From: Methanolinea sp.
Lineage (GTDB): Archaea; Halobacteriota; Methanomicrobia; Methanomicrobiales; Methanospirillaceae
Length of the DNA stretch: 64,000 nt
Assembly (NCBI GenBank): GCA_025453675.1
Contig: JALOPW010000017.1
Span: 1-64,000, forward strand
Direction of reading: 5' to 3'
Shown: one piece after another, positions 1 through 64,000 of the stretch
Numbering within the stretch: position 1 is the first letter of the stretch
Layout: every line of letters begins with the position of its first letter
Translations under genes and position numbers: made by a program
Notes under the pieces: model-generated
Told to the model about the DNA's origin: nothing
The model's input: only the letters and a program-made list of their open reading frames with translations
Database searches by the model: none

Positions 1-1146
1 TATTCTGTCTCTCTCACTGCATCGAAATATGAACCGAATTGTACGAGTTCCGATACTCAAGTACTTACAATCATTGTAACACCTCCTTCACCAGAATGCA
101 TTCCTGTTAATGCAACCTTTTATGGAACTCCGACTTCCGGGCTGCTTCCTCTCAATGTCCAATTCACCGACACGTCAACCGGTTCGCCTACAAACTGGTC
201 ATGGATTTTTGGAGACGGGGCCACATCAAATCTGCAAAACCCCAATCATACATACAATTCTGTTGGAAATTTTACTGTATCACTCACTGTATCTAAAAAT
301 GAGCCGAACTGCAGTTCTCTCCATAAATTGACCGTCCCTGGCTACATCCAGGTTAGTTGTCCCCAGGTTATTGCTGCGTTTACCGGCGAACCCCGGGCAG
401 GGGAAATCCCTTTAACCGTAAAATTTTCAGATACATCAACTGGAAATCCCACTTCGTGGCTCTGGTCATTTGGAGACGGCGGAACATCAAATATCCAGAA
501 CCCTGAACATCAATATACATCAATCGGTCCTTTTACCGTGACTTTAAATGCCAGTAACAATTGTGGGAATAGTAATGTAATTAGCTATCTTAATTTTATA
601 TCTCCATCTCTATCGGGGACTGGAGATGTGATAAATCTCACCAAGATGTGCGGTGCCAGAGGATATCTGAAGGGAGGGACGTACTATCAATTTGGTGATA
701 GTTCTGTTGAAAGAATCACTATTAACAAAAATACCTATACTGATTTAAATAAGAAAGTTGTGAAACTTGAGATAAATGGTGATCTGACTTCAGGTCATCT
801 CTATATGGATCATCCTAGCTGTAACGATTTTTCATTTAATGTAAAAATGTATGTAGATGGGATTTTAAGGGATACAGGCCTTGTTACGGCGATAACCGCC
901 CAAGCAAATAAGAATAGTGATGAATCGACCTTAACATATGTCCTCGATCCATCCTGTATAGCATATACTCACCTAATCATCAATAGTAAGGACATTATTA
1001 ACCAGAATAACAATAGCGCGAGAATGGAAATTTCAAATATGAAGATTATTCACGATAATAATGATCCATATGTGAACAAATTCATTATTAATCTTGATGG
1101 AAATCATAATCAGATCAATACACAGGGAGATATTGTAGTGTATTAA
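1..1146 (+). CDS. PKD-domain surface protein (5' truncated by window edge)
   Basis: Frame 1 is open from base 1 and joins the listed 328..1146 ORF; two PKD motifs (SWIFGDGATSNLQNPNHTY, SWLWSFGDGGTSNIQNPEHQY). Confidence 0.85.
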   Translation, partial: YSVSLTASKYEPNCTSSDTQVLTIIVTPPSPECIPVNATFYGTPTSGLLPLNVQFTDTSTGSPTNWSWIFGDGATSNLQNPNHTYNSVGNFTVSLTVSKNEPNCSSLHKLTVPGYIQVSCPQVIAAFTGEPRAGEIPLTVKFSDTSTGNPTSWLWSFGDGGTSNIQNPEHQYTSIGPFTVTLNASNNCGNSNVISYLNFISPSLSGTGDVINLTKMCGARGYLKGGTYYQFGDSSVERITINKNTYTDLNKKVVKLEINGDLTSGHLYMDHPSCNDFSFNVKMYVDGILRDTGLVTAITAQANKNSDESTLTYVLDPSCIAYTHLIINSKDIINQNNNSARMEISNMKIIHDNNDPYVNKFIINLDGNHNQINTQGDIVVY

Positions 1147-1205
1147 GCAAATCCATTTTTCATAAAAGGGAAAAGAATACAGATTTGAAATATTCTGGTT
1201 GGGTT

Positions 1206-2423
1206 ATGGATAAACCAAGAATAACTTTTAAAAAAGCGATAATTGGATTAATTTTGCTAACCGGTGTAATTATTTCAATTTTCCTCGCCATCTCCCTCCT
1301 CACCACCCCAACCCCCCGCACCACCACCCAGTTCAACCTCACCATAACAGAGAGTCAAATCATTATCACCCACACGGGTGGAGAATCCCTCCAATGCGAC
1401 CACCTGGCCATCCTCATGAACAGCGAGCCGGTTCCATTCTCTGATGGCAGCATTGACTGCCCCTGGTCCATTGGGGAGACCCTGACAATCCCACTCACTT
1501 CAACAGACACCATCCAGACAATCAGGATTCTTTATGATTCGGGCAAAGGCCCCTCTGAATTGCTCTATACCGAGATACCAGCACAATTACCAGAGCCAGG
1601 GACAACCAGTATTCCGACACCGGTCACGACAACAATCCCTCTGACTCCAACCCCCACCTCAACCCCAGGCCTCCCTCTCGCCTCCTTCAACGCGACCCCG
1701 AAATCCGGCCCGGTCCCTCTCCCGGTCCAATTCACCGACACCTCCACCGGAGTCCCGGAGGAGTGGCTCTGGTCCTTCGGGGATGGCATGAGCTCCACCC
1801 TGAAAGACCCCCGCCATACCTACATGCGGGAAGGCAGCTACCAGGTGGGCCTCACGGTGAAAAACGCATTCGGCGGGCATACCCGGATCAGTCAGGGCTA
1901 CATCACAGTCACCCCGGCAGGAGAGCGGGATATTTTCCTGGAGGCACAACGCGGTGCGGCGGTCTCCCCCGGTGGATTCATCGAGTTCACGGTCACAAAA
2001 CCGGGTACCAGGATCAAAATCGGTGGGGGAACAATCGACCTTCCTGCCGGTGCACGGGTCCGTCTGACCGTGGATGACGGAGGTAAGGGGAAGGTGTCCA
2101 TACGGGACGGATCGATCGTTCTCTTCGCGTTCGATATGGTCACACTCTCCACCGATGGGATCGAACGAACCAGGGGAGCGGTGCAGGACATCTCGGTGCC
2201 GGGGTACGACGGCCTGCTCTCCAGCATCAACCTCGAAGTTGCGGGGGGATCGGGAGATATTCGCATCCTGGAGGAAGGGTTGCCCGTCTCTATCAACGCA
2301 ACGGAGTCCCACCTCGTCCTGACCTCCCTTCGTCCAGGTGCGTCTGGTATGATGACGCTGGACTGCTACCAGCCGGATTCCACGTCCTTCCAGGGTGCGG
2401 TCACCTCGTATTCTATCGTGTAA
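1206..2423 (+). CDS. Membrane-anchored pilin-like protein with one PKD domain and a C-terminal unknown domain
   Basis: N-terminal hydrophobic helix (AIIGLILLTGVIISIFLAISLL), PKD motif WLWSFGDGMSSTLKDPRHTY; start chosen at MDKPRITF rather than 1185. Confidence 0.8.
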   Translation: MDKPRITFKKAIIGLILLTGVIISIFLAISLLTTPTPRTTTQFNLTITESQIIITHTGGESLQCDHLAILMNSEPVPFSDGSIDCPWSIGETLTIPLTSTDTIQTIRILYDSGKGPSELLYTEIPAQLPEPGTTSIPTPVTTTIPLTPTPTSTPGLPLASFNATPKSGPVPLPVQFTDTSTGVPEEWLWSFGDGMSSTLKDPRHTYMREGSYQVGLTVKNAFGGHTRISQGYITVTPAGERDIFLEAQRGAAVSPGGFIEFTVTKPGTRIKIGGGTIDLPAGARVRLTVDDGGKGKVSIRDGSIVLFAFDMVTLSTDGIERTRGAVQDISVPGYDGLLSSINLEVAGGSGDIRILEEGLPVSINATESHLVLTSLRPGASGMMTLDCYQPDSTSFQGAVTSYSIV

Positions 2424-2638
2424 GGTTCTCTCCATTTTTCCACACGCCCCCCCTCATCTTCTTCACTCTGCAGCCCCGCAAGACACGTCCTTTCACTCAT
2501 TCACGCCGAAAATATGCCGAAATGGGGGATAGATTGATATAGGGTCAGGAGAGATGAAATTTAAATACCTGATCTGAAGGGCCATTGAGCCAATCGGCTC
2601 TTTTAGTGAAGGGGAGAGAATTTTTCGAGTGGAGCAGA

Positions 2639-4171
2639 ATGGATCGGGAATCGGCAATCTCTAAAAATATCATAATGGCACTGATCGCAGCGGTGGTGAT
2701 CATCATGGCGGTCATGGTGGTGGTGATGATCTTCTTCCCACCCCAGCCTGATATCGTGCCCCAGTTCAATGCCAACATCGAACGGTCAGGGAACATCGTC
2801 TACCTCTACCATGACGGAGGAGACCCACTCCAGAAGGGAAGGACCGTTTTGAGGGTCAACGGCCAGGACATCCCGGATTCCTCCATTGCCTTCCTCCATG
2901 CCCAGGACTGGCCATGGACTCCTGGGAAGACGATGCGCATCCAGTATGACGGGCCAGGGACCCCTGACCTTGTCCAGGTGATCTACTCCGGCGGAGCAGG
3001 CGAGATGCTGGTGTTCTCCGACCAGGCAGCCCCGGCACAGGCCACCCCCATCCCGGTCTCCACCGTTGGGGTCCCGGTGGTGACAGCCACCACCGGTGTG
3101 CCCGCCACTCCGGTGGGAACCGCAGCAGTGACCGCACCTGCCTCACCCGCGGTGACCGATGTAACTCCGTCTGCCCCGCAGCCTCCCCAGGCCGTCTTCA
3201 CTGCCGACCCCCGCGCCGGCCAGCTCCCGCTGGCAGTCCAGTTCACTGATACGAGCATTGGAACCCCCACCTCGTGGCTCTGGAATTTCGGAGACGGGGA
3301 ATCGTCTGACCAGAGGAACCCGCAACACACCTACAAGAACCCGGGGTTGTATTCTGTGTCCCTGACTGTGCGAAACCAGTACGGGACTGGTCAGAAGACA
3401 GAGGCTGGCTTCATCTCAGCCGGGACTCTCCCGACAGCCCAGTTTGCCGCAATACCCGCGCAGGGGACACTCCCGCTGGTGGTCCACTTCAATGATCTCT
3501 CGTCAGGGATGCCCTCTGCATATGCATGGGACTTCGGAGACGGGGGAACTTCCACTGAGAAGAACCCCCTCCATACCTACACCAGAGAAGGCGCCTATGA
3601 CGTGACCCTGACCGTCGGGAACCAGTATGGATACAATACCCGCATCCAGAGCGGAGCGGTCCAGGTGACGGCCCCCCAGAGGGTGGACGTCTACCTTACA
3701 GGAAGCCGGATGGGGACCCTCTCCCCCGGGTACCTGCAGTTCCTTGTCACCGGGGAGGGAGGCTGGATCAAGATCGCCGGGTCCAGGTATTCCTTCACAG
3801 CCGGCGACTCCGTGCAACTCTTTGTCGATGACAGCCAGAGCGGTATGATCGACGTGAACGCACTCGGGATAGCCGGGTTCCGTTTCGACCAGGTGCGCAT
3901 GTTTGTGAATGGCAACCTGGTCCGGAGCGGTATCTCCTCTGATATCTGGGTGCCATCCTATGCGGGTCTCCTCTCCACTCTCTCCGCGACCATCCCGCCG
4001 GGGGACTCCAATACAGTCCTCTTCATCAACAATGGCAGGATCATCCCCGGTCCTGCACAGCAGGTCACTCTCTCAGGTCTCGGGGAGAACAGTCTCGGAC
4101 AAATGAGCCTGATCATCAAGCCCGGGTCCCTCGAATACCGCGGCGGCGCTGAATCCTACGCGGTCACCTGA
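2639..4171 (+). CDS. Archaeal type IV pilin-like N-terminus plus two PKD domains and a C-terminal unknown domain
   Basis: N-terminal helix MDRESAISKNIIMALIAAVVIIMAVMVVVMIFF, two PKD motifs (WLWNFGDGESSDQRNPQHTY, YAWDFGDGGTSTEKNPLHTY). Confidence 0.8.
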   Translation: MDRESAISKNIIMALIAAVVIIMAVMVVVMIFFPPQPDIVPQFNANIERSGNIVYLYHDGGDPLQKGRTVLRVNGQDIPDSSIAFLHAQDWPWTPGKTMRIQYDGPGTPDLVQVIYSGGAGEMLVFSDQAAPAQATPIPVSTVGVPVVTATTGVPATPVGTAAVTAPASPAVTDVTPSAPQPPQAVFTADPRAGQLPLAVQFTDTSIGTPTSWLWNFGDGESSDQRNPQHTYKNPGLYSVSLTVRNQYGTGQKTEAGFISAGTLPTAQFAAIPAQGTLPLVVHFNDLSSGMPSAYAWDFGDGGTSTEKNPLHTYTREGAYDVTLTVGNQYGYNTRIQSGAVQVTAPQRVDVYLTGSRMGTLSPGYLQFLVTGEGGWIKIAGSRYSFTAGDSVQLFVDDSQSGMIDVNALGIAGFRFDQVRMFVNGNLVRSGISSDIWVPSYAGLLSTLSATIPPGDSNTVLFINNGRIIPGPAQQVTLSGLGENSLGQMSLIIKPGSLEYRGGAESYAVT

Positions 4172-4384
4172 TACCCTGCGGAATAGAGGAGATCATCCCC
4201 CCCTTTTTTTTAAAAAAAAATGTGAAAATGCCCCATACCATTTCATTCCCATTCCATGTTCGAAAGGTCCATCTGAATCTTCATTGGAAAATCATCCCCT
4301 GCATTTTTGATGCCACATGACTGAAGATGGCGAAGATGCAGTCTTTTTCACTGCCTACCCCCAAATGTAACGATTCCCCCTCTT

Positions 4385-7300
4385 TTAAAGATCCCGGAGC
4401 CGCTGGGATACAAAGTCGGTCAGTTCTTTTGACTCCTGTCGTGCGTATCTCAGGAATCCTTCATAGGCTGACCGTGCCTCGGCAATGCGGGAGAGTTTCT
4501 CGCATGCCAGGGCCTTGTTCAGGTAGGCACGGGCATATCCGCGTTGAATGGAGAGGGCCCGGTCGAATTCGCGGATGGCCTCCTCGCTCTGGTTGCGGTT
4601 GTAATAGATGTTGCCCATGTTGTAATAGGCCTCTGCAAGGTCTGGTTTCAACTCCACTGCCCGGTTAAAATCGGCAATGGCTTCTTCATTGAGACCTTTC
4701 TTCCCGAATTCTATTCCCCTGTTATAATAGGCGGTGGGATTTTCGGGATTAATCTCGATGGCACGGGTGAAATCAGCAATAGCTTCGTTGTACATACCAC
4801 GGCCGGCATATGCATTTCCACGGTTGTTCCAGGCTTTCTCATTCCGGGGGGCGAACTCGATGGTAGCGGTATAATCGGCAATCGCCTCTTCCAGTCGCTC
4901 CACTCTCTGGTAGGCAACCCCCCTGTTGTAATAGGCCTCGGCAAGGTCCGGCTTGATCTGGATGGCAAGGGAAAAGTCCTCCATCGCCTGGTCGATCAGC
5001 CCCTTCTTTCCGTATTCTATTCCCCGGTTGTAATAGGCAGTGGGATTCTGGGGATTTATCCCGATGGCACGGGTGAAATCAGCAATGGCCTCGTCGTTCT
5101 GGCCTTTTCCGGCATACGCATTCCCGCGGTTATTGTAGGCTTTCTCGTTCTCGGGCTGCAATTCCAGCGCCCCCTGGTAATCACGTATGGCCTCGTCGAG
5201 CATCCCTTTCTTGTGAAATGCTACTCCCCTGTTGTAGTAGGCCTCCCCGAGATCAGGCCGCAATACAATGGCTTCACCGAGGTCGGCAATGGCCTCATCA
5301 AGCATCCCGTGCTCCCCGTATTCTATCCCCCGGTTATAATAGGCGGTAGCATTGCGGGGGTTCAGCTCGATGGCACGGGTGAAATCCGCAATGGCTTCTT
5401 CGAAGAGGCCTTTTCCGGCATACGCATTCCCCCGGTTATTATAGGCCTTCTCATTCTCGGGATTGAGATTGATGGTGCGGGAAAAATCCGTGATAGCTTC
5501 GTCTATCCTCCCCAGACGATCATACAGGAGACCCCTGGCGAGATACGTGCTCTCCTCCCCGGGAGATATCTCGATCGCCCGCGTGAGATCGGAGACTGCC
5601 TCTTCGTACCTTCCTTCCTGGCCGTACTCGGCAGCCCTGGCGATATACACTTCCCAGGCCTTTGCATTCAGGCGAAGAGCATTGGATAAATCATCAATCG
5701 CCTTTCCGGTCTTTCCGCAGCGGCTAAACTCCTGCCCACGGCGGAGATACGCCTCGTAATACCGGGGATCTATCTCGAGGACCCGGGAGAAATCAGCGAC
5801 TGCCTCTGCTGACTGCTCCATGGCGGAATATTCCATCCCCCGCTGCAGGAGCACCTGCAGGTTCACCGGGCTGATCAAAAGGGCCTTTGTATAGTCCTGG
5901 ATCGCCTCCTGTCGCTTTCCTGCCTGCTGAAATACGCGTGCCCGCTGCACGTAGGCCTCGGCATAGTCAGGGTCTATCTCAATGGCACGGGTAAAGTCCG
6001 CGATTGCCTCATCCACCCTCTGGCTCCTTGAGTACTCGGCACCCCTGTGCAGGTATGCCTCCTTATAGGCGGGGTTATGAGAGATGACTGAAGAGTAATC
6101 GGCAAGTGCCGGTTCCGAAAAACCCTTTCTTGCATACTCAGCACCCCGGTAGAACAGCGCCTCGATACATGCCGGGCGGATCTCCAGGGCACGGGTATAG
6201 TCCCTGATTGCGATGTCAGAGAGTCCGATGCGGGAGAATTCCTTTCCCCTGCAGCAGAGGGCATCCGGATACCCGGGGTTGATCTCCAGGGCTTTGGTAT
6301 ACTCCGATATTGCCTTGTCCGACATCCCGGATTTCTGATACTCGTTCCCCCGCTTGAAGCAGGCCTCGGCATACTGGGGATTGATCTTCAAAGCCCTGGT
6401 ATAGTCATCGATAGCCTCCTCGATCCTGCCGAGGTGATCGTACTCATTCCCCCTGTTGTAATAGGCCTCGATATACCCCGGATCTATATCTATTGCCCTG
6501 GTGAAGTCCTCGATAGCCTTCTCGGAAGATCCCAGCCGTGAGTGTTCCATCCCCCTCCGGTTGTAGAGTTCCGGGTCATCGGGAACATGGTTGATCTCGA
6601 GTGAGAGTTCCAGTATGGCGAGTTCCTGGGCGGCATCCGTTCCCTCTTCGTGAAGGGGGGCATCACTGTCCAGGTTCTCCTCTGCCGGTTCTTCATTCCC
6701 GGGCTTGACGGACGGTTCTCCAACGGGAGTTGATTCGCGCACGTTTCCCGCCTGTATTTCAGGGGAGGCCTGGTTGAAGATCTCAATGGCACGTGAGAAC
6801 TCGGCGATCGCCTCGTCATAGCGCCCCATTCGATTGAAGAGCACCCCCCGGTTGTTATATGCCTCCACAAACCGGGGGTTTATCCCGATGGCCTTGGCAT
6901 AATGCTCAAGCGATGCATCAAAAAGTCCAAGCTTGCTGTACTCCACGCCCAGGTTATTGTATGCCTCTGCATGCTGGGGATTCTTCTCCAGGCATGCGAG
7001 ATAATCAGCGATAGCAGGTTCAGTCTGCTCCATCTTCCCGAGTGCAATACCACGGTTATAGAGGATATCGGCATTTCCAGGGTCGATCTCCAGCGCCCGG
7101 GTATAGTCCGCCACAGCGTCCTGCAGGTGACCCACACGGGAGAACTCGATGCCCCTGTTGAAGAGTGCCTCGATGAAATGGGTGTCGATATCAAAGGCAC
7201 GGGTATAATCCGCGATCGCCTGCTCGTGCATCCCCTTCCTCCCAAAGATAACCCCCCTGTTGTTGTAGGCCGCCACATAACCAGGATCAAGTTCCAGTGC

Positions 7301-7690
7301 TTTTGAAAAGTCCGCCAGGGCCTGTTCATCCTCCCCCAGCCGTGCATACTCGAGGCCACGGTTGTAATAGGCCTCAGTAAAATCAGGATCGGTCTCCAGC
7401 GCGATGGAAAACTCCCGAATTGCCTGTTCCGGCTGATTGAGAAGAGAATATGCGACACCCCTGTTGTAATAGGCCTCGGTGAAGTGGGGGTTGAGCCTGA
7501 TGGCAGAGTGGTAGTCCTCTATTGCCCCCGTGTAATCGCGCTTCCCGGCCCGGGCCACCCCGCGGTTATGATATGCTTCCGTATCTGCCGGGTTGATCTC
7601 AATGGAACGGGAATAATCGGCAATAGCCTCGTCAAACATCCCTTTTTTATGAAAGGCTACCCCCCGGTTGTAATATATCTGTCCGTCCAT
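4385..7690 (-). CDS. Large tetratricopeptide repeat (TPR) protein, about 30 repeats
   Basis: 1101 aa of 34-residue repeats (AYYNRGxxYxxxGxxDEAIADFTRAIExNPxxxx). Confidence 0.95.
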   Translation of the reverse strand: MDGQIYYNRGVAFHKKGMFDEAIADYSRSIEINPADTEAYHNRGVARAGKRDYTGAIEDYHSAIRLNPHFTEAYYNRGVAYSLLNQPEQAIREFSIALETDPDFTEAYYNRGLEYARLGEDEQALADFSKALELDPGYVAAYNNRGVIFGRKGMHEQAIADYTRAFDIDTHFIEALFNRGIEFSRVGHLQDAVADYTRALEIDPGNADILYNRGIALGKMEQTEPAIADYLACLEKNPQHAEAYNNLGVEYSKLGLFDASLEHYAKAIGINPRFVEAYNNRGVLFNRMGRYDEAIAEFSRAIEIFNQASPEIQAGNVRESTPVGEPSVKPGNEEPAEENLDSDAPLHEEGTDAAQELAILELSLEINHVPDDPELYNRRGMEHSRLGSSEKAIEDFTRAIDIDPGYIEAYYNRGNEYDHLGRIEEAIDDYTRALKINPQYAEACFKRGNEYQKSGMSDKAISEYTKALEINPGYPDALCCRGKEFSRIGLSDIAIRDYTRALEIRPACIEALFYRGAEYARKGFSEPALADYSSVISHNPAYKEAYLHRGAEYSRSQRVDEAIADFTRAIEIDPDYAEAYVQRARVFQQAGKRQEAIQDYTKALLISPVNLQVLLQRGMEYSAMEQSAEAVADFSRVLEIDPRYYEAYLRRGQEFSRCGKTGKAIDDLSNALRLNAKAWEVYIARAAEYGQEGRYEEAVSDLTRAIEISPGEESTYLARGLLYDRLGRIDEAITDFSRTINLNPENEKAYNNRGNAYAGKGLFEEAIADFTRAIELNPRNATAYYNRGIEYGEHGMLDEAIADLGEAIVLRPDLGEAYYNRGVAFHKKGMLDEAIRDYQGALELQPENEKAYNNRGNAYAGKGQNDEAIADFTRAIGINPQNPTAYYNRGIEYGKKGLIDQAMEDFSLAIQIKPDLAEAYYNRGVAYQRVERLEEAIADYTATIEFAPRNEKAWNNRGNAYAGRGMYNEAIADFTRAIEINPENPTAYYNRGIEFGKKGLNEEAIADFNRAVELKPDLAEAYYNMGNIYYNRNQSEEAIREFDRALSIQRGYARAYLNKALACEKLSRIAEARSAYEGFLRYARQESKELTDFVSQRLRDL
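4640..5460 (-). repeat. Higher-order 306-nt (3 x TPR) tandem repeat inside the TPR gene
   Basis: 'YNNRGNAYAG(K/R)G' encoded near 4803, 5108 and 5414, spacing about 306 nt with strong DNA-level similarity. Confidence 0.8.
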
Positions 7691-8018
7691 CAGATCCCCC
7701 GTTTACCAGCTGCATGCGGGAACATGCGTACTATACCCCTGATACTCCATGTGTGCCTGGAATAATTAATTATATTGCTTCTTCTCCCGGATCGGGGAAT
7801 ATTTGGGGGCAGGGGGATGACAGGGAAAGGCGAAAACAGGCGACATGCCATGGATACTCATGTTTCGAAATGGTTATAGAGATAAAGCCCACACATCACT
7901 CTGCAACCTGTCCCATCCGGTTCCAGAACCAATCCATCCTTTCACCACGGGTCGGCACTCTTCCTTCGGCGGCAGGAATGGGAGTGCATTCGGGATACGT
8001 ATCCAGAGGAGAAATATC

Positions 8019-8930
8019 ATGCCAGGATTCAGAATACTCATCCTTCTGCTGCTCCTCACTTGTTGTGCGGGTATCACTCTCCCCACCATGGCAGCAGAGA
8101 CGACACAGAAGACCATACTTTACCAGACTGACTTTTCCCAGAGCCCGGGATGGACCACCAACAGCCCCACGCGGTATTACTGGGACCCCGCCCTGCAGAT
8201 GTACCATTTCAAGGCTGAAGGAGGGACGAACGGCTATTCCTTCATCCCTGTGCGGTATGATGGGCAGTCTTTTACCCTGGAGTATGATGTGATTATCCTC
8301 ACTTCAGAGAAGAATAGTGCATTCCGCTTCGGATTGATCAGTTCCGAGATGGACTTCAGCAGAGGCACCAATGTCCTCTCCTCCTTTGAGAATGGAAAGT
8401 ACGGGAGACTGATGTCACTGCGGGTTATCGACCAGAACAACCAGCTCCGGGAAGCTACCAGTTACTACACCTCCTACTGCGGGGAGCTTCCCGGCTGCAA
8501 GACGATTGAGTTCCAGGAGAATGTCACCTACCATGTGACCGTCCGGTACAACAAGGAGATCCAGAACGCGGATATCAGGGTGACAGAGAAGGAGAGCGGT
8601 ACCCTTGTGTGGGGCTACTTTGTATCAGTCGGGCGGGACCTCTTCTTCATGGACCGCCTGGCCGTCACCACCAAGGGCGATTATGCATTCGGGCCATTCA
8701 CCGAGGGGTACATCGATAACGTGGAAGTCGTTGCCTATTCACTGGTTGAAGTCACGCCCACCACGGTTGAACCGACCGTAACCACGCCGGTGGTGACTGT
8801 GCCCCCGACAACTATTCCCACCACGCCGGCACCCACTCCCACTTCCACCCCCTTCGCACCTCATCTCTCCCTCGCAGCGCTTGGTATTGCAGCCCTCTTC
8901 ATTGTTGTCCGCACCATGAGAGGGGACTGA
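8019..8930 (+). CDS. Secreted/anchored surface protein: signal peptide, beta-rich ectodomain, Thr/Pro stalk, C-terminal TM
   Basis: Signal MPGFRILILLLLLTCCAGITLP; tail TTPVVTVPPTTIPTTPAPTPTSTP + LSLAALGIAALFIVVRTMRGD; start moved from 7845. Confidence 0.7.
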   Translation: MPGFRILILLLLLTCCAGITLPTMAAETTQKTILYQTDFSQSPGWTTNSPTRYYWDPALQMYHFKAEGGTNGYSFIPVRYDGQSFTLEYDVIILTSEKNSAFRFGLISSEMDFSRGTNVLSSFENGKYGRLMSLRVIDQNNQLREATSYYTSYCGELPGCKTIEFQENVTYHVTVRYNKEIQNADIRVTEKESGTLVWGYFVSVGRDLFFMDRLAVTTKGDYAFGPFTEGYIDNVEVVAYSLVEVTPTTVEPTVTTPVVTVPPTTIPTTPAPTPTSTPFAPHLSLAALGIAALFIVVRTMRGD

Positions 8931-8973
8931 ACCGATCGCCAGTCCCCTTCTTCTTTTATGGCTTTTTAGATAT

Positions 8974-9262
8974 CTGGTATGGGTAGGATTGATGAACCGG
9001 ATATCCATTGTGGGGGCTGTTTGCCCCACACCCCCACATGCGATGCCGGGCCGCCGCCCCCGAAATTGCCGCGAAGGTTCCACCAATCGATGCCTGGGGC
9101 AGCACTTCGGCTGCCAATGGTGCCTTTGAGAATGTGGGAATGATTTGAGAACCATAACACGGATCATGGGGACTGCGGCTGTTGGAGTGACTGAATTGGT
9201 ATGTAGATTTTTGCCTCCTAATAACCTCAATTCAGTCTCCCCATACAAAACAGCGAGGAGGA
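8974..9262 (+). repeat. Long intergenic repeat element, copy A (inverted relative to copy B at 22501..22785)
   Basis: Near-identical to reverse complement of 22642..22785 (…GTAGGATTGATG…CCCCCACATGCGATGC…CCGCCCCCGAAATTGCCGCGAAGGTTCCACCAATCGATGCCTGGGGCAGCACTTCGGCTGCCAATGG) plus a second matching block ending ACAAAACAGCGAGGAGG. Confidence 0.9.
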
Positions 9263-9316
9263 GTAAAAATACGTCACATGGTACCGGATAACCGCGAGAA
9301 GAGAATACAAGAGAAT

Positions 9317-9400
9317 GCGAGGGATGGGATTTGAACCCAAGAACTCCTTCGAGACTAGCCCCTCAAGCTAGCGCCTTTGACCTGGCTCGGCAACCCTCGC
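9317..9400 (-). tRNA. tRNA-Leu (GAG)
   Basis: Reverse complement GCGAGGG…CTAGC TTGAGGG GCTAG…variable arm…GGGTTCAAATCCC…CCCTCGC; acceptor stem pairs perfectly, anticodon GAG, long variable arm. Confidence 0.92.
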
Positions 9401-9566
9401 TCCGTGCCATACTACATGGATGCCTCTCCGAAATAAGGTTATCCATATTCAGGGAAATGGAGAGTCCGATTCCCCGTCCTACCTGCCAGGGGATGATCTT
9501 CACCACACAACAGTGCAGGGAATTGACCAGGGATGTATATTAATAATCAGACCATAGATCTTCACT

Positions 9567-10079
9567 ATGTGGTCGGAGATCATAGGGGAATTTGCCGATT
9601 CCCCTTCCCAGACCAGGGTGGTGAGATTCCTCCTTGAGAACGGTTTCGGGGTCAATGCAGAGGGAAGGATCACCTGCAACAATATCGAGATCCCTGCGAC
9701 GCAGGTGGCCAAGGCGCTTGACACAGACCGGAGAGTGGTGGACACCACCGCGCAGCGCATCCTCTCCCTCCCCCTGCACCGCAATATCTTCACCCATATG
9801 AGGGCCACACCTGACCTCTCCCGGGTGGCCAGGCACCTGGACCTCTCGGTGATGACCATACTCCCTAAGGACGCCAGTGAAAAGGGCATAGTCAGCGCTG
9901 CAGTCCGGATCATCGCAGAAGAGGGACTTTCCATACGCCAGATTTTTGTCACGGATCCCCTCCTCTCCGAGGAACCGAGACTGGTGGTCATTATCGAGGG
10001 AGATTTTTCCCCTTCGGTGATAGAAGGGATCCGCCGGCTCCCACAGGTACGCCAGATCACATTCCAGGGGAGTTCCTGA
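9567..10079 (+). CDS. HTH + ACT-like regulator of amino acid metabolism
   Basis: 170 aa; HTH-like N-terminus (TQVAKALDTDRRVVDTTAQRIL) and ACT-like C-terminal half. Confidence 0.65.
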   Translation: MWSEIIGEFADSPSQTRVVRFLLENGFGVNAEGRITCNNIEIPATQVAKALDTDRRVVDTTAQRILSLPLHRNIFTHMRATPDLSRVARHLDLSVMTILPKDASEKGIVSAAVRIIAEEGLSIRQIFVTDPLLSEEPRLVVIIEGDFSPSVIEGIRRLPQVRQITFQGSS

Positions 10080-10563
10080 AGAGCTCCATCTCCAGCCAGA
10101 GATGGAAAAGCCGCCGTTTCAGCCTTCGGGGGAGGTTGTGAGAGCGCATCATCCTCTCCTCGATCCGGATGCGACGGGTTCCTGCCACCAGGTTATCTGC
10201 ATTTGCCACCACCCGCTCCTCAAGTGACCGGGGTATACAGTCTATTGGAAGGAGACGGAGTAGGGTGCATTCATCCGCGGTAAGCCCGGCACCCAGGTGA
10301 CACTCCACCACCCTGGCCACCCGTTCAGGTATCCCCCTCCGGCGGCAGAACTCCGCTCCTGCCTGGGCATGGATCAGGCCGTGGGTACTCCCTCTCCCGA
10401 TGTCATGAAGGAGCGCCCCTGCATCCAGGACCTCCCCCTCCATGAGATCTTCCTGCCAGTACTCCTCCGCCAGGTCTCGGACTGCACGGCAGTGTGCTAT
10501 CACCCTCGTGCTGCAGCCGGCCTCCCGCAGCATCGTCTCCCACCGCTGTCGCGGTTCAGGCAT
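10057..10563 (-). CDS. HD-domain protein
   Basis: [12 protein letters not shown]…[13 protein letters not shown]…[20 protein letters not shown] motif in ALLHDIGR. Confidence 0.8.
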
Positions 10564-11068
10564 GCCCGAGGGACTCTTTCATACTCCTGATTCGTTTCTT
10601 CAATGCCCGCAGGAGGATCTCGTTGTCAAAGTGCTCCAGTCCCAGGTCGCAGGAAGGGCACTGGAACTGGCAGTCCATGGCCTGGCTGAACGTGAACATG
10701 AACCCGCAAGATTTGCAGATATAAAAGTCGTTCTCCTCCTCGTACCTCTCCCGGGCCTCGAGCTTCTCAAGTATGATCTCCATGTCGTCGGCGATCACAT
10801 CATACACCCTGTCGATCCGCAGGTGCCAGAGATACGTGAGCCATCCGGTCTCGTTATTCTTGATCCTGCGGTACTCGGCGAGCCTCTTTTCATAGAGTGT
10901 GTAGAGCGTGTGCCTGACCGAGTTGAGGTTGATACCGGTCTGGGCGGCCAGTTCCTCGTCCGAGTACTCTCCCTCCCGGGGGAAGCTCTCAAGGAGAGAG
11001 ATGCCCTCCTCTCCTATCAGGCGGGCGAGATATGCACGTATTGGGGTATTTGCGAGTATCTCTTCCAT
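10556..11068 (-). CDS. tfe: Transcription factor E (TFE alpha)
   Basis: Winged-helix N-terminus ([45 protein letters not shown]) and zinc ribbon ([23 protein letters not shown]). Confidence 0.93.
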
Positions 11069-11075
11069 AGGACCT

Positions 11076-12152
11076 TCAACCCATATATTGTCGGACCCTC
11101 TTCATATGTGTATCCAGCACGTTCATAGCCTCGTCCTCGCTCTCACCCCATCCATACACGCTGACCATTGCCTGACCCTCCTCGAAGAAAGAACCCGGCC
11201 ATGGGATATCTGCCACAGCGGGGGAGAGGGATGACAGGTCTTCCCTCACCACCGTATCACGATCCGCAAAGAGTATTCTGCGTATCGCGTACCTGGAAGC
11301 CTGGAGCCGGCCTTTCGGGAGTGCTCCATGGCAGGCCCGGTCATGAAGGGAGAAGAGGTTCGTGCCGGTTGCAGCCTCCACGGTATCAAGGGTGGCCTGG
11401 AACCTTGGGTTCACTTCAATGGCCCAGGGCTCCTTTCCAAGGACAAAGTCGATCCCCAGGGTTCCCCGGCAGCCCGATGCTCCGGCAATCCTCTCTGCCA
11501 TCCCTCTCATCATCTCGCCGCCGGGGTGATCAAGGGGAGTGACTGACCCACAGAACCCGAAATGCGCACCCTCTTCTCCACGGAGGATCTGCCGGTTCGA
11601 GGCGATTGCCCGGGCACCACCCGACCCGTCGGCTACGCAACAGACTGATGCAGCCATGCCGGTTACCACCTCCTGGGTGAGGCACGGGGGATGGTCAAAG
11701 GTCTCGAGCCAGCGCTCAAGTTCCGCATCATTCCGGATCACCATGTTACGCCACCCACCAGAACCTGTCCGGGGTTTGATCATCGCCGGATAGCATCCGG
11801 GCCCCAGGATCTTCGGGGCAGGTATACCAAGGGATTCAAAAAATTCCTGGGTGAGGAGCTTATCCATGAAACGCATGGCCCGGTCAGGAGATGTCCCCAG
11901 TACCGGGGTGCGCCCGGAGAAAAGTTCTGCACCGGAGGTCGGGACCAGCCAGTCCACGTGGTGACGGCTGCACATCTCCTGAATAGCACCGGGAAGATCC
12001 GCGAGGTCCTCGAACCGTTCGCGGTCGCGAGTGTACCAGGAGAGATCCTGGTCGCAGAAGTGGTCCACTGCATACACTTCGTACCCTGCAAGGTGAGCAG
12101 ACCGGGCCACGTGACGGGTGGCAAATCCGCAGACGAGGACCGGGACGTTCAT
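11076..12152 (-). CDS. ATP-grasp family protein
   Basis: ATP-grasp motifs ([43 protein letters not shown]). Confidence 0.8.
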
Positions 12153-12673
12153 CGCTCCTCGGTGACTTTTCCATCCGGAGAGGGGATGACCCGGATACTT
12201 GCGCCGGGGAATTCGAGGTCAAGCTCCCGGCCCTGGAAGAGGCGGTCCAGGAAGACGGCGAGGCTCCCTATCTCTGAGTGAGGCTGCCCTGTCACGGAAA
12301 TGTTGTAATCGGCCAGGCCATAGACCTCGCCCGGGACCTTCTCTGCCCCCACCACCACCAGGAGGCGGTCTATTCCCTGCAACTCGGCCTCATGACGTTT
12401 CAGGCCCTCTCCATACATGGTCAGGTGCACTACAGACCCCCCTGCGCCCTTCCAATCCTTTATACACCGTTTCCAGGAGACCTGGTCCTGCACCATGAAA
12501 TCCCCCCCCCACCTGGAGACCACGTCACGGACACTCGATACCACCCCTGAATCGCGAGCAGCAAGGTACATCCCCCGGGCACCGAGCGCACGGGCTGTGA
12601 GACCGACGTGGGTGGTCACCCGCTGGTCCCTTTCGGGCCGGTGGCCGATGCGGAGGACAAAGACTTCAGTCAT
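12149..12673 (-). CDS. tRNA (cytidine-56-2'-O)-methyltransferase, aTrm56-like
   Basis: [30 protein letters not shown]…LTMYGEG…[42 protein letters not shown]. Confidence 0.88.
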
Positions 12674-13103
12674 CCTTCTGCTCCCTCTCGTATTTCGGGC
12701 GAATCACCCCTCCAACGATTGAGAATGGGCACCGCGGGTCAAACCGGGCCTGGCACCGCAACAGCATCTCATTGATGGAGAGTACACGAATCCCTTCGGG
12801 TCTGCGCTCCAGGAGCATGGCCCTCTCCAGCCTCACTACCGACTCGCGCAGCTCCTGCGGAGTGCAGCGCAGGAGTGCGACGAGTGCCTGCTCGTCCCTC
12901 TCCGGGCTCCCGGCCAGCATATGATAGACTTGCCAGTCCAGCTCTTCTTCTTTCATATCCTGATGCTGCGTAAGGTATAGTGCAAAGAGGAGATAATGCT
13001 CGTGCCTGATGTGAGTGTCGTGTCCCCCCCCGGTATGCCCGTAATTCAGGAACGACAGCCCGATATTCCAGGGGGACAGAGTTGGAAAATGATTCCATTC
13101 CAC
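12666..13103 (-). CDS. Conserved-looking hypothetical protein overlapping the Trm56-like gene
   Basis: 145-aa ORF, overlaps next gene by 8 nt on the same strand; true start may be downstream. Confidence 0.55.
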
Positions 13104-13139
13104 TAGTTATAAGCCAGTGCCCGGCCTCTCTCTTCACGT

Positions 13140-13550
13140 ATGACAGACCAGGAGAAGGTCCCCACCTACAGGGAGCTCGCAGAGATCGCAGAGCATCTCC
13201 TTGAGCGGACCGAAGAGGACGAGACCCTCCTTGCCAGAGAACTCGACACCCTGGATCCCGGCATCCGCCGTGAGCTCCTTGTGTCAGACTTCCTGAATGC
13301 CTACCAGTCCTATTACTATTACTTCCGGAATGCCCCCGGTGACCTGGAGAGAGAGCGGCTGATCCTCCAGCCGGCGTCTGCGCTGGTGCAGGGAGTGATG
13401 ATCGCAGAGATCGAACTCCTGGAGATCATCTTCCGGGTCGAAGATGACCAGGCGGTGATGAGTGTCAGCGACGGTGACCATATACTGGTCAATTACCGGG
13501 GCAGGGACGCATACCGCAGGGCGCTCCGTTTCATCGACGAGGCACTTTAA
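13140..13550 (+). CDS. Hypothetical protein
   Basis: 136-aa ORF in a gap between annotated genes, good codon composition. Confidence 0.6.
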   Translation: MTDQEKVPTYRELAEIAEHLLERTEEDETLLARELDTLDPGIRRELLVSDFLNAYQSYYYYFRNAPGDLERERLILQPASALVQGVMIAEIELLEIIFRVEDDQAVMSVSDGDHILVNYRGRDAYRRALRFIDEAL

Positions 13551-13561
13551 ACATATGGTCT

Positions 13562-14272
13562 TCACCAGGGACCTCCTGTCACCAGGTCGCGGTCCACCCT
13601 CGCCTTCACGAGGGGCGGCAGGCGCCCGAACGCGCTGGTCCACTCCCCCTCCACCACAAAGACCCCTTCCACCTCCCCCCATGGCACCCGGTCGATGATA
13701 CCGGTATCGTCCCGGGAGATACAGTTGCAGATAGCGGTAGCCCATGCATCCGCTAGGGCGGGATCCGGGGAGAACACGGTGACAGCGTCGGCAGTGCCGA
13801 ATGAGAGCGAGGGTCCGACAGTGGCGGACGAGGTGCATATGCCCCGAGGCTCCTCCTGTGGGGGCACCTCGAACGCAAGGAGATCGCTATGAGGTGACAA
13901 TCCGGCATGGATCCCCACCCGCAGCATGCGATCCGAGCAAATGACGATATCCCCTCCATTGTCGATCACGGCCAGGGATGCGCCCCTGCGGGTCATGGAT
14001 TCCACCCCTGCCCAGGCGATGGCCCCGGCCACCGCGGCCATGGGTCCGACCCCTGCTGACTGACCCGCTGCAGCCATCCTGTTCACGATGGAGCTGCCTG
14101 AAATGACAGGGTATGGTTCGAGAGTGGTGCAAAAGAAGGGGTCGATTGCCAGGTGGTGCTCGAGTTCCTGCCTGGCCTGCATCATCCCCTCCCTGGCAGC
14201 CTGGATGTGGTCTTCCTCCTCTGCCAGGATGGTAGCGATAGTCTCACGGAAATGGAACCGCCGCCTGATCAT
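13562..14272 (-). CDS. UPF0280 family (ApbE-like) protein
   Basis: 236 aa; GVGPMAAVAGAIAWAGVES, GGDIVICSDRMLRVGIHAG, GICTSSATVGPSLSFGTADAVTV. Confidence 0.85.
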   Translation of the reverse strand: MIRRRFHFRETIATILAEEEDHIQAAREGMMQARQELEHHLAIDPFFCTTLEPYPVISGSSIVNRMAAAGQSAGVGPMAAVAGAIAWAGVESMTRRGASLAVIDNGGDIVICSDRMLRVGIHAGLSPHSDLLAFEVPPQEEPRGICTSSATVGPSLSFGTADAVTVFSPDPALADAWATAICNCISRDDTGIIDRVPWGEVEGVFVVEGEWTSAFGRLPPLVKARVDRDLVTGGPW

Positions 14273-14355
14273 GAGGAAGAGTAGCGGCGGGAATGGTGAA
14301 AAATGGCATGGTCATCCATTCCTCCCGCCTCATCAGCTTTTTATAGCCGCATATC

Positions 14356-15678
14356 ATGCGATCTTCTGAAGCAATGGTACATCAGAGACCTCCGGGTCAC
14401 CGCAGACGAACAGGAGGCTGCCACCCCACGCCGACCTTTCTGGTGACCGTGCAGGTGAGCAGCCGGCGGGTACGGGAGTGCCTTGCAAGGCTTGCCGATA
14501 CGTTCAGCCTGACCACTCGCGAGCGCCATGAACCACATATCACACTGTGCGGACCATTCACCCTGGCTCCCGGAAACGACCCTGTCTCCCTCATCGACAA
14601 TCACCATGCGTTCCTGGGGAAATTTCCGTCTCTCATGGCCGAACTGGGGGATCTCCTCATGCTCAGGGGGAGGAGAGGCTGGGCAGTGGTCTTCCAGGCT
14701 CACCTTGACGAGCACCTGGCGCGGCTCGCGACGCACATCCGGGAGATCCTGGCCCCTCAGTTCCGTGCCTGCTCCTGGATAGACCGTCTGCCGGGGCAAC
14801 GCATCTTTCATGTCAGTATCGGATTCGGTTTGCGCCATGAAAGGGCCCGGAAACTCCTCGAATCTCTGGGGGATATCCCACCCCGTACTGCAGGCCATCA
14901 CGGCATATGCCGACTGGCTGATACCTGTGCTGAATCCTATCGCCTCGTAGTGATCAGGAGAGGGACCCTTTGGAAAGCGTATGACTTTCCCAGGAAAACG
15001 TGGCTTACCCGGGGGGAGGTCTTCAGGAAGCAGGAATGGGAAAAGACCCTGGCAGCATTCCGGAAGCAGGAGGGGTTCCAGCTTGATGAGCCGGGCTTCA
15101 TGGCGGGAGATGCCACCTTCGTCATCTCCGACCTCCACCTGGGACATGCCAATGTCATCATCTACACCTCGCGGCCGTTCTCTGATGTAAAGACCATGGA
15201 CAATGTGCTCATCCGCAACTGGAATTTCCGGGTGAAACCCACAGATACCGTCTATTTTTTAGGAGACCTGCGGCACGGGCAGCACGCAAAGACAGCATCT
15301 CACTACCTCTCGCTGCTGCAGGGTTCCCTCTATCGCGTGTCCGGGAGCCATGACGAGGGGATCGAGGGATCGGCCAGGAGCATGGAGACATCCTGCAGGG
15401 ACCAGCGCTTCCTGATGGTGCATGATCCAGAGGATGCACCACCGGATTACACGGGTTTTGTAATCCACGGTCAGCTGCAGAACAATCAGGTGCGGGAGTT
15501 CCCGTTTCTGGACATGCCAGGAAGGCGGGTGAACGTGAGTGCGGAGATGGTGGGGTACGTGCCGCTCTGCCTCGATGAACTGATGGATATTATCGAGTCG
15601 GCACCCCCAGGTGCCCGGTTCCCCACGCTGGCTGATGCAAGGAGAGCTCTTTGCCGGAAGGAGGGCCAGCATACCTGA
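14356..15678 (+). CDS. Fusion: 2H phosphoesterase (2'-5' RNA ligase-like) + calcineurin-like phosphoesterase with degenerate motifs
   Basis: Two HxT/SxΦ motifs (PHITLCGPF, FHVSIGFG) then ISDLHLGHANVI, FLGDLRHG, GSHDE, IHGQLQNN; start uncertain. Confidence 0.75.
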   Translation: MRSSEAMVHQRPPGHRRRTGGCHPTPTFLVTVQVSSRRVRECLARLADTFSLTTRERHEPHITLCGPFTLAPGNDPVSLIDNHHAFLGKFPSLMAELGDLLMLRGRRGWAVVFQAHLDEHLARLATHIREILAPQFRACSWIDRLPGQRIFHVSIGFGLRHERARKLLESLGDIPPRTAGHHGICRLADTCAESYRLVVIRRGTLWKAYDFPRKTWLTRGEVFRKQEWEKTLAAFRKQEGFQLDEPGFMAGDATFVISDLHLGHANVIIYTSRPFSDVKTMDNVLIRNWNFRVKPTDTVYFLGDLRHGQHAKTASHYLSLLQGSLYRVSGSHDEGIEGSARSMETSCRDQRFLMVHDPEDAPPDYTGFVIHGQLQNNQVREFPFLDMPGRRVNVSAEMVGYVPLCLDELMDIIESAPPGARFPTLADARRALCRKEGQHT

Positions 15679-15713
15679 CCCTGATTGCGAACCGTGGAAA
15701 GGGGGGGTCACCC

Positions 15714-16115
15714 CTAGCCTTCAATCCTTCGTGAAAGGGCCCGGTGAGGGCATATCTCGATGCATCGACCGCAGAGGACACACCGTTTTGCATCCATGCG
15801 CAGCCGGGACTCTTCGTCAAAGGAGAATACTTCCTGGGGGCATATGCTGATGCAGGCCCCGCAATCCACGCATTCACTCTCGTCGAGGCTGATCTCCTCT
15901 TCAAGGATACGAACTGAAGCCCCGAGGTCTGCCAGTTTATCCTTGACAATCCTGCAGGACTCGTCAGGAATATCGATGAGCGCCTCTCCTTCAGAAGAGT
16001 CGATAAGGGCACGTTCAACATTCACCAGCACCCCGGTATCGCGCACCACCTGGGCAATGATGGGTTTTTTCCCTTCTTTTCTCGAGAACGTGACCAGGAG
16101 CTTCATTTCAGCCAC
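15714..16115 (-). CDS. NIL-domain/4Fe-4S ferredoxin protein; iron-sulfur partner of aspartate-semialdehyde sulfurtransferase
   Basis: NIL-like N-terminus followed by CVDCGACISICPQEVF and CVLCGRCIEICPHRAL; adjacent to DUF39 gene. Confidence 0.85.
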   Translation of the reverse strand: MAEMKLLVTFSRKEGKKPIIAQVVRDTGVLVNVERALIDSSEGEALIDIPDESCRIVKDKLADLGASVRILEEEISLDESECVDCGACISICPQEVFSFDEESRLRMDAKRCVLCGRCIEICPHRALSRRIEG

Positions 16116-17611
16116 CTCCCGCCGAAGAGCTTGCCGAGGTCCATGGCCGTGAGCATCCCCACCACCCGGTACTCCCTGTCCACGACCGGGAGAGCACTGA
16201 TATTATGCTTCTCGAGCTTCTGCACCGCGATATCCACCGGTTCATCCGCAGTGGTGGTGACCACCTTGCGTCGCATGATGTCCTTCACGTGGGTACCTTT
16301 GCCCGGGTTCACTACGGCCTTTGAGATGTCGTAGGTGGTGACGATCCCCACCAGCACCCCGTTTCCGTTGATCACCGGGAGGTGGTTGGTCTCCCCTTTC
16401 AGAAGCTTCCTGGCGGCATCCCTTATGGGTTCATCCTCAGAGATAGTGATCACCCTGCGGTCCATGATCTCGAGCACCCTCGGGCCCTGTACGGTCTCCC
16501 TCATGGGACCTGCTCTCTTGGTGGGATCGATCCGCCTGGTAGGGAGGCAGACGGCCATCTTCCCCCCCTCAATCCACTCCTTCAGTTCAGATGCCACCTT
16601 CCGTGCCCTGCGGAGGCTGGAGAGGGAGGAGGTACGCACCTCCTCCCCCTTAATCTCGAGGTGCCCTGACTTGAGCATTGCATAATTCACCCTTTCAATG
16701 GCCGGCCGGTCCCGTGCCGGTACCCCGTAATCGATGATATCCACCCAGATGTCCTCGTCCCTGACCGCGGTGCTCCTCACCGTCTCCAGGTCGAGCACGG
16801 GGATGGGGATGCCCAAGCCCACATAGAGCGTCACCCCGTACCCGGTCATCGTGGCTGCCCGTATATACTCGGTGTTCATCTCCTTCATGTCGCCGGTGAC
16901 CATAAGGGTGCCAAAACCTGCCCCCGGGGAGGCCTGGGTCCCCTCACCAATGACCATCCCTTCCGCACCGCCGATGAAGCAGGGGACACCAGACCCAATA
17001 AGCCTGAACCTGGGATCGTTCGAGATGGGATTGAGGAGTCCTGAACCTGAATAACTCACATTCCCGCAGGAGGGGAGGAGCATTCCCATGTAGGTGTGCA
17101 GCACCCGGTCAGTGGAATTACTGGCTGCGTTGTACCGCTGGTAGCCATTCCTTGGGTTGCACATAATGGCCTGGTTGAGGTTCTCCAGAAGGAGCTCTGT
17201 GGTGAGAGTCCTCCGGGGGTAACAGTCTGTCCCCCGCGATATTGCCCGGAGCTCAACCGCTTTTCCCGCGATGAGATCCTCCATCACGTGGGCCCCACCG
17301 TACTGGTCCTCCCTCGTGGTGGATTGCTGGGTGGCCCCGATATACGCGTCCACCGCGGCAAGTCCCGCGTATGCCTCTACGTCGTTTAACCAGACCCGCT
17401 CCATCCGTATAGGGGGATCCGCATGCCCGAAGTTGAAGAAACCGCCCGAGGAGCACATGGCCCCGAATGTCCCGGTGGTCACCACGTCCACTTCGGCGAG
17501 CGCCCCCTCTTCACCGAGTTCGGCGACGAGGGCAGGCATCTCCTCGGCGGTGACCACCCGGGCATTCCCATCGCGAATCCGCTCGTTGATCTGATGGAGG
17601 GTCTTCTGCAT
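16103..17611 (-). CDS. DUF39 (homocysteine biosynthesis / L-aspartate semialdehyde sulfurtransferase) with two CBS domains
   Basis: N-terminal VVTTGTFGAMCSSGGFFNFGHADPPIRM; C-terminal CBS pair; 13-nt overlap with NIL-ferredoxin gene. Confidence 0.88.
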   Translation of the reverse strand: MQKTLHQINERIRDGNARVVTAEEMPALVAELGEEGALAEVDVVTTGTFGAMCSSGGFFNFGHADPPIRMERVWLNDVEAYAGLAAVDAYIGATQQSTTREDQYGGAHVMEDLIAGKAVELRAISRGTDCYPRRTLTTELLLENLNQAIMCNPRNGYQRYNAASNSTDRVLHTYMGMLLPSCGNVSYSGSGLLNPISNDPRFRLIGSGVPCFIGGAEGMVIGEGTQASPGAGFGTLMVTGDMKEMNTEYIRAATMTGYGVTLYVGLGIPIPVLDLETVRSTAVRDEDIWVDIIDYGVPARDRPAIERVNYAMLKSGHLEIKGEEVRTSSLSSLRRARKVASELKEWIEGGKMAVCLPTRRIDPTKRAGPMRETVQGPRVLEIMDRRVITISEDEPIRDAARKLLKGETNHLPVINGNGVLVGIVTTYDISKAVVNPGKGTHVKDIMRRKVVTTTADEPVDIAVQKLEKHNISALPVVDREYRVVGMLTAMDLGKLFGGRWLK

Positions 17612-17616
17612 ACTAC

Positions 17617-17636
17617 AATATTCTATAAAGAATATT
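17617..17636. promoter_or_regulatory. Perfect inverted repeat AATATTC-TATAAA-GAATATT just upstream of the sulfurtransferase start
   Basis: 7-bp perfect arms, 6-bp spacer, 6 nt from the 17611 start. Confidence 0.5.
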
Positions 17637-17701
17637 TAAAGATGTTTCGTATTACTCAAGGTAATATATGATTAATAAGGCAGGCCACTGATATAACTGG
17701 C

Positions 17702-18430
17702 ATGGAGATCGGGGAGTTCATTCGTATCATGGAGGGGCTGGCACCTCCGGAACTCGCGGAAGAGTGGGATTCCGAAAAGATTGGCCTCGTAGTCGAGGGA
17801 AACGAACACCTGGAACATATCTGCTGTGCGCTGGACGCCACCCGGGCAACGGTCAGGGAGGCGGTCTCACAACGGGCTGAAATGCTGGTGGTTCACCACA
17901 CGCCCTTATGGACACCGGTCACCGCGTTCCGGGGCCCCCTGGCCACCCTGCTCCGGGAGGTGCTCGTCACAAAGATGAACATCTACGTGCTGCATACCAA
18001 CTTCGACCATGCCCCTGGAGGAGTGAACGATATCCTTGCCGGAATCCTGGGGCTGAAAGAGCCCAAATCCCTCTCCCTGGGGGTGGTGGGGGAATGCACA
18101 ATCGGTCTCCAGGAGATTGCAGACAGGCTGAGCAGCCCACTATGGGTATGGGGGAGGCCCACGCTCCCGGGGACACTTGCGGTGGTGGGAGGATCCGGAT
18201 TCTCTCCCGAACTCATCGAAGAAGCGGCAGATGCGGGAGCCGCCTCTTTCCTCTCCTCCGAAGTGAGACATTCGGTCGCCCGGAACTCCCCTCTCCCCCT
18301 GGTGGAGGCGACGCACTATGCCCTGGAAGCCCCTGCCATGAGGATGCTTGCGCAGAGGATGGGCTGGACGTATATTGAAGATCTCCCGCTGCTGCAGACA
18401 TGGACGCCAAGGAATTCTGGAAGCGACTGA
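17702..18430 (+). CDS. Nif3-like dinuclear metal centre protein
   Basis: EEWDSEKIGLVVEG, MLVVHHTPLW, NIYVLHTNFDHAPGGVNDILA, VVGGSGF; canonical Nif3/DUF34 layout. Confidence 0.88.
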   Translation: MEIGEFIRIMEGLAPPELAEEWDSEKIGLVVEGNEHLEHICCALDATRATVREAVSQRAEMLVVHHTPLWTPVTAFRGPLATLLREVLVTKMNIYVLHTNFDHAPGGVNDILAGILGLKEPKSLSLGVVGECTIGLQEIADRLSSPLWVWGRPTLPGTLAVVGGSGFSPELIEEAADAGAASFLSSEVRHSVARNSPLPLVEATHYALEAPAMRMLAQRMGWTYIEDLPLLQTWTPRNSGSD

Positions 18431-18729
18431 AGGAGGAGGGGTGCCTCTCCCCCGGCCTCTTGGATGAATTCATCCAAATCTACGGAGATCGGGGACAAAA
18501 AGCCCTCCAGGCCCTGGAGAAAAGGATGGTCAGGAGGTACCTGGATTTTGTGGTAGTGGTTGGCGCTTCTCATGAATACGTCGTGGAGGAGGACTTCTGC
18601 ACCTGCCAGGACTTCATGTATCGTGGGAAATGCTGCTGGCACCTCCTCGCAGCCCGCCTGGCCAGCGTGTGCGGCGGTTACGAGACCTGTGATCGGTGGT
18701 ACCAGGATTCATGGACCGGGGACAGGTAA
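18400..18729 (+). CDS. SWIM-type zinc finger small protein
   Basis: CxCx(n)CxH: CTCQDFMYRGKCCWH; overlaps Nif3-like gene by 31 nt. Confidence 0.75.
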   Translation: MDAKEFWKRLKEEGCLSPGLLDEFIQIYGDRGQKALQALEKRMVRRYLDFVVVVGASHEYVVEEDFCTCQDFMYRGKCCWHLLAARLASVCGGYETCDRWYQDSWTGDR

Positions 18730-18785
18730 GGGAATCCAACAATTTTTATCGTTAAAAACCGAATAAATTGAGAACACGTGGTTTT

Positions 18786-21536
18786 ATGCTCGAAGAAGAA
18801 TACCATCTCGAATATTTTAAGACCCATGGGCTGACCCGGAAGATCTGCACCAAGTGCGGGGCGGCATTCTGGACCAGAAATCCAGGGACCGAGATCTGCG
18901 GTGATGCCCCCTGTGAGACCTATAACTTCATAGGGGCCCCGGTCTTCAGGCGTCATACCGTGGACGAGATGAGGGAGGCATACCTCTCCTTCTTCGAGAA
19001 AAACGGCCATACAAGGATCAATCGCTACCCGGTCGCGGCACGGTGGAGGGACGATATCTACCTGACTATCGCTTCTATTGCCGATTTCCAGCCATGGGTG
19101 ACCGGCGGCGTGGTGCCTCCCCCTGCAAACCCGCTCACCATATCCCAGCCCTGTATCAGGTTGAACGACCTGGATTCCGTGGGGCGATCCGGGCGGCATC
19201 TCACCCTTTTCGAAATGATGGCCCACCATGCCTTCAATTCGGAGGTGGAGGAGATCTACTGGAAAGAGCGCACGCTTGAGCTCTGTGAGCAGTTCATCTC
19301 GTCCATCGGGGGGGATCTCTCCCGGGTGACCTACAAGGAGCATCCCTGGATTGGGGGCGGAAACGCAGGCCCGAGCCTGGAAGTGCTGATCGGGGGGCTG
19401 GAAGTGGCCACCCTGGTTTTTATGAACCTGGGCCGGAAGAAGACCGCAAAGCCGGGGATCGATCTCGCGGGGGAGATGTACTACCCCATGCCCAACTGGA
19501 TTGTGGACACAGGGTATGGCCTGGAACGGTTTGTATGGGCATCAAGGGGTTCCCCGACCATTTACGACGCCGTATTTCCCGAAATGGTCAGCCGTGTGAT
19601 GGAGGCTGCAGGGCTTGCGCATGCCCTCGAGGACAAGGAGTACACCAAGATCCTCTCCCTGAATGCCAGGTTTGCCGGGGTGATGGACATATCAGGGACC
19701 AACCTTTACCAGTTGCGTAAGAAGGTCGCGACTGCCATTGATGTGCCAATCGAGCGGCTTGACCGTATGATCGCCCCGATTGAGAAGGTGTATGCCATTG
19801 TCGACCATACACGGTGCCTCGCCTACATGCTCGGCGACTGCATCGTGCCCTCAAACGTGAGGGAAGGGTACCTGGTGCGGCTGGTGCTGCGAAGAACCCT
19901 GCGGATGATGAATGACCTCGGGATCAAAGAGCCTCTGGGCGACCTTATCGAGCAGCAGATGAGGATCGTGGGGACGGGTTCCTTCGAACAGGACATGGTC
20001 ATTGTGCGCGAAATCGTAGAGCGGGAGGTCGAAAAGAGCAATGCCACGATGGAGCGGGGCACCAAGATCGTGCAGCGGATCGCCCGCACCTACAAGAACA
20101 AGCGGGAGAGAGTCCCCTTAAAAGAGGTCATCACCCTCTACGATTCGCATGGCATACCCCCCGAGATCATCAAAGACGTGGCCGTGGCAGAAGGGGCCGT
20201 TGTGGATCTGCCCGATAACTTTTACTCCCTGATCGCGGACATGCACTCCGAATCCGGGGCTGAAGAGGAGGAGGACCCGTTCGCCCGGTACCGTGAGCGC
20301 ATAATTGCCCTGCCTGCAACCCGGAAACTCTTCTATGAACAGCCCTGTGACATGGAGTTCGATGCCATGGTCATCGATTTCTTCGATGGCTTTGCGGTGA
20401 TGGACCAGACACTCTTTTACCCTGAGGGGGGAGGCCAGCCCCCGGACAGCGGGATGCTGATGACAGCAGAGAACATGGTCCGGGTGGACGATGTCAGGAA
20501 GGTGGGCGACGTGATTGTGCATCACGTGGCAGGGGGAACCCTGCGGCGGGGAGACCGGGTGAAGGGGATCGTCGACGAGGAACGCCGCTGGTCCCTGATG
20601 CGCCACCATACTGCCACCCACCTCCTGCTCCACGCGGCAAAGGAGGTCCTTGGTGCGCACATCCACCAGGCGGGAGCCCAGAAGGGGCTGGAGAGCTCAA
20701 GGATCGATATCCGGCATTACAAGCATATCACTCCCGAGGAGCTGAAAAAGATCGAGATAGCCGCCAACCGCATGGTCATGGCAGACCAGATGGTGGACGT
20801 AAAGCACCTTGACCGCACCCGGGCCGAGCAGCTCTACGGGTTTGCACTCTACCAGGGGGGCGTTCCTCCGGGAAAGGAGATCCGCATCGTGCAGGTGGCG
20901 GGGGACGTGGAGGCATGTGCAGGCACACACTGCCGGAGTACCGGGGATATCGGGTTCATCAAAGTCATCAGGGTGGAGCATATCCAGGACGGTATTGAGC
21001 GCCTGGAGTTTGCTGCAGGGATGGCCGCAGTGGAATTTGTGCACCGCATGGAAGGGCTGGTGGACCAGTCCGCAGAGATACTCTCTGTTCAGCATGAGAA
21101 CCTCCCGGCGACCGTCAGCCGGTTCTTCTCGGAGTGGAAGGGCCAGAAGAAGGAGATCGAGCGCCTTCGCCAGAAACTGGTGGAGCTGGAGATGAAAAAC
21201 CTGGCCCCTGAGATGATCAATGGCGTTCCTCTCCTCGTGCGAAAGATCGATCTCTCCAGCAAGGAACTTGCAGCGATTGGGGGGGAGATCTCGGCAAGGG
21301 GCGGTGTGGCCCTCCTGGCCAGCGGTTCAGACCGTGCCAGTGTCCTCCTGATGTCGGGCACAGAGACGGTGAATGCAGGCGAGATTATCGGGCAGGTCTG
21401 CTCGCTCCTGGGCGGGAAGGGTGGAGGCTCAAGGTCCATGGCCCAGGGTGGGGGGACAGAGGTGCAGCAGCTCGACCTGGCAATGAAGGTGGGCAGGGAA
21501 CGGATCCTGGAGGCTCTCCAGGGGCGTAACTTATAA
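18786..21536 (+). CDS. alaS: Alanyl-tRNA synthetase (archaeal type)
   Basis: ICTKCGAAFWT zinc site, HHTATHLLLHA, CAGTHCRSTGDIG, GGGSRSMAQGGG; start at ATG rather than TTG 18768. Confidence 0.97.
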   Translation: MLEEEYHLEYFKTHGLTRKICTKCGAAFWTRNPGTEICGDAPCETYNFIGAPVFRRHTVDEMREAYLSFFEKNGHTRINRYPVAARWRDDIYLTIASIADFQPWVTGGVVPPPANPLTISQPCIRLNDLDSVGRSGRHLTLFEMMAHHAFNSEVEEIYWKERTLELCEQFISSIGGDLSRVTYKEHPWIGGGNAGPSLEVLIGGLEVATLVFMNLGRKKTAKPGIDLAGEMYYPMPNWIVDTGYGLERFVWASRGSPTIYDAVFPEMVSRVMEAAGLAHALEDKEYTKILSLNARFAGVMDISGTNLYQLRKKVATAIDVPIERLDRMIAPIEKVYAIVDHTRCLAYMLGDCIVPSNVREGYLVRLVLRRTLRMMNDLGIKEPLGDLIEQQMRIVGTGSFEQDMVIVREIVEREVEKSNATMERGTKIVQRIARTYKNKRERVPLKEVITLYDSHGIPPEIIKDVAVAEGAVVDLPDNFYSLIADMHSESGAEEEEDPFARYRERIIALPATRKLFYEQPCDMEFDAMVIDFFDGFAVMDQTLFYPEGGGQPPDSGMLMTAENMVRVDDVRKVGDVIVHHVAGGTLRRGDRVKGIVDEERRWSLMRHHTATHLLLHAAKEVLGAHIHQAGAQKGLESSRIDIRHYKHITPEELKKIEIAANRMVMADQMVDVKHLDRTRAEQLYGFALYQGGVPPGKEIRIVQVAGDVEACAGTHCRSTGDIGFIKVIRVEHIQDGIERLEFAAGMAAVEFVHRMEGLVDQSAEILSVQHENLPATVSRFFSEWKGQKKEIERLRQKLVELEMKNLAPEMINGVPLLVRKIDLSSKELAAIGGEISARGGVALLASGSDRASVLLMSGTETVNAGEIIGQVCSLLGGKGGGSRSMAQGGGTEVQQLDLAMKVGRERILEALQGRNL

Positions 21537-21537
21537 T

Positions 21538-22179
21538 ATGGACCCTCTTCAGGAAGATACCACGGATTCTCAAGGTCCTTCGTCCCCTGCAGGGGAGGTG
21601 GTGGTCCTCCAGCCGGGCGACGAGCGTGCCCAGAAGATCGGGAAAGCAATTGCCAGCCAGTCGGCAAACGATATCCTGCATGCACTCCAGGATGGCCCGA
21701 AGACTGCAGGGGACCTGGCATCATCCCTGGCCATGCCGATGGGAACGGTAAAATATCACCTCGAGAACCTCCTTGATGCCGGCCTCCTGGAGGTGCGGGA
21801 GACTCGCTACAGCGTGAAAGGCAGGGAGATCAAGGTCTATGGACTCAAGGACCAGCTCCTCATAGTGGCCCCGCGGGTACAGAATATCAGGTCAATCCTG
21901 CTCAAGTATGCCACCCTTTTTGGGATTGTCATCCTCGCCTCCCTGGCAGGGTATGCCATGCTGCCCATTGCCACCGCACCTCCGGGAATGGGGGGTAGCG
22001 GCGATACCGCGTTCCAGGCAGAGAAGACGGCCGGGATCATGGCAGAACCGGCCATGAGGGCCGATAGCGCGGCACAGGTACTGTCTCTCGACCCGGTCCT
22101 CGCATTCTTCCTTGGTGGCTGCCTGGTCATCCTCATCCTTCTCCTCTATGAAGTGGCAGTGTGGAGGAGGTTGAAGTGA
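21538..22179 (+). CDS. Membrane-associated winged-helix (ArsR-like) regulator
   Basis: wHTH (SANDILHALQDGPKTAGDLASSLAMPMGTVKYHLENLLDAGLLEV) and two C-terminal hydrophobic segments. Confidence 0.75.
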   Translation: MDPLQEDTTDSQGPSSPAGEVVVLQPGDERAQKIGKAIASQSANDILHALQDGPKTAGDLASSLAMPMGTVKYHLENLLDAGLLEVRETRYSVKGREIKVYGLKDQLLIVAPRVQNIRSILLKYATLFGIVILASLAGYAMLPIATAPPGMGGSGDTAFQAEKTAGIMAEPAMRADSAAQVLSLDPVLAFFLGGCLVILILLLYEVAVWRRLK

Positions 22180-22369
22180 TGGCTGATTCCTCCTTCTCTC
22201 ACCGGGTTTCAGCCCTGCCGGCTACCGTTCATCCTGTGAACAGACCCGTGCCCAATTCATCGCTCCAACTCGTCCAAATCTGATTGGGACTAGATGAAAT
22301 GAAAGAAGGAGGCCCGCAAAGACAGGGACGACCTTCCCAAAAGAGGTCTTCAGGCAGGCCATTTCTGAA

Positions 22370-22440
22370 TAAAACGCACACGAGAACGTCAGGTCACATG
22401 CCCCCCGTGATGAAAACCGCGAATGCGGTTTTCATACCAA
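22370..22440 (-). repeat. REP/BIME-like palindromic repeat (modules c+d)
   Basis: AAAACGCACACGAGAACGTCAGGTCACATGCCCCCCGTGATGAAAACCGCGAATGCGGTTTTCATACCAA. Confidence 0.85.
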
Positions 22441-22500
22441 ACCGGACAGGTCCCCATTGATGGGCAGAATCGAAAATGAGATCTGCTGTGCATTGGTTGG

Positions 22501-22785
22501 AAAAAAGCCTCCTCGCTGTTTTGTGTGGGGGGACTGAATCGAGGTTGTTATCTGCATACCAATTCAGTCGCTCCAACCGCCGCCGCGTTTCGTGTGGAGT
22601 CCAAGGTTTCAGGATAACCCTCCCATCAAGGAAAATCCATTGGCAGCCGAAGTGCTGCCCCAGGCATCGATTGGTGGAACCTTCGCGGCAATTTCGGGGG
22701 CGGCGGCCCAGCATCGCATGTGGGGGTGTGGGATCAAACAGCCCCCACAATGTATATCCGGTGCATCAATCCTACCCACACCAGA
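22501..22785 (-). repeat. Long intergenic repeat element, copy B
   Basis: Reverse complement matches 8974..9262 (see copy A). Confidence 0.9.
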
Positions 22786-22824
22786 TAGCGAAGAGCCGAA
22801 AAAAGGAGAGATATTTGATCTTTT

Positions 22825-23622
22825 TCATCTCCTCCGGGTCCTCCATGCCAGCAGACCCGCTCCGAGCAGGCCTGCACAGCACCCTGCCAGAGGGACGGAC
22901 ACCCTGGTTGGTGGTAACGTATCAGGAGTTGCCGCGGTCACCTCAGGGGTTACGGTGGAAGTCCCTGTCGCCGGAGTGTCCACCATGAACTTGACAGTGG
23001 CCATGAAACCTTTCAGATCATAGAAGTCCACGTAATAGTTGCCCCGCTCACCGACCGGGATGGTCTTTGAGAAATATCCCTCATCCCTCCCGATCCGGGT
23101 GGTGGTACGCACATCCTGCGGAGGCAATACCGCTCCCTGGGGCCCGCTGACCTTCATGGTAATGGTGGTCACTCCGGCTTTCGGGATATATCCCTCGATC
23201 CGGAGTGCCTCCCCCAGTACCTGGTCAGTGGAAACCGTGAGGATTATCTCCCCTGATCGGTCTGTGATCCGGAATACCCGCAGTGTGACTGAGTCGGATC
23301 CAATTTTTGATCCTGGATCGGTGGGGAACCTGGCTTCCACCTTGTAATCCCCTGATTCCAACCCAGATGTGGGAAACGAAGCCTGGAATGATTTTGACTC
23401 ATCCACAATAATGATCTTCCTTGCCACCTCTTCAGGGGTAGACGGCTGCAAACGGTAGATCACGAGGTCAAACTGCGTTCCTGCCGGGAACGTCGTATTC
23501 CCCGTCACTTCGAGGGGTGCCCCTGCCCTGATCTCAGGAGGGGCATAAATGTTGAGGATATACGCCTGGGCACTTCCTGCCAGGAAGAGGAGGCAGAGCA
23601 GAAAAATAACCGCTGTTCTCAT
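22825..23622 (-). CDS. Secreted surface protein with C-terminal TM anchor (DUF3821-like)
   Basis: Signal MRTAVIFLLCLLFLAGSAQA; C-term VPLAGCCAGLLGAGLLAWRTRRR. Confidence 0.65.
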   Translation of the reverse strand: MRTAVIFLLCLLFLAGSAQAYILNIYAPPEIRAGAPLEVTGNTTFPAGTQFDLVIYRLQPSTPEEVARKIIIVDESKSFQASFPTSGLESGDYKVEARFPTDPGSKIGSDSVTLRVFRITDRSGEIILTVSTDQVLGEALRIEGYIPKAGVTTITMKVSGPQGAVLPPQDVRTTTRIGRDEGYFSKTIPVGERGNYYVDFYDLKGFMATVKFMVDTPATGTSTVTPEVTAATPDTLPPTRVSVPLAGCCAGLLGAGLLAWRTRRR

Positions 23623-23734
23623 GTCATGCTCTCAGCGGTCAGGAAATAATTAGTTTCTGCTCAAAGGCGGGAGCCAGCCCCTCATCGCCTGGAAATGCCT
23701 GTGGATCTTCTGGGAGGATGGTTCAGGATTTCCC

Positions 23735-23775
23735 AATGAAACACACATGATACCTTCTGGTCTCATGTGCGTTTT
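23735..23775. repeat. Truncated copy of repeat module d
   Basis: CAATGAAACACACATGATACCTTCTGGTCTCATGTGCGTTTT. Confidence 0.65.
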
Positions 23776-23867
23776 TTTTTGATCTTTCTCTCCAGATAAA
23801 CCAGATTATGGAGTTTTTTCTTCATTTATTTGATTATTCCATCATTTTCAGTCTGATTTCAGAATAA

Positions 23868-23880
23868 AATATATAAATTG
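23868..23880 (+). promoter_or_regulatory. Candidate TATA box of the small-protein operon
   Basis: AAATATATAAATTG about 25-30 nt upstream of ATG 23901, in an AT-rich island. Confidence 0.45.
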
Positions 23881-23900
23881 TCAGCACATGTTTCTCACAT

Positions 23901-24428
23901 ATGGCTTCTGTGAAACTGAAGATTCAGGAACGTGCTTTTCCCAGCAGGGGACGTGCCAGGATGCACGAATCATATCTCAGGCAGCTGGACATCAAGGAAG
24001 GAGACGAGGTGGAGATCTACCGGGACGAAGCTGCAAAGCCCGCTGTGGTCGCCGTCTTTGCTGATACCCTGGTCGAGGAAGGGCATATACGGCTCAGCCC
24101 GGAGGATATCGCCATGATCGGTGCTGCCCCGGGAACGAGCGTGACCGTGAAGAAGAGACCTCCCCTGACTGACCGGGTGAGGAAGGGTGCGGAAGATACC
24201 GCTGGGAAGGTCAGGGAGGGTGCTACCCAGGCCGCCGGGAAGGTCCGGAAAGAAGCTCCAGAGGCCGCTGAGAAGGCCAAGGAAGGAGCTACTCAGGCTA
24301 CGGAGAAGGTCAGGGAGGGTGCTACCCTGGCTGCCGGGAAGGTCAAGGAAGGAGCGGCCGCGGCAAAAGAATCCATCGAGAAGGGCACCGATACGGTGAA
24401 GAAGAAATTGCAGGACAAAGACCTGTGA
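23901..24428 (+). CDS. Double-psi-barrel-like N-domain (AbrB/Cdc48-N-like) fused to LEA-like 11-mer repeats
   Basis: SVKLKIQERAFPSRGRARMHESYLRQLDIKEGDEVEIY; then repeats KVREGATQAAGKVRKEAPEAAEKAKEGATQATEKVREGATLAAGKVKEGA. Confidence 0.65.
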   Translation: MASVKLKIQERAFPSRGRARMHESYLRQLDIKEGDEVEIYRDEAAKPAVVAVFADTLVEEGHIRLSPEDIAMIGAAPGTSVTVKKRPPLTDRVRKGAEDTAGKVREGATQAAGKVRKEAPEAAEKAKEGATQATEKVREGATLAAGKVKEGAAAAKESIEKGTDTVKKKLQDKDL

Positions 24429-24444
24429 ACATGGGAGGCGAACA

Positions 24445-24828
24445 ATGGCAGATATATGGGTGACCATCAATAATTCGCTCCCGGTCATCCTTCTCTTTAT
24501 AGGGCTGATTATCGTCTACTTCATCATACGTGAAGTCAGGCTCATGTATACCAAGACAAAAATGGCACAGCTGGATCTCGAGAAGGAGAAGCTGCAGTTG
24601 ATCAAGGCGGATATGGAGCAAAAAGGGCATCCCTTCTTCCGCGTTCCTCCCGCGAAACTGGAGGAGCTGAAGAATCTTGACGAGGAGAACACAATGCTGG
24701 ATACCGATATCTTTGCGCAGCAAAGCGCGGTGGAGAAGCGGATCCAGAGGCTGGAGAGCAAAGTCAAGCTGACCAAGCTCGATCACATGGTTGAGAAGAT
24801 AAAAAAAGAGGAGGAACGGCTTGGGTGA
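24445..24828 (+). CDS. Small membrane protein: N-terminal TM helix + coiled coil
   Basis: LPVILLFIGLIIVYFIIREVRLM then charged heptad-rich region. Confidence 0.65.
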   Translation: MADIWVTINNSLPVILLFIGLIIVYFIIREVRLMYTKTKMAQLDLEKEKLQLIKADMEQKGHPFFRVPPAKLEELKNLDEENTMLDTDIFAQQSAVEKRIQRLESKVKLTKLDHMVEKIKKEEERLG

Positions 24829-24834
24829 TCTCAC

Positions 24835-25143
24835 ATGACCGTGTATAAAACACCAGGAATGACGGGAGAGAAGCATTCCTTCATCGATACGCTGAAGGAG
24901 GCTCCGGGGTACATCGACCAGAGGCTCCCGACGATGGACAAGGATCTTGACCAGTATTTTGATCAGAACCTGCCGGCCGTCATCGAGGAGTGGGGCCTCA
25001 TCAGCAGTGTGCATCTCCAGGAGCTGGAGAGGAGACTTTCCCGGGTACACCAGCAGATCGACTACCTGGAGAAGGGACGCACCACCCTCCAGGCAAGGGC
25101 CGGTGCACTGGAGAAGGAGATCAGGAAACTGGAGGGCTTATGA
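24835..25143 (+). CDS. Coiled-coil protein with IEEW motif
   Basis: LDQYFDQNLPAVIEEWGLISSVHLQELERRL; ATGA overlap with next gene. Confidence 0.65.
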   Translation: MTVYKTPGMTGEKHSFIDTLKEAPGYIDQRLPTMDKDLDQYFDQNLPAVIEEWGLISSVHLQELERRLSRVHQQIDYLEKGRTTLQARAGALEKEIRKLEGL

Positions 25144-25361
25144 TGCGATTTGATTATATGGGAGGGTATCTGGACCGCCGGATGAAGCATCTCATCGAGG
25201 AATGGAATCTTGCCACCAGGAACGATCTCGGTGACCTCTATTCCAGGCTCCATGCCATCGAGGACGAGGCCAGGACCTGTGCCGGGTTCGAGGCCACTGC
25301 ATCAGCCAAACTCACCGAGCTCGAGAAGAGGCTTGAGCACCTGAAGGGGATGAGAAGATGA
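25140..25361 (+). CDS. Coiled-coil protein with IEEW motif
   Basis: YLDRRMKHLIEEWNLATRNDLGDLYSRL; start at ATG 25140 (not 24990); ATGA overlaps both sides. Confidence 0.65.
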   Translation: MMRFDYMGGYLDRRMKHLIEEWNLATRNDLGDLYSRLHAIEDEARTCAGFEATASAKLTELEKRLEHLKGMRR

Positions 25362-25696
25362 CAATTATCGAGGCACTCCTTGTACTCCTGCTGATACTCC
25401 TGGTTGGCTTCATTATTTACTACTATTTCCGGGGATCATCCGGGAAGATTGAGGTCTCCCGTCCGATGGAGAGCAGGCTCGATGAGTACCTGGACCGCCG
25501 TTTTGATGCCATGATCGAGGAGTGGTCTCTTGTCCGCCGACCGCAAGCCCAGAAGTTCAGGGATGAGAAACTCGCAGACATCGCGCAGGACGAGAAGAGA
25601 ATGACAGAATTAAAAGAGTTCGAGAGACAGTTCGGGGAACACCTGGCAGGCATGGAGGAGAGGCTTGAGACTCTGGAAAAGCAGAACATCAGGTAG
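25358..25696 (+). CDS. TM-anchored coiled-coil protein with IEEW motif
   Basis: TM ALLVLLLILLVGFIIYYYF; YLDRRFDAMIEEWSLVRRPQAQKF. Confidence 0.65.
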   Translation: MTIIEALLVLLLILLVGFIIYYYFRGSSGKIEVSRPMESRLDEYLDRRFDAMIEEWSLVRRPQAQKFRDEKLADIAQDEKRMTELKEFERQFGEHLAGMEERLETLEKQNIR

Positions 25697-25727
25697 CGAA
25701 CGAAACAGGGGAGGAAAGGAGGATCTG

Positions 25728-25976
25728 GTGTCCCGATTGAGAAATGATATCCCCCGGGTCAGAAATCAGGGGGACCCTCCCGAAAAGGATCCGGCACGCT
25801 TCTCAGGGTATCACTGCGACCTCTGTAACAGTCCCTTTGCCTACACGGAACTCAAACAATGTACCCTGTGTGGCAGATGGGCATGCTCCTCGTGCTGGAC
25901 AGAGAAATACTATGTATGCAATTCCTGCAACGGGATAATCACATTGCACACCATGCAGGAAAAAAGTCACAATTAA
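25728..25976 (+). CDS. Small zinc-finger protein (paired CxxC motifs)
   Basis: CDLCNSPFAYTELKQCTLCGRWACSSCWTEKYYVCNSCNG; GTG start at 25728 likely. Confidence 0.6.
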   Translation: MSRLRNDIPRVRNQGDPPEKDPARFSGYHCDLCNSPFAYTELKQCTLCGRWACSSCWTEKYYVCNSCNGIITLHTMQEKSHN

Positions 25977-26156
25977 CCTTTTTTCTCATCCGCAAAAATA
26001 AGACGACAATCTTATGGTATATGGAACTCCCAAACAGTCATTCAAACCGCGATACCCGGACGCGACCTGGTAAAAGTTTCGAGCCGACCCCGATTGGGGG
26101 GTTGGAACCCCCTTGATACAGGGATAAGGGGTGGAGGCAGCCCCCACATTTTTCTA

Positions 26157-26298
26157 ATGAAAATGGCTTCGCCATTTTCATGATTTATGTCCGAAATCCT
26201 GAAAGGAGTTCATAGTGTGTTGGTATGAAAACCGCATTCGCGGTTTTCGGTTTTCATCACGGGGGGCATGTGACCCGACAGTCTCATGTGCGTTTCAG
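26157..26298 (+). repeat. REP/BIME-like composite repeat (modules a-b-c-d)
   Basis: GAAAATGGCTTCGCCATTTTC…TATGTCCGAAATCCTGAAAGGAGTTCATAGTGTGTTGGTATGAAAACCGCATTCGCGGTTTTC…CACGGGGGGCATGTGACCCGACAGTCTCATGTGCGTTTC. Confidence 0.88.
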
Positions 26299-26485
26299 TA
26301 TACTCATCATTCTCATCCATGACAGGGCAGCGAATGGCACCTTTCTGATTTTTTCGTCTCCTCCCTGGTTCATGAGGTACTCAACACTGCAGGGATCAGT
26401 TCGCAAAGAGGCTGACCGGAACCAACCGTTTCACCAGTTCTGGTCGCACGATACATTCATACAGTGCGGGTGCGGAAAGTTCACT

Positions 26486-27055
26486 ATGACTGAAACTGTG
26501 GTTGTAGTCACACCCTGTGACAGGGGCTGGGGTGCGCTGGTCATCCTGGGACTCATCTCCATTCTCTTTGGAATCCTCCTGATGCTCTTTCCTGATCTCA
26601 CTGCCATCGCCGTGGTGACATTGATCGGGGTGCTCGTCGTCATTTTTGGAGTCATCATGCTCCTTTCGTCTCTCTTCCTGCCTGCTGGAGCACCGAAATC
26701 GGCCCTCCTTCTGTTCGGAGGGTTGGTCGGCATCCTGATCGGGGTGGGAATCGTCGTCTATCCTATAATCGCAGGTGCAATCCTGACCGAGATAATCGGC
26801 GCTGCCATCTTCATCATAGGGATGATGCAGATGCTCTTTGGCCTGGTCTTCGAAGGGGACAAACGAAGGTCCCTCTACTTTATTGCCGGACTCCTGTCTG
26901 TGATATTCGCCCTCCTGATTATCTTCTATCCCCTGACTGGAGGGCTCATCCTCTTCGGATACCTGGTGGCCATTTATTTCTTCATCCTGGGTCTCTTCAT
27001 GGCCATCGCCGGGTATCTCAGCCATTGCATCTGCACACAATATGCAAATTCCTAA
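26486..27055 (+). CDS. HdeD-like (DUF308) membrane protein
   Basis: Six hydrophobic segments, GWGALVILGLISILFGILLMLFPDLTAIAVV; start revised from 26225, which lies in the repeat. Confidence 0.8.
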   Translation: MTETVVVVTPCDRGWGALVILGLISILFGILLMLFPDLTAIAVVTLIGVLVVIFGVIMLLSSLFLPAGAPKSALLLFGGLVGILIGVGIVVYPIIAGAILTEIIGAAIFIIGMMQMLFGLVFEGDKRRSLYFIAGLLSVIFALLIIFYPLTGGLILFGYLVAIYFFILGLFMAIAGYLSHCICTQYANS

Positions 27056-27100
27056 TCCCATTTTTCATTTCAGGTCCGGGGAGAACGATTGGATAATTTT

Positions 27101-27733
27101 TTAAGTCCTCTTTTGACGGGTGAATTTGCCGAGCACTACAATGACAATGACGCACATTGCCCCCGCTGCAACCAGGAGGAGAATATCCTGGAGACTATGG
27201 ATGCTCTGTGCGACAAAGAGAACGAAGGTCGCAGCGATGACAAAACCGATCGTGGTGAACACCACGGTGAGCCACCTGTTCCATCCCAGGATCCAGGCAA
27301 TAATGGGCGTGCCATAGAGCCCGATTCCGGGTATCCACGCAATCAAAATACACGAGACTGCCCCGTACTTCTGAATTACCGGGTATTTCTCCATCTTCTT
27401 CCCCACATTCCCGATCCACCGGGATACGCGGTCTGAAGTGAGTGCCAGGCTCTCGCACACTTCAAGGATGCCCAGTGTTACACCGATAGAGAAAGAGGCC
27501 ATAATGGCCAGGGTGACGGTCCGGGTGAGGCCCAGGGGTCCGCCCAGTGGTGGAGCCGCCGCCTGGAGGATAAACGTGGAGGCGAGAAAACTCAAAATAT
27601 TCCCCGTGGGTATGTCCTGCATCACGCCAATCAGAACAGGCACCACGACCACAAACAGGAAAAAATAGAGGAGCGCTTTTGAGATCTCCTTCATTATCTG
27701 GAGCAGAGATCGGAACCTGGCGCGCATATTCAC
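27101..27733 (-). CDS. Small multi-drug export protein family membrane protein
   Basis: APPLGGPLGLTRTVTLAIMASFSIGVTLGILE…CILIAWIPGIGLYGTPIIAWILGWNRW. Confidence 0.65.
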   Translation of the reverse strand: MNMRARFRSLLQIMKEISKALLYFFLFVVVVPVLIGVMQDIPTGNILSFLASTFILQAAAPPLGGPLGLTRTVTLAIMASFSIGVTLGILEVCESLALTSDRVSRWIGNVGKKMEKYPVIQKYGAVSCILIAWIPGIGLYGTPIIAWILGWNRWLTVVFTTIGFVIAATFVLFVAQSIHSLQDILLLVAAGAMCVIVIVVLGKFTRQKRT

Positions 27734-27889
27734 ACATTGCAGGGAGGATTGTTATCTCTTTTGATGCAACTGCCCGGATCACTGCTCCGCCCAGTGTAAT
27801 CCGGGGAGACTTCAGGTAGGGGTATAAAAGGGGTGAGAAGAGTCCTCAACGACCAGAGCGGTAGCTCTCTCCTTCTTTTCATGTTGTAG

Positions 27890-28885
27890 CTATTCATCCT
27901 TCCCTGGACCCCTCATCTTCTCTCGTAATCGCCATCCCCCTGAACCAAGGGCAATCCCAAGCAGGAAGACCAGGGTTCCGAAGACCTCCATCAGCAGTGC
28001 AAGCATCGCGTCAGGTATCAGCAGTATCGAGACTGCCAGCAGGAATGAGAAGCATCCTGTCCCCAACCGGCGGTAAAAACCCTCGGGCACTGCGCTCTTT
28101 CCCCTGGCCACACGCGAAAACGACATATAGGCACTTCCGAATGCCCAGAATGCAAGGATCAACAGCAACAACTGGACAAAATCGTCCAGTGGCAGATAGA
28201 ATGTCACGATTCCGAGAAAGAACACAGACACTCCGAGAAAGAGGCTCCCCGCAGACACAAGACTCTTCTGATGCAGGCTGATCCCTTTTCGGGCAATGAA
28301 CACCCCGAGGACCACTATCCCCAGGGGAAGCAGGAGGTGCATCATCCCCCCGAATGTGAGGAGAGGATTAGTGATGATCCAGGCTCCAAGGAGAGCCAGG
28401 GCGAACCCTACAAGAATCAGTATCTGCCAGGTCCGCTTCTGTTCTCTCAAAATAATCCCGGTTTTACTGCCGGGACTGCTCCTGGTACTGGCGACGAGAG
28501 TGACAAAGGTGTCTGCAATCATCAGTAACAGTGGTGCATCGTCCGCAAGGTGCAGAAAGGGATGAACTTTGGGGTCATACCGGTCAAGGTGGACCTTCCA
28601 TTCGGTGGAAGTCTCGTGCACATGGTAGTTCCCTTTCCGGTAACTCGCAAGAGTTCCCGGGGTCGGAATGTTTATCAGAGACCTTTCCCATCCCGGGTCA
28701 GGAGGTTCAGTGACCAGATCTTTGGGAATGGCTACCTCCCACACTCCATGATGCAATGGATCCAAAAAATCATCGAGTCTGGTCACGTTCGTCACTCTAT
28801 GATGAGTATTTTGGTGAAATCCTGCATCAAGGTTGTGTATCGCTTCGCGCCATACACTCCACCCTGTTTTCAACGAAACGCACAT
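27890..28885 (-). CDS. Hypothetical soluble domain fused to an HdeD-like multi-TM domain
   Basis: 331-aa ORF; N-terminal soluble region (HLDRYDPKVHPFLHLADDAPLLLMIADTF) then multiple TM helices; listed start (MCVSL) is within a repeat. Confidence 0.6.
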   Translation of the reverse strand: MCVSLKTGWSVWREAIHNLDAGFHQNTHHRVTNVTRLDDFLDPLHHGVWEVAIPKDLVTEPPDPGWERSLINIPTPGTLASYRKGNYHVHETSTEWKVHLDRYDPKVHPFLHLADDAPLLLMIADTFVTLVASTRSSPGSKTGIILREQKRTWQILILVGFALALLGAWIITNPLLTFGGMMHLLLPLGIVVLGVFIARKGISLHQKSLVSAGSLFLGVSVFFLGIVTFYLPLDDFVQLLLLILAFWAFGSAYMSFSRVARGKSAVPEGFYRRLGTGCFSFLLAVSILLIPDAMLALLMEVFGTLVFLLGIALGSGGWRLREKMRGPGKDE

Positions 28886-28990
28886 GATACCTTTCGGTCA
28901 CATGCCCCCCTGATGAAAACCGCGAATGCGGTTTTCATACCAAAATGCCTCCGGCATTTTCATGCGTCGGGCCTGTTGCGAAATGTATCA
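28873..28990 (-). repeat. REP/BIME-like composite repeat (modules d-c-e)
   Basis: CGAAACGCACATGATACCTTTCGGTCACATGCCCCCCTGATGAAAACCGCGAATGCGGTTTTCATACCAAAATGCCTCCGGCATTTTCATGCGTCGGGCCTGTTGCGA. Confidence 0.88.
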
Positions 28991-29159
28991 TTCTCGTTTT
29001 TCTTGAAGGGGTGGGGGTTCTGCCACCGGGTATGCTCTCAATGAGATGCAGGGGATGCGCTCTCCCACCCTCACGCAACATTCAGATGCTGGCTATTCGT
29101 CACCTCTCAAGAGAATCAGGAAGCGATAGATTAATAGAACAGACCTCAAGTATTCCTGC

Positions 29160-29669
29160 ATGAAAACGGCCATCAGCGGCCCCCTTGCCGGTGCACTCAT
29201 CCTGATGCTCTGCGTTTCCGGATGTAGTACCCTCTTCCCATCCTCCCAGCCATCCACACCAGGGCAGCAGCTGCCCACGGTATCGGCACCCGGGTTGGAG
29301 AACAGGTTGGAGGGGGTGACCTGGTACCTGGTTGTATTCCATACCGCCTCCGGGCGATCGGTGGGGGTCGTGCCCGGCACAGAGATAACTGTATATTTTG
29401 ATACGAACGGAAAGATCACCGGTCATACCAGCTGCAACCATTTCACTGCGACATATTCCGCGACGGTGAATGGGCTGACCTTCAGAGATCCGATAACGAC
29501 AGAGAAATACTGCGGATCGCCGGCCAGCATCATGAGCCAGGAGGCAACCTTCCTCGCTGTACTGCCGCAGGCCTCCAGCTACCGGGTCGAAGGCGATCTC
29601 CTCACCATTATGGAGAGCAGGGGGAACCCCATACTGACATTCATCCGCATAAAACCCGCTCATTTTTGA
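29160..29669 (+). CDS. META-domain lipoprotein
   Basis: Lipobox-like LMLCVSGCST; GKITGHTSCNHFTATYSATVNGLTF; SQEATFLAVLPQASSYRVEGDLLTI. Confidence 0.8.
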   Translation: MKTAISGPLAGALILMLCVSGCSTLFPSSQPSTPGQQLPTVSAPGLENRLEGVTWYLVVFHTASGRSVGVVPGTEITVYFDTNGKITGHTSCNHFTATYSATVNGLTFRDPITTEKYCGSPASIMSQEATFLAVLPQASSYRVEGDLLTIMESRGNPILTFIRIKPAHF

Positions 29670-30087
29670 CATTTCTCTTACCTGATCTTGGATACACCCC
29701 CGTCTCTATTTTCAGGGGGGTATGGGAATGTTCTTCGCGATCACACCATCCATGGTGCAACGTGACTGGAGAGAGAGATCACCTTTTCGTTCGGCTGGAA
29801 CTGTCATTCTAAAACCTCCTGGACATATGCGGAAGGGCGGATGCATGGATGACCAGGAGGAACTTGTCTTACCCATGCAGAATGGAAAATGAGACAGATG
29901 GTTTGGAGAATTCCTCATGAGATGGCCACCCCAAGCATCGACGGTGATTCATCATATCTCAATTCATGGGAGCGGGAAATTCATCCTGCAGTTCCTGCAT
30001 GTACATAGTCGGAAGTTCGTTCGTTTTTTGTCCTGCGGCAACCAGAACCAGGAATAAAGGGATCACTCTCCCTTCATCGGATCGGTC

Positions 30088-30696
30088 TCATATCATCCCA
30101 ATGAAATTCGCAAGAAGCCGCAGGCCTGCAGGGCCGCTCTTCTCAGGGTGGAACTGCACTCCGAAGACGTGGTCCCGGTTCCAGATGACAGATGGGAAAG
30201 GGCAGATGTACCCGGTCTCCGCCAGGGTATGCGAGGGGTCGGTGTCTGCATAGTAGGAGTGGACAAAATACATGTACTCACCTGATGATATCCCCTCGAA
30301 GAGGGGGTTTTCAGGTATGAAGAGGGAGAGCGAGTTCCAGCCCATGTGTGGGATTTTGTACCCTGTTTTCCGGGGAAACTTCCGGACCGTTCCCGGCACC
30401 AGGCCCAAACCCCTGTGCAGACCGTGTTCCTCGCTCCATTCCATCAGCATCTGCATCCCCAGGCAGATACCGAGAACAGGAACCGAATGTGAGAGATCGA
30501 CCAGCACTTTCTGCAGTTCGCCGAGTTGCTGCATACCGTCCCGGAATGCCCCTACTCCGGGGAGCACGATCCCCTCTGCAGAGGAGATCTCCTGCATATC
30601 TGTGGAGATGACCGAAACCCCCCCCGATTTCTCGATACCTCTTCGCACAGACCGGAGGTTCCCAAGACCGTAATCAACAATTATTATCTTCTTCAC
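30088..30696 (-). CDS. hisH: Imidazole glycerol phosphate synthase subunit HisH
   Basis: IIIVDYGLGNLRSVRRGIE, LPGVGAF, PVLGICLGMQML, GVQFHPEKSGPAGLRLLANF. Confidence 0.95.
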   Translation of the reverse strand: MKKIIIVDYGLGNLRSVRRGIEKSGGVSVISTDMQEISSAEGIVLPGVGAFRDGMQQLGELQKVLVDLSHSVPVLGICLGMQMLMEWSEEHGLHRGLGLVPGTVRKFPRKTGYKIPHMGWNSLSLFIPENPLFEGISSGEYMYFVHSYYADTDPSHTLAETGYICPFPSVIWNRDHVFGVQFHPEKSGPAGLRLLANFIGMI

Positions 30697-32083
30697 TCGA
30701 AACCCCCTTCAACCTCCAGCGAGCCTCCCCGACCCATGTATCGGGGAGTCCTTCCTCCTTCTGCCATCCCTCCAGTCTGCAATTCCAGCCCTGCCAGAGG
30801 TCCGGGTGGGTCTTTTCAATATGACGAAGGACTGCGACATCGCTTGACGGGCACATGAAACACCCGATCCTGTCGAGTCCTGCCTTATACAGCGGGTTGT
30901 ATGGGGCCTGTTCACGGAAGAGGTACAGCCAGACCTGCAGCGCCGTCCAGTGGTGGATGGGTGCAGCCGAGAGCTGACTGCGGAGATGGGGATTCCTCCA
31001 GACCCTTTTACTCACCATACGCCTGAACGATTCATACTTCCTCTGCCCTATGAAAGAGAGGCATTCGCCCCAATACTCCCTGATCACCTTCTCAACAGGT
31101 TGCAGCTTGGCCGTCCGGCAGCACCAGCGAAAATCAACTGCGGGTGGCCCCCTGGTCACAAATGCTTTCCAGAATGCCTCTCCCCCATAAGCCCGTATGA
31201 CTGGCATTTCGAAGGTGCGGGAGACCTCCTCGACATTCTGGTATGTCTCGGGAAATTCAAGGCCGGTATCTGCAAAGAGCAGGGGAACCACTCCGAGGGC
31301 TTTTTTGACCAGGATAAGGGTGGCAAGGCTGTCCTTGCCCCCCGAATATGACACATTCACCGGGAGAGGATTCCGGGCAGCAACATCCCTGATAAACGAG
31401 AGCGCCTCCGCCTCGCGATCTTCCAGGGCTCCGGCACTTGCCCTCACCGCATCGTCCCATGTCGCTTCCCCTCTGGTGCAGATCGAGTGAACATTCCTCC
31501 GGGTCCGGACAATGGCCCCCCGCTCCATGGACACCGCGCTTGATGCATCGACCTTCGCCCTGCCGACGGCAACAACGACTCTCTCCTCGTCGAGCACAAA
31601 GACCTCGTCACCCCTCGAGATGGAAGGCTCGATCTCCAGGAGGCCAGGTGCAAGGACGCTGGCTCCCTCATGCTGAATTGAAGGGACCGCGCCATTGTCA
31701 ACCACTACGTATTTTCGGCGGGGCTTGAGGAAGACGGACGCTTCCGGGCGGGGAATAGGTTCCCACCTGGACTCCGCCGGGAGGTACTTCAACGATCCCA
31801 CCACACCACCTCCCACGATGATCTCGTCCATCCGATCCTGGTCCGGGACTTTATTCAACAATGCCAGGTGCCCGGGAGGGATGAGTGGCTCGCCAAAGTG
31901 TTCGGAATATACGCGGTTCACCTGGGCTACGTCGGCAGGAAAGGCAGGTCTCGCATCCCCCGGAGGGGTGACCTGCACCTCACGGGTCCGGGTACTGCAG
32001 TGGGAGCAGACCCTGGCAAGGACAGGGGCATGGCAGGAGTCACACCACCAGAGAATATCCCTGCGTGGGAAGGAAGGGCGCAT
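30674..32083 (-). CDS. PAPS-reductase-like protein with N-terminal zinc ribbon and PUA domain
   Basis: CDSCHAPVLARVCSHC; SYSGGKDSLATLILVKKALG; FADTGLEFPETYQNV; CCRTAKLQPV; IGCFMCPSSD. Confidence 0.85.
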   Translation of the reverse strand: MRPSFPRRDILWWCDSCHAPVLARVCSHCSTRTREVQVTPPGDARPAFPADVAQVNRVYSEHFGEPLIPPGHLALLNKVPDQDRMDEIIVGGGVVGSLKYLPAESRWEPIPRPEASVFLKPRRKYVVVDNGAVPSIQHEGASVLAPGLLEIEPSISRGDEVFVLDEERVVVAVGRAKVDASSAVSMERGAIVRTRRNVHSICTRGEATWDDAVRASAGALEDREAEALSFIRDVAARNPLPVNVSYSGGKDSLATLILVKKALGVVPLLFADTGLEFPETYQNVEEVSRTFEMPVIRAYGGEAFWKAFVTRGPPAVDFRWCCRTAKLQPVEKVIREYWGECLSFIGQRKYESFRRMVSKRVWRNPHLRSQLSAAPIHHWTALQVWLYLFREQAPYNPLYKAGLDRIGCFMCPSSDVAVLRHIEKTHPDLWQGWNCRLEGWQKEEGLPDTWVGEARWRLKGVSSEEDNNC

Positions 32084-32266
32084 TCACGGTACACTTTGCA
32101 GATATATCCATAAATATTCACAGGTAGCTGCCTTCCCCTTCCACCATTCCGCCCTTGGGAGAAAGAGCATAGAAAAAGCCTTAAATTCGTTTTTTATTCC
32201 ATCCAATCATTTAAAGTGGTTTTGGGAATCGGTACAAACAGCATTGTTTATCTCCCATGATTTACA

Positions 32267-32286
32267 TAATCGATCATGATAGATTA
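32267..32286. promoter_or_regulatory. 20-bp near-perfect palindrome in the divergent PAPS-reductase/mbh intergenic region
   Basis: TAATCGATCATGATAGATTA, one mismatched pair. Confidence 0.45.
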
Positions 32287-32411
32287 CTCCCTGTGGAGGT
32301 GTTCCCGGGAGACTTCGCCCCGGAAACCCTATCCTGATCCAGGCATTCTGTGATATCCATGATCATCGTTGCATGCAAAAAAAATTCGGGCAATGAGTCC
32401 GGGAGGGCAGG

Positions 32412-32939
32412 ATGATACCTTTCGTTCTCACGTTCCTCCTGGCACTTTTCATCTATCTCCTGCTCACCGCTGGCAGCGGAGGCCTGGGGTTCTGGTCCCC
32501 CTCCGAGCTGGTGGCAGGGGTGGCGCTCTCCCTCCTCACCGCCGCGGTCGCCAGGAACCTCCTGTGCCGGTCCCGCGACCTCCGTATGGCCAACCCCATC
32601 CGGCTCCTTCTCATCCCGGTGTATATCCTGGGGCCTTTTCTCCTGGAGGTGACCAAGGCCAACCTGGACGTGGCATACCGGGTGATCACCGGAAAAATCC
32701 GCCCGGGTATCATCAGGGTGCAGTCAGGCTTAAAGACCGATCTCGGTATCTTCATGCTTGCGAACTCCATCACCCTGACCCCCGGCACCATCACGGTAGA
32801 TATCGACGAGAAGAGCCATGATCTCTATATCCACAACATCAATGTCCCCCGGGGATGGGAGAGCAGGCCACAGGTACAGGATAAGGAGCTCTTCTCCATG
32901 GCGAACCTGCCCGCATGGATACGGAGGATTGCAGAATGA
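32412..32939 (+). CDS. mbhA: Mbh subunit A (MrpE-like)
   Basis: MrpE-like; first gene of operon, GIFMLANSITLTPGTITVDIDEKSHDLYIHNINV. Confidence 0.9.
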   Translation: MIPFVLTFLLALFIYLLLTAGSGGLGFWSPSELVAGVALSLLTAAVARNLLCRSRDLRMANPIRLLLIPVYILGPFLLEVTKANLDVAYRVITGKIRPGIIRVQSGLKTDLGIFMLANSITLTPGTITVDIDEKSHDLYIHNINVPRGWESRPQVQDKELFSMANLPAWIRRIAE

Positions 32940-33193
32940 TCGAGCCGTGGTATCCCGCGGTGCTCATCCTGGTCATCCTGGTTTGCCTGGCCCTGGTCCG
33001 GTTGTTCCTTGGACCCACTGCTGCTGACCGGGCGGTCGCGCTGGACACGGTCAGCACGCTCTCGGTGGCGGCGCTCATCCTCCTCGGGGTGGCCTACCAG
33101 CAGATTATCTTCATCGATGTGGCTATTGTGTATGCCCTGCTCTCTTTCGTGAGCACGCTCTATATTGCCAAATACCTGGGAGGTGAACTGTGA
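32936..33193 (+). CDS. mbhB: Mbh subunit B (MrpF-like)
   Basis: VRLFLGPTAADRAVALDTVSTL; ATGA overlap. Confidence 0.9.
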   Translation: MIEPWYPAVLILVILVCLALVRLFLGPTAADRAVALDTVSTLSVAALILLGVAYQQIIFIDVAIVYALLSFVSTLYIAKYLGGEL

Positions 33194-33546
33194 TCGCCGA
33201 TATCCTGGTCCTGGCATGCCTGTCAGTCGGGTTATTCTTCAATACCCTGGGGATCGTGGGGCTGCTGCGGTTCCCTGACGTGTATACCAGGATGCATGCC
33301 ACCACGAAGATGACCACCTTCGGCTCTGTATTCACCGCACTCTCGGTGATCATCTACGGGGCTGCCCAGTTCCTGGGAACCGGGGATGGCCAGTACATCA
33401 CCCTCTCTCTCCACACGCTTATCGCCGCGATAGCCCTGGCGTTCACGAATGCAGTGGGGTCCCACGCCATCGCCCGTGGTGCACACAAAGCAGGAATCAA
33501 GCCCGTCCCCGCGGTCGTCGACCGGCTCGAGGAGTACACACCATGA
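33190..33546 (+). CDS. mbhC: Mbh subunit C (MrpG-like)
   Basis: GIVGLLRFPDVYTRMHATTKMTTFGSVF. Confidence 0.92.
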   Translation: MIADILVLACLSVGLFFNTLGIVGLLRFPDVYTRMHATTKMTTFGSVFTALSVIIYGAAQFLGTGDGQYITLSLHTLIAAIALAFTNAVGSHAIARGAHKAGIKPVPAVVDRLEEYTP

Positions 33547-33797
33547 TCGACCTGATCATCCATGCCCTGGTAATTGCCGGGCTGATCATCTCTGCCCTGA
33601 TGGTCTTTTTCTTCCGTGACCTCCTGGCAGCCGCACTGGCGGCGGGTTTCTTCAGTTTCCTCATCTCGCTTGAGTTCTATATCCTGCAGGCCCCTGACGT
33701 AGCCATCTCCCAGGCGGCCATCGGAGCCGGGCTCACCACGGCCATCTTCGTCATCGCCATCCGGGCTACCACCCGTTACGAGGAGGGGAACCCATGA
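33543..33797 (+). CDS. mbhD: Mbh subunit D (DUF4040, MrpB N-terminal-like)
   Basis: [43 protein letters not shown]. Confidence 0.88.
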
Positions 33798-34078
33798 AAA
33801 AGGCCCTGACCCTTGGTATATTCCTGGTCCTGGCAGCCGGGCTCTGCACCATCCCGGTCTTCCTCACCTTCGGCCAGCCGGCTGCGACAGATATGGACCG
33901 TTATTTCGTGGAGCACGGGCAGTCGCAGGCTGCTGCAAACAACATCGTGACCTCCATCGTGTTTGATTACAGGGGATTCGACACCCTGGGGGAATCGGTG
34001 GTCCTTTTCACCGCCGTCATCGGGGTGGGCCTGTTGTTCCGGTCCATGAAAGGGGGTGAAGAGCATGAGGATGAGTAA
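33794..34078 (+). CDS. mbhE: Mbh subunit E-like
   Basis: [33 protein letters not shown]. Confidence 0.88.
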
Positions 34079-34532
34079 GATAGTGCGGACAGGTGCCAAC
34101 CTGCTCTATCCATTCATCATCATCTTCGGCCTCTATGTGATCATGCACGGCCACCTCACCCCCGGGGGCGGGTTCCAGGGGGGTGCGGTGGTGGCAACCG
34201 CGGCCGCCCTGGTAATTGTTGCCTACTCCTACCAGGAGGTAACGGGCATCATCCGGAACGTGGCGATGAAAGCAAGGGAATCCGTGGGACTGCTGCTCTT
34301 TATTGGGGCAGGGATCGCAGCCCTGGCGGTGGGAACCCCGTTCTTTTACAATTTCCTGGCAAACAGCGGCCTCCTTTTCGGGATGCCAGTTCCATTCGGC
34401 CCGAATCCCGGTGATCTGAATACTGCAGGGGTCATCCCCATCATGAACGTGGCGGTCGGGATCGAGGTATGGGGAGGCCTCGCCATCATCCTCCTCTACA
34501 TGCTTTCCAGTGTCGCAAAGGAGGGATCCTGA
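34056..34532 (+). CDS. mbhF: Mbh subunit F (MrpB-like)
   Basis: [27 protein letters not shown]. Confidence 0.9.
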
Positions 34533-34534
34533 CC

Positions 34535-34879
34535 ATGTTCTGGAACCTGCCCTACGTTGCGGTGGTGGTATTGACCATCATCGCACTCGCCACTATCGTC
34601 CTCAAGAAGAACCTGATCAAGGTCTTCCTCGGGATTATCATCCTCGAGTCGGCGGTGAACCTCTTCCTGATCTCGCTTGGATACCGCGAGGGTGGGATCG
34701 CCCCCATTTACACGAACGCGCCTGCGGCAGCAATGGTCCTCCCCACTCCACAGGCCCTGACCCTCACCTCCATCGTGATAGGGGTGGCCACGAGCGCCCT
34801 TCTCCTCTCGTTTGCCATCATCATCTGGAAGAAGTACGGGAGTATTAACCTCGACAGGATCCGGAGGCTGAAGGAATGA
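34535..34879 (+). CDS. mbhG: Mbh subunit G (MrpC/NuoK-like)
   Basis: LIKVFLGIIILESAVNLFLISLGY…LPTPQALTLTSIVIGVATSALLLSFAI. Confidence 0.9.
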   Translation: MFWNLPYVAVVVLTIIALATIVLKKNLIKVFLGIIILESAVNLFLISLGYREGGIAPIYTNAPAAAMVLPTPQALTLTSIVIGVATSALLLSFAIIIWKKYGSINLDRIRRLKE

Positions 34880-36450
34880 TCCCGGCATTCATAGTCGAGA
34901 ACTCCCCTGCCCTGATGGTCATCGTGCCACTCGTTGCAGCCTTCATCACCCCGTTCATCGGCCGTATCTCCCACGCACTGCGCTCGCTGTGGGTGGGAGG
35001 GGCGATGGCTGTCACCTCGGCCATAACCCTTATCCTGGCACTTGATGTCTATGCCACGGGGACCAGGCTCTATGTCTTCGGGGCCTCCGCCGCCTCAATG
35101 GCTCTCCCGCCCGATTCGGGCGGCATCCCCATCCGGATCATATTCGCTGTCGACCCCATGAGTGCCCTGATGCTGGTGATCACCGCGATCTCGGGATTTG
35201 CCATCATCCTCTACTCCCTGGCGAGCGAGCGGTCGTATTCGGGGCTCGAGAGTTACTACACCCTCTATCTCCTGATGATTACCGGGATCCTCGGGATGGT
35301 CTCTACCGGCGACGTCTTTAACTTCTTCGTATTCCTTGAGATCCTCTCCCTGGCCTCTGCCGGCCTGATCGCCTACCGCATCGACGGCGGGGTGGCAGTG
35401 GAGGCGGCCCTCAAGTACTTCGTGCTGAGCACGATCGGTGCGCTCGCGATCCTGGTCGCCATCGGGATCTACTACGGTGAATACAACGCCCTGAACATGG
35501 CCATGATCGCGGCGAGGATGCAGTTCTCCCTGCTCGACCAGGTGGCACTGGTGCTGATCATCGCCGCCCTCGCCATGAAGTGCGGGGCTGTACCCATGCA
35601 CTTCTGGACTCCGGATGCCTACTCAATGGCCCCCTCCTCCATCACCGCCCTCCTGGTGGTGGCGAGTCAGGCCAGCCTTTATGGACTGTTCAGGACCGTC
35701 TTTACTCTTTACAACCTTTCCCTGAACGCGGTGACAGTGGGATGGCTGATTATCATCCTCGGAGTCCTCTCCATGGTGGTGGGGGTAACGATGGCCATCC
35801 CCCAGAAGAACGTGAAACGGCTGATGGCCTACCACGCCGTCTCCCAGACAGGGTACATGCTCCTTGGGGTGGGGGTCGGGCTGGCCGTGCTCGGGAACCA
35901 GTCCCTCCTGGATGCCTTCGGGTACATGGCCATGGAGGGAGGCCTCTTCCACATCATCAACCATGCAATGTACAAGGGGCTGTTATTCCTTACCGCAGGG
36001 GCTATATTCCTCCGGATCGGGACCTATAACCTGAACAGGATGGGAGGCCTCGGCCACTCCATGAAGTGGACCATGGTCTTCTTCGTCATCGGGGCCCTTG
36101 CCATTGCCGGGATACCACCCTTCAACGGGTTCGCATCGAAACTGATGATCTACGAGTCCGTGTTCATCTTCAACCCGGTGCTGGCGGTAATCGCGATGGT
36201 GGTGAGCATCCTCACCCTGGCGTCCTTCGTGAAGGTTTTCCATTCCATATTCATGGGACCGAGACTCCCCGAGTATGCAGAGGTGAAAGAAGCCCCCCTA
36301 CCCATGCTCTTCGGGATGGGCATCCTGGCCGTTGTGGTGATACTCTTCGGCCTCTTCCCCACCATTGTGGTGGAGAGCCTTATCACTCCCGCAGCCCACG
36401 CCCTGGTGAACCAGGGTGCTTATATTAGCGCGATCCTGGGAGGTGCCTGA
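34876..36450 (+). CDS. mbhH: Mbh subunit H (MrpD/NuoN-like proton-conducting antiporter)
   Basis: 524 aa, multi-TM; VKRLMAYHAVSQTGYMLLGVGVGL, HAMYKGLLFLTAGAI. Confidence 0.93.
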   Translation: MIPAFIVENSPALMVIVPLVAAFITPFIGRISHALRSLWVGGAMAVTSAITLILALDVYATGTRLYVFGASAASMALPPDSGGIPIRIIFAVDPMSALMLVITAISGFAIILYSLASERSYSGLESYYTLYLLMITGILGMVSTGDVFNFFVFLEILSLASAGLIAYRIDGGVAVEAALKYFVLSTIGALAILVAIGIYYGEYNALNMAMIAARMQFSLLDQVALVLIIAALAMKCGAVPMHFWTPDAYSMAPSSITALLVVASQASLYGLFRTVFTLYNLSLNAVTVGWLIIILGVLSMVVGVTMAIPQKNVKRLMAYHAVSQTGYMLLGVGVGLAVLGNQSLLDAFGYMAMEGGLFHIINHAMYKGLLFLTAGAIFLRIGTYNLNRMGGLGHSMKWTMVFFVIGALAIAGIPPFNGFASKLMIYESVFIFNPVLAVIAMVVSILTLASFVKVFHSIFMGPRLPEYAEVKEAPLPMLFGMGILAVVVILFGLFPTIVVESLITPAAHALVNQGAYISAILGGA

Positions 36451-36454
36451 GTCC

Positions 36455-36802
36455 ATGGAACTGACTTCCACTCTCCTTACGGGGACCGGTTCCTGGAATC
36501 CCCTGGCCTGGATCCTTGGCCTGGTGGTGGCTGCTGTCATCGCCTGGCTCATCTACTCCCTGGGGGAGAAGGGGTATAAAGCCGGCACCGCACAGGCAGA
36601 ACCCTTTATATCTGGGAACCCCGAGCCCGAAAAGGGCCTGGTCCATGTCCGGGCCGGGAACCTCTACTGGGGCTACCTGGAAGCCCTCAAAGGGTATTAC
36701 AACCGCCTGGTGCCCCTGCATACCGGGGACCTCCATGACTATATCCTCTGGTACCTGGGGGTAACCGCTCTCTTCCTGGTCCTGGTGGTGATCTCCGCAT
36801 GA
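36455..36802 (+). CDS. mbhI: Mbh subunit I-like
   Basis: Position between H and J; GLVHVRAGNLYWGYLEALKGYYNRLVPLHTGDLHDYILWYLG. Confidence 0.8.
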   Translation: MELTSTLLTGTGSWNPLAWILGLVVAAVIAWLIYSLGEKGYKAGTAQAEPFISGNPEPEKGLVHVRAGNLYWGYLEALKGYYNRLVPLHTGDLHDYILWYLGVTALFLVLVVISA

Positions 36803-37233
36803 AACTGAATGCCTCATTCAATCGCTCCCTCTGGGTCTACCACTTCAACTCCGGGTCCTGCAACGGTTGCGAGATTGAGATAGTGGCCGCTATAACCCCG
36901 CGTTACGACCCCGAACGGTTCGGGATCAAGCTGGTGGGAAGCCCCCGGCATGCCGACGTGATGCTGGTCACTGGGCCGGTGGTCCACAAAATGAAGGACA
37001 GGCTTCTCCGGGTGTATGCACAGATGGCGGACCCGAAACTCGTGATGTGTATTGGTACCTGCGGGATCTCAGGGGGAGTTTTTTATGACTCCTACAACCT
37101 GGAAGGCCCGGTTGACGAGGTCATCCCGGTTGATGTCTATATCCCGGGATGCCCGCCCCGGCCAGAGGCGATCATCCACGGGGTTGTGAAAGCGCTGCAG
37201 AAACTTGAGCGAATCCAGGGAGGAGAACAATGA
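36799..37233 (+). CDS. mbhJ: Mbh hydrogenase small subunit (NuoB/20 kDa-like)
   Basis: SGSCNGCEIEIVAAITPRYD; VDVYIPGCPPRPEAIIHGV. Confidence 0.94.
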   Translation: MKLNASFNRSLWVYHFNSGSCNGCEIEIVAAITPRYDPERFGIKLVGSPRHADVMLVTGPVVHKMKDRLLRVYAQMADPKLVMCIGTCGISGGVFYDSYNLEGPVDEVIPVDVYIPGCPPRPEAIIHGVVKALQKLERIQGGEQ

Positions 37234-37877
37234 CCGAAGGAATACTGACCCCCGGGCAGGTGGTGGAGCATTTCACCGGCAGGTTCGGCACTGGGATCCA
37301 CCATACACGGATAGACGAAAGGCGGGAGGGGAAGAAGAAGATTCCCAATTACAATATCTGGATCGACCTGGAGAAGGACCTCCTGAAACCGGCCATCGGG
37401 GCCCTGATGGAATTGCACTTCCCCCACCTCGCGGTGATCTCGGGCAGTGATATGGGAGAATCCCTCCGTCTCCTCTATCACTTCTCTATCTATTACGGGA
37501 GGGTGAAGGGGGAGTATACGGTGACATTCGCCGTGATGCTGCCGAAGGCCGATCTTTCCATTCCCACCATCTCGGACCTGATACCGGGCGCGGTCTTCTC
37601 CGAGCGGGAGAAGCAGGAGTTCCTGGGAGTAAAGGTCATCGGTATCCCTGATGACCGCCGCCTCTTCCTCCCCGAGGACTTTCCCGATGGGATATATCCC
37701 TGGAGGAAGGACGGGACGGGGATTCCGGATTCCATGGTCAAGGATCTGTGGGCCTCGAAGAGACCGGTGGACCGCCCCGCACCCCCGCTTCCGGAAGTGC
37801 CGGCATGCAGACCTGACGAAGGGGAGAAATCGGGAGCACCGGCTGGCACAGAGACCGGGAAGGAGGGATCATCATGA
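37230..37877 (+). CDS. mbhK: Mbh subunit K (NuoC/30 kDa-like)
   Basis: 30-kDa-like; TISDLIPGAVFSEREKQEFLGVKVIGIPDDRRLFLPEDFPDG. Confidence 0.9.
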   Translation: MTEGILTPGQVVEHFTGRFGTGIHHTRIDERREGKKKIPNYNIWIDLEKDLLKPAIGALMELHFPHLAVISGSDMGESLRLLYHFSIYYGRVKGEYTVTFAVMLPKADLSIPTISDLIPGAVFSEREKQEFLGVKVIGIPDDRRLFLPEDFPDGIYPWRKDGTGIPDSMVKDLWASKRPVDRPAPPLPEVPACRPDEGEKSGAPAGTETGKEGSS

Positions 37878-39103
37878 GCGATGAGTCGAAGAAGGCACCC
37901 TACATAGTGCCTATCGGGCCCAACCACCCGGCGCTGAAGGAGCCGGTGATGTTCACCTTCGAGATGGAGGGAGAGATGGTCAGGGACGTAGACTTTGCCC
38001 CGGGCCAGACCCACCGGGGGATAGAATGGATGGGCATGCGCCGGAACCCGGTCCAGATCGTCCACCTCACAGACCGAATCTGCGGCATCTGCGGGGTCTC
38101 CCACACCCTCGCATTTGCCAGGGCCGTCGAGCAGGTAACCGGGATCGAGGTGCCTGAGCGGGCCGATTATATCCGTGCCATCATCGCCGAGTTCGAGCGC
38201 ATCCAGTCCCACCTCCTGTGGGCAGGTGTTGCCGCCCACGAGCTCGGCTTTGACTCCCTCCTTCACCTCACCTGGAGGGTGCGTGAGCAGTCCATGGACG
38301 TGATCGAGAACCTGACCGGCAACCGGGTCAACTACGGGATCGTGCAGGTCGGGGGTGTGCGCCGGGATATCGTCCCTGAACAGCACCGGATCATCGAAGA
38401 ATGCCTCTCCACCTACGAAGGACTGCTCGGGAAACTGCTGAACCTCTTTCTGGACGACAAGACCATCACCATGAGGTGCCGGGACTGCGGGGTACTCTCG
38501 AGGAAGGAGGCACTTGATCTCTGCACGGTGGGGCCCACCGCAAGGGCCTCTGGAGTGAACGTGGATCTTCGGCAGGACTATCCCTATGCCGCATACGGAG
38601 ACCTGGAGGTGAAGGCCATCCTACCCGACCAGCACCTGGGAGAGACCCACGGTGATGTTTATGACCGCATCGTGGTCCGGTTGCTCGAGGTGGGCCAGTC
38701 CTGCCAGATCATCCGGCAGTGCCTCTCAGAGATGCCTGCAGGACCCTTTACCGCGGAGGAGAAACTTGCGAAACTTCTGGCCATCTGCAAAAAGGCAACA
38801 GGGGAAGCCATCGGGAGAGTAGAGGCACCACGGGGAGAGTGCTTCCACTATGTCCGCATGGATGGGAAGGAGGCCCCCAGTACCTGGAAGGTGAAGGCCT
38901 CCTCCTACAGCAACCTTATGTCCTGGATTCCCATGCTCAGGGGGGAGCAGATCGCCGATATCCCCATCATCGTGGCCTCCATCGATCCCTGCCTCTCCTG
39001 CACCGACCGGGTGGCAGTGGTCCGGGACGGATCATCGCGTATCCTCACGAAGGAGAACCTGCACCGCCTCTCTGTGGAGAAAACCAGGAGGCTCCAGTCA
39101 TGA
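37874..39103 (+). CDS. mbhL: Mbh [NiFe] hydrogenase large subunit
   Basis: N-terminal RICGICGVSH and C-terminal DPCLSCTDR, both CxxC metal-ligand pairs present. Confidence 0.95.
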   Translation: MSDESKKAPYIVPIGPNHPALKEPVMFTFEMEGEMVRDVDFAPGQTHRGIEWMGMRRNPVQIVHLTDRICGICGVSHTLAFARAVEQVTGIEVPERADYIRAIIAEFERIQSHLLWAGVAAHELGFDSLLHLTWRVREQSMDVIENLTGNRVNYGIVQVGGVRRDIVPEQHRIIEECLSTYEGLLGKLLNLFLDDKTITMRCRDCGVLSRKEALDLCTVGPTARASGVNVDLRQDYPYAAYGDLEVKAILPDQHLGETHGDVYDRIVVRLLEVGQSCQIIRQCLSEMPAGPFTAEEKLAKLLAICKKATGEAIGRVEAPRGECFHYVRMDGKEAPSTWKVKASSYSNLMSWIPMLRGEQIADIPIIVASIDPCLSCTDRVAVVRDGSSRILTKENLHRLSVEKTRRLQS

Positions 39104-40119
39104 CCCTGCTCGGAATCGCCACCATGGGGATGTGGTGCATCCTCCTCTCCCTCTTTGCACTGGCGGGAGGGCTCTTCCTCCTCGGTGTTGACCGGAAACT
39201 CGCCGCCCACATGCAGGCCAGGATTGGGCCTCCAATCCGCCAGCCGTTCATCGACGTGGCAAAACTCCTGCAAAAGGAGAACATCGTTCCTGCGAACGCC
39301 ATCCCCTGCCTCTTTCACCTGGCCCCGGTGATCGCGCTGGTATCGAGCATCGTGGTCCTCTTCTACCTCCCGGTGGGAAGCATCCTCCCGGTGCTCGGGG
39401 TCTACGGCGACCTGGTGCTGGTGATGTATCTCCTTGCTGTGCCGGCACTGGCCATGGTCGCAGGAGGTTTCGCATCAGGGTCACCGTATGCCACAGTGGG
39501 GGCCCAGAGGGAGATGGTGACCATGATCGCATACGAGTTCCCGCTGGCGATCGTGGTGATCGGGGTAGCCTGGCGCCTTGGGGCGGCCGGCCTCCCCTTG
39601 CCCTTTACTCTCGGGACCATCGCAGCAAACCCCATCTGGACCCTGGTGGGACCGGTCGGGTTCATCGGGGCACTCCTTCTCCTCCTGGTACTTGCGGTCG
39701 TCACCCCCGCAGAGCTCTCCCGCATACCCTTCGACACCCAGGAGGCAGAGACCGAGCTTGCCGGCGGGCTGCTGGTGGAGTATTCGGGGAGGAACCTCGC
39801 CATGTTCTACCTCGCACAGGGGGTAAAGACCCTGGTCTTTGCCGCCGTAATCATCGCAATCTTCTTTCCCTGGAACCTCTCCGGGCTCCTGGCCATGCCC
39901 CCCTGGCTTGCATGGCCCGCAGACCTCCTCTTCTTCCTGGTAAAATCCATCCTTGTCCTGTTCTTCGCGGTGACACTGGTCCGGGTGGGGATGGCCCGCT
40001 TCCGGATAAACCAGGTGGTCTCCCTCTACTGGGTCTACCTCTCGGTGATCGGGTTCCTGGGATTGATTCTTCTGATGGCCGATGCATCGCTCGTCACGCT
40101 CGGGGTGGTGGGAGCATGA
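39100..40119 (+). CDS. mbhM: Mbh subunit M (NuoH-like)
   Basis: RKLAAHMQARIGPPIRQPFIDVAKLLQKE; IPFDTQEAETELAGGLLVEYSG; start revised to 39100. Confidence 0.93.
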   Translation: MTLLGIATMGMWCILLSLFALAGGLFLLGVDRKLAAHMQARIGPPIRQPFIDVAKLLQKENIVPANAIPCLFHLAPVIALVSSIVVLFYLPVGSILPVLGVYGDLVLVMYLLAVPALAMVAGGFASGSPYATVGAQREMVTMIAYEFPLAIVVIGVAWRLGAAGLPLPFTLGTIAANPIWTLVGPVGFIGALLLLLVLAVVTPAELSRIPFDTQEAETELAGGLLVEYSGRNLAMFYLAQGVKTLVFAAVIIAIFFPWNLSGLLAMPPWLAWPADLLFFLVKSILVLFFAVTLVRVGMARFRINQVVSLYWVYLSVIGFLGLILLMADASLVTLGVVGA

Positions 40120-40520
40120 AATTCCTCCCCCTGTTCCCCGAACTTATCCGCCAGCTCTTCCGCGAGCCTGCGACCAACCGGTTCCCGGCCAAGTACCTCC
40201 CCCCCTCGGTGACAGGGTTCTTAAAGGACGTGGGGGCGGGAAAGGCTACACTCATCCCACCGGTGCCGACCCCGCCACGGTTCAGGGGCAAGATTACCTA
40301 CAAGAGCGACTGCTGCATCGGGTGCGGGCTGTGCGTGAAGGTCTGCCCCTCCCATGCCATCGAGCTCATCCCTGATACCAAGCAGATACGGGTCTGGGTC
40401 GGCCAGTGCATCTTCTGCTCACAGTGCACCAGCATCTGCCCCAAGGGTGGCCTCTCCATGACGGACGAATTCCTCCTGGCCGACGAAGACCGGTACTCCG
40501 AGAACCTGATCGTGGAATGA
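40116..40520 (+). CDS. mbhN: Mbh ferredoxin-like subunit N (2x[4Fe-4S])
   Basis: CCIGCGLCVKVCPSHAIELI and CIFCSQCTSICPKGGL; start revised to 40116. Confidence 0.92.
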   Translation: MKFLPLFPELIRQLFREPATNRFPAKYLPPSVTGFLKDVGAGKATLIPPVPTPPRFRGKITYKSDCCIGCGLCVKVCPSHAIELIPDTKQIRVWVGQCIFCSQCTSICPKGGLSMTDEFLLADEDRYSENLIVE

Positions 40521-40928
40521 AGAGTTCTTCCATTTTTTTCTGTGATGGTTCAGCCCTGACCTGCGGACGGGAGACATATCTTGATTGGGTCATTGAACCG
40601 CTGCCGTGAAACTGCGGGATCCAGCCCATGCATAATTCCACCCATCATCCCCCTTTATCAGCGGATTCTTTTTATTCCGTGTCAGGGCTTGGTACCCCGG
40701 GGTGTTTCCTCTCCTTGGTGAGATTTCCTCGAGCATTCCCTCACTCCAGACAATTGACCGCACTTCCGACACTGATATTCCGTCTCATGGCTCTGCCCTG
40801 CCATTGTGGCGCCACCCCACTACAAGAGACCCCGCACTGAAAAGCAGGTCGGGGGGCCGTGAGCCCCCTTGACGAAGATGGAGGGGATTCATCCCGGAAA
40901 GTGCGTATCGAGCGGTATTCCAAAAGAG

Positions 40929-40950
40929 GGAGGGAAATTTTTGTCCCTCC
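40929..40950. terminator. Hairpin GGAGGGA-aatttttg-TCCCTCC
   Basis: Perfect 7-bp arms in the convergent mbhN/maturation-protease intergenic region; no functional evidence. Confidence 0.3.
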
Positions 40951-41052
40951 GGGATGAGGTACACCAAGATCTCAAATGACCGGATCGCAGACCCAGGTTG
41001 TGAGGGGCTGCACCCGTGATTGCAGCGGGAATGTGTGAATGATGAAAGATCT

Positions 41053-41502
41053 CTATTCCCCACCCATCTCCGGAATCCGTTGCACCTCGCCTTTCTCCAG
41101 CAGTGCAACCAGCCGATCTGCACCTTCCCTCACCGCAGGACTCAAACCTTCTCCCATCTCCACCACTTCGGGCTGGATCCCGATGAGCAGGATCTCCCCC
41201 GCTGCATCCGCGAGGAAGTCGATGAAAATGTCCAGGGGCAACTGGTGTGTCCCAAGGCCTGCATCCCGGATCTTCTCCTTTGGGATAAGGGAGAACTCCC
41301 CGGGAGCCATCCCCATATCGGCAGCATCCACCATGATGAGGATATCAGGGTGCTCCTCCCTCACCAGGCCCGAGAAGTTTTCGGGAGCGGTTCCACAGTC
41401 GACCACCCTCCAACCTGACACACGAAACCGTGAGACCACGTAATTACCCGCCCCGTCGTCCCTTCGAAGGGAGTTACCGATGCCGAGGAGGAGGTTTGTC
41501 AT
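41053..41502 (-). CDS. [NiFe]-hydrogenase maturation protease (HycI/HyaD family)
   Basis: LLLGIGNSLRRDDGAGNYV; VDCGTAPENFSG; ILIMVDAADMGMAPGEF; THQLPL. Confidence 0.9.
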   Translation of the reverse strand: MTNLLLGIGNSLRRDDGAGNYVVSRFRVSGWRVVDCGTAPENFSGLVREEHPDILIMVDAADMGMAPGEFSLIPKEKIRDAGLGTHQLPLDIFIDFLADAAGEILLIGIQPEVVEMGEGLSPAVREGADRLVALLEKGEVQRIPEMGGE

Positions 41503-41586
41503 ACGATCATATCTGTGAGGTGACCATGATTATGTCTCTCGCACTTCAAGATCCAATAGATCGAAACTCTTCAAAGAACGGAAAAA

Positions 41587-42255
41587 TCATACCTCCCGGT
41601 CTCCTCGCTCCTGTACACCAGGCAGCTCTTTCTCTTGCCCTGTTATTTGCCTCCTGATCTCCTGGTGACGCTCCCTCATGGCATTCTGTGCGGCCTCCAT
41701 GCGTCCGATGGCCGACAGGAGATCCTGTTTCCTGGGGTCCTCCTCGCCGGTGGTGCGATAGACGTTCCAGAGCAGCAGCAGGAGCCTCTGGTGCACCTCG
41801 ATGTCACGGGAGAGTCGCCGGTACTCATCCAGAAGTGCGTCATCCACTCCGGACTGCCTGGCCTTCTCCACCTCGTCACCTATCTCTGTCTCCTTTTTGA
41901 AATATTGGCGGATGACTTTACAGAGGTCCCTCCGTGTGATTGGCTTCTGTATGTAGTCTTCAAAGAGCGCACTGTGTACCTGGACCTCCGCAGGGTCGAG
42001 GCTCTTTGCGGTGATCATCATCACCGGTATATCGGCAGTCCCCGCATCCCCCTTGATCCGCCCAAGCGTCTCCCACCCGTCCATAGGTTCCATCAGGATG
42101 TCCAGCAGGATAAGGTCAGGGTGCTCTCGCTCAAGCAATGCTATGGCCTCCTCCCCCGAGTGCGCTTCCATTGCAATCAATCCCTCGTGCCTGATCATCC
42201 TGGCCAGGATATCGGTGATTGCAGGATTGTCATCCACAATCAGGATGCGGTACAT
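41587..42255 (-). CDS. Response regulator receiver-domain protein
   Basis: ILIVDDNPAITDIL…PDLILLDILMEPMDGWE…VMMITAKS…DYIQKPI; C-terminal coiled region. Confidence 0.9.
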   Translation of the reverse strand: MYRILIVDDNPAITDILARMIRHEGLIAMEAHSGEEAIALLEREHPDLILLDILMEPMDGWETLGRIKGDAGTADIPVMMITAKSLDPAEVQVHSALFEDYIQKPITRRDLCKVIRQYFKKETEIGDEVEKARQSGVDDALLDEYRRLSRDIEVHQRLLLLLWNVYRTTGEEDPRKQDLLSAIGRMEAAQNAMRERHQEIRRQITGQEKELPGVQERGDREV

Positions 42256-43115
42256 CAGGAATCCCTCTTCCCTGTGTCGGCCGCCGCCGGAATCTCTTTT
42301 AAGATCTTCCTTATCTGGCCCAGATTGACCTCCGGCCCTGTGAGAATGCAGAGATATTCATTGAAATACGGGGCGATGATCACCTTCCCGGCAGGTATCT
42401 GGAGGGTCAGTTGGACGAATGAACCGGTGTGCATGACCAGACTGATAGCCTTTGCCGCCTGGAGCATATCGTCTGCCAGGACTACCAGCAAATCAAGATT
42501 CACGTTTCCGATAGAGAGGACCGAGGTGCCCCTCCCGAAGATGGAGACTGCCTGTACTCCCGGGAGACGGAGCAGACGCCCCAGGAGCAGATGAGCGAGG
42601 TTCTCGGTATCCAGGCCGCTCGGGAGGATAACCCCCTTCTCCGCCACCGGCTGTGCGGGCTTTTGAATGGCGGGTTCCTTGACGGTGATTGAGGTATCGA
42701 CAGCCATATCTGCCGCAGGTGCATCCGCAGGTTCTCCTTCTGTCTCTCCATTCTGTTCTGCCAGGACACGCCCGGGCCTTCCTTCGGAGAGGGCATCCAC
42801 CTCCGGATATCCAGCACCAGAGACCTTCACCAGATGGATGGCCTCCTCCATCTCTTCGCTCGTATACCTGTGAATGACCAGGTTCACCACCAGAACGCTG
42901 GTCAGGTGCAGGTATGCTGATTTTCCTCTGAGCACTGCGTCCTCCTGCTGAAAATAGCAGCCCACAGGGCGGCCTTTCTGGACCACCACATACCCTTCTC
43001 CCCCTCCCACCCGTACCCTGATCAGCCCCTGGAACCGGGCCGCGTGGGAGAGCATCCACTTGAAAGGGACCTGCATCTCTCCAATAATCACGCCGTGGGG
43101 CAACGAGTCACTCAT
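42255..43115 (-). CDS. DUF2226-like N-domain with roadblock-like C-terminal region
   Basis: C-terminal LPGVQAVSIFGRGTSVLSIGNVNLDLLVVLADDMLQAAKAI; N-terminal VGGGEGYVVVQKGRPVGCYFQ. Confidence 0.55.
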   Translation of the reverse strand: MSDSLPHGVIIGEMQVPFKWMLSHAARFQGLIRVRVGGGEGYVVVQKGRPVGCYFQQEDAVLRGKSAYLHLTSVLVVNLVIHRYTSEEMEEAIHLVKVSGAGYPEVDALSEGRPGRVLAEQNGETEGEPADAPAADMAVDTSITVKEPAIQKPAQPVAEKGVILPSGLDTENLAHLLLGRLLRLPGVQAVSIFGRGTSVLSIGNVNLDLLVVLADDMLQAAKAISLVMHTGSFVQLTLQIPAGKVIIAPYFNEYLCILTGPEVNLGQIRKILKEIPAAADTGKRDS

Positions 43116-43468
43116 AGCAGGGAACAGATGTGTTCCTGGTTCTTCTTCAGTTCATAGCTGATCTGGCCGATGTTTGCCGAGGGATGCGTTATCAGGAGCA
43201 GAAAATAGTATTTCTTCAAGGGAAACAGGAGAAGGGCCATATCACGGAACTCAACAAAGACCATCGAGATCTGCTCGTGGCCGAGCCTTGTAGCCATGGT
43301 TTTCGATTCTGCCATCACGAACGAGACAACCGCTGCCAGTTGATTCCCGTCGATCGACGCAGCACCTATCTCTTCTGATACCCTGCCCTCCGGATCGATG
43401 ACAAGGGCCATGTTCACTCCCTCAAGGGAGAAGAGCCGTTGGAGTTCCTTCTTCAGCATCCTGTCCAT
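43112..43468 (-). CDS. Roadblock/LC7 (MglB-like) protein
   Basis: 118 aa: LFSLEGVNMALVIDPEGRVSEEIG…LAAVVSFVMAESKTMATRLGHEQISMVFVEF. Confidence 0.75.
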   Translation of the reverse strand: MDRMLKKELQRLFSLEGVNMALVIDPEGRVSEEIGAASIDGNQLAAVVSFVMAESKTMATRLGHEQISMVFVEFRDMALLLFPLKKYYFLLLITHPSANIGQISYELKKNQEHICSLL

Positions 43469-43506
43469 CCCTCCATTTATCTGGCCTCTGCTCCGGCTTT
43501 ATGGCA

Positions 43507-43929
43507 TTAAGGCTCTTCTTTTGCCAGGGTATCCAGAATACGGTAAGTGTTGATCATCCTGTTGAATGCCCTGAAAAGTTCGCCAATCTCGTCGCTCGAG
43601 ATCACTTCCAGCTCCTTATCCGGCAGGTCTCCCCTGCTGATGCGGGATGCAATGGCCGAGAGCTCGACGATGGGCCGGGTGACCTGGCGGGCCAGGTAGT
43701 AACTCCACATCAGCACCACCAGCACTGTGATCAGGGTAAGGAGAAGCACACTGGGGAGGGTGCCGATAATTGACACGATACTCTCTGTACCACCGATGGA
43801 AATGATCCCCAGGAGGATGACGGGGAGTATCGCGACGAAGATCATGTAGATCAGAATTTTATAAAAGATAGGGATCTGGACAGTACTTCGGCGTCGTGTG
43901 CCTTCCCCTCTTCCGGAAGACTCTGCCAT
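43507..43929 (-). CDS. Two-TM HAMP-domain protein without output domain
   Basis: Two hydrophobic helices then QVTRPIVELSAIASRISRGDL…DEIGELFRAFNRMI. Confidence 0.8.
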   Translation of the reverse strand: MAESSGRGEGTRRRSTVQIPIFYKILIYMIFVAILPVILLGIISIGGTESIVSIIGTLPSVLLLTLITVLVVLMWSYYLARQVTRPIVELSAIASRISRGDLPDKELEVISSDEIGELFRAFNRMINTYRILDTLAKEEP

Positions 43930-44136
43930 ACATGAGTAATCAACCTGTACTCCCTTTATAGCTTTTTCTTTCACCAAAATTCAAGTCAATCCGGTAAAAA
44001 AATCTCACCCGGATCCATCACCATCCCTGGGGGGTATCACCTGGCATAAGGTAACCATATCCAGAAACCTATCAGGGGAAGAGGTTCTTTTAGACCTCTC
44101 TCCCGTTTCCTCACTCGCAAGAGGGGGGGGTTGCGA

Positions 44137-44703
44137 TCAGAACCCGAGCATTGCCAGCAATAAAAGGATTACGATTATCAGGAACGCAACGACGACGACG
44201 ACCATCCCCGGTCTGACATTTACCATCTCGGGAATAGTCTCTGCCGAAAACATCCCGCGGTTGAGGACAGATCGATCGAGGCGAGGGTAAATCCGTGCGA
44301 AGATTCCGGCTCCGAGCGCAATACCAATCATTCCAATCGCCGCATCAAGTGCTCCCGATCCGACCGCACCGGCGGCCGTGCCGGGGCAGTACCCGAGTAT
44401 CGCAAACCCGGCCCCGAAAATTAACCCCCCGATCACTGTCGCGCCGACCGATCCTGCCTTGACATGAAGCCTGACAAGCCCCGCAGCCTTCATGGCATAG
44501 ACCCCGATCATGCCGACGAGGATGGCAGAGAGCATCACTTTTACCACCGTAAAGTCGGTGAGGAGCAGCTGGCCGATGATTACCGCGTACTCGGTGACTC
44601 CGCCTTTCTGGAGGAGGAAGCCAAAGGCAATTCCAGTGAGGAGCCCAAGGACGATCTGGGCCCCCCTGCTCGACCTGAGTTGTTCAAATGCCATTGTGTT
44701 CAT
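44137..44703 (-). CDS. YeeE/YedE family sulfur-transport-like protein (half-size)
   Basis: GLLTGIAFGFLLQKGG; GAGFAILGYCPGTAAGAVGSG. Confidence 0.88.
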   Translation of the reverse strand: MNTMAFEQLRSSRGAQIVLGLLTGIAFGFLLQKGGVTEYAVIIGQLLLTDFTVVKVMLSAILVGMIGVYAMKAAGLVRLHVKAGSVGATVIGGLIFGAGFAILGYCPGTAAGAVGSGALDAAIGMIGIALGAGIFARIYPRLDRSVLNRGMFSAETIPEMVNVRPGMVVVVVAFLIIVILLLLAMLGF

Positions 44704-44706
44704 CCC

Positions 44707-45231
44707 TCATGAAAACGCGAACCCAAACATCATGCCTGCAACCAGTATTCCTCCCGCAAAGAAGCAGATCGCCGCAACCCAGCTGGCAACCGAGAGTTGC
44801 AATGCCCCTGATATGCCATGACCGGACGTGCAGCCACCCGCCCAGCGGGCCCCAATACCCATCAGGATGCCTCCAATAAGCGCCACGGCGATCCGGACGG
44901 CAGGGTCAGGCCCAAACGTATCCGCAAAAAGCGTGGGCACGACCAGTATCGTGAAGGTATTCGAGAGATACGCAGAGAGAAACGCCCCGATTACCACTCC
45001 AATGATGATTATCCACTGCCAGTCAATCGTCGGCGTGAATTTCCGGTAATAAGGCATTTTCGCGGCATTGTGTCTGGATATCGCTGACTCCACCATCCCG
45101 GCAGTCTTTGCATACGCAGTCGATGCACCGAGCGGCCGGTCGGAAAAGAGGAACGTCGTCCAGATGAGGACTCCGATCCCTGCCCCGACAATATAAGGCG
45201 ACCAGGTCGCCATCAGCAACCATTCGAACAT
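44707..45231 (-). CDS. YeeE/YedE family sulfur-transport-like protein (half-size)
   Basis: GARWAGGCTSGHGISGALQLSVASW. Confidence 0.88.
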   Translation of the reverse strand: MFEWLLMATWSPYIVGAGIGVLIWTTFLFSDRPLGASTAYAKTAGMVESAISRHNAAKMPYYRKFTPTIDWQWIIIIGVVIGAFLSAYLSNTFTILVVPTLFADTFGPDPAVRIAVALIGGILMGIGARWAGGCTSGHGISGALQLSVASWVAAICFFAGGILVAGMMFGFAFS

Positions 45232-45282
45232 GCTGGACCCTTGATCTCAATGAAATGTGTTGCCCTCAAATAATCCCTCGCA

Positions 45283-46662
45283 TCAGGGTACAAAGCCTGC
45301 CCGTTGGCACGCGGTGTAGCCGCCGCCGAGATTGGAGACGTTCTGAAAACCATGCATCTTCAGAATGCTTGCCGAGATGCTCGCCCGCTGGCCCCCTTTG
45401 CACATCACGATAGTGTGCACGGCAGGGTCAAGCTCGGTATACCTTATCCTGAGGTCATGCCAGGGGATATGGACCGACCGTTTGGCATGACTCTCCTGCC
45501 ACTCTTCCTTTGACCGGACATCGACCAGGATCGCCCCGCCCCCGCTGATCAGCGCATTCGCTTCCTGAGGGGTGATGACCGGGACACGGCCAATGGGAAG
45601 CCCTGCAGATCCCCAGAGGAGCATTCCTCCCTCGAGGAATCCTGCAACGCGGTCGAATCCGACGCGGCGGAGCTGGAGCGCCGCCTCTTCAGCCTGCCTC
45701 CTCTCCTCGACAACAAGGAGGATATCCCGATTTGGCGGGAGGATCCAGCCTGCCTGTGTGGCAAAGTTCCCGGAGAGATCGATATGCCATGCTCCCGGGA
45801 TATGTACGCCCGAGAATGCCGGATAACTCCTTGAGTCAAGGAGTATGGCATCACTCCCCTGAATCCGGCTGAAGAAGGAGTTCGGATCGAGAGAGGCAGG
45901 TTGCGGAAGGGTTCGCATCAGTGCAGGGCCTGCCCGGTTGATCTCGGAACAGCGGGCGAAGTGGTCAGGGGCTGCAGGCATATCCGAAGTGAGGGCGCTG
46001 ATAAACTCCCTGCAGTTACCGATATTGAGGGCATAGTTATACTTCTTCTCGTACCCGATGGTGCTCGTCCTCTTTGCAGCCATCGCCCGTCCGCAGAGGG
46101 ATCCCATGCCGTGGGCGGGATAGACCTCGCACTCGTCCGGGAGGGTGATGATCTTGGTATGCAGGTTGTCATAGAGGGAGGCTGCGAGCGCTTCCGCTCT
46201 CCCAGGAAAGAGGTCAGGACGGCCGACATCGCCGACAAAGAGGGTGTCGCCTGAGAAGAGGGCGACCGGCGAATCACCGCGGGCGGTATCGGTGGCAATG
46301 TAGCAGATATGCTCGGGGGTATGGCCGGCCGTCTCGATCACACGAAAGCGGATGTCTTCAAGCGTTATCGCGTCCCCTTCGACCAGCCCTTTATGTGGGA
46401 ATGCGCAGTTTCCGGACCTTGGCGCATAAATCTCTGCTCGCGTCACTTCGGCCAGGTCGAGGTGGCCTGATATGAAATCCGCATGCAAATGCGTCTCCAG
46501 GATGTGGGTGATCCGAAGTCCCATATCCCGTGCGGCATCGATATACCGCCCGACATCCCGGGCCGGATCGATGACCGCACAGGTCCTGTTTCCTGCAACG
46601 ATGTAAGAACTGTGAGCAATTCCGGGGACGAAAAACTGGTGGATTCTCATTTTCGCACTCAT
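45283..46662 (-). CDS. MBL-fold hydrolase (persulfide dioxygenase-like) fused to two rhodanese domains
   Basis: HLHADFISGHLDLAE MBL site; CEVYPAHGMGSLCG; C-terminal rhodanese VDVRSKEEWQESH…TIVMCKGGQRASISASIL. Confidence 0.9.
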   Translation of the reverse strand: MSAKMRIHQFFVPGIAHSSYIVAGNRTCAVIDPARDVGRYIDAARDMGLRITHILETHLHADFISGHLDLAEVTRAEIYAPRSGNCAFPHKGLVEGDAITLEDIRFRVIETAGHTPEHICYIATDTARGDSPVALFSGDTLFVGDVGRPDLFPGRAEALAASLYDNLHTKIITLPDECEVYPAHGMGSLCGRAMAAKRTSTIGYEKKYNYALNIGNCREFISALTSDMPAAPDHFARCSEINRAGPALMRTLPQPASLDPNSFFSRIQGSDAILLDSRSYPAFSGVHIPGAWHIDLSGNFATQAGWILPPNRDILLVVEERRQAEEAALQLRRVGFDRVAGFLEGGMLLWGSAGLPIGRVPVITPQEANALISGGGAILVDVRSKEEWQESHAKRSVHIPWHDLRIRYTELDPAVHTIVMCKGGQRASISASILKMHGFQNVSNLGGGYTACQRAGFVP

Positions 46663-46666
46663 CGGT

Positions 46667-48448
46667 CTATGCGACGAGGAGGTAGATGAGGGTTACGGCA
46701 ATCCCTGTGAAGATCACTGTCATGATGCTCCCCGCTTTTAAGTAGTCCTTCGTGGAATAGCCACCCGGACCCATCAGGAGGGCATTGACCTGGTGGGTCG
46801 GGAGAATGAAAGAATTCTGGGCGCAGACCGCGACAAGGAGGGCAAGAGCACGGGGGTCTATCCCGGCAGCGGCACCACTGATCATCACCAGAGGGACGAG
46901 GAGTATCGTTGCCGCGACATTTGAGATGATGAGAGAGAGGACGGTTGCGAGGATTGCTATCGCACACATGAACACGATCGGGTGTGCTCCCGGGAGCGCT
47001 TCGGTAAGGAATCCGGCAAGCATTGCGGCTGCCCCGCTCTTCTCCATCGCGATCCCGAGCGGGATGAGGCCGCCTATGAGGATGATCGTCTTCCAATCGA
47101 CTGCCCGGTACGCCTCGTCCAGAGTGAGGACACCAGAGAGGACCATCCCTGCCACACCTGTGAGGAGAGCCATCGAGAGCGGGACGCCTGTCATTCCGAG
47201 AATGAGGGATGCAGAAAAGATCAGCACCGCCAGGCGCCCCTTCCTGAACCGCACCTGGACCCCTTCGGGAGGCGTGATCAAAAGAAGATCCCGGTGCTGC
47301 CCGGCAAGGAGCCGCAGGCTGTCCCATGACCCATAGGCAACGATGATGTCACCCGCCGCAAGCGGGATGTTGGAGAAGTCTGCACGGGTCTCGGTCTCTC
47401 CCCGCTGGTGAACGATCGGCTCGAGAGAGAACGTCTTCCGGAACATGATCTCCTGCGGGGTCTTCCCGATGATCGAGGCGTTCGGCCGGACAACCAGCTC
47501 GGCAAATCCAAACCCCTCGCTATTCAGGATCTCCCAAAAATTGCCCTTTTTATTGGAGGGAACACAGCCGGACTCGCGAATAAACTGTAGAAACCCTTCT
47601 TCTGGCCCGAGAAATGCAAGCTCCTGGCCTGCTTCGAACCGGGTCCATCGCGAGGGGGCGACGGAGATATCGCCGTTTTGTTTGACAGCAAGGAGATCGA
47701 GGCCGTAGCGGTTCTTTGAAAACGCCTCCTCGCGTGTCTTTCCGGAAATCGACGAAGTAGGGGTGATGCTGCAGGTCCTGATGGGATGATCGATACCCCA
47801 GACCTCGGCAACTGTCGGGCCGGAATGCGTCTCCTCTTTCTCAGGGAGAATCCGACTTCCCGCGAAGGCGAATAGCGCAACCCCGGCGACGAGGAGGGGA
47901 AAGCCGACAGGGGTGACAGCAAAGAGGGAGAACGGCTCTGCACCTCCCTGGCGGAGGAGATCGTTCAACACGATCAGGGGGCCGGACCCGATCATGGTGA
48001 GGGTCCCCCCAAGAATGGCAGCAAACCCCATTGGCATCATCAGGCGCGAGACGGGGATGCGTGTCTGCTTCGCAATCCTCCTCGTCGCAGGAAGAAAAAG
48101 GGCGGCTGCCCCGACATTATGCATAACCGATGAGAGGAGACCGACCGTCATCGAGATGGTGGCAGTGATCCGCCTTTCTCCCGTCCCGGCATACCTGACG
48201 ATGGCATTGGCGAGTCGCGAGGTGACGCCGGTCCTCTCGATCCCGTACCCGAGGATCAGCACCGATGCCATCGCGACGACGGCGTTTGAGGCAAATCCCG
48301 AGACTGCCTCAACCGGGGTGATGAGGCCAAGCCAGGCGAGGGAGAGGCTTGCGAGGATGGCGACCAGATCGATACGTATCCGGTCGCTCACCAGGAGGAT
48401 GATGGTGACCGCAAGAACGATTCCGACGAGGAGGACACTGGTGTCCAT
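46667..48448 (-). CDS. SLC13-like anion permease with TrkA-C-like domains
   Basis: Multi-TM; SVMHNVGAAALFLPATRRIA, ISNVAATILLVPL…SFILPTHQVNALLMGPGGYSTKDYLKAG; start revised to MDTSVLLVG. Confidence 0.85.
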   Translation of the reverse strand: MDTSVLLVGIVLAVTIILLVSDRIRIDLVAILASLSLAWLGLITPVEAVSGFASNAVVAMASVLILGYGIERTGVTSRLANAIVRYAGTGERRITATISMTVGLLSSVMHNVGAAALFLPATRRIAKQTRIPVSRLMMPMGFAAILGGTLTMIGSGPLIVLNDLLRQGGAEPFSLFAVTPVGFPLLVAGVALFAFAGSRILPEKEETHSGPTVAEVWGIDHPIRTCSITPTSSISGKTREEAFSKNRYGLDLLAVKQNGDISVAPSRWTRFEAGQELAFLGPEEGFLQFIRESGCVPSNKKGNFWEILNSEGFGFAELVVRPNASIIGKTPQEIMFRKTFSLEPIVHQRGETETRADFSNIPLAAGDIIVAYGSWDSLRLLAGQHRDLLLITPPEGVQVRFRKGRLAVLIFSASLILGMTGVPLSMALLTGVAGMVLSGVLTLDEAYRAVDWKTIILIGGLIPLGIAMEKSGAAAMLAGFLTEALPGAHPIVFMCAIAILATVLSLIISNVAATILLVPLVMISGAAAGIDPRALALLVAVCAQNSFILPTHQVNALLMGPGGYSTKDYLKAGSIMTVIFTGIAVTLIYLLVA

Positions 48449-48551
48449 GGCAATAATTAAGCAAATGTAACTGAAGAGAAAAAAAAGATTGCCAAAAGAG
48501 CGGGTGATCCCGGTCTCCGGCACATTTGGGAAGCTGCCTGGCTGAAGAGGG

Positions 48552-49232
48552 TTATCCCACGGTTTTGTTCCACTCCCGCGCTGAGCAGGGATCGTCGGTC
48601 GCAACCCCATCTACCCCAATCTCCCTCGCCATTTCCCACTCCCCGGCAGTGTTCGGGGTCCAGGGGACGACCCTGATCCCCCGTGCATGTGCCGCTCCAA
48701 CCAGTTCCGGGACAAGGAGATCAAAGCGGGGTAGGAGCGCATGCTGTTTCTTGCGAGCCGCATTCTCTGCCGCCCCGGGAACCTGGCGGGAGTAGATGAA
48801 CCCGATTACTGCACCTGGCAGGATTTCAGACACTATCTCCAGGGATCCGCTGTGGAAGGAGACCACCCAGAGGGGTGACGGCGCCTCCCGATCCAGGACT
48901 GCACAGACCTCCATCTCGCTCCCCGGTTCCTTTATCTCCACGAAGAGTCCGCATTCTCCTTTCACCAGTTCGCAGACCTCCTGAAGTGATGGGACATGCT
49001 CACCCTCACCCGCATCAAGTGTCGAAAGTTCATCAAAGGTCATCTCCCCCACCCGCCCTTTTCCATCCGTGGTGCGATCTACTGTTGGATCATGCATGAC
49101 TACCGGCACCCTGTCCAGGGAGAGCCTGACATCCACTTCCACATACTCTGCACACTTCATCCCAATCCGGATGGCTTTTTGTGTATTCTCGGGGGCATGG
49201 GCCCTGGCCCCACGGTGGCCGACGATGAACAT
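48552..49232 (-). CDS. Glycerophosphodiester phosphodiesterase
   Basis: VGHRGARAHAPENTQKAI; VEVDVRLSLDRVPVVMHDPTVDRTTDGKG. Confidence 0.92.
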   Translation of the reverse strand: MFIVGHRGARAHAPENTQKAIRIGMKCAEYVEVDVRLSLDRVPVVMHDPTVDRTTDGKGRVGEMTFDELSTLDAGEGEHVPSLQEVCELVKGECGLFVEIKEPGSEMEVCAVLDREAPSPLWVVSFHSGSLEIVSEILPGAVIGFIYSRQVPGAAENAARKKQHALLPRFDLLVPELVGAAHARGIRVVPWTPNTAGEWEMAREIGVDGVATDDPCSAREWNKTVG

Positions 49233-49365
49233 TGATCCTTCGTGTGTACATCGAGGAGTGATAACATGCGCGGGTCGGTCGATTCCTTCACAACCCTAAT
49301 GTATTCTCCTGTCAAGATCTGCAGAAGAGAACCGGCTTTCAGAGCCATCCTGCAGTTCACGTCTC

Positions 49366-50052
49366 ATGCCCATTCCTGCCCGTATTCCGAACCTGGATAT
49401 CTGCCCCATGCTGAATGTATCCCTTCCGGAGAGGATATTCCGGATCGTGTTTCCCTTCCTCCTCGGCGGCTGTTATTTCGGCGTATGCCTCCTCTTTCTC
49501 CCCCGTGATATGGCACTTGTTCTTGGCGGCCTGATGCTTGCCTACGTCATCCCTCCGGCAGGGAAAGAGAGTGTCATCCCGATCGGTATCGCCATCGGGT
49601 TCCCCTGGTGGCTGATGACATTCTCCATCGCCCTCATTGACGTACTGGCCGGGATATTCATGGCCCTGAATTGTGACATGGCTTTAAAAATACCGGTCCT
49701 GGGAAGATGGATACAGCATTTCATGGATAAAGGAGGCGAATTCATCAATAAAAGGCCATGGCTGGAGCGCTTCTACTTTACCGGCGTGGTTCTCTTCGTG
49801 ATGTTTCCCCTGCAGGGGAGCGGGGGGGTGGGCGGGACCCTTGTGGGCAGGATGATCGGGCTCTCACCGGGGAGGACTCTCCTGGCCATTACACTCGGGG
49901 CTTTTACGGGATGTGCATTTATCGGACTTGGAGCCGAGGTGATTAAAGACCTCATCCTCATGAACCTGGAGATTGGGATCGCAGTCCTCGTCATCGTGCT
50001 GGCAACGCTGGCAACCGGTTACCTCCTTTATCGCAGGAGACTGGGAAGGTGA
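49366..50052 (+). CDS. Small multi-drug export protein-like membrane protein
   Basis: MFPLQGSGGVGGTLVGRMIGLSPGRTLLAITLGAFTGC; several TM helices. Confidence 0.6.
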   Translation: MPIPARIPNLDICPMLNVSLPERIFRIVFPFLLGGCYFGVCLLFLPRDMALVLGGLMLAYVIPPAGKESVIPIGIAIGFPWWLMTFSIALIDVLAGIFMALNCDMALKIPVLGRWIQHFMDKGGEFINKRPWLERFYFTGVVLFVMFPLQGSGGVGGTLVGRMIGLSPGRTLLAITLGAFTGCAFIGLGAEVIKDLILMNLEIGIAVLVIVLATLATGYLLYRRRLGR

Positions 50053-50236
50053 AGAGCAGGTCACCCCCCTCCCTCCCGGAGGGTTCGAAGAGTAATCGAT
50101 GGCAATTCCAACCACCTCGCCGCTGTTATTCACCCTTTGCATGCAAGAGTTGCCCAAAACAGGCAGGGGCCGATAGCCATCCACGGGGAGGAGAGGAACA
50201 GGCATCGATGACACTCATGACAGGGATGGAAAGGCC

Positions 50237-50809
50237 ATGAGCCTGATCATGGCATTTTCAGGGATCCTCGGCGCGTTCATGGCCGGTGACCAGCGCGAGA
50301 TACTCTTCCGGGGGGAAGCGTCCTCTATCGCGATACTGGAGACCGAATTCTACTGCAACCGGATCTGCACTGTCGAGCAGTTGCAGACCCGGGCCTCTGC
50401 ACTGGGGGTGAGCATCGCCATCAGGGACGATAAGTGCAAGGTCAGGCAAGAGGACGGACTCCTCATCGGAGAGGTGACAGAAACTGACGGCGCTGAGATC
50501 AGGAAGAGGCGTCTCTGCGTGTCATGCGGACAGTATGCCATCGTGGAAAAGACCGGCCCTGCATGGACCATCCTCTCCAGAGGAGAAGGGAGCCACTTCC
50601 TTGTCCTGGGTAATGAGACCACCAGGAATATCGCCTACCGGTGCATCAGGGAGCACTGGAAGACAGGTGGAGGTACGCTTGAGGATGCAGTGAAGATACT
50701 CCTCCTTGCCATGCAGGAGGCCGCGAGAACCACCGCATCTGTGAGCAGGGAATATACCCTCGTCCAGACCAGGACGAAGGTGAATGTGCTGGATAGACTG
50801 GACAGGTAG
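50237..50809 (+). CDS. DUF2121-like archaeal protein
   Basis: SLIMAFSGILGAFMAGDQREILFRG N-terminus, 190 aa. Confidence 0.55.
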   Translation: MSLIMAFSGILGAFMAGDQREILFRGEASSIAILETEFYCNRICTVEQLQTRASALGVSIAIRDDKCKVRQEDGLLIGEVTETDGAEIRKRRLCVSCGQYAIVEKTGPAWTILSRGEGSHFLVLGNETTRNIAYRCIREHWKTGGGTLEDAVKILLLAMQEAARTTASVSREYTLVQTRTKVNVLDRLDR

Positions 50810-50870
50810 CGGTAACTTCCCTCTGTCCTTCCCGATACATTCAAATTCCCACAAACTGACCTGATCCTGC

Positions 50871-51056
50871 ATGCCCAGAGCACAATCCTCTCATCACCAT
50901 ACGGTGGCCTCCTGCCGGTTCTGCGGTGCCGGGACCCAACCGGATCACGAGCCTCATTTTGCAGGTATCTGTCGCAGATGCCTCTACAAGGCAGGTATCA
51001 TCATCCTCATCATCATGGTCTCCATCAGTGCGATCGTCTGGGTCGGGATCCTGTAA
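50871..51056 (+). CDS. Small zinc-motif membrane protein
   Basis: CRFCGAGTQPDHEPHFAGICRRC followed by a TM helix. Confidence 0.5.
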   Translation: MPRAQSSHHHTVASCRFCGAGTQPDHEPHFAGICRRCLYKAGIIILIIMVSISAIVWVGIL

Positions 51057-51106
51057 CCCACCCCGGATCGTACCTTTCCCCAAAAGAGACCTTAATCAGG
51101 TGAAAA

Positions 51107-51178
51107 TCAAACACACATGATATCTTCTGGTCACATGCCCCGGTGATGAAAACCGCGGATGCGGTTTTCCTACCAAAA
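51107..51178 (-). repeat. REP/BIME-like repeat (modules d-c)
   Basis: AAACACACATGATATCTTCTGGTCACATGCCCCGGTGATGAAAACCGCGGATGCGGTTTTCCTACCAAA. Confidence 0.85.
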
Positions 51179-51200
51179 GTGATGAGCAAGAGGAGAGAGA

Positions 51201-51485
51201 ATGAACCCAAAAGTGAAGATTATCATCGAGGAGTTCTTTCCAAAGATCGTCGAGACCCATATACGTACCCGTTCCTCGATTGAGACCACCCAACAGAGCC
51301 TGGACCGTTACCGCACCATGGGGCTCCAGGTGATCCGGAACCTCCCTGTGGATGCGCAGGAGGAGGAGACAAATGCCCTTGACCAGGCCTACAAATCAGC
51401 CATTGCAAGGCTTGATGAATTTCACAGCAGTGAGTCATCATCTGCCGGAGCCTCACTTCCAAAAGACACCCCAGAGTCCCACTGA
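51201..51485 (+). CDS. Hypothetical helical protein
   Basis: 94 aa ORF, charged, follows a repeat. Confidence 0.5.
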   Translation: MNPKVKIIIEEFFPKIVETHIRTRSSIETTQQSLDRYRTMGLQVIRNLPVDAQEEETNALDQAYKSAIARLDEFHSSESSSAGASLPKDTPESH

Positions 51486-51760
51486 TGTGACTCGCCCTTC
51501 CCTCAATTCTCTCACCTTCCTATTTTCTCTCTGCTGAAGAGACCATTGCAGACCAAGATGAACTGATCTCTCGTTGTATCACTCCTCATCTGGCCCCTAT
51601 GGTCACAGGAACCGGATTCTGATAGAGAGCTATCCTGTGAACACGCTCCATTCACAATCAATCTCCTGTTTACAGAACTACCACCCAGATCTCTCCCGTG
51701 GGGAGAACGAGAACTACATCGGAAATCCTATTAACTACCCCGTCCTAGCACTTAGTATGT

Positions 51761-51779
51761 CATGCTACACCATAGCATG
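51761..51779. promoter_or_regulatory. Palindrome CATGCTA-CACCA-TAGCATG upstream of first livK
   Basis: Perfect 7-bp arms, 10 nt from ATG 51790. Confidence 0.55.
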
Positions 51780-51789
51780 GTGAGTGTCC

Positions 51790-53115
51790 ATGAAGCGCGA
51801 GAGCATTTTTTGTATATTTCTGGCCATCTGCCTGACGTTCCTGGTGTTGAGTTCCGGCTGCACCGAGCAGCAGCCTGCTGCACAGAAAGGGGAGATAAAG
51901 ATCGGCGTTGTGGCATCCATGACCGGGCCGGCCAGCACGACAGGCAAAGACATCTGGCAGTCCGCAGAACTGGCTGCAGAGGAGATCAATGCCAGGGGCG
52001 GCGTCTACGTGAAGGATCTCGGGAGATCGATCCCCATCCACCTGGTCCAGGGAGACGATGAATCCACCCGCGAAGGAGGCCAGAAGGCGGTCTCCAAATT
52101 GATCACACAGGATAACGTTGACCTCCTGGTCGGCGGATATTCAAGCGCAGTGGTTTCTGCGCACCAGGCAATTGTGGCCGAGTACAAGGTGCCCTACATC
52201 ATCTCCGGTGGTTCGAGCACCTCTGTTTCACACCGCACTGATATCGACACCAGCTACATGTTCTTCCACAGGCCGAACACGGACGATTCGGGGGAGGCGA
52301 GCGTCATGTTCATCAACGAGGTGATCAGGCCTTCCATCAACAGCAAATTCGGATTTTCGGCAGACCGGAAGTTGAGAATGGCTGTGATATACCAGGACAG
52401 CCCGTTCGGGAAAGGGCAGCTCGATGCAGTGAAGAACCTTATAAAAACTGAAAATCTGCCAATAGAAGTAGTGGCCGAGGAACCCTTCAAGATGGGAGAG
52501 TCTGATTTCAGGACGGTCCTGACCTCGGTGAAATCCAAGAACCCGGACATCATCTATGCCGTGACCTTCTTGAACGAGCTCGTCCCCATGACCCAGCAGG
52601 CCAGGAGAGACGTTGGGCTGAACACCCTGATCCTGTCCATTGAGAACAATGACGACCCCGATTACTACAAGGGCGTGGGTTCATACGGTGACGCCCAGGT
52701 GATGGAGAGCCGGTTCTCCCCCTATGCAGTTCCGAAGGGATCCACAGAAGAGGCAACAAGGCAGTTCCTGTCCAATTTTGACAAGAAGTATGGGGGATTT
52801 GCAGGGATGATGGGAGCGGCGACCTATGAATCGGTATATGTCGCTGCAGAAGCGATTGAGAAGGCCGGGAGCCTCGAGAAGGCAAAAATAAGGGATGCCC
52901 TGGCGAACCTGGCCATGCCCCAGATGATGGAGATCATGAAGGGCGGGATCATCAGTTTCTCACCTGATTTCCATGAGAGCAAGTTTGACCTCTATGTGGT
53001 ACAGCTTGCAATCGACCCGGCCTCCGGTGAACCAAGGCCCACAATTGTCTGGCCGGAGAACCTGAAAGCCAAAGAATTTATGCTGCCGGACTGGTACACT
53101 CCTGGATCTACCTAA
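51790..53115 (+). CDS. livK: Branched-chain amino acid-type ABC substrate-binding protein 1
   Basis: Lipobox LSSGCTEQ; IKIGVVASMTGPASTTGKDIWQSAELAAEEINARGG. Confidence 0.92.
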   Translation: MKRESIFCIFLAICLTFLVLSSGCTEQQPAAQKGEIKIGVVASMTGPASTTGKDIWQSAELAAEEINARGGVYVKDLGRSIPIHLVQGDDESTREGGQKAVSKLITQDNVDLLVGGYSSAVVSAHQAIVAEYKVPYIISGGSSTSVSHRTDIDTSYMFFHRPNTDDSGEASVMFINEVIRPSINSKFGFSADRKLRMAVIYQDSPFGKGQLDAVKNLIKTENLPIEVVAEEPFKMGESDFRTVLTSVKSKNPDIIYAVTFLNELVPMTQQARRDVGLNTLILSIENNDDPDYYKGVGSYGDAQVMESRFSPYAVPKGSTEEATRQFLSNFDKKYGGFAGMMGAATYESVYVAAEAIEKAGSLEKAKIRDALANLAMPQMMEIMKGGIISFSPDFHESKFDLYVVQLAIDPASGEPRPTIVWPENLKAKEFMLPDWYTPGST

Positions 53116-53152
53116 ATATTTTTTACCAGGGGTAAGGGAGAGAGATCGCTCA

Positions 53153-54034
53153 ATGGACGGCAGCATCGGGATACTCAGCCAGGTGGCGTTCTGGGGCCTT
53201 TATTCGGGGTGCATCTACATCCTGCTGGCCACTGGTCTCAACCTGATCTTCGGGGTGATGAAGATCGTCAATTTTGCCCATGGCGAGTTCCTGATGCTCG
53301 GGACCTACGTCACCTTCTTCCTCTTCGTGATCAGCGGGTTCAATCCCTATGTCCTTCTCATCTGCTCCATCCCCGTGCTCATCGTGGTAGGAATTATCGT
53401 CGAGCGGTTATGCTTCCGGCCGATCCTTGGAACGGGGAAACTGAACGAGATATTCATCAGCCTCGGGCTGATCTACATCTTCCAGAACATGGTGGCCATG
53501 ATATGGACTGACGAGTGGAGGTCTATAAAGAGCCCTTTTTCCGATATTACCATCAGTCTCGGTCCGCTCCAGTTGCCCCTCGATTACCTGATCATCATCA
53601 CGGTCACTATCCTGATACTCGTTGCCTTCTACCTCTTCCTGCAGAAGACTGCGCTCGGGCGGGCTATCAGGGCTGCCAGCCAGAACAGGAAAGGAGCGAT
53701 GCTGATGGGGATCAACGTGGAGAAGATGGATATGCTCACCTTCGGGATCGGTGCCGGCCTGGCCGGCGCGGCAGGCACCCTGTGGGCGGTGAGCGGGCAG
53801 GTCTTCAACCCCTACATGGGCTCCATACCTGCCATCAAGGGATTTGCCATCATTATCCTGGGAGGACTCGGGAGCATTCCCGGGGCCATCGTGGGGGGCC
53901 TTGCGATCGGCATGGTTGAAAATTTCACCGCCTATACCCTTGGCGGATCCTGGAAGGATGCGGTATCCTTCATCCTCCTGATCGTGGTCCTGGTGATCAG
54001 GCCTACCGGGCTCTTCGGGGAGGCTGAGGAATGA
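53153..54034 (+). CDS. livH: LivH-type permease
   Basis: GLNLIFGVMKIVNFAHGEFLMLG; RAIRAASQNRKGAMLMGIN. Confidence 0.95.
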   Translation: MDGSIGILSQVAFWGLYSGCIYILLATGLNLIFGVMKIVNFAHGEFLMLGTYVTFFLFVISGFNPYVLLICSIPVLIVVGIIVERLCFRPILGTGKLNEIFISLGLIYIFQNMVAMIWTDEWRSIKSPFSDITISLGPLQLPLDYLIIITVTILILVAFYLFLQKTALGRAIRAASQNRKGAMLMGINVEKMDMLTFGIGAGLAGAAGTLWAVSGQVFNPYMGSIPAIKGFAIIILGGLGSIPGAIVGGLAIGMVENFTAYTLGGSWKDAVSFILLIVVLVIRPTGLFGEAEE

Positions 54035-54996
54035 AGATATCCAATGCCCGCGATCCCCGCACCCTCCTCACTGCAGCCTTCCTGGTGCTGGCCTTTCTCA
54101 TCCCCCTCTTCATCGGTTCGAACCTCTATTACCTGACCATCCTCATCCTGATGCTGATCTTTATCATATACGCCTCTGCCTGGAACTTTCTCACCTTCTC
54201 GGGGCAGGGCTCCCTGGGGCATGCGGCATTCTTCGGCCTCGGGGGATATGCGGCATCCCTTCTGGCCCTGCGGCTCGGTCTTCCTCCGCTCGTCACCCTG
54301 GTCTTCGGTGGGGCATTTGCTGCGGTGATCGGCATCCTCATCGGGCTCACCTGCGTGCGCCTGCGGGAATGGTTCCTGGCGATGGTGACATTCGGGTTTG
54401 CGGTGATCATCCAGACACTGGTGGTGAGCCAGCTCGCCCCGGTGACCGGGGGTTGGGATGGATACCCTGTCCCCAAGCTGGTTCCCACTTCTATCCCAGG
54501 ATACCTGATGATAGAGTATTACCTGATCCTGATAATCGCAATCGCCGTCATTCTCATCTTCCACTACCTGCTCAAGTCAAGGATTGGCCTTGCACTGGCG
54601 GCAATTCGGGAGAATGAGTTAGAGGCCAGGGCTGCAGGGATCAACCCGGTGCCATTCAAGCTGTTCGCATTCGGGGTCAGTGCGTTCGTCACCGGGATTG
54701 CAGGAAGCCTCGAGATCTTCCACTTCGGGTACATCACCCCCGAGATATTCGGTATCGACCTCTCGTTCTGGCCAATCATCTATTCCATCACCGGGGGTCT
54801 CGGCACCCTTGCCGGCCCCATCGTCGGCACGATCGTGGTCACGCTGCTCTGGGACGGGTTGAATGCCGTAGGGCTTACCTATGCCCGTTTCATCATCATC
54901 GGAGTCCTCCTGGTGCTGATCATCATCTTTCTTCCACGGGGACTCGTCTCCATTCCTGAAGAGATCCAGAAGCGAATCAGGCGAAAAAAGTCCTGA
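54031..54996 (+). CDS. livM: LivM-type permease
   Basis: ASAWNFLTFSGQGSLGHAAFFGLGGYAASLL; AIRENELEARAAGINPVPFKLFAFG. Confidence 0.95.
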   Translation: MKISNARDPRTLLTAAFLVLAFLIPLFIGSNLYYLTILILMLIFIIYASAWNFLTFSGQGSLGHAAFFGLGGYAASLLALRLGLPPLVTLVFGGAFAAVIGILIGLTCVRLREWFLAMVTFGFAVIIQTLVVSQLAPVTGGWDGYPVPKLVPTSIPGYLMIEYYLILIIAIAVILIFHYLLKSRIGLALAAIRENELEARAAGINPVPFKLFAFGVSAFVTGIAGSLEIFHFGYITPEIFGIDLSFWPIIYSITGGLGTLAGPIVGTIVVTLLWDGLNAVGLTYARFIIIGVLLVLIIIFLPRGLVSIPEEIQKRIRRKKS

Positions 54997-55030
54997 CTGT
55001 ATCCACGGGGGTACGAGAGCGATGGGTTTC

Positions 55031-55068
55031 CCAATGAAACGGACATGAGACTGTCGGGTCACATGCCT
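55031..55068. repeat. Truncated repeat module d
   Basis: CCAATGAAACGGACATGAGACTGTCGGGTCACATGCC. Confidence 0.65.
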
Positions 55069-55203
55069 TTAGAGAGATGCAACTACTCTCCCTGTTCATG
55101 GCAGATTCAACGGGATGGAGGGAGGAAACCCTGGCATGACGACCCGCCAAGGAGGGGTTGAAATGCCAGGTGAAGGAGAGGTGGAAAACGACCCTGCTGA
55201 CCT

Positions 55204-55896
55204 TCACAGCCCCAGGTATGCCTCCCGGATCTGGTCGTCATGGAGGAGCTCGGATGCAGGTCCAGTCCGGGTAATTCTCCCGCTCTCGAGCACGTATGCC
55301 CTGTGCGAGATCTCAAGCGCCCTGCGCACGTTCTGCTCCACCAGCAGGATGGTGAGACCTTCCTGGTTGAGGCGCTGTACGGTCCCGAGGACCGTGTGCA
55401 CCAGTTTCGGGGAGAGCCCGAGTGACGGCTCATCAAGGACGATCATCTCGGGATCCGCCACCAGGCAGCGGGCGATGGCGAGCATCTGCTGCTCTCCCCC
55501 GCTCAGCGTTCCGGCATTCTGGTCTTCCCTCTCCCGAAGGATTGGGAAGAGTTCGAGGACATGTTCGAGCGTGCTCGCATCATCCCGGACATATCCCCCC
55601 AGTTCCAGGTTCTCTCTCACCGTCATCCTCGGGAAGAGCTCACGTTTCTCAGGCACCAGGGCGAGTCGGCGGCGGACAATCTCATAGGTGGGCAGTCCCA
55701 GGATATTTTCCCCTCTCAGTTCAATCCGCCCGGTTGGGGAGGTGTTGAGACCGAATACGGTGGAGACCAGGGTGCTTTTCCCGGCGCCGTTTGAGCCTAT
55801 AAGCGTGACTATCTCTCCCCTGGAGACATGCAGCGAGACATCCCACAATACCTGGAGGTGGGAATAGGATACATTCAGGTTCTCTATGCTGATCAC
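55204..55896 (-). CDS. livF: LivF-type ATPase
   Basis: GSNGAGKST; LSGGEQQMLAIARCL; VLDEPSLGLSP. Confidence 0.95.
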   Translation of the reverse strand: MISIENLNVSYSHLQVLWDVSLHVSRGEIVTLIGSNGAGKSTLVSTVFGLNTSPTGRIELRGENILGLPTYEIVRRRLALVPEKRELFPRMTVRENLELGGYVRDDASTLEHVLELFPILREREDQNAGTLSGGEQQMLAIARCLVADPEMIVLDEPSLGLSPKLVHTVLGTVQRLNQEGLTILLVEQNVRRALEISHRAYVLESGRITRTGPASELLHDDQIREAYLGL

Positions 55897-55911
55897 GGAT
55901 TTCTACCCCGG

Positions 55912-56640
55912 TTAAAAGTGATAGCGCTCGCCGAGATATGAATCTATAACCTGCTCGTTGACTGCTATCTCTTCCGGAGTTCCCTCGGCGATCTTCTCGC
56001 CATGGTCGAGCACCACGATCCGGTCAGAGACTCCCATTATGATGCGCATTACATGCTCGATCATCAGGATGGTCAGACCGTCGCTCCTTATCTCCTGGAT
56101 GAGACGCATCGCCTCCTTCCCCTCGCTCGGTGTGAGACCGGTGGTGAGCTCGTCGAGGAGGAGGAGTTTTGGATGGGATGCAAGCGCCCTGGCGAGCTGG
56201 GACCTGCGCAGTTCGATGGTATTGAGGCTGCTGATGGGGCTGTCAAGCTTTCCTTCCGGGAACCCGACCCTGCAGAGGCATTCTTCTGCCTCGGAGTGCG
56301 CCTCCTTCACCGAGGGTCGGCGACCGTTCCCGTAAAGGGCGCTTATCATGACCCCTTCCCTGGCGGTCAGCCCGGGGAATGAGCGGGGGTGCTGGAAGGT
56401 CTTGGAGATTCCCTTCTTGCAGACGGCATCCAGGGAGAGACGGGTTATATCCTCATCTCTGAATATGATCCCCCCTGCATCGGGGCGGTAGATGCCAGAG
56501 ATCAGGTTCAGGAGAGTGGTCTTCCCTGCCCCGTTCGGGCCGACAAGGCCCAGGATCTCCCCTTTATAGAGCGAGAGATCCACCCTGTTCACCGCCGTGA
56601 GACCGCCGAAGGATTTTGTCACTCCATGGACCCTGAGCAT
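55912..56640 (-). CDS. livG: LivG-type ATPase
   Basis: GPNGAGKTT; RRSQLARALASHPKLLLLDELTTGLTPSE; start taken at MLRVHGVTKSFGG. Confidence 0.92.
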   Translation of the reverse strand: MLRVHGVTKSFGGLTAVNRVDLSLYKGEILGLVGPNGAGKTTLLNLISGIYRPDAGGIIFRDEDITRLSLDAVCKKGISKTFQHPRSFPGLTAREGVMISALYGNGRRPSVKEAHSEAEECLCRVGFPEGKLDSPISSLNTIELRRSQLARALASHPKLLLLDELTTGLTPSEGKEAMRLIQEIRSDGLTILMIEHVMRIIMGVSDRIVVLDHGEKIAEGTPEEIAVNEQVIDSYLGERYHF

Positions 56641-56651
56641 ACCATGCACCC

Positions 56652-56681
56652 TGCTAACAAATAGCATGATATATGTTAGCA
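56652..56681. promoter_or_regulatory. Nested palindromes TGCTA-ACAAA-TAGCA and TGCTAAC-N16-GTTAGCA between divergent livG and second livK
   Basis: Same TGCTA-N5-TAGCA geometry as at 51763..51777. Confidence 0.55.
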
Positions 56682-56721
56682 TAGAACATATTAAACATAT
56701 CTTTCGGGGTGAAATGAAGAG

Positions 56722-58041
56722 ATGAGATCATACTATCTTGTAGCGGCACTCCTCCTGGCGCTGGTGCTCTGTGCAGCCTGTACAGAACAGCAGCCGGTAT
56801 CACAGGAGACATTGAAGATCGGGGTGGTGGCCTCCATGACCGGCCCGGCCAGCACCACCGGAAAGGACATCTGGCAGTCTGCGGTCCTCGCGGCCGATGA
56901 GATAAACGCAAAAGGCGGGGTGGAGGTAAAAGACCTCAATGCCAGGATTCCCATCACCCTCGTCCTGGGAGATGATGAATCCACGAGGGAAGGAGGGCAA
57001 AAAGCTGTCTCGAGGCTGATCACCCAGGACAAGGTGGATATCATGGTCGGTGGCTTCTCAAGTGCGGTGGTCTCTGCACACCAGTCCATCGTATCGGAGC
57101 ATAAAATACCCTATATCATCACCGGTGCTTCCACTCCTACCATCACGCAGAGGACCGACATTGATACCGGGACCATGTACCATTACTGTCCCACAACCGA
57201 TGATTATGGTGAGCAGACCACCCTTTTTGCCGATGACGTGATAAGAAAAGCAGTGAACACGCGATTCGGGTATCCCGATACCCGCCCGTTGCGCATGGCC
57301 CTGATCGTCCAGGACAGTCCCTATGGGAAAGGGGTGCAGAAGGCGGTGAAGGATACCATTGAGAGGCGCGGCCTCAACATCGAGGTGGTGGCAGAGGAGA
57401 CCTTCAAGATGGGAGAGACCGATTTCCGGACCGTACTCACCTCTATCAAGGCCTCCACTCCGGACGTGGTCTATCCTGCTGCATTCCTGAACGAACAGAT
57501 ACCGATGGTCACCCAGGCACGCAGGGATGTGGGGTTGAACACCATATTCCTTGCCGTCGAATGCAACGATGACCCCGATTATTACTCAGGCCTTGGAAAA
57601 TACGGTGAATATTCCGTCATCGAGACCAGGTTCAGCCCCTATGCCATACCAAAAGGCCCGATAGCGGATGATATGACCGCATTCCGGCAGAACTTCCAGA
57701 AACGGTGGGGTTCCTACCCGGGGATGATGGGTGCATCCACCTACGAGGGCATCTATATCGCTGCCCAGGCAGTGGAGAACGCGGGGACCAGGGATAAGGT
57801 AAAAGTGAACCAGGCAATAGGCGCCCTCTCGATGCCCCAGATGATAGAAGCCATGCAGAATGGGGTAATCGCATTTACCGACAACTACCGGGAGGCCAAG
57901 TTCGATCTCTATATGGAGCAGCTAGTGTGGAATGAGACTGCAGGAGAACTGCGACCCAAGATCGTGTGGCCGGACCACCTGAAGGAGACCGATTTCATCC
58001 TCCCTGACTGGTATGTATCGGGATCGGGGACTTCCACCTGA
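56722..58041 (+). CDS. livK: Branched-chain amino acid-type ABC substrate-binding protein 2
   Basis: Lipobox LCAACTEQQ; LKIGVVASMTGPASTTGKDIWQSAVLAADEINAKGG; close paralog of 51790..53115. Confidence 0.92.
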   Translation: MRSYYLVAALLLALVLCAACTEQQPVSQETLKIGVVASMTGPASTTGKDIWQSAVLAADEINAKGGVEVKDLNARIPITLVLGDDESTREGGQKAVSRLITQDKVDIMVGGFSSAVVSAHQSIVSEHKIPYIITGASTPTITQRTDIDTGTMYHYCPTTDDYGEQTTLFADDVIRKAVNTRFGYPDTRPLRMALIVQDSPYGKGVQKAVKDTIERRGLNIEVVAEETFKMGETDFRTVLTSIKASTPDVVYPAAFLNEQIPMVTQARRDVGLNTIFLAVECNDDPDYYSGLGKYGEYSVIETRFSPYAIPKGPIADDMTAFRQNFQKRWGSYPGMMGASTYEGIYIAAQAVENAGTRDKVKVNQAIGALSMPQMIEAMQNGVIAFTDNYREAKFDLYMEQLVWNETAGELRPKIVWPDHLKETDFILPDWYVSGSGTST

Positions 58042-58047
58042 TCTAAG

Positions 58048-58116
58048 TATGAAAATGCCTCAGGCATTTTCATTTTTGTATCTTTTTATATGAAAATAGC
58101 TGCGCCATTTTCATGA
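58048..58116. repeat. Two GAAAAT…ATTTTC hairpin modules of the repeat family
   Basis: TATGAAAATGCCTCAGGCATTTTCA and ATGAAAATAGCTGCGCCATTTTCATG. Confidence 0.75.
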
Positions 58117-58225
58117 ATGCATATGCGTGTGCCTCGAAGGGAATCATGTAGTTTTTTTCTAAAAGACTCAAGTAGTTTTTTCCATCCATCCCATTGTACG
58201 CCGGGAAGACTCAACGCAATGCCTG

Positions 58226-59974
58226 TCAGTCCCCAGGTCTCTTTACCCTGAACAATCCCTTGGGTATACGCATCTCGAACCGGGAACCCTCTCCTTGCAC
58301 ACCTGTCTCACGGATAGTGATGCCGGTCACCGCGAGGATCCCCCGGCTCAGGAACAGCCCGAGGCCCAGGTGTCTTCCAAACCCCTGCTCGAATATCAGT
58401 TCCTTCTGGTCATTTTGTATACCCACCCCGTCATCCTCGTAGATGAGAACCCCTGACTCCCCGTCCTCCTGGAAAGAGAGCCGGATTCGAGTCACTTTCT
58501 CTCCATGCTTGAGGGAATTGTCCACCAGATTGTATACGATCTTCTCAAACAGCGGATCAGAGTATATCTCAAGGTCACCGGTATCTACCTGTACCTCAAC
58601 GGTCCCCTGGGCCATCTTCCGAACCACCCCTGCAGTGAGATCACGGATGTTGAACCAGACAGGGTTCGCAGGTGCTCCCGAGAGCTCATACTCCCGGGTG
58701 AATGCCAGCTGATCCTCGATAGTCGCGGAAGCTGAACTGATACGGTCGAGATACGGGATGGCAGGAGAGTGGGGAGGCAGGGTCTCCCTGGAGAGATCCG
58801 CAAAACCCCTGATCACCGTGACCTGGTTCAGGATATCGTGGCGGGTGATCCTGGAGAGGAGGGACAGTTTTTCATTTGCAATCCTTGCCCTCTCCACTGC
58901 AGCACGTTCTGCAATGATATGCTCTTCCAGGGCATCCAGCGTGTAGTCAATTCGTGAGGAGAGGCTGGTGAGTTCATCCTCGCCAATGAGATGGGTCCTC
59001 CCGGAGAAGTCCTGCCTGTCAGCGATCTCCTTCATCCTCCTCTCCAGGTAAGAGAGGCGGGAGAGAAAATTATGATCGATGAAATATATCACCGATAGGA
59101 CGCTGACACACCCAATCGCGGCGATGAGATAAAAAAAGAGGATCATACTCTCCCGGGCAATCTGGTAGGTGGTTCTCGGGCTGTCTACCCTGAAAACTGC
59201 TGCAGGCATTCCATATATATCCTCCATCACGGCGAACGAAGCGATGGTACTGCCATCGCCCGGGATCATCACGTGGGTGGGCATCTCCTGTGAATTCAGT
59301 GTGGCAGGGAGGACAATTCCAGGGAACGTGGCATCTCCCACCGGAGAAACCGAAAGGTTTGTGGAGGTCAGATATGCGATTTTCCTGATCTCGGTGGCAT
59401 CCAGGTAACGTCCGATGCAGAGGTGGCCCGTCATCGGCCCGGTTGAATCGCTCTGCAGTATGGGATTGATCGAGACCAGGAGCAATCCCTCAGGGAGCTG
59501 TATGATCCCCCGTATGCTGGCATTCTCTTCCCCTATTTCCGCCCCTAATGCGTCTAATTGAGACTTTGCAGGGTTTTTATGCAAGTCTTCGGGGATTTCC
59601 AGAGGCTGGAAGTCTTTAAAGTCATAGCCCTTTCCATAGAAGAGCTCCCCATCGAGATCATAATAGAGCATGAGATCCAGTTTGAGGCTTGTGAAAGTCG
59701 TATCCATCAGGTTATTCTCGATGTAATCCTCTCTCCGGTCCTTTGCAAAGAAGTAGGTCTCATCCCACTGCGCCCAGTCAAGGGCTGTCCCTTCAAGTGA
59801 GATGATCTCGTTCTCCACCGCACGTACAGGGCGAAGAACATTGTCCGAGGCTTCCCTTGACTCGATATGCTCAACTGCAGGGATCATCACCAGTTGTATG
59901 CCGCCATAGATTGCAAGGCCCATAGCAAGAATGAGAAGAACGAGGGTGTAGAGAACAATACTGCGTATCTGCAT
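58226..59974 (-). CDS. Sensor histidine kinase with CHASE4-like ectodomain and HAMP
   Basis: ALDWAQWDETYFFAKDRREDYIENNL; SRITRHDILNQVTVIRGF; NLVDNSLKHG; GVGI; FEQGFGRHLGLGLFLSR. Confidence 0.88.
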   Translation of the reverse strand: MQIRSIVLYTLVLLILAMGLAIYGGIQLVMIPAVEHIESREASDNVLRPVRAVENEIISLEGTALDWAQWDETYFFAKDRREDYIENNLMDTTFTSLKLDLMLYYDLDGELFYGKGYDFKDFQPLEIPEDLHKNPAKSQLDALGAEIGEENASIRGIIQLPEGLLLVSINPILQSDSTGPMTGHLCIGRYLDATEIRKIAYLTSTNLSVSPVGDATFPGIVLPATLNSQEMPTHVMIPGDGSTIASFAVMEDIYGMPAAVFRVDSPRTTYQIARESMILFFYLIAAIGCVSVLSVIYFIDHNFLSRLSYLERRMKEIADRQDFSGRTHLIGEDELTSLSSRIDYTLDALEEHIIAERAAVERARIANEKLSLLSRITRHDILNQVTVIRGFADLSRETLPPHSPAIPYLDRISSASATIEDQLAFTREYELSGAPANPVWFNIRDLTAGVVRKMAQGTVEVQVDTGDLEIYSDPLFEKIVYNLVDNSLKHGEKVTRIRLSFQEDGESGVLIYEDDGVGIQNDQKELIFEQGFGRHLGLGLFLSRGILAVTGITIRETGVQGEGSRFEMRIPKGLFRVKRPGD

Positions 59975-60145
59975 GTTTCCTGCCGACCCACATTGCCCTT
60001 CCGGTGATTCGGGAGAATATGAGCCAGTTTCGCCCAACTCCGGCCTCCGGAACAGGTGTCACCAGTGAGACAAGGTGTTCATACAGGTATCAACTCCGGA
60101 AGGCATCAAAATTACTATCAGCGCACCTGCTCAACTCTACATGTA

Positions 60146-60745
60146 ATGAAGCTTTCAGCTGATCACCAATTCACTCTTCTCACCTGTATAGTTCTCCTGG
60201 TATTCTCTACAGGATGTATGGTCCCGTCCATCCCCACTACAACTCCCCAGGGAACACCAGTGGCCACCCAGGCTGCGGGAACCGGCGACACGGCATTCCT
60301 TTCTCTCTACGAATCATCCCAGTCAGATATCGCCACCCGACTGGAGAGGATGAACCGCTACTTCCAGGTGGGGGCAGCAACCAGAAATGTCCCCTACCTG
60401 CCGTCAGAGCTTCGATCTTCAGCCCTCGAATTAAAGAATGCTGCTGAAGCATACCATGCATCCATGATAAGAATAGAACCCTTCGCAGAGAAGGAGAACG
60501 AGATCCGAAGGAACGAGTACCTGAAATATCTCTCGGCCATCAGGAAAATTTCAGGAAATACCGCCGATGCTGCGGGAGCGGAGATGGACCAGCAGTTCGC
60601 CCTGGCCCAGAATTATGCTGAATCTGCCCGTGATGCCCTGAAGAACACGGAAGGGATCCCAGGGTCAGCGCATGAATATCTGCTGAAGACGACCAGGGTA
60701 TCCCTTGATGATTACATCCAGAAGCTGCGGGAGAAGAGGGTGTGA
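60146..60745 (+). CDS. Lipoprotein, unknown function
   Basis: Lipobox VLLVFSTGCMVP; helical 199-aa product; start revised from 60056. Confidence 0.6.
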   Translation: MKLSADHQFTLLTCIVLLVFSTGCMVPSIPTTTPQGTPVATQAAGTGDTAFLSLYESSQSDIATRLERMNRYFQVGAATRNVPYLPSELRSSALELKNAAEAYHASMIRIEPFAEKENEIRRNEYLKYLSAIRKISGNTADAAGAEMDQQFALAQNYAESARDALKNTEGIPGSAHEYLLKTTRVSLDDYIQKLREKRV

Positions 60746-60886
60746 ACAATGATTTAACCGCGATTTTTCGCGTGATGACTCTTCCTGCACGGAGTACGGG
60801 GCCGGGGGAAAAGGTGAGGAGAAACGGGGTGCAGTATCCTGGCAGGGCATCTTATGGGACACCCTCAACAAAATGATTGATACGCC

Positions 60887-61759
60887 ATGAAATCTTTGCC
60901 TGCGTCAATTCTTGCCTGTTTGCTTGTCCTGGCAGTCCTTTGGTCTGGATGCGCCACCCGGTCCATTGAACCAGGCCATGAGAACACCACCGGCACCCTG
61001 ACACCTGTTTCAACACGGGTATATGAGGAGAACACATCAGATCTGTCCGGAATCACCTGGGAACTCGTCTCCTATGACAGCGGGAGACTGGCACAGGAGA
61101 GTGTGATACCGGAAAGTGTCATCACTGCCCGATTTGAACACGACGGCGTCGTGTACGGGACTTCAGGATGCAACCAGTATTTTGCACGGTATGAAGCCAC
61201 ATCCCCCCGACTCTCCATCGAGACACCCGCACATACCAGGGACGTGTGCATTACCCCCACAGGGGTGCTTTCCCAGGAGTCAGTCTACCTCGTTGACCTG
61301 GGAAAAGTGAGTTCCTACCGGGTCGAAGGTGTGATTCTCTCACTCTCTGACAGCAAGGGGAGAGCGGTGCTCATTTTCAGGAAGGGTATTATGCCCGTGG
61401 ATGCAGGGCAGATCTCCTGGAAGACCTGGTACCTGACCTCCTACCGGGATGATCAGGACGTGATGGCCACCCTGCCTGAAGAGGTGCTCGTGACTGCGAG
61501 ATTTTTTAGAGGTACCCTCTCTGGCATAGCAGGCTGCAACTCTTACAGGGCCTCTTACCAGGAGCACGGGGCTGCGATTGCTATTGGAGTCCCTGCTGCG
61601 ACCGATATGAAATGTGGGAACGAGACTGTCATGGAACAGGAACAGAGCTTTTTCAGCGGCCTGAAAGGAGTGGCCGCCTATGTGACAGGGGAAGATTCAC
61701 TCCTCCTAGTAGACAGCAGAGGGGAGGCACTCATGGAATTTTATTCCTTCAGGGAATGA
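60887..61759 (+). CDS. Tandem META-domain lipoprotein
   Basis: Lipobox AVLWSGCAT; VYGTSGCNQYFARYEA and LSGIAGCNSYRASYQEHG. Confidence 0.85.
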   Translation: MKSLPASILACLLVLAVLWSGCATRSIEPGHENTTGTLTPVSTRVYEENTSDLSGITWELVSYDSGRLAQESVIPESVITARFEHDGVVYGTSGCNQYFARYEATSPRLSIETPAHTRDVCITPTGVLSQESVYLVDLGKVSSYRVEGVILSLSDSKGRAVLIFRKGIMPVDAGQISWKTWYLTSYRDDQDVMATLPEEVLVTARFFRGTLSGIAGCNSYRASYQEHGAAIAIGVPAATDMKCGNETVMEQEQSFFSGLKGVAAYVTGEDSLLLVDSRGEALMEFYSFRE

Positions 61760-61860
61760 GCGGCGTTCATGATCACCCGGGGTTCCGGGTAAGGGAAGAC
61801 CGATCCACAGGGGAGATCATTACAAAAAAATTTTAAATGATGACCATCTATGTAACAATC

Positions 61861-62178
61861 ATGAAAAAAATTGTTCTCTGCCTGATGGCGATTATGGTTG
61901 CAGTTGCTCTGCTTATCGCACCTTCTGCAGCGGCGATATTCTCCCCGAATAAAGTCAGCAACTTCCAGATCTCGTCGCAGAAATCACTCGCGAATGGTTT
62001 TAATCCGAACAATCCGAATTCGTTTTCATCATTCTTCTCCCCCTCGATGGTCACTGATTATGGGCCGCCGCCCTCTCCTTATCTCAACCTGCCCCCATCT
62101 ATGGGTACAAGCGTGAATATGCAGAACCTCTTCATCCCCGGTGCCTGTCCTGGCGGGTGCTGCGGGTGCTGTTGCTGA
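61861..62178 (+). CDS. Small secreted protein with Cys-rich C-terminus
   Basis: Signal MKKIVLCLMAIMVAVALLIAPSAAA; ends CPGGCCGCCC. Confidence 0.6.
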   Translation: MKKIVLCLMAIMVAVALLIAPSAAAIFSPNKVSNFQISSQKSLANGFNPNNPNSFSSFFSPSMVTDYGPPPSPYLNLPPSMGTSVNMQNLFIPGACPGGCCGCCC

Positions 62179-62237
62179 ATATCCGAATCTCTCTTTTTCC
62201 AACCCATTCAGCCAGACGTTTACACATTAGATGATGG

Positions 62238-62306
62238 TATGAATGAAAACAAGGATGATGCAATCGCAACAGGCCCGACGCATGAAAATGCCGGAGGCAT
62301 TTTCTC
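62238..62306 (+). repeat. REP/BIME-like repeat (module e)
   Basis: GGTATGAATGAAAACAAGGATGATGCAATCGCAACAGGCCCGACGCATGAAAATGCCGGAGGCATTTTCTC. Confidence 0.82.
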
Positions 62307-62572
62307 AGCAAATCCATTTTTTCAGGTTCTTACACAGGATGTCTCATCGCCCATGTCTCCCTGGACAATACCGTCGCGAACAGAGACCCGAATACTATGT
62401 CATGGAGAAAAGATGCGATTCCTAGACATCTCAATATTTGATTCGACTCGTGCCTTCCTGACTGAATATTCGTTTGTCCCTCTTCGGGGAACCGGCGAAG
62501 ATGGATGGGTATGAGAGACCTTTGTCATGTATATCACATACTCCCCATAAAAAAATTGTTTAAATGATTCTC

Positions 62573-62836
62573 TTACCCAATACAGTAAGGTGTCCAACCA
62601 AATGGCCGTTGCGGAGATGGGCCAAAGTTCATTCTTTTAATTTCAGAGGCGAGAGAAGCCATTGTAGAAGGATTCGTCGGATCTACTCCTGCAAGATTCG
62701 TTCTCGGAGCAGAGTAACTGAAGGAATTCCCAAAAGAACTGGATTTCGAGGGAGTCACAAACGCAGCAACGGTCGGTGCAACGAAAAGGGTTGCCACCAG
62801 CAGCATGGCCAATATTCCAATAACTTTCGTATTCAT
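62573..62836 (-). CDS. Small secreted protein related to 61861..62178
   Basis: MNTKVIGILAMLLVATLFVAPTVAAFVTPSKSSSFGNS…; start revised because the first 87 codons of the listed ORF cross the repeat. Confidence 0.55.
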   Translation of the reverse strand: MNTKVIGILAMLLVATLFVAPTVAAFVTPSKSSSFGNSFSYSAPRTNLAGVDPTNPSTMASLASEIKRMNFGPSPQRPFGWTPYCIG

Positions 62837-62904
62837 TTCAACAAATCTTGAATTTTGCCACTTAAATACTTTCAGGTTTTTCCCATCGAATCTTATCAAT
62901 TTCA

Positions 62905-63175
62905 CGAATGAAAATGGCTTTGCCATTTTCACAATGTATGTCCGAAATCCTGAAAGGAGTTCATAGTGTGTTGGTATGAAAACAAGACTGATGCAATCGC
63001 AACTGGTCCGACGCATGAACATGCCAGAGGCATTTTCTGTCAGGGAGTGGGATAAACCTGGATAGGGGCCCGGGGCATTACTCGAATGAAAATGCACCCT
63101 GCATTTTCATGGGAAACCGCATCCACGGTTTTCATCGGGGGGGTATGTGACCCGAAAATCTCATATGCGTTTTAT
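62905..63175. repeat. Largest REP/BIME-like composite (modules a-b-e plus degenerate c-d)
   Basis: GAATGAAAATGGCTTTGCCATTTTCACAATGTATGTCCGAAATCCTGAAAGGAGTTCATAGTGTGTTGGTATGAAAAC…GCATGAACATGCCAGAGGCATTTTC…GAAACCGCATCCACGGTTTTCATCGGGGGGGTATGTGACCCGAAAATCTCATATGCGTTTTA. Confidence 0.87.
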
Positions 63176-63363
63176 TTAAGAGAGGAGATGCTGCCCATCA
63201 CAACCAATTTTTCATGCATACTGGTCGGGGAGTTAGAGAGAAAAAATCCAAAATCGGCTGCATATCGAATAAGACCTGAAATTCACCCGGTAAAAATACC
63301 TCGCGGGTACAACGATGAAAAAGGGTGAGGATTTTTGTTCATTGATGGTATTCCACGAAGAGT

Positions 63364-64000
63364 TCATGCAGCCAGGAAGAAGGCGCCGTAGACAATGTAA
63401 CAATAATATATTCCCACCACAATAAACACCGCCGCAACGGCCCCTCTTATCCATTTTTCCATCTTCTGCATCGTAGCCATCATCCTTGATACCCGGTTCA
63501 CTCCACGTACAAGAACGAGAGATATGATGATGACTGGAAGTGCCGTGGCTATCGCAAAGACCGCAGGGACGAAGATCGCATCCCCGGTCTTCAATGCAAT
63601 TGGGATGAGCATTCCGAAGAACAGGACCGCAGAGAATGGGCAGAGGGCAAGAGCAAAGACGATCCCCAGCAGGAATCCCCCGAGGTATCCCTTTTTGCCA
63701 AGATACATCTCGAGTTTCTGCAGCCAGCCGTGACCGCCCGGGAGCGGAATGTCGACAATCTCCAGCATCAGGATCCCCATGACAACGAGGAACGGCCCAA
63801 TCAGTCTCGCCCCATATTCCTGGAGGAAAAACGAGATGGCCTGGATATTCAGTCCCGCATAGACAATCAGGGCAGTAAGCCCGATATAGGCCACCATCCT
63901 CTGTAGAGGGTCCCGACAAGGAGCGTATGCCGACTATCCCCTATCTTCTTTGAGATGAAGGCGATTGCGGTGATGTTTGTCGCGAGGGGACAGGGAGAAA
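63364..64000 (-). pseudogene. CcdA/DsbD-like cytochrome c biogenesis-type membrane protein, apparently frameshifted near 63900 and truncated by the window edge
   Basis: Upstream frame encodes SPCPLATNITAIAFISKKIGDSRHTLLVGTLY; downstream frame (63364..63897) encodes RMVAYIGLTALIVYAGL…LALCPFSAVLFFG. Confidence 0.7.

Follow-up and report, generated by a model that had tools for sequence, protein, structure and literature searches.

The window, a stretch of 64,000 nucleotides at the start of a Methanolinea contig, carries six open reading frames on the plus strand at positions 23901-25976, all of them real and designated g1 to g6 here. A first-pass annotation of the sequence had described six closely packed genes with two ATGA overlaps, and both features were confirmed. 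The first gene, g1 (23901-24428), encodes a protein of 175 residues with a predicted double-psi beta-barrel (DPBB) of the Cdc48/VCP-N type and a tail of 11-residue repeats. It is followed by g2 (24445-24828; 127 residues), with an N-terminal transmembrane (TM) segment and a coiled coil predicted to be cytosolic, and by three genes whose products share a motif containing IEEW. Two of these products are soluble and carry a coiled coil, namely g3 (25143 being its last position, from 24835; 102 residues) and the small g4 (25140-25361; 73 residues), and in the third, g5 (25358-25696; 112 residues), an N-terminal TM segment precedes the IEEW domain and the coiled coil. The last gene, g6 (25728-25976), encodes an eight-cysteine binuclear treble clef of the Pfam family Prok-RING_2 (PF14445). 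Its start is uncertain, being either a GTG at 25728 with GGAGG upstream or a TTG at 25665 that overlaps g5. The ATGA overlaps join g3 to g4 and g4 to g5, and their -4 geometry is kept in 44/60 relatives for each pair. As the first-pass annotation had supposed, no enzymatic domain was found in profile searches of the operon proteins. An Rfam search for RNA elements likewise gave no match.

A promoter-like region lies at 23855-23900 on the plus strand, with a TATATAAA box that ends 23 nt upstream of the g1 ATG. The same spacing was found in close relatives, and a TATA-like box was present at -60 to -20 in 32 of 61 sequences of the upstream alignment. One upstream promoter probably drives co-transcription of the whole operon, and the short distance between the TATATAAA box and the first ATG suggests a single transcript that is short-leader or leaderless. 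The operon is present as a single copy in the host genome, and its closest named relatives are Methanolinea metagenome-assembled genomes (MAGs). Its 5' side holds plus-strand genes of alaS-like and HTH type, together with a divergently transcribed secreted protein (22825-23622, minus strand) with a signal peptide and a C-terminal TM segment; the latter adjoins the operon in Methanolinea and has a distant homolog at three further loci (L124, L127, and L131). The 3' side carries a dispersed repeat and then a DUF308 membrane protein.

To define the distribution of the set, PF14445 was searched in 232 genomes of the class, of which 92 scored over the cut-off, and approximately 6.6 kb around 60 of the 92 positive loci was taken for synteny. 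In all 60 of these Methanomicrobiales relatives, each of the six window proteins had a match, and gene order and strand never differed. A profile of g5 was positive in 92/232 genomes, nearly the same set as that found with PF14445, and a search of genome contigs recovered the full set wherever the contig was long enough. Across 397 genomes sampled from the phylum, matches to the g5 profile were confined to Methanomicrobiales, and no IEEW relatives were found outside the order. A possible mobile-element origin was checked with one subunit per database, and neither 50,697 phage records searched with g6 nor 72,556 plasmid records searched with g5 gave a match. When flanking genes were clustered, each neighbour was limited to 14 of the 70 loci at most; with the flanks mostly unconserved, the module is self-contained, and it is the module rather than the region that is conserved. 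It is present in approximately 40% of the sampled Methanomicrobiales genomes, including those of Methanoregula, Methanolinea, Methanospirillum, and Methanogenium, which means that tests could be run in culturable species with known sequences.

The six genes were also found on a 5.2-kb contig of Candidatus Altiarchaeota CSMAG_1615, in the order g2-g3-g4-g5-g6-g1, that is, with g1 moved to the end. The GC content of this contig is 37.7%, compared with 37.7-40.1% for three further contigs from the same bin, and the dapF gene that flanks the operon has relatives, 45-65% identical, in 24 other Altiarchaeota genomes, which makes misbinning unlikely. The occurrence amounts to one contig, in 1/29 genomes of the phylum. 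Reshuffling with retention of every gene is stronger evidence for joint function than synteny within the order. A second match in the Altiarchaeota phylum (L175/L179) was rejected as a chance hit to a HEAT-repeat protein.

Extra copies comprising g1 to g5 without a recognisable g6 were detected in two genera, labelled g17 and g2 in our genus numbering (loci L180, L181, L182, and L184). In the tree, these copies group beside complete ones from the same genus; g6 thus appears to have dropped out following duplication, which makes it the dispensable member of the set. One full extra copy, L187, from a genus labelled g13, groups with Methanogenium-type sequences, a placement that suggests transfer or a mis-binned contig. 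Two operon contigs, L136 and L147, are labelled Theionarchaea, and the L147 proteins are approximately 53% identical to those of Methanomicrobiales; these may be mislabelled MAGs or a true transfer.

The kinship of g3, g4, and g5 had been proposed from their shared motif. Whole-domain profile alignments among the three gave hhalign E values of 8e-16 to 2e-13. Because coiled coils align spuriously, the profiles were trimmed to the IEEW segment (29-31 columns), and 60 column-shuffled controls were prepared for each pair. The trimmed profiles scored 46.6-53.5 against a maximum of 17.8 in the shuffles, and g2, used as a control since it has a coiled coil without IEEW, reached an hhalign probability of only 49. 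Chance coiled-coil similarity was excluded by these two controls, and on the profile evidence IEEW is a genuine homologous domain in three paralogs, at the segments originally quoted. The motif reads LPTMDK.LDxYFD....AII.EWGL in g3, Y..YLDRRM...I.EW.LAT in g4, and RP.ESR.DEYLDRRF....EW.L in g5, and no curated Pfam or NCBIfam family covers it.

The TM-coiled coil architecture ascribed to g2 and the membrane anchoring ascribed to one IEEW protein, g5, both held, with a TM segment predicted near the N terminus in 61/61 homologs of each; in g2 it spans approximately residues 10 to 28. No TM segments were predicted in g3, g4, or g6 across the relatives. The basic residues of g2 and g5 occur solely after the TM segment, which implies that the coiled coils are cytosolic. 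The g2 coiled coil has the conserved elements LEKEK, N..LETDIFA, and RLEN.VK. Matches of g2 and g5 in the PDB were to generic coiled coils and were set aside.

For g1, the annotation had suggested an AbrB/Cdc48-N-like domain, of which the Cdc48-N half was retained. Residues 1 to 86 matched PDB entry 7dg9 in Foldseek (E 9.9e-8, TMt 0.82, rmsd 1.6), and this part of the model has a pLDDT of >85. The Pfam domain CDC48_N was detected at E<=0.001 in 37/45 g1 homologs, while the window g1 itself scored 28.4 bits, below the gathering cut-off of 35.1. Judged from the model, residues 1 to 86 are a Cdc48-N-type DPBB. They share this barrel with the N domain of Cdc48/VCP (VAT), but g1 lacks the second N subdomain and the AAA+ modules, the latter found neither in g1 nor elsewhere in the operon by profile searches, and has in their place the repeat helix, sometimes with a TrkA_C domain. 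No Pfam or NCBIfam family describes this architecture.

Residues 87 to 175 of g1 consist of 11-residue repeats forming a predicted amphipathic helix, with a 33-nt period in the DNA. At 24199-24355 on the plus strand, this period appears as a tandem array of 4.8 copies (TRF score 153), five of them in register. The hydrophobic periodicity of the tail has a median of 98.5 degrees, against 98.2 for an 11/3 helix, and its power, 9.0, exceeds the 99th percentile of the shuffles (6.8). The Pfam Apolipoprotein family was matched by 12/45 g1 homologs, and 11-mer repeats of perilipin 4 and synuclein are known to fold on lipid surfaces (PMC5889406). The tail, modelled at low confidence (pLDDT approximately 50 to 60), is therefore best compared, by period and composition, with the 3-11 helices of synucleins, apolipoproteins, and perilipins, and may bind lipid. 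With synuclein, perilipin, exchangeable apolipoproteins, and group-3 LEA proteins it shares the 11-residue period, the amphipathicity at 98.5 degrees, low hydrophobicity, and a richness in Lys, but unlike all of them it extends from a DPBB and is encoded in an archaeal operon. As the likeness is one of period and composition, convergence is likely. The length of the tail varies from 34 residues, found in L074, to 189, and the Altiarchaeota g1 likewise has a short one; lipid sensing is thus perhaps not universal. In 7/45 homologs, a TrkA_C domain follows the repeat helix, a clue to possible ligand control. It exceeds the Pfam cut-off at the C terminus of g1 in L044, L053, L067, and L147, where DPBB, 11-mer helix, and ligand-binding domain are thus combined in one protein.

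The CxxC zinc-finger protein of the annotation is indeed a zinc finger, now extended to four CxxC pairs and placed in a named family. g6 matches Prok-RING_2 well above the cut-off (2.1e-25; 89.1 bits against 22.4), although the Pfam entry covers the zinc finger only and not the surrounding six-gene module. The cysteines C30, C33, C45, C48, C53, C56, C64, and C67 are invariant in the alignment, and their spacing of x2-11-2-4-2-7-2 is kept in 60/62 sequences. The g6 of L093 is the sole one missing one of the eight cysteines, WADDNC replacing WACxxC. The all-Cys centre, C-x2-C-x4-C-x2-C, is FYVE-like and not RING-like, with the C3HC4 His absent. Against the PDB, the g6 profile gave TFIIE zinc ribbons as top matches (E 0.003), a match that was called fortuitous for another RING-like finger (PMC4678705). 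Modelled by AF2 at a pLDDT of 89.7, g6 is best classed as a binuclear treble clef that may be kin to either FYVE or RING fingers.

The earlier suggestion of a structural or scaffold complex at the membrane remains the best reading of the operon, on the grounds of synteny, paralogy, and TM segments: the IEEW segments align, the genes are syntenic in relatives, and no characterised complex was matched. A physical complex is likewise suggested by the synteny. Built on the observed gene set, synteny, paralogy, folds, TM segments, and repeat periodicity, the reading favoured here, with a probability of roughly 0.45, is that of a scaffold at the membrane that senses lipid surfaces and serves envelope homeostasis, in which the physical complex, lipid binding, and the envelope role are the proposed elements. 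The operon products would form one membrane-associated hetero-oligomeric scaffold, with g2 and g5 as single-pass anchors (N-out, C-in) that place the coiled coils on the cytosolic membrane face. The IEEW helix and coiled coil of g5 would co-assemble with the soluble paralogs g3 and g4. A peripheral subunit would be provided by g1, the amphipathic tail of which would lie on lipid surfaces and presumably sense packing defects or curvature; its Cdc48-N-type barrel would dock a partner, and the TrkA_C domain of some relatives would add small-ligand control. The role of g6 would be that of an accessory adaptor with a binuclear zinc finger, one that duplicated copies can do without, rather than a ubiquitin ligase. 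The most likely job of the assembly in these methanogens would be to sense and stabilise the cell membrane, in envelope homeostasis or stress.

The scaffold part of this reading is well supported and much surer than the homeostasis part, at which the neighbouring DUF308, HtpX, and PspA genes hint weakly. A DUF308/HdeD-like membrane protein (26400-27055, plus strand) lies directly 3' of the window operon, a position kept in Methanolinea. DUF308/HdeD-like genes were found within 5 kb of the operon in 8/20 genomes (4/10 genera), and they also adjoin it at L126, L129, and L130, loci from outside the family to which the window belongs. By genus, the 5-kb proximity has a p of approximately 6e-4, calculated with an upper-bound density for an association picked post hoc. 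In L185, a RING-less copy is followed by HtpX, and in L189 another lies 4-10 kb from genes for cardiolipin synthase, DUF308, PspA, PspAB, and HtpX. The L189 block at 2326-12214 encodes a phosphoesterase, a ClC channel, DUF2150, cardiolipin synthase, DUF308, DUF937, PspA, PspAB, and HtpX, and from its gene content appears envelope-stress-like; a neighbourhood of PspAB and metallopeptidase is a known context (PMC11237479). DUF308, HtpX, and PspA neighbours are absent beside most operons, and their association was picked after looking. Within the order, PspA itself is uncommon, and its presence does not follow that of the operon (6-7 of approximately 92 genomes with the operon versus 9 of approximately 140 without it); none was found in the host genome.

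Among known systems, the phage shock protein (Psp) systems of envelope stress likewise combine small TM proteins with coiled-coil partners at the inner membrane, and PspA, PspAB, and HtpX lie near some operon copies. The operon differs in having no homolog of PspA, PspB, or PspC; g5 scores 10.7 bits against PspB, where the cut-off is 25.6. Membership was rejected on this ground and because the occurrence of PspA does not follow that of the operon.

The same parts could instead form a membrane tether or microdomain organiser resembling eukaryotic FYVE-coiled-coil tethers or perilipin coats, which would gather lipids or proteins at one site (a pole, an invagination, or a droplet) and have no stress role. 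We consider this somewhat unlikely. It would account for the long coiled coils and two TM anchors, for the perilipin/synuclein-type 11-mer helix in g1, and for the FYVE-like finger of g6, which shares with FYVE and FYVE_2 (Slp) domains the all-Cys pattern C-x2-C...C-x2-C-x4-C-x2-C...C-x2-C and has them as its best fold matches. The structural match is weak, however (first-ranking FYVE domains at Foldseek E 0.08-0.5, TMq 0.41-0.51), g6 belongs to another sequence family, and the R(R/K)HHCR phosphoinositide motif is absent, the aligned stretch being ELRQCVLCG, so that binding of the PI3P type is not implied. A reading in which an enzyme-free archaeal membrane-surface organiser would combine a DPBB-amphipathic-helix sensor akin to synuclein or perilipin, a heteromeric IEEW coiled-coil coat with two TM anchors, and a FYVE-like finger, and as a prokaryotic analogue of FYVE/coiled-coil tethers or lipid-droplet coats of eukaryotes would define a membrane site or compartment in methanogens, must be regarded as doubtful.

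The Pfam name of g6 and the g1 barrel, equivalent to one half of the Cdc48 N domain, on which p97 cofactors dock, would fit an archaeal ubiquitin-like ligation/unfoldase adaptor, a minimal ERAD-like device with g6 as RING E3, g1 as Cdc48-N-like substrate receptor, and the coiled coils as membrane platform. This is improbable. The operon has no gene for an E1, a Ubl, a JAB protein, or an ATPase, the g6 spacing C-x2-C-x11-C-x2-C-x4-C-x2-C-x7-C-x2-C includes no RING histidine, FYVE ranks first in Foldseek, if weakly, and RING-less operon copies exist. No match to E2 (UQ_con) was found in 24 operon genomes, and the control genomes gave none either. On these points, a RING E3 function of g6 is disfavoured.

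A stress-type LEA-like partner had also been proposed, and of this the 11-residue repeats stood and the LEA assignment did not; a lipid-surface amphipathic helix describes the tail better and carries no implication of a desiccation-type LEA role, and a stress role is weakly hinted at by the neighbourhood. An operon for desiccation or osmotic protection, with g1 as the LEA protein and the other products organising it, is accordingly judged quite improbable, even though 11-mer repeats also typify group-3 LEA proteins and the tail is rich in Lys, Ala, Gly, Glu, and Thr. The tail is appended to a folded barrel, varies in length, and is short in the Altiarchaeota form, while conservation extends over the barrel and the remaining five genes, and no LEA family was matched by the window g1 at E<=1 or by the 45 members at E<=0.001. 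That g1 is an AbrB/SpoVT-like DNA-binding regulator sequestered by the membrane proteins is very unlikely indeed: weak MazE_antitoxin and AbrB-type matches exist (15.4 bits against TIGR01439, cut-off 28.3), but profile and fold searches pick the Cdc48-N DPBB and not a swapped-hairpin barrel, and no HTH is present.

The single domains are of known kinds, but among the Pfam and NCBIfam families and the papers searched no described system was found that matches their combination, the IEEW family, or the g1 architecture. The Prok-RING_2 family reportedly stems from work by Burroughs, Iyer, and Aravind in 2011, in which the neighbourhood may already have been noted. No mention of PF14445 was found in the papers searched, and the main texts of papers on the M. 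hungatei envelope, proteome, and genome contain nothing on the operon genes. The enzyme-free membrane operon pairs eukaryote-like parts, namely, a Cdc48-N barrel, a FYVE/RING-type binuclear finger, and an 11-mer lipid-surface helix. Should it be a lipid-sensing scaffold, archaea would have an envelope system of a new kind, and RING/FYVE-type fingers a concrete prokaryotic context in which they act outside ubiquitin chemistry.

The dispersed repeat beside the operon is approximately 80 nt long, with the palindromic core ATGAAAACCGCGAATGCGGTTTTCAT, and was found at 22363-22441 (minus strand), 26220-26296 (plus strand), and 28867-28943 (minus strand), with a degenerate copy at 23730-23773. A 17-mer of the repeat occurs four times in the window with up to 2 mismatches, against 0 expected. 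The repeat looks like a REP/MITE-type element. The copy just 3' of the operon gives rise to a spurious ORF start at 26225, and the repeat may act as a terminator hairpin.
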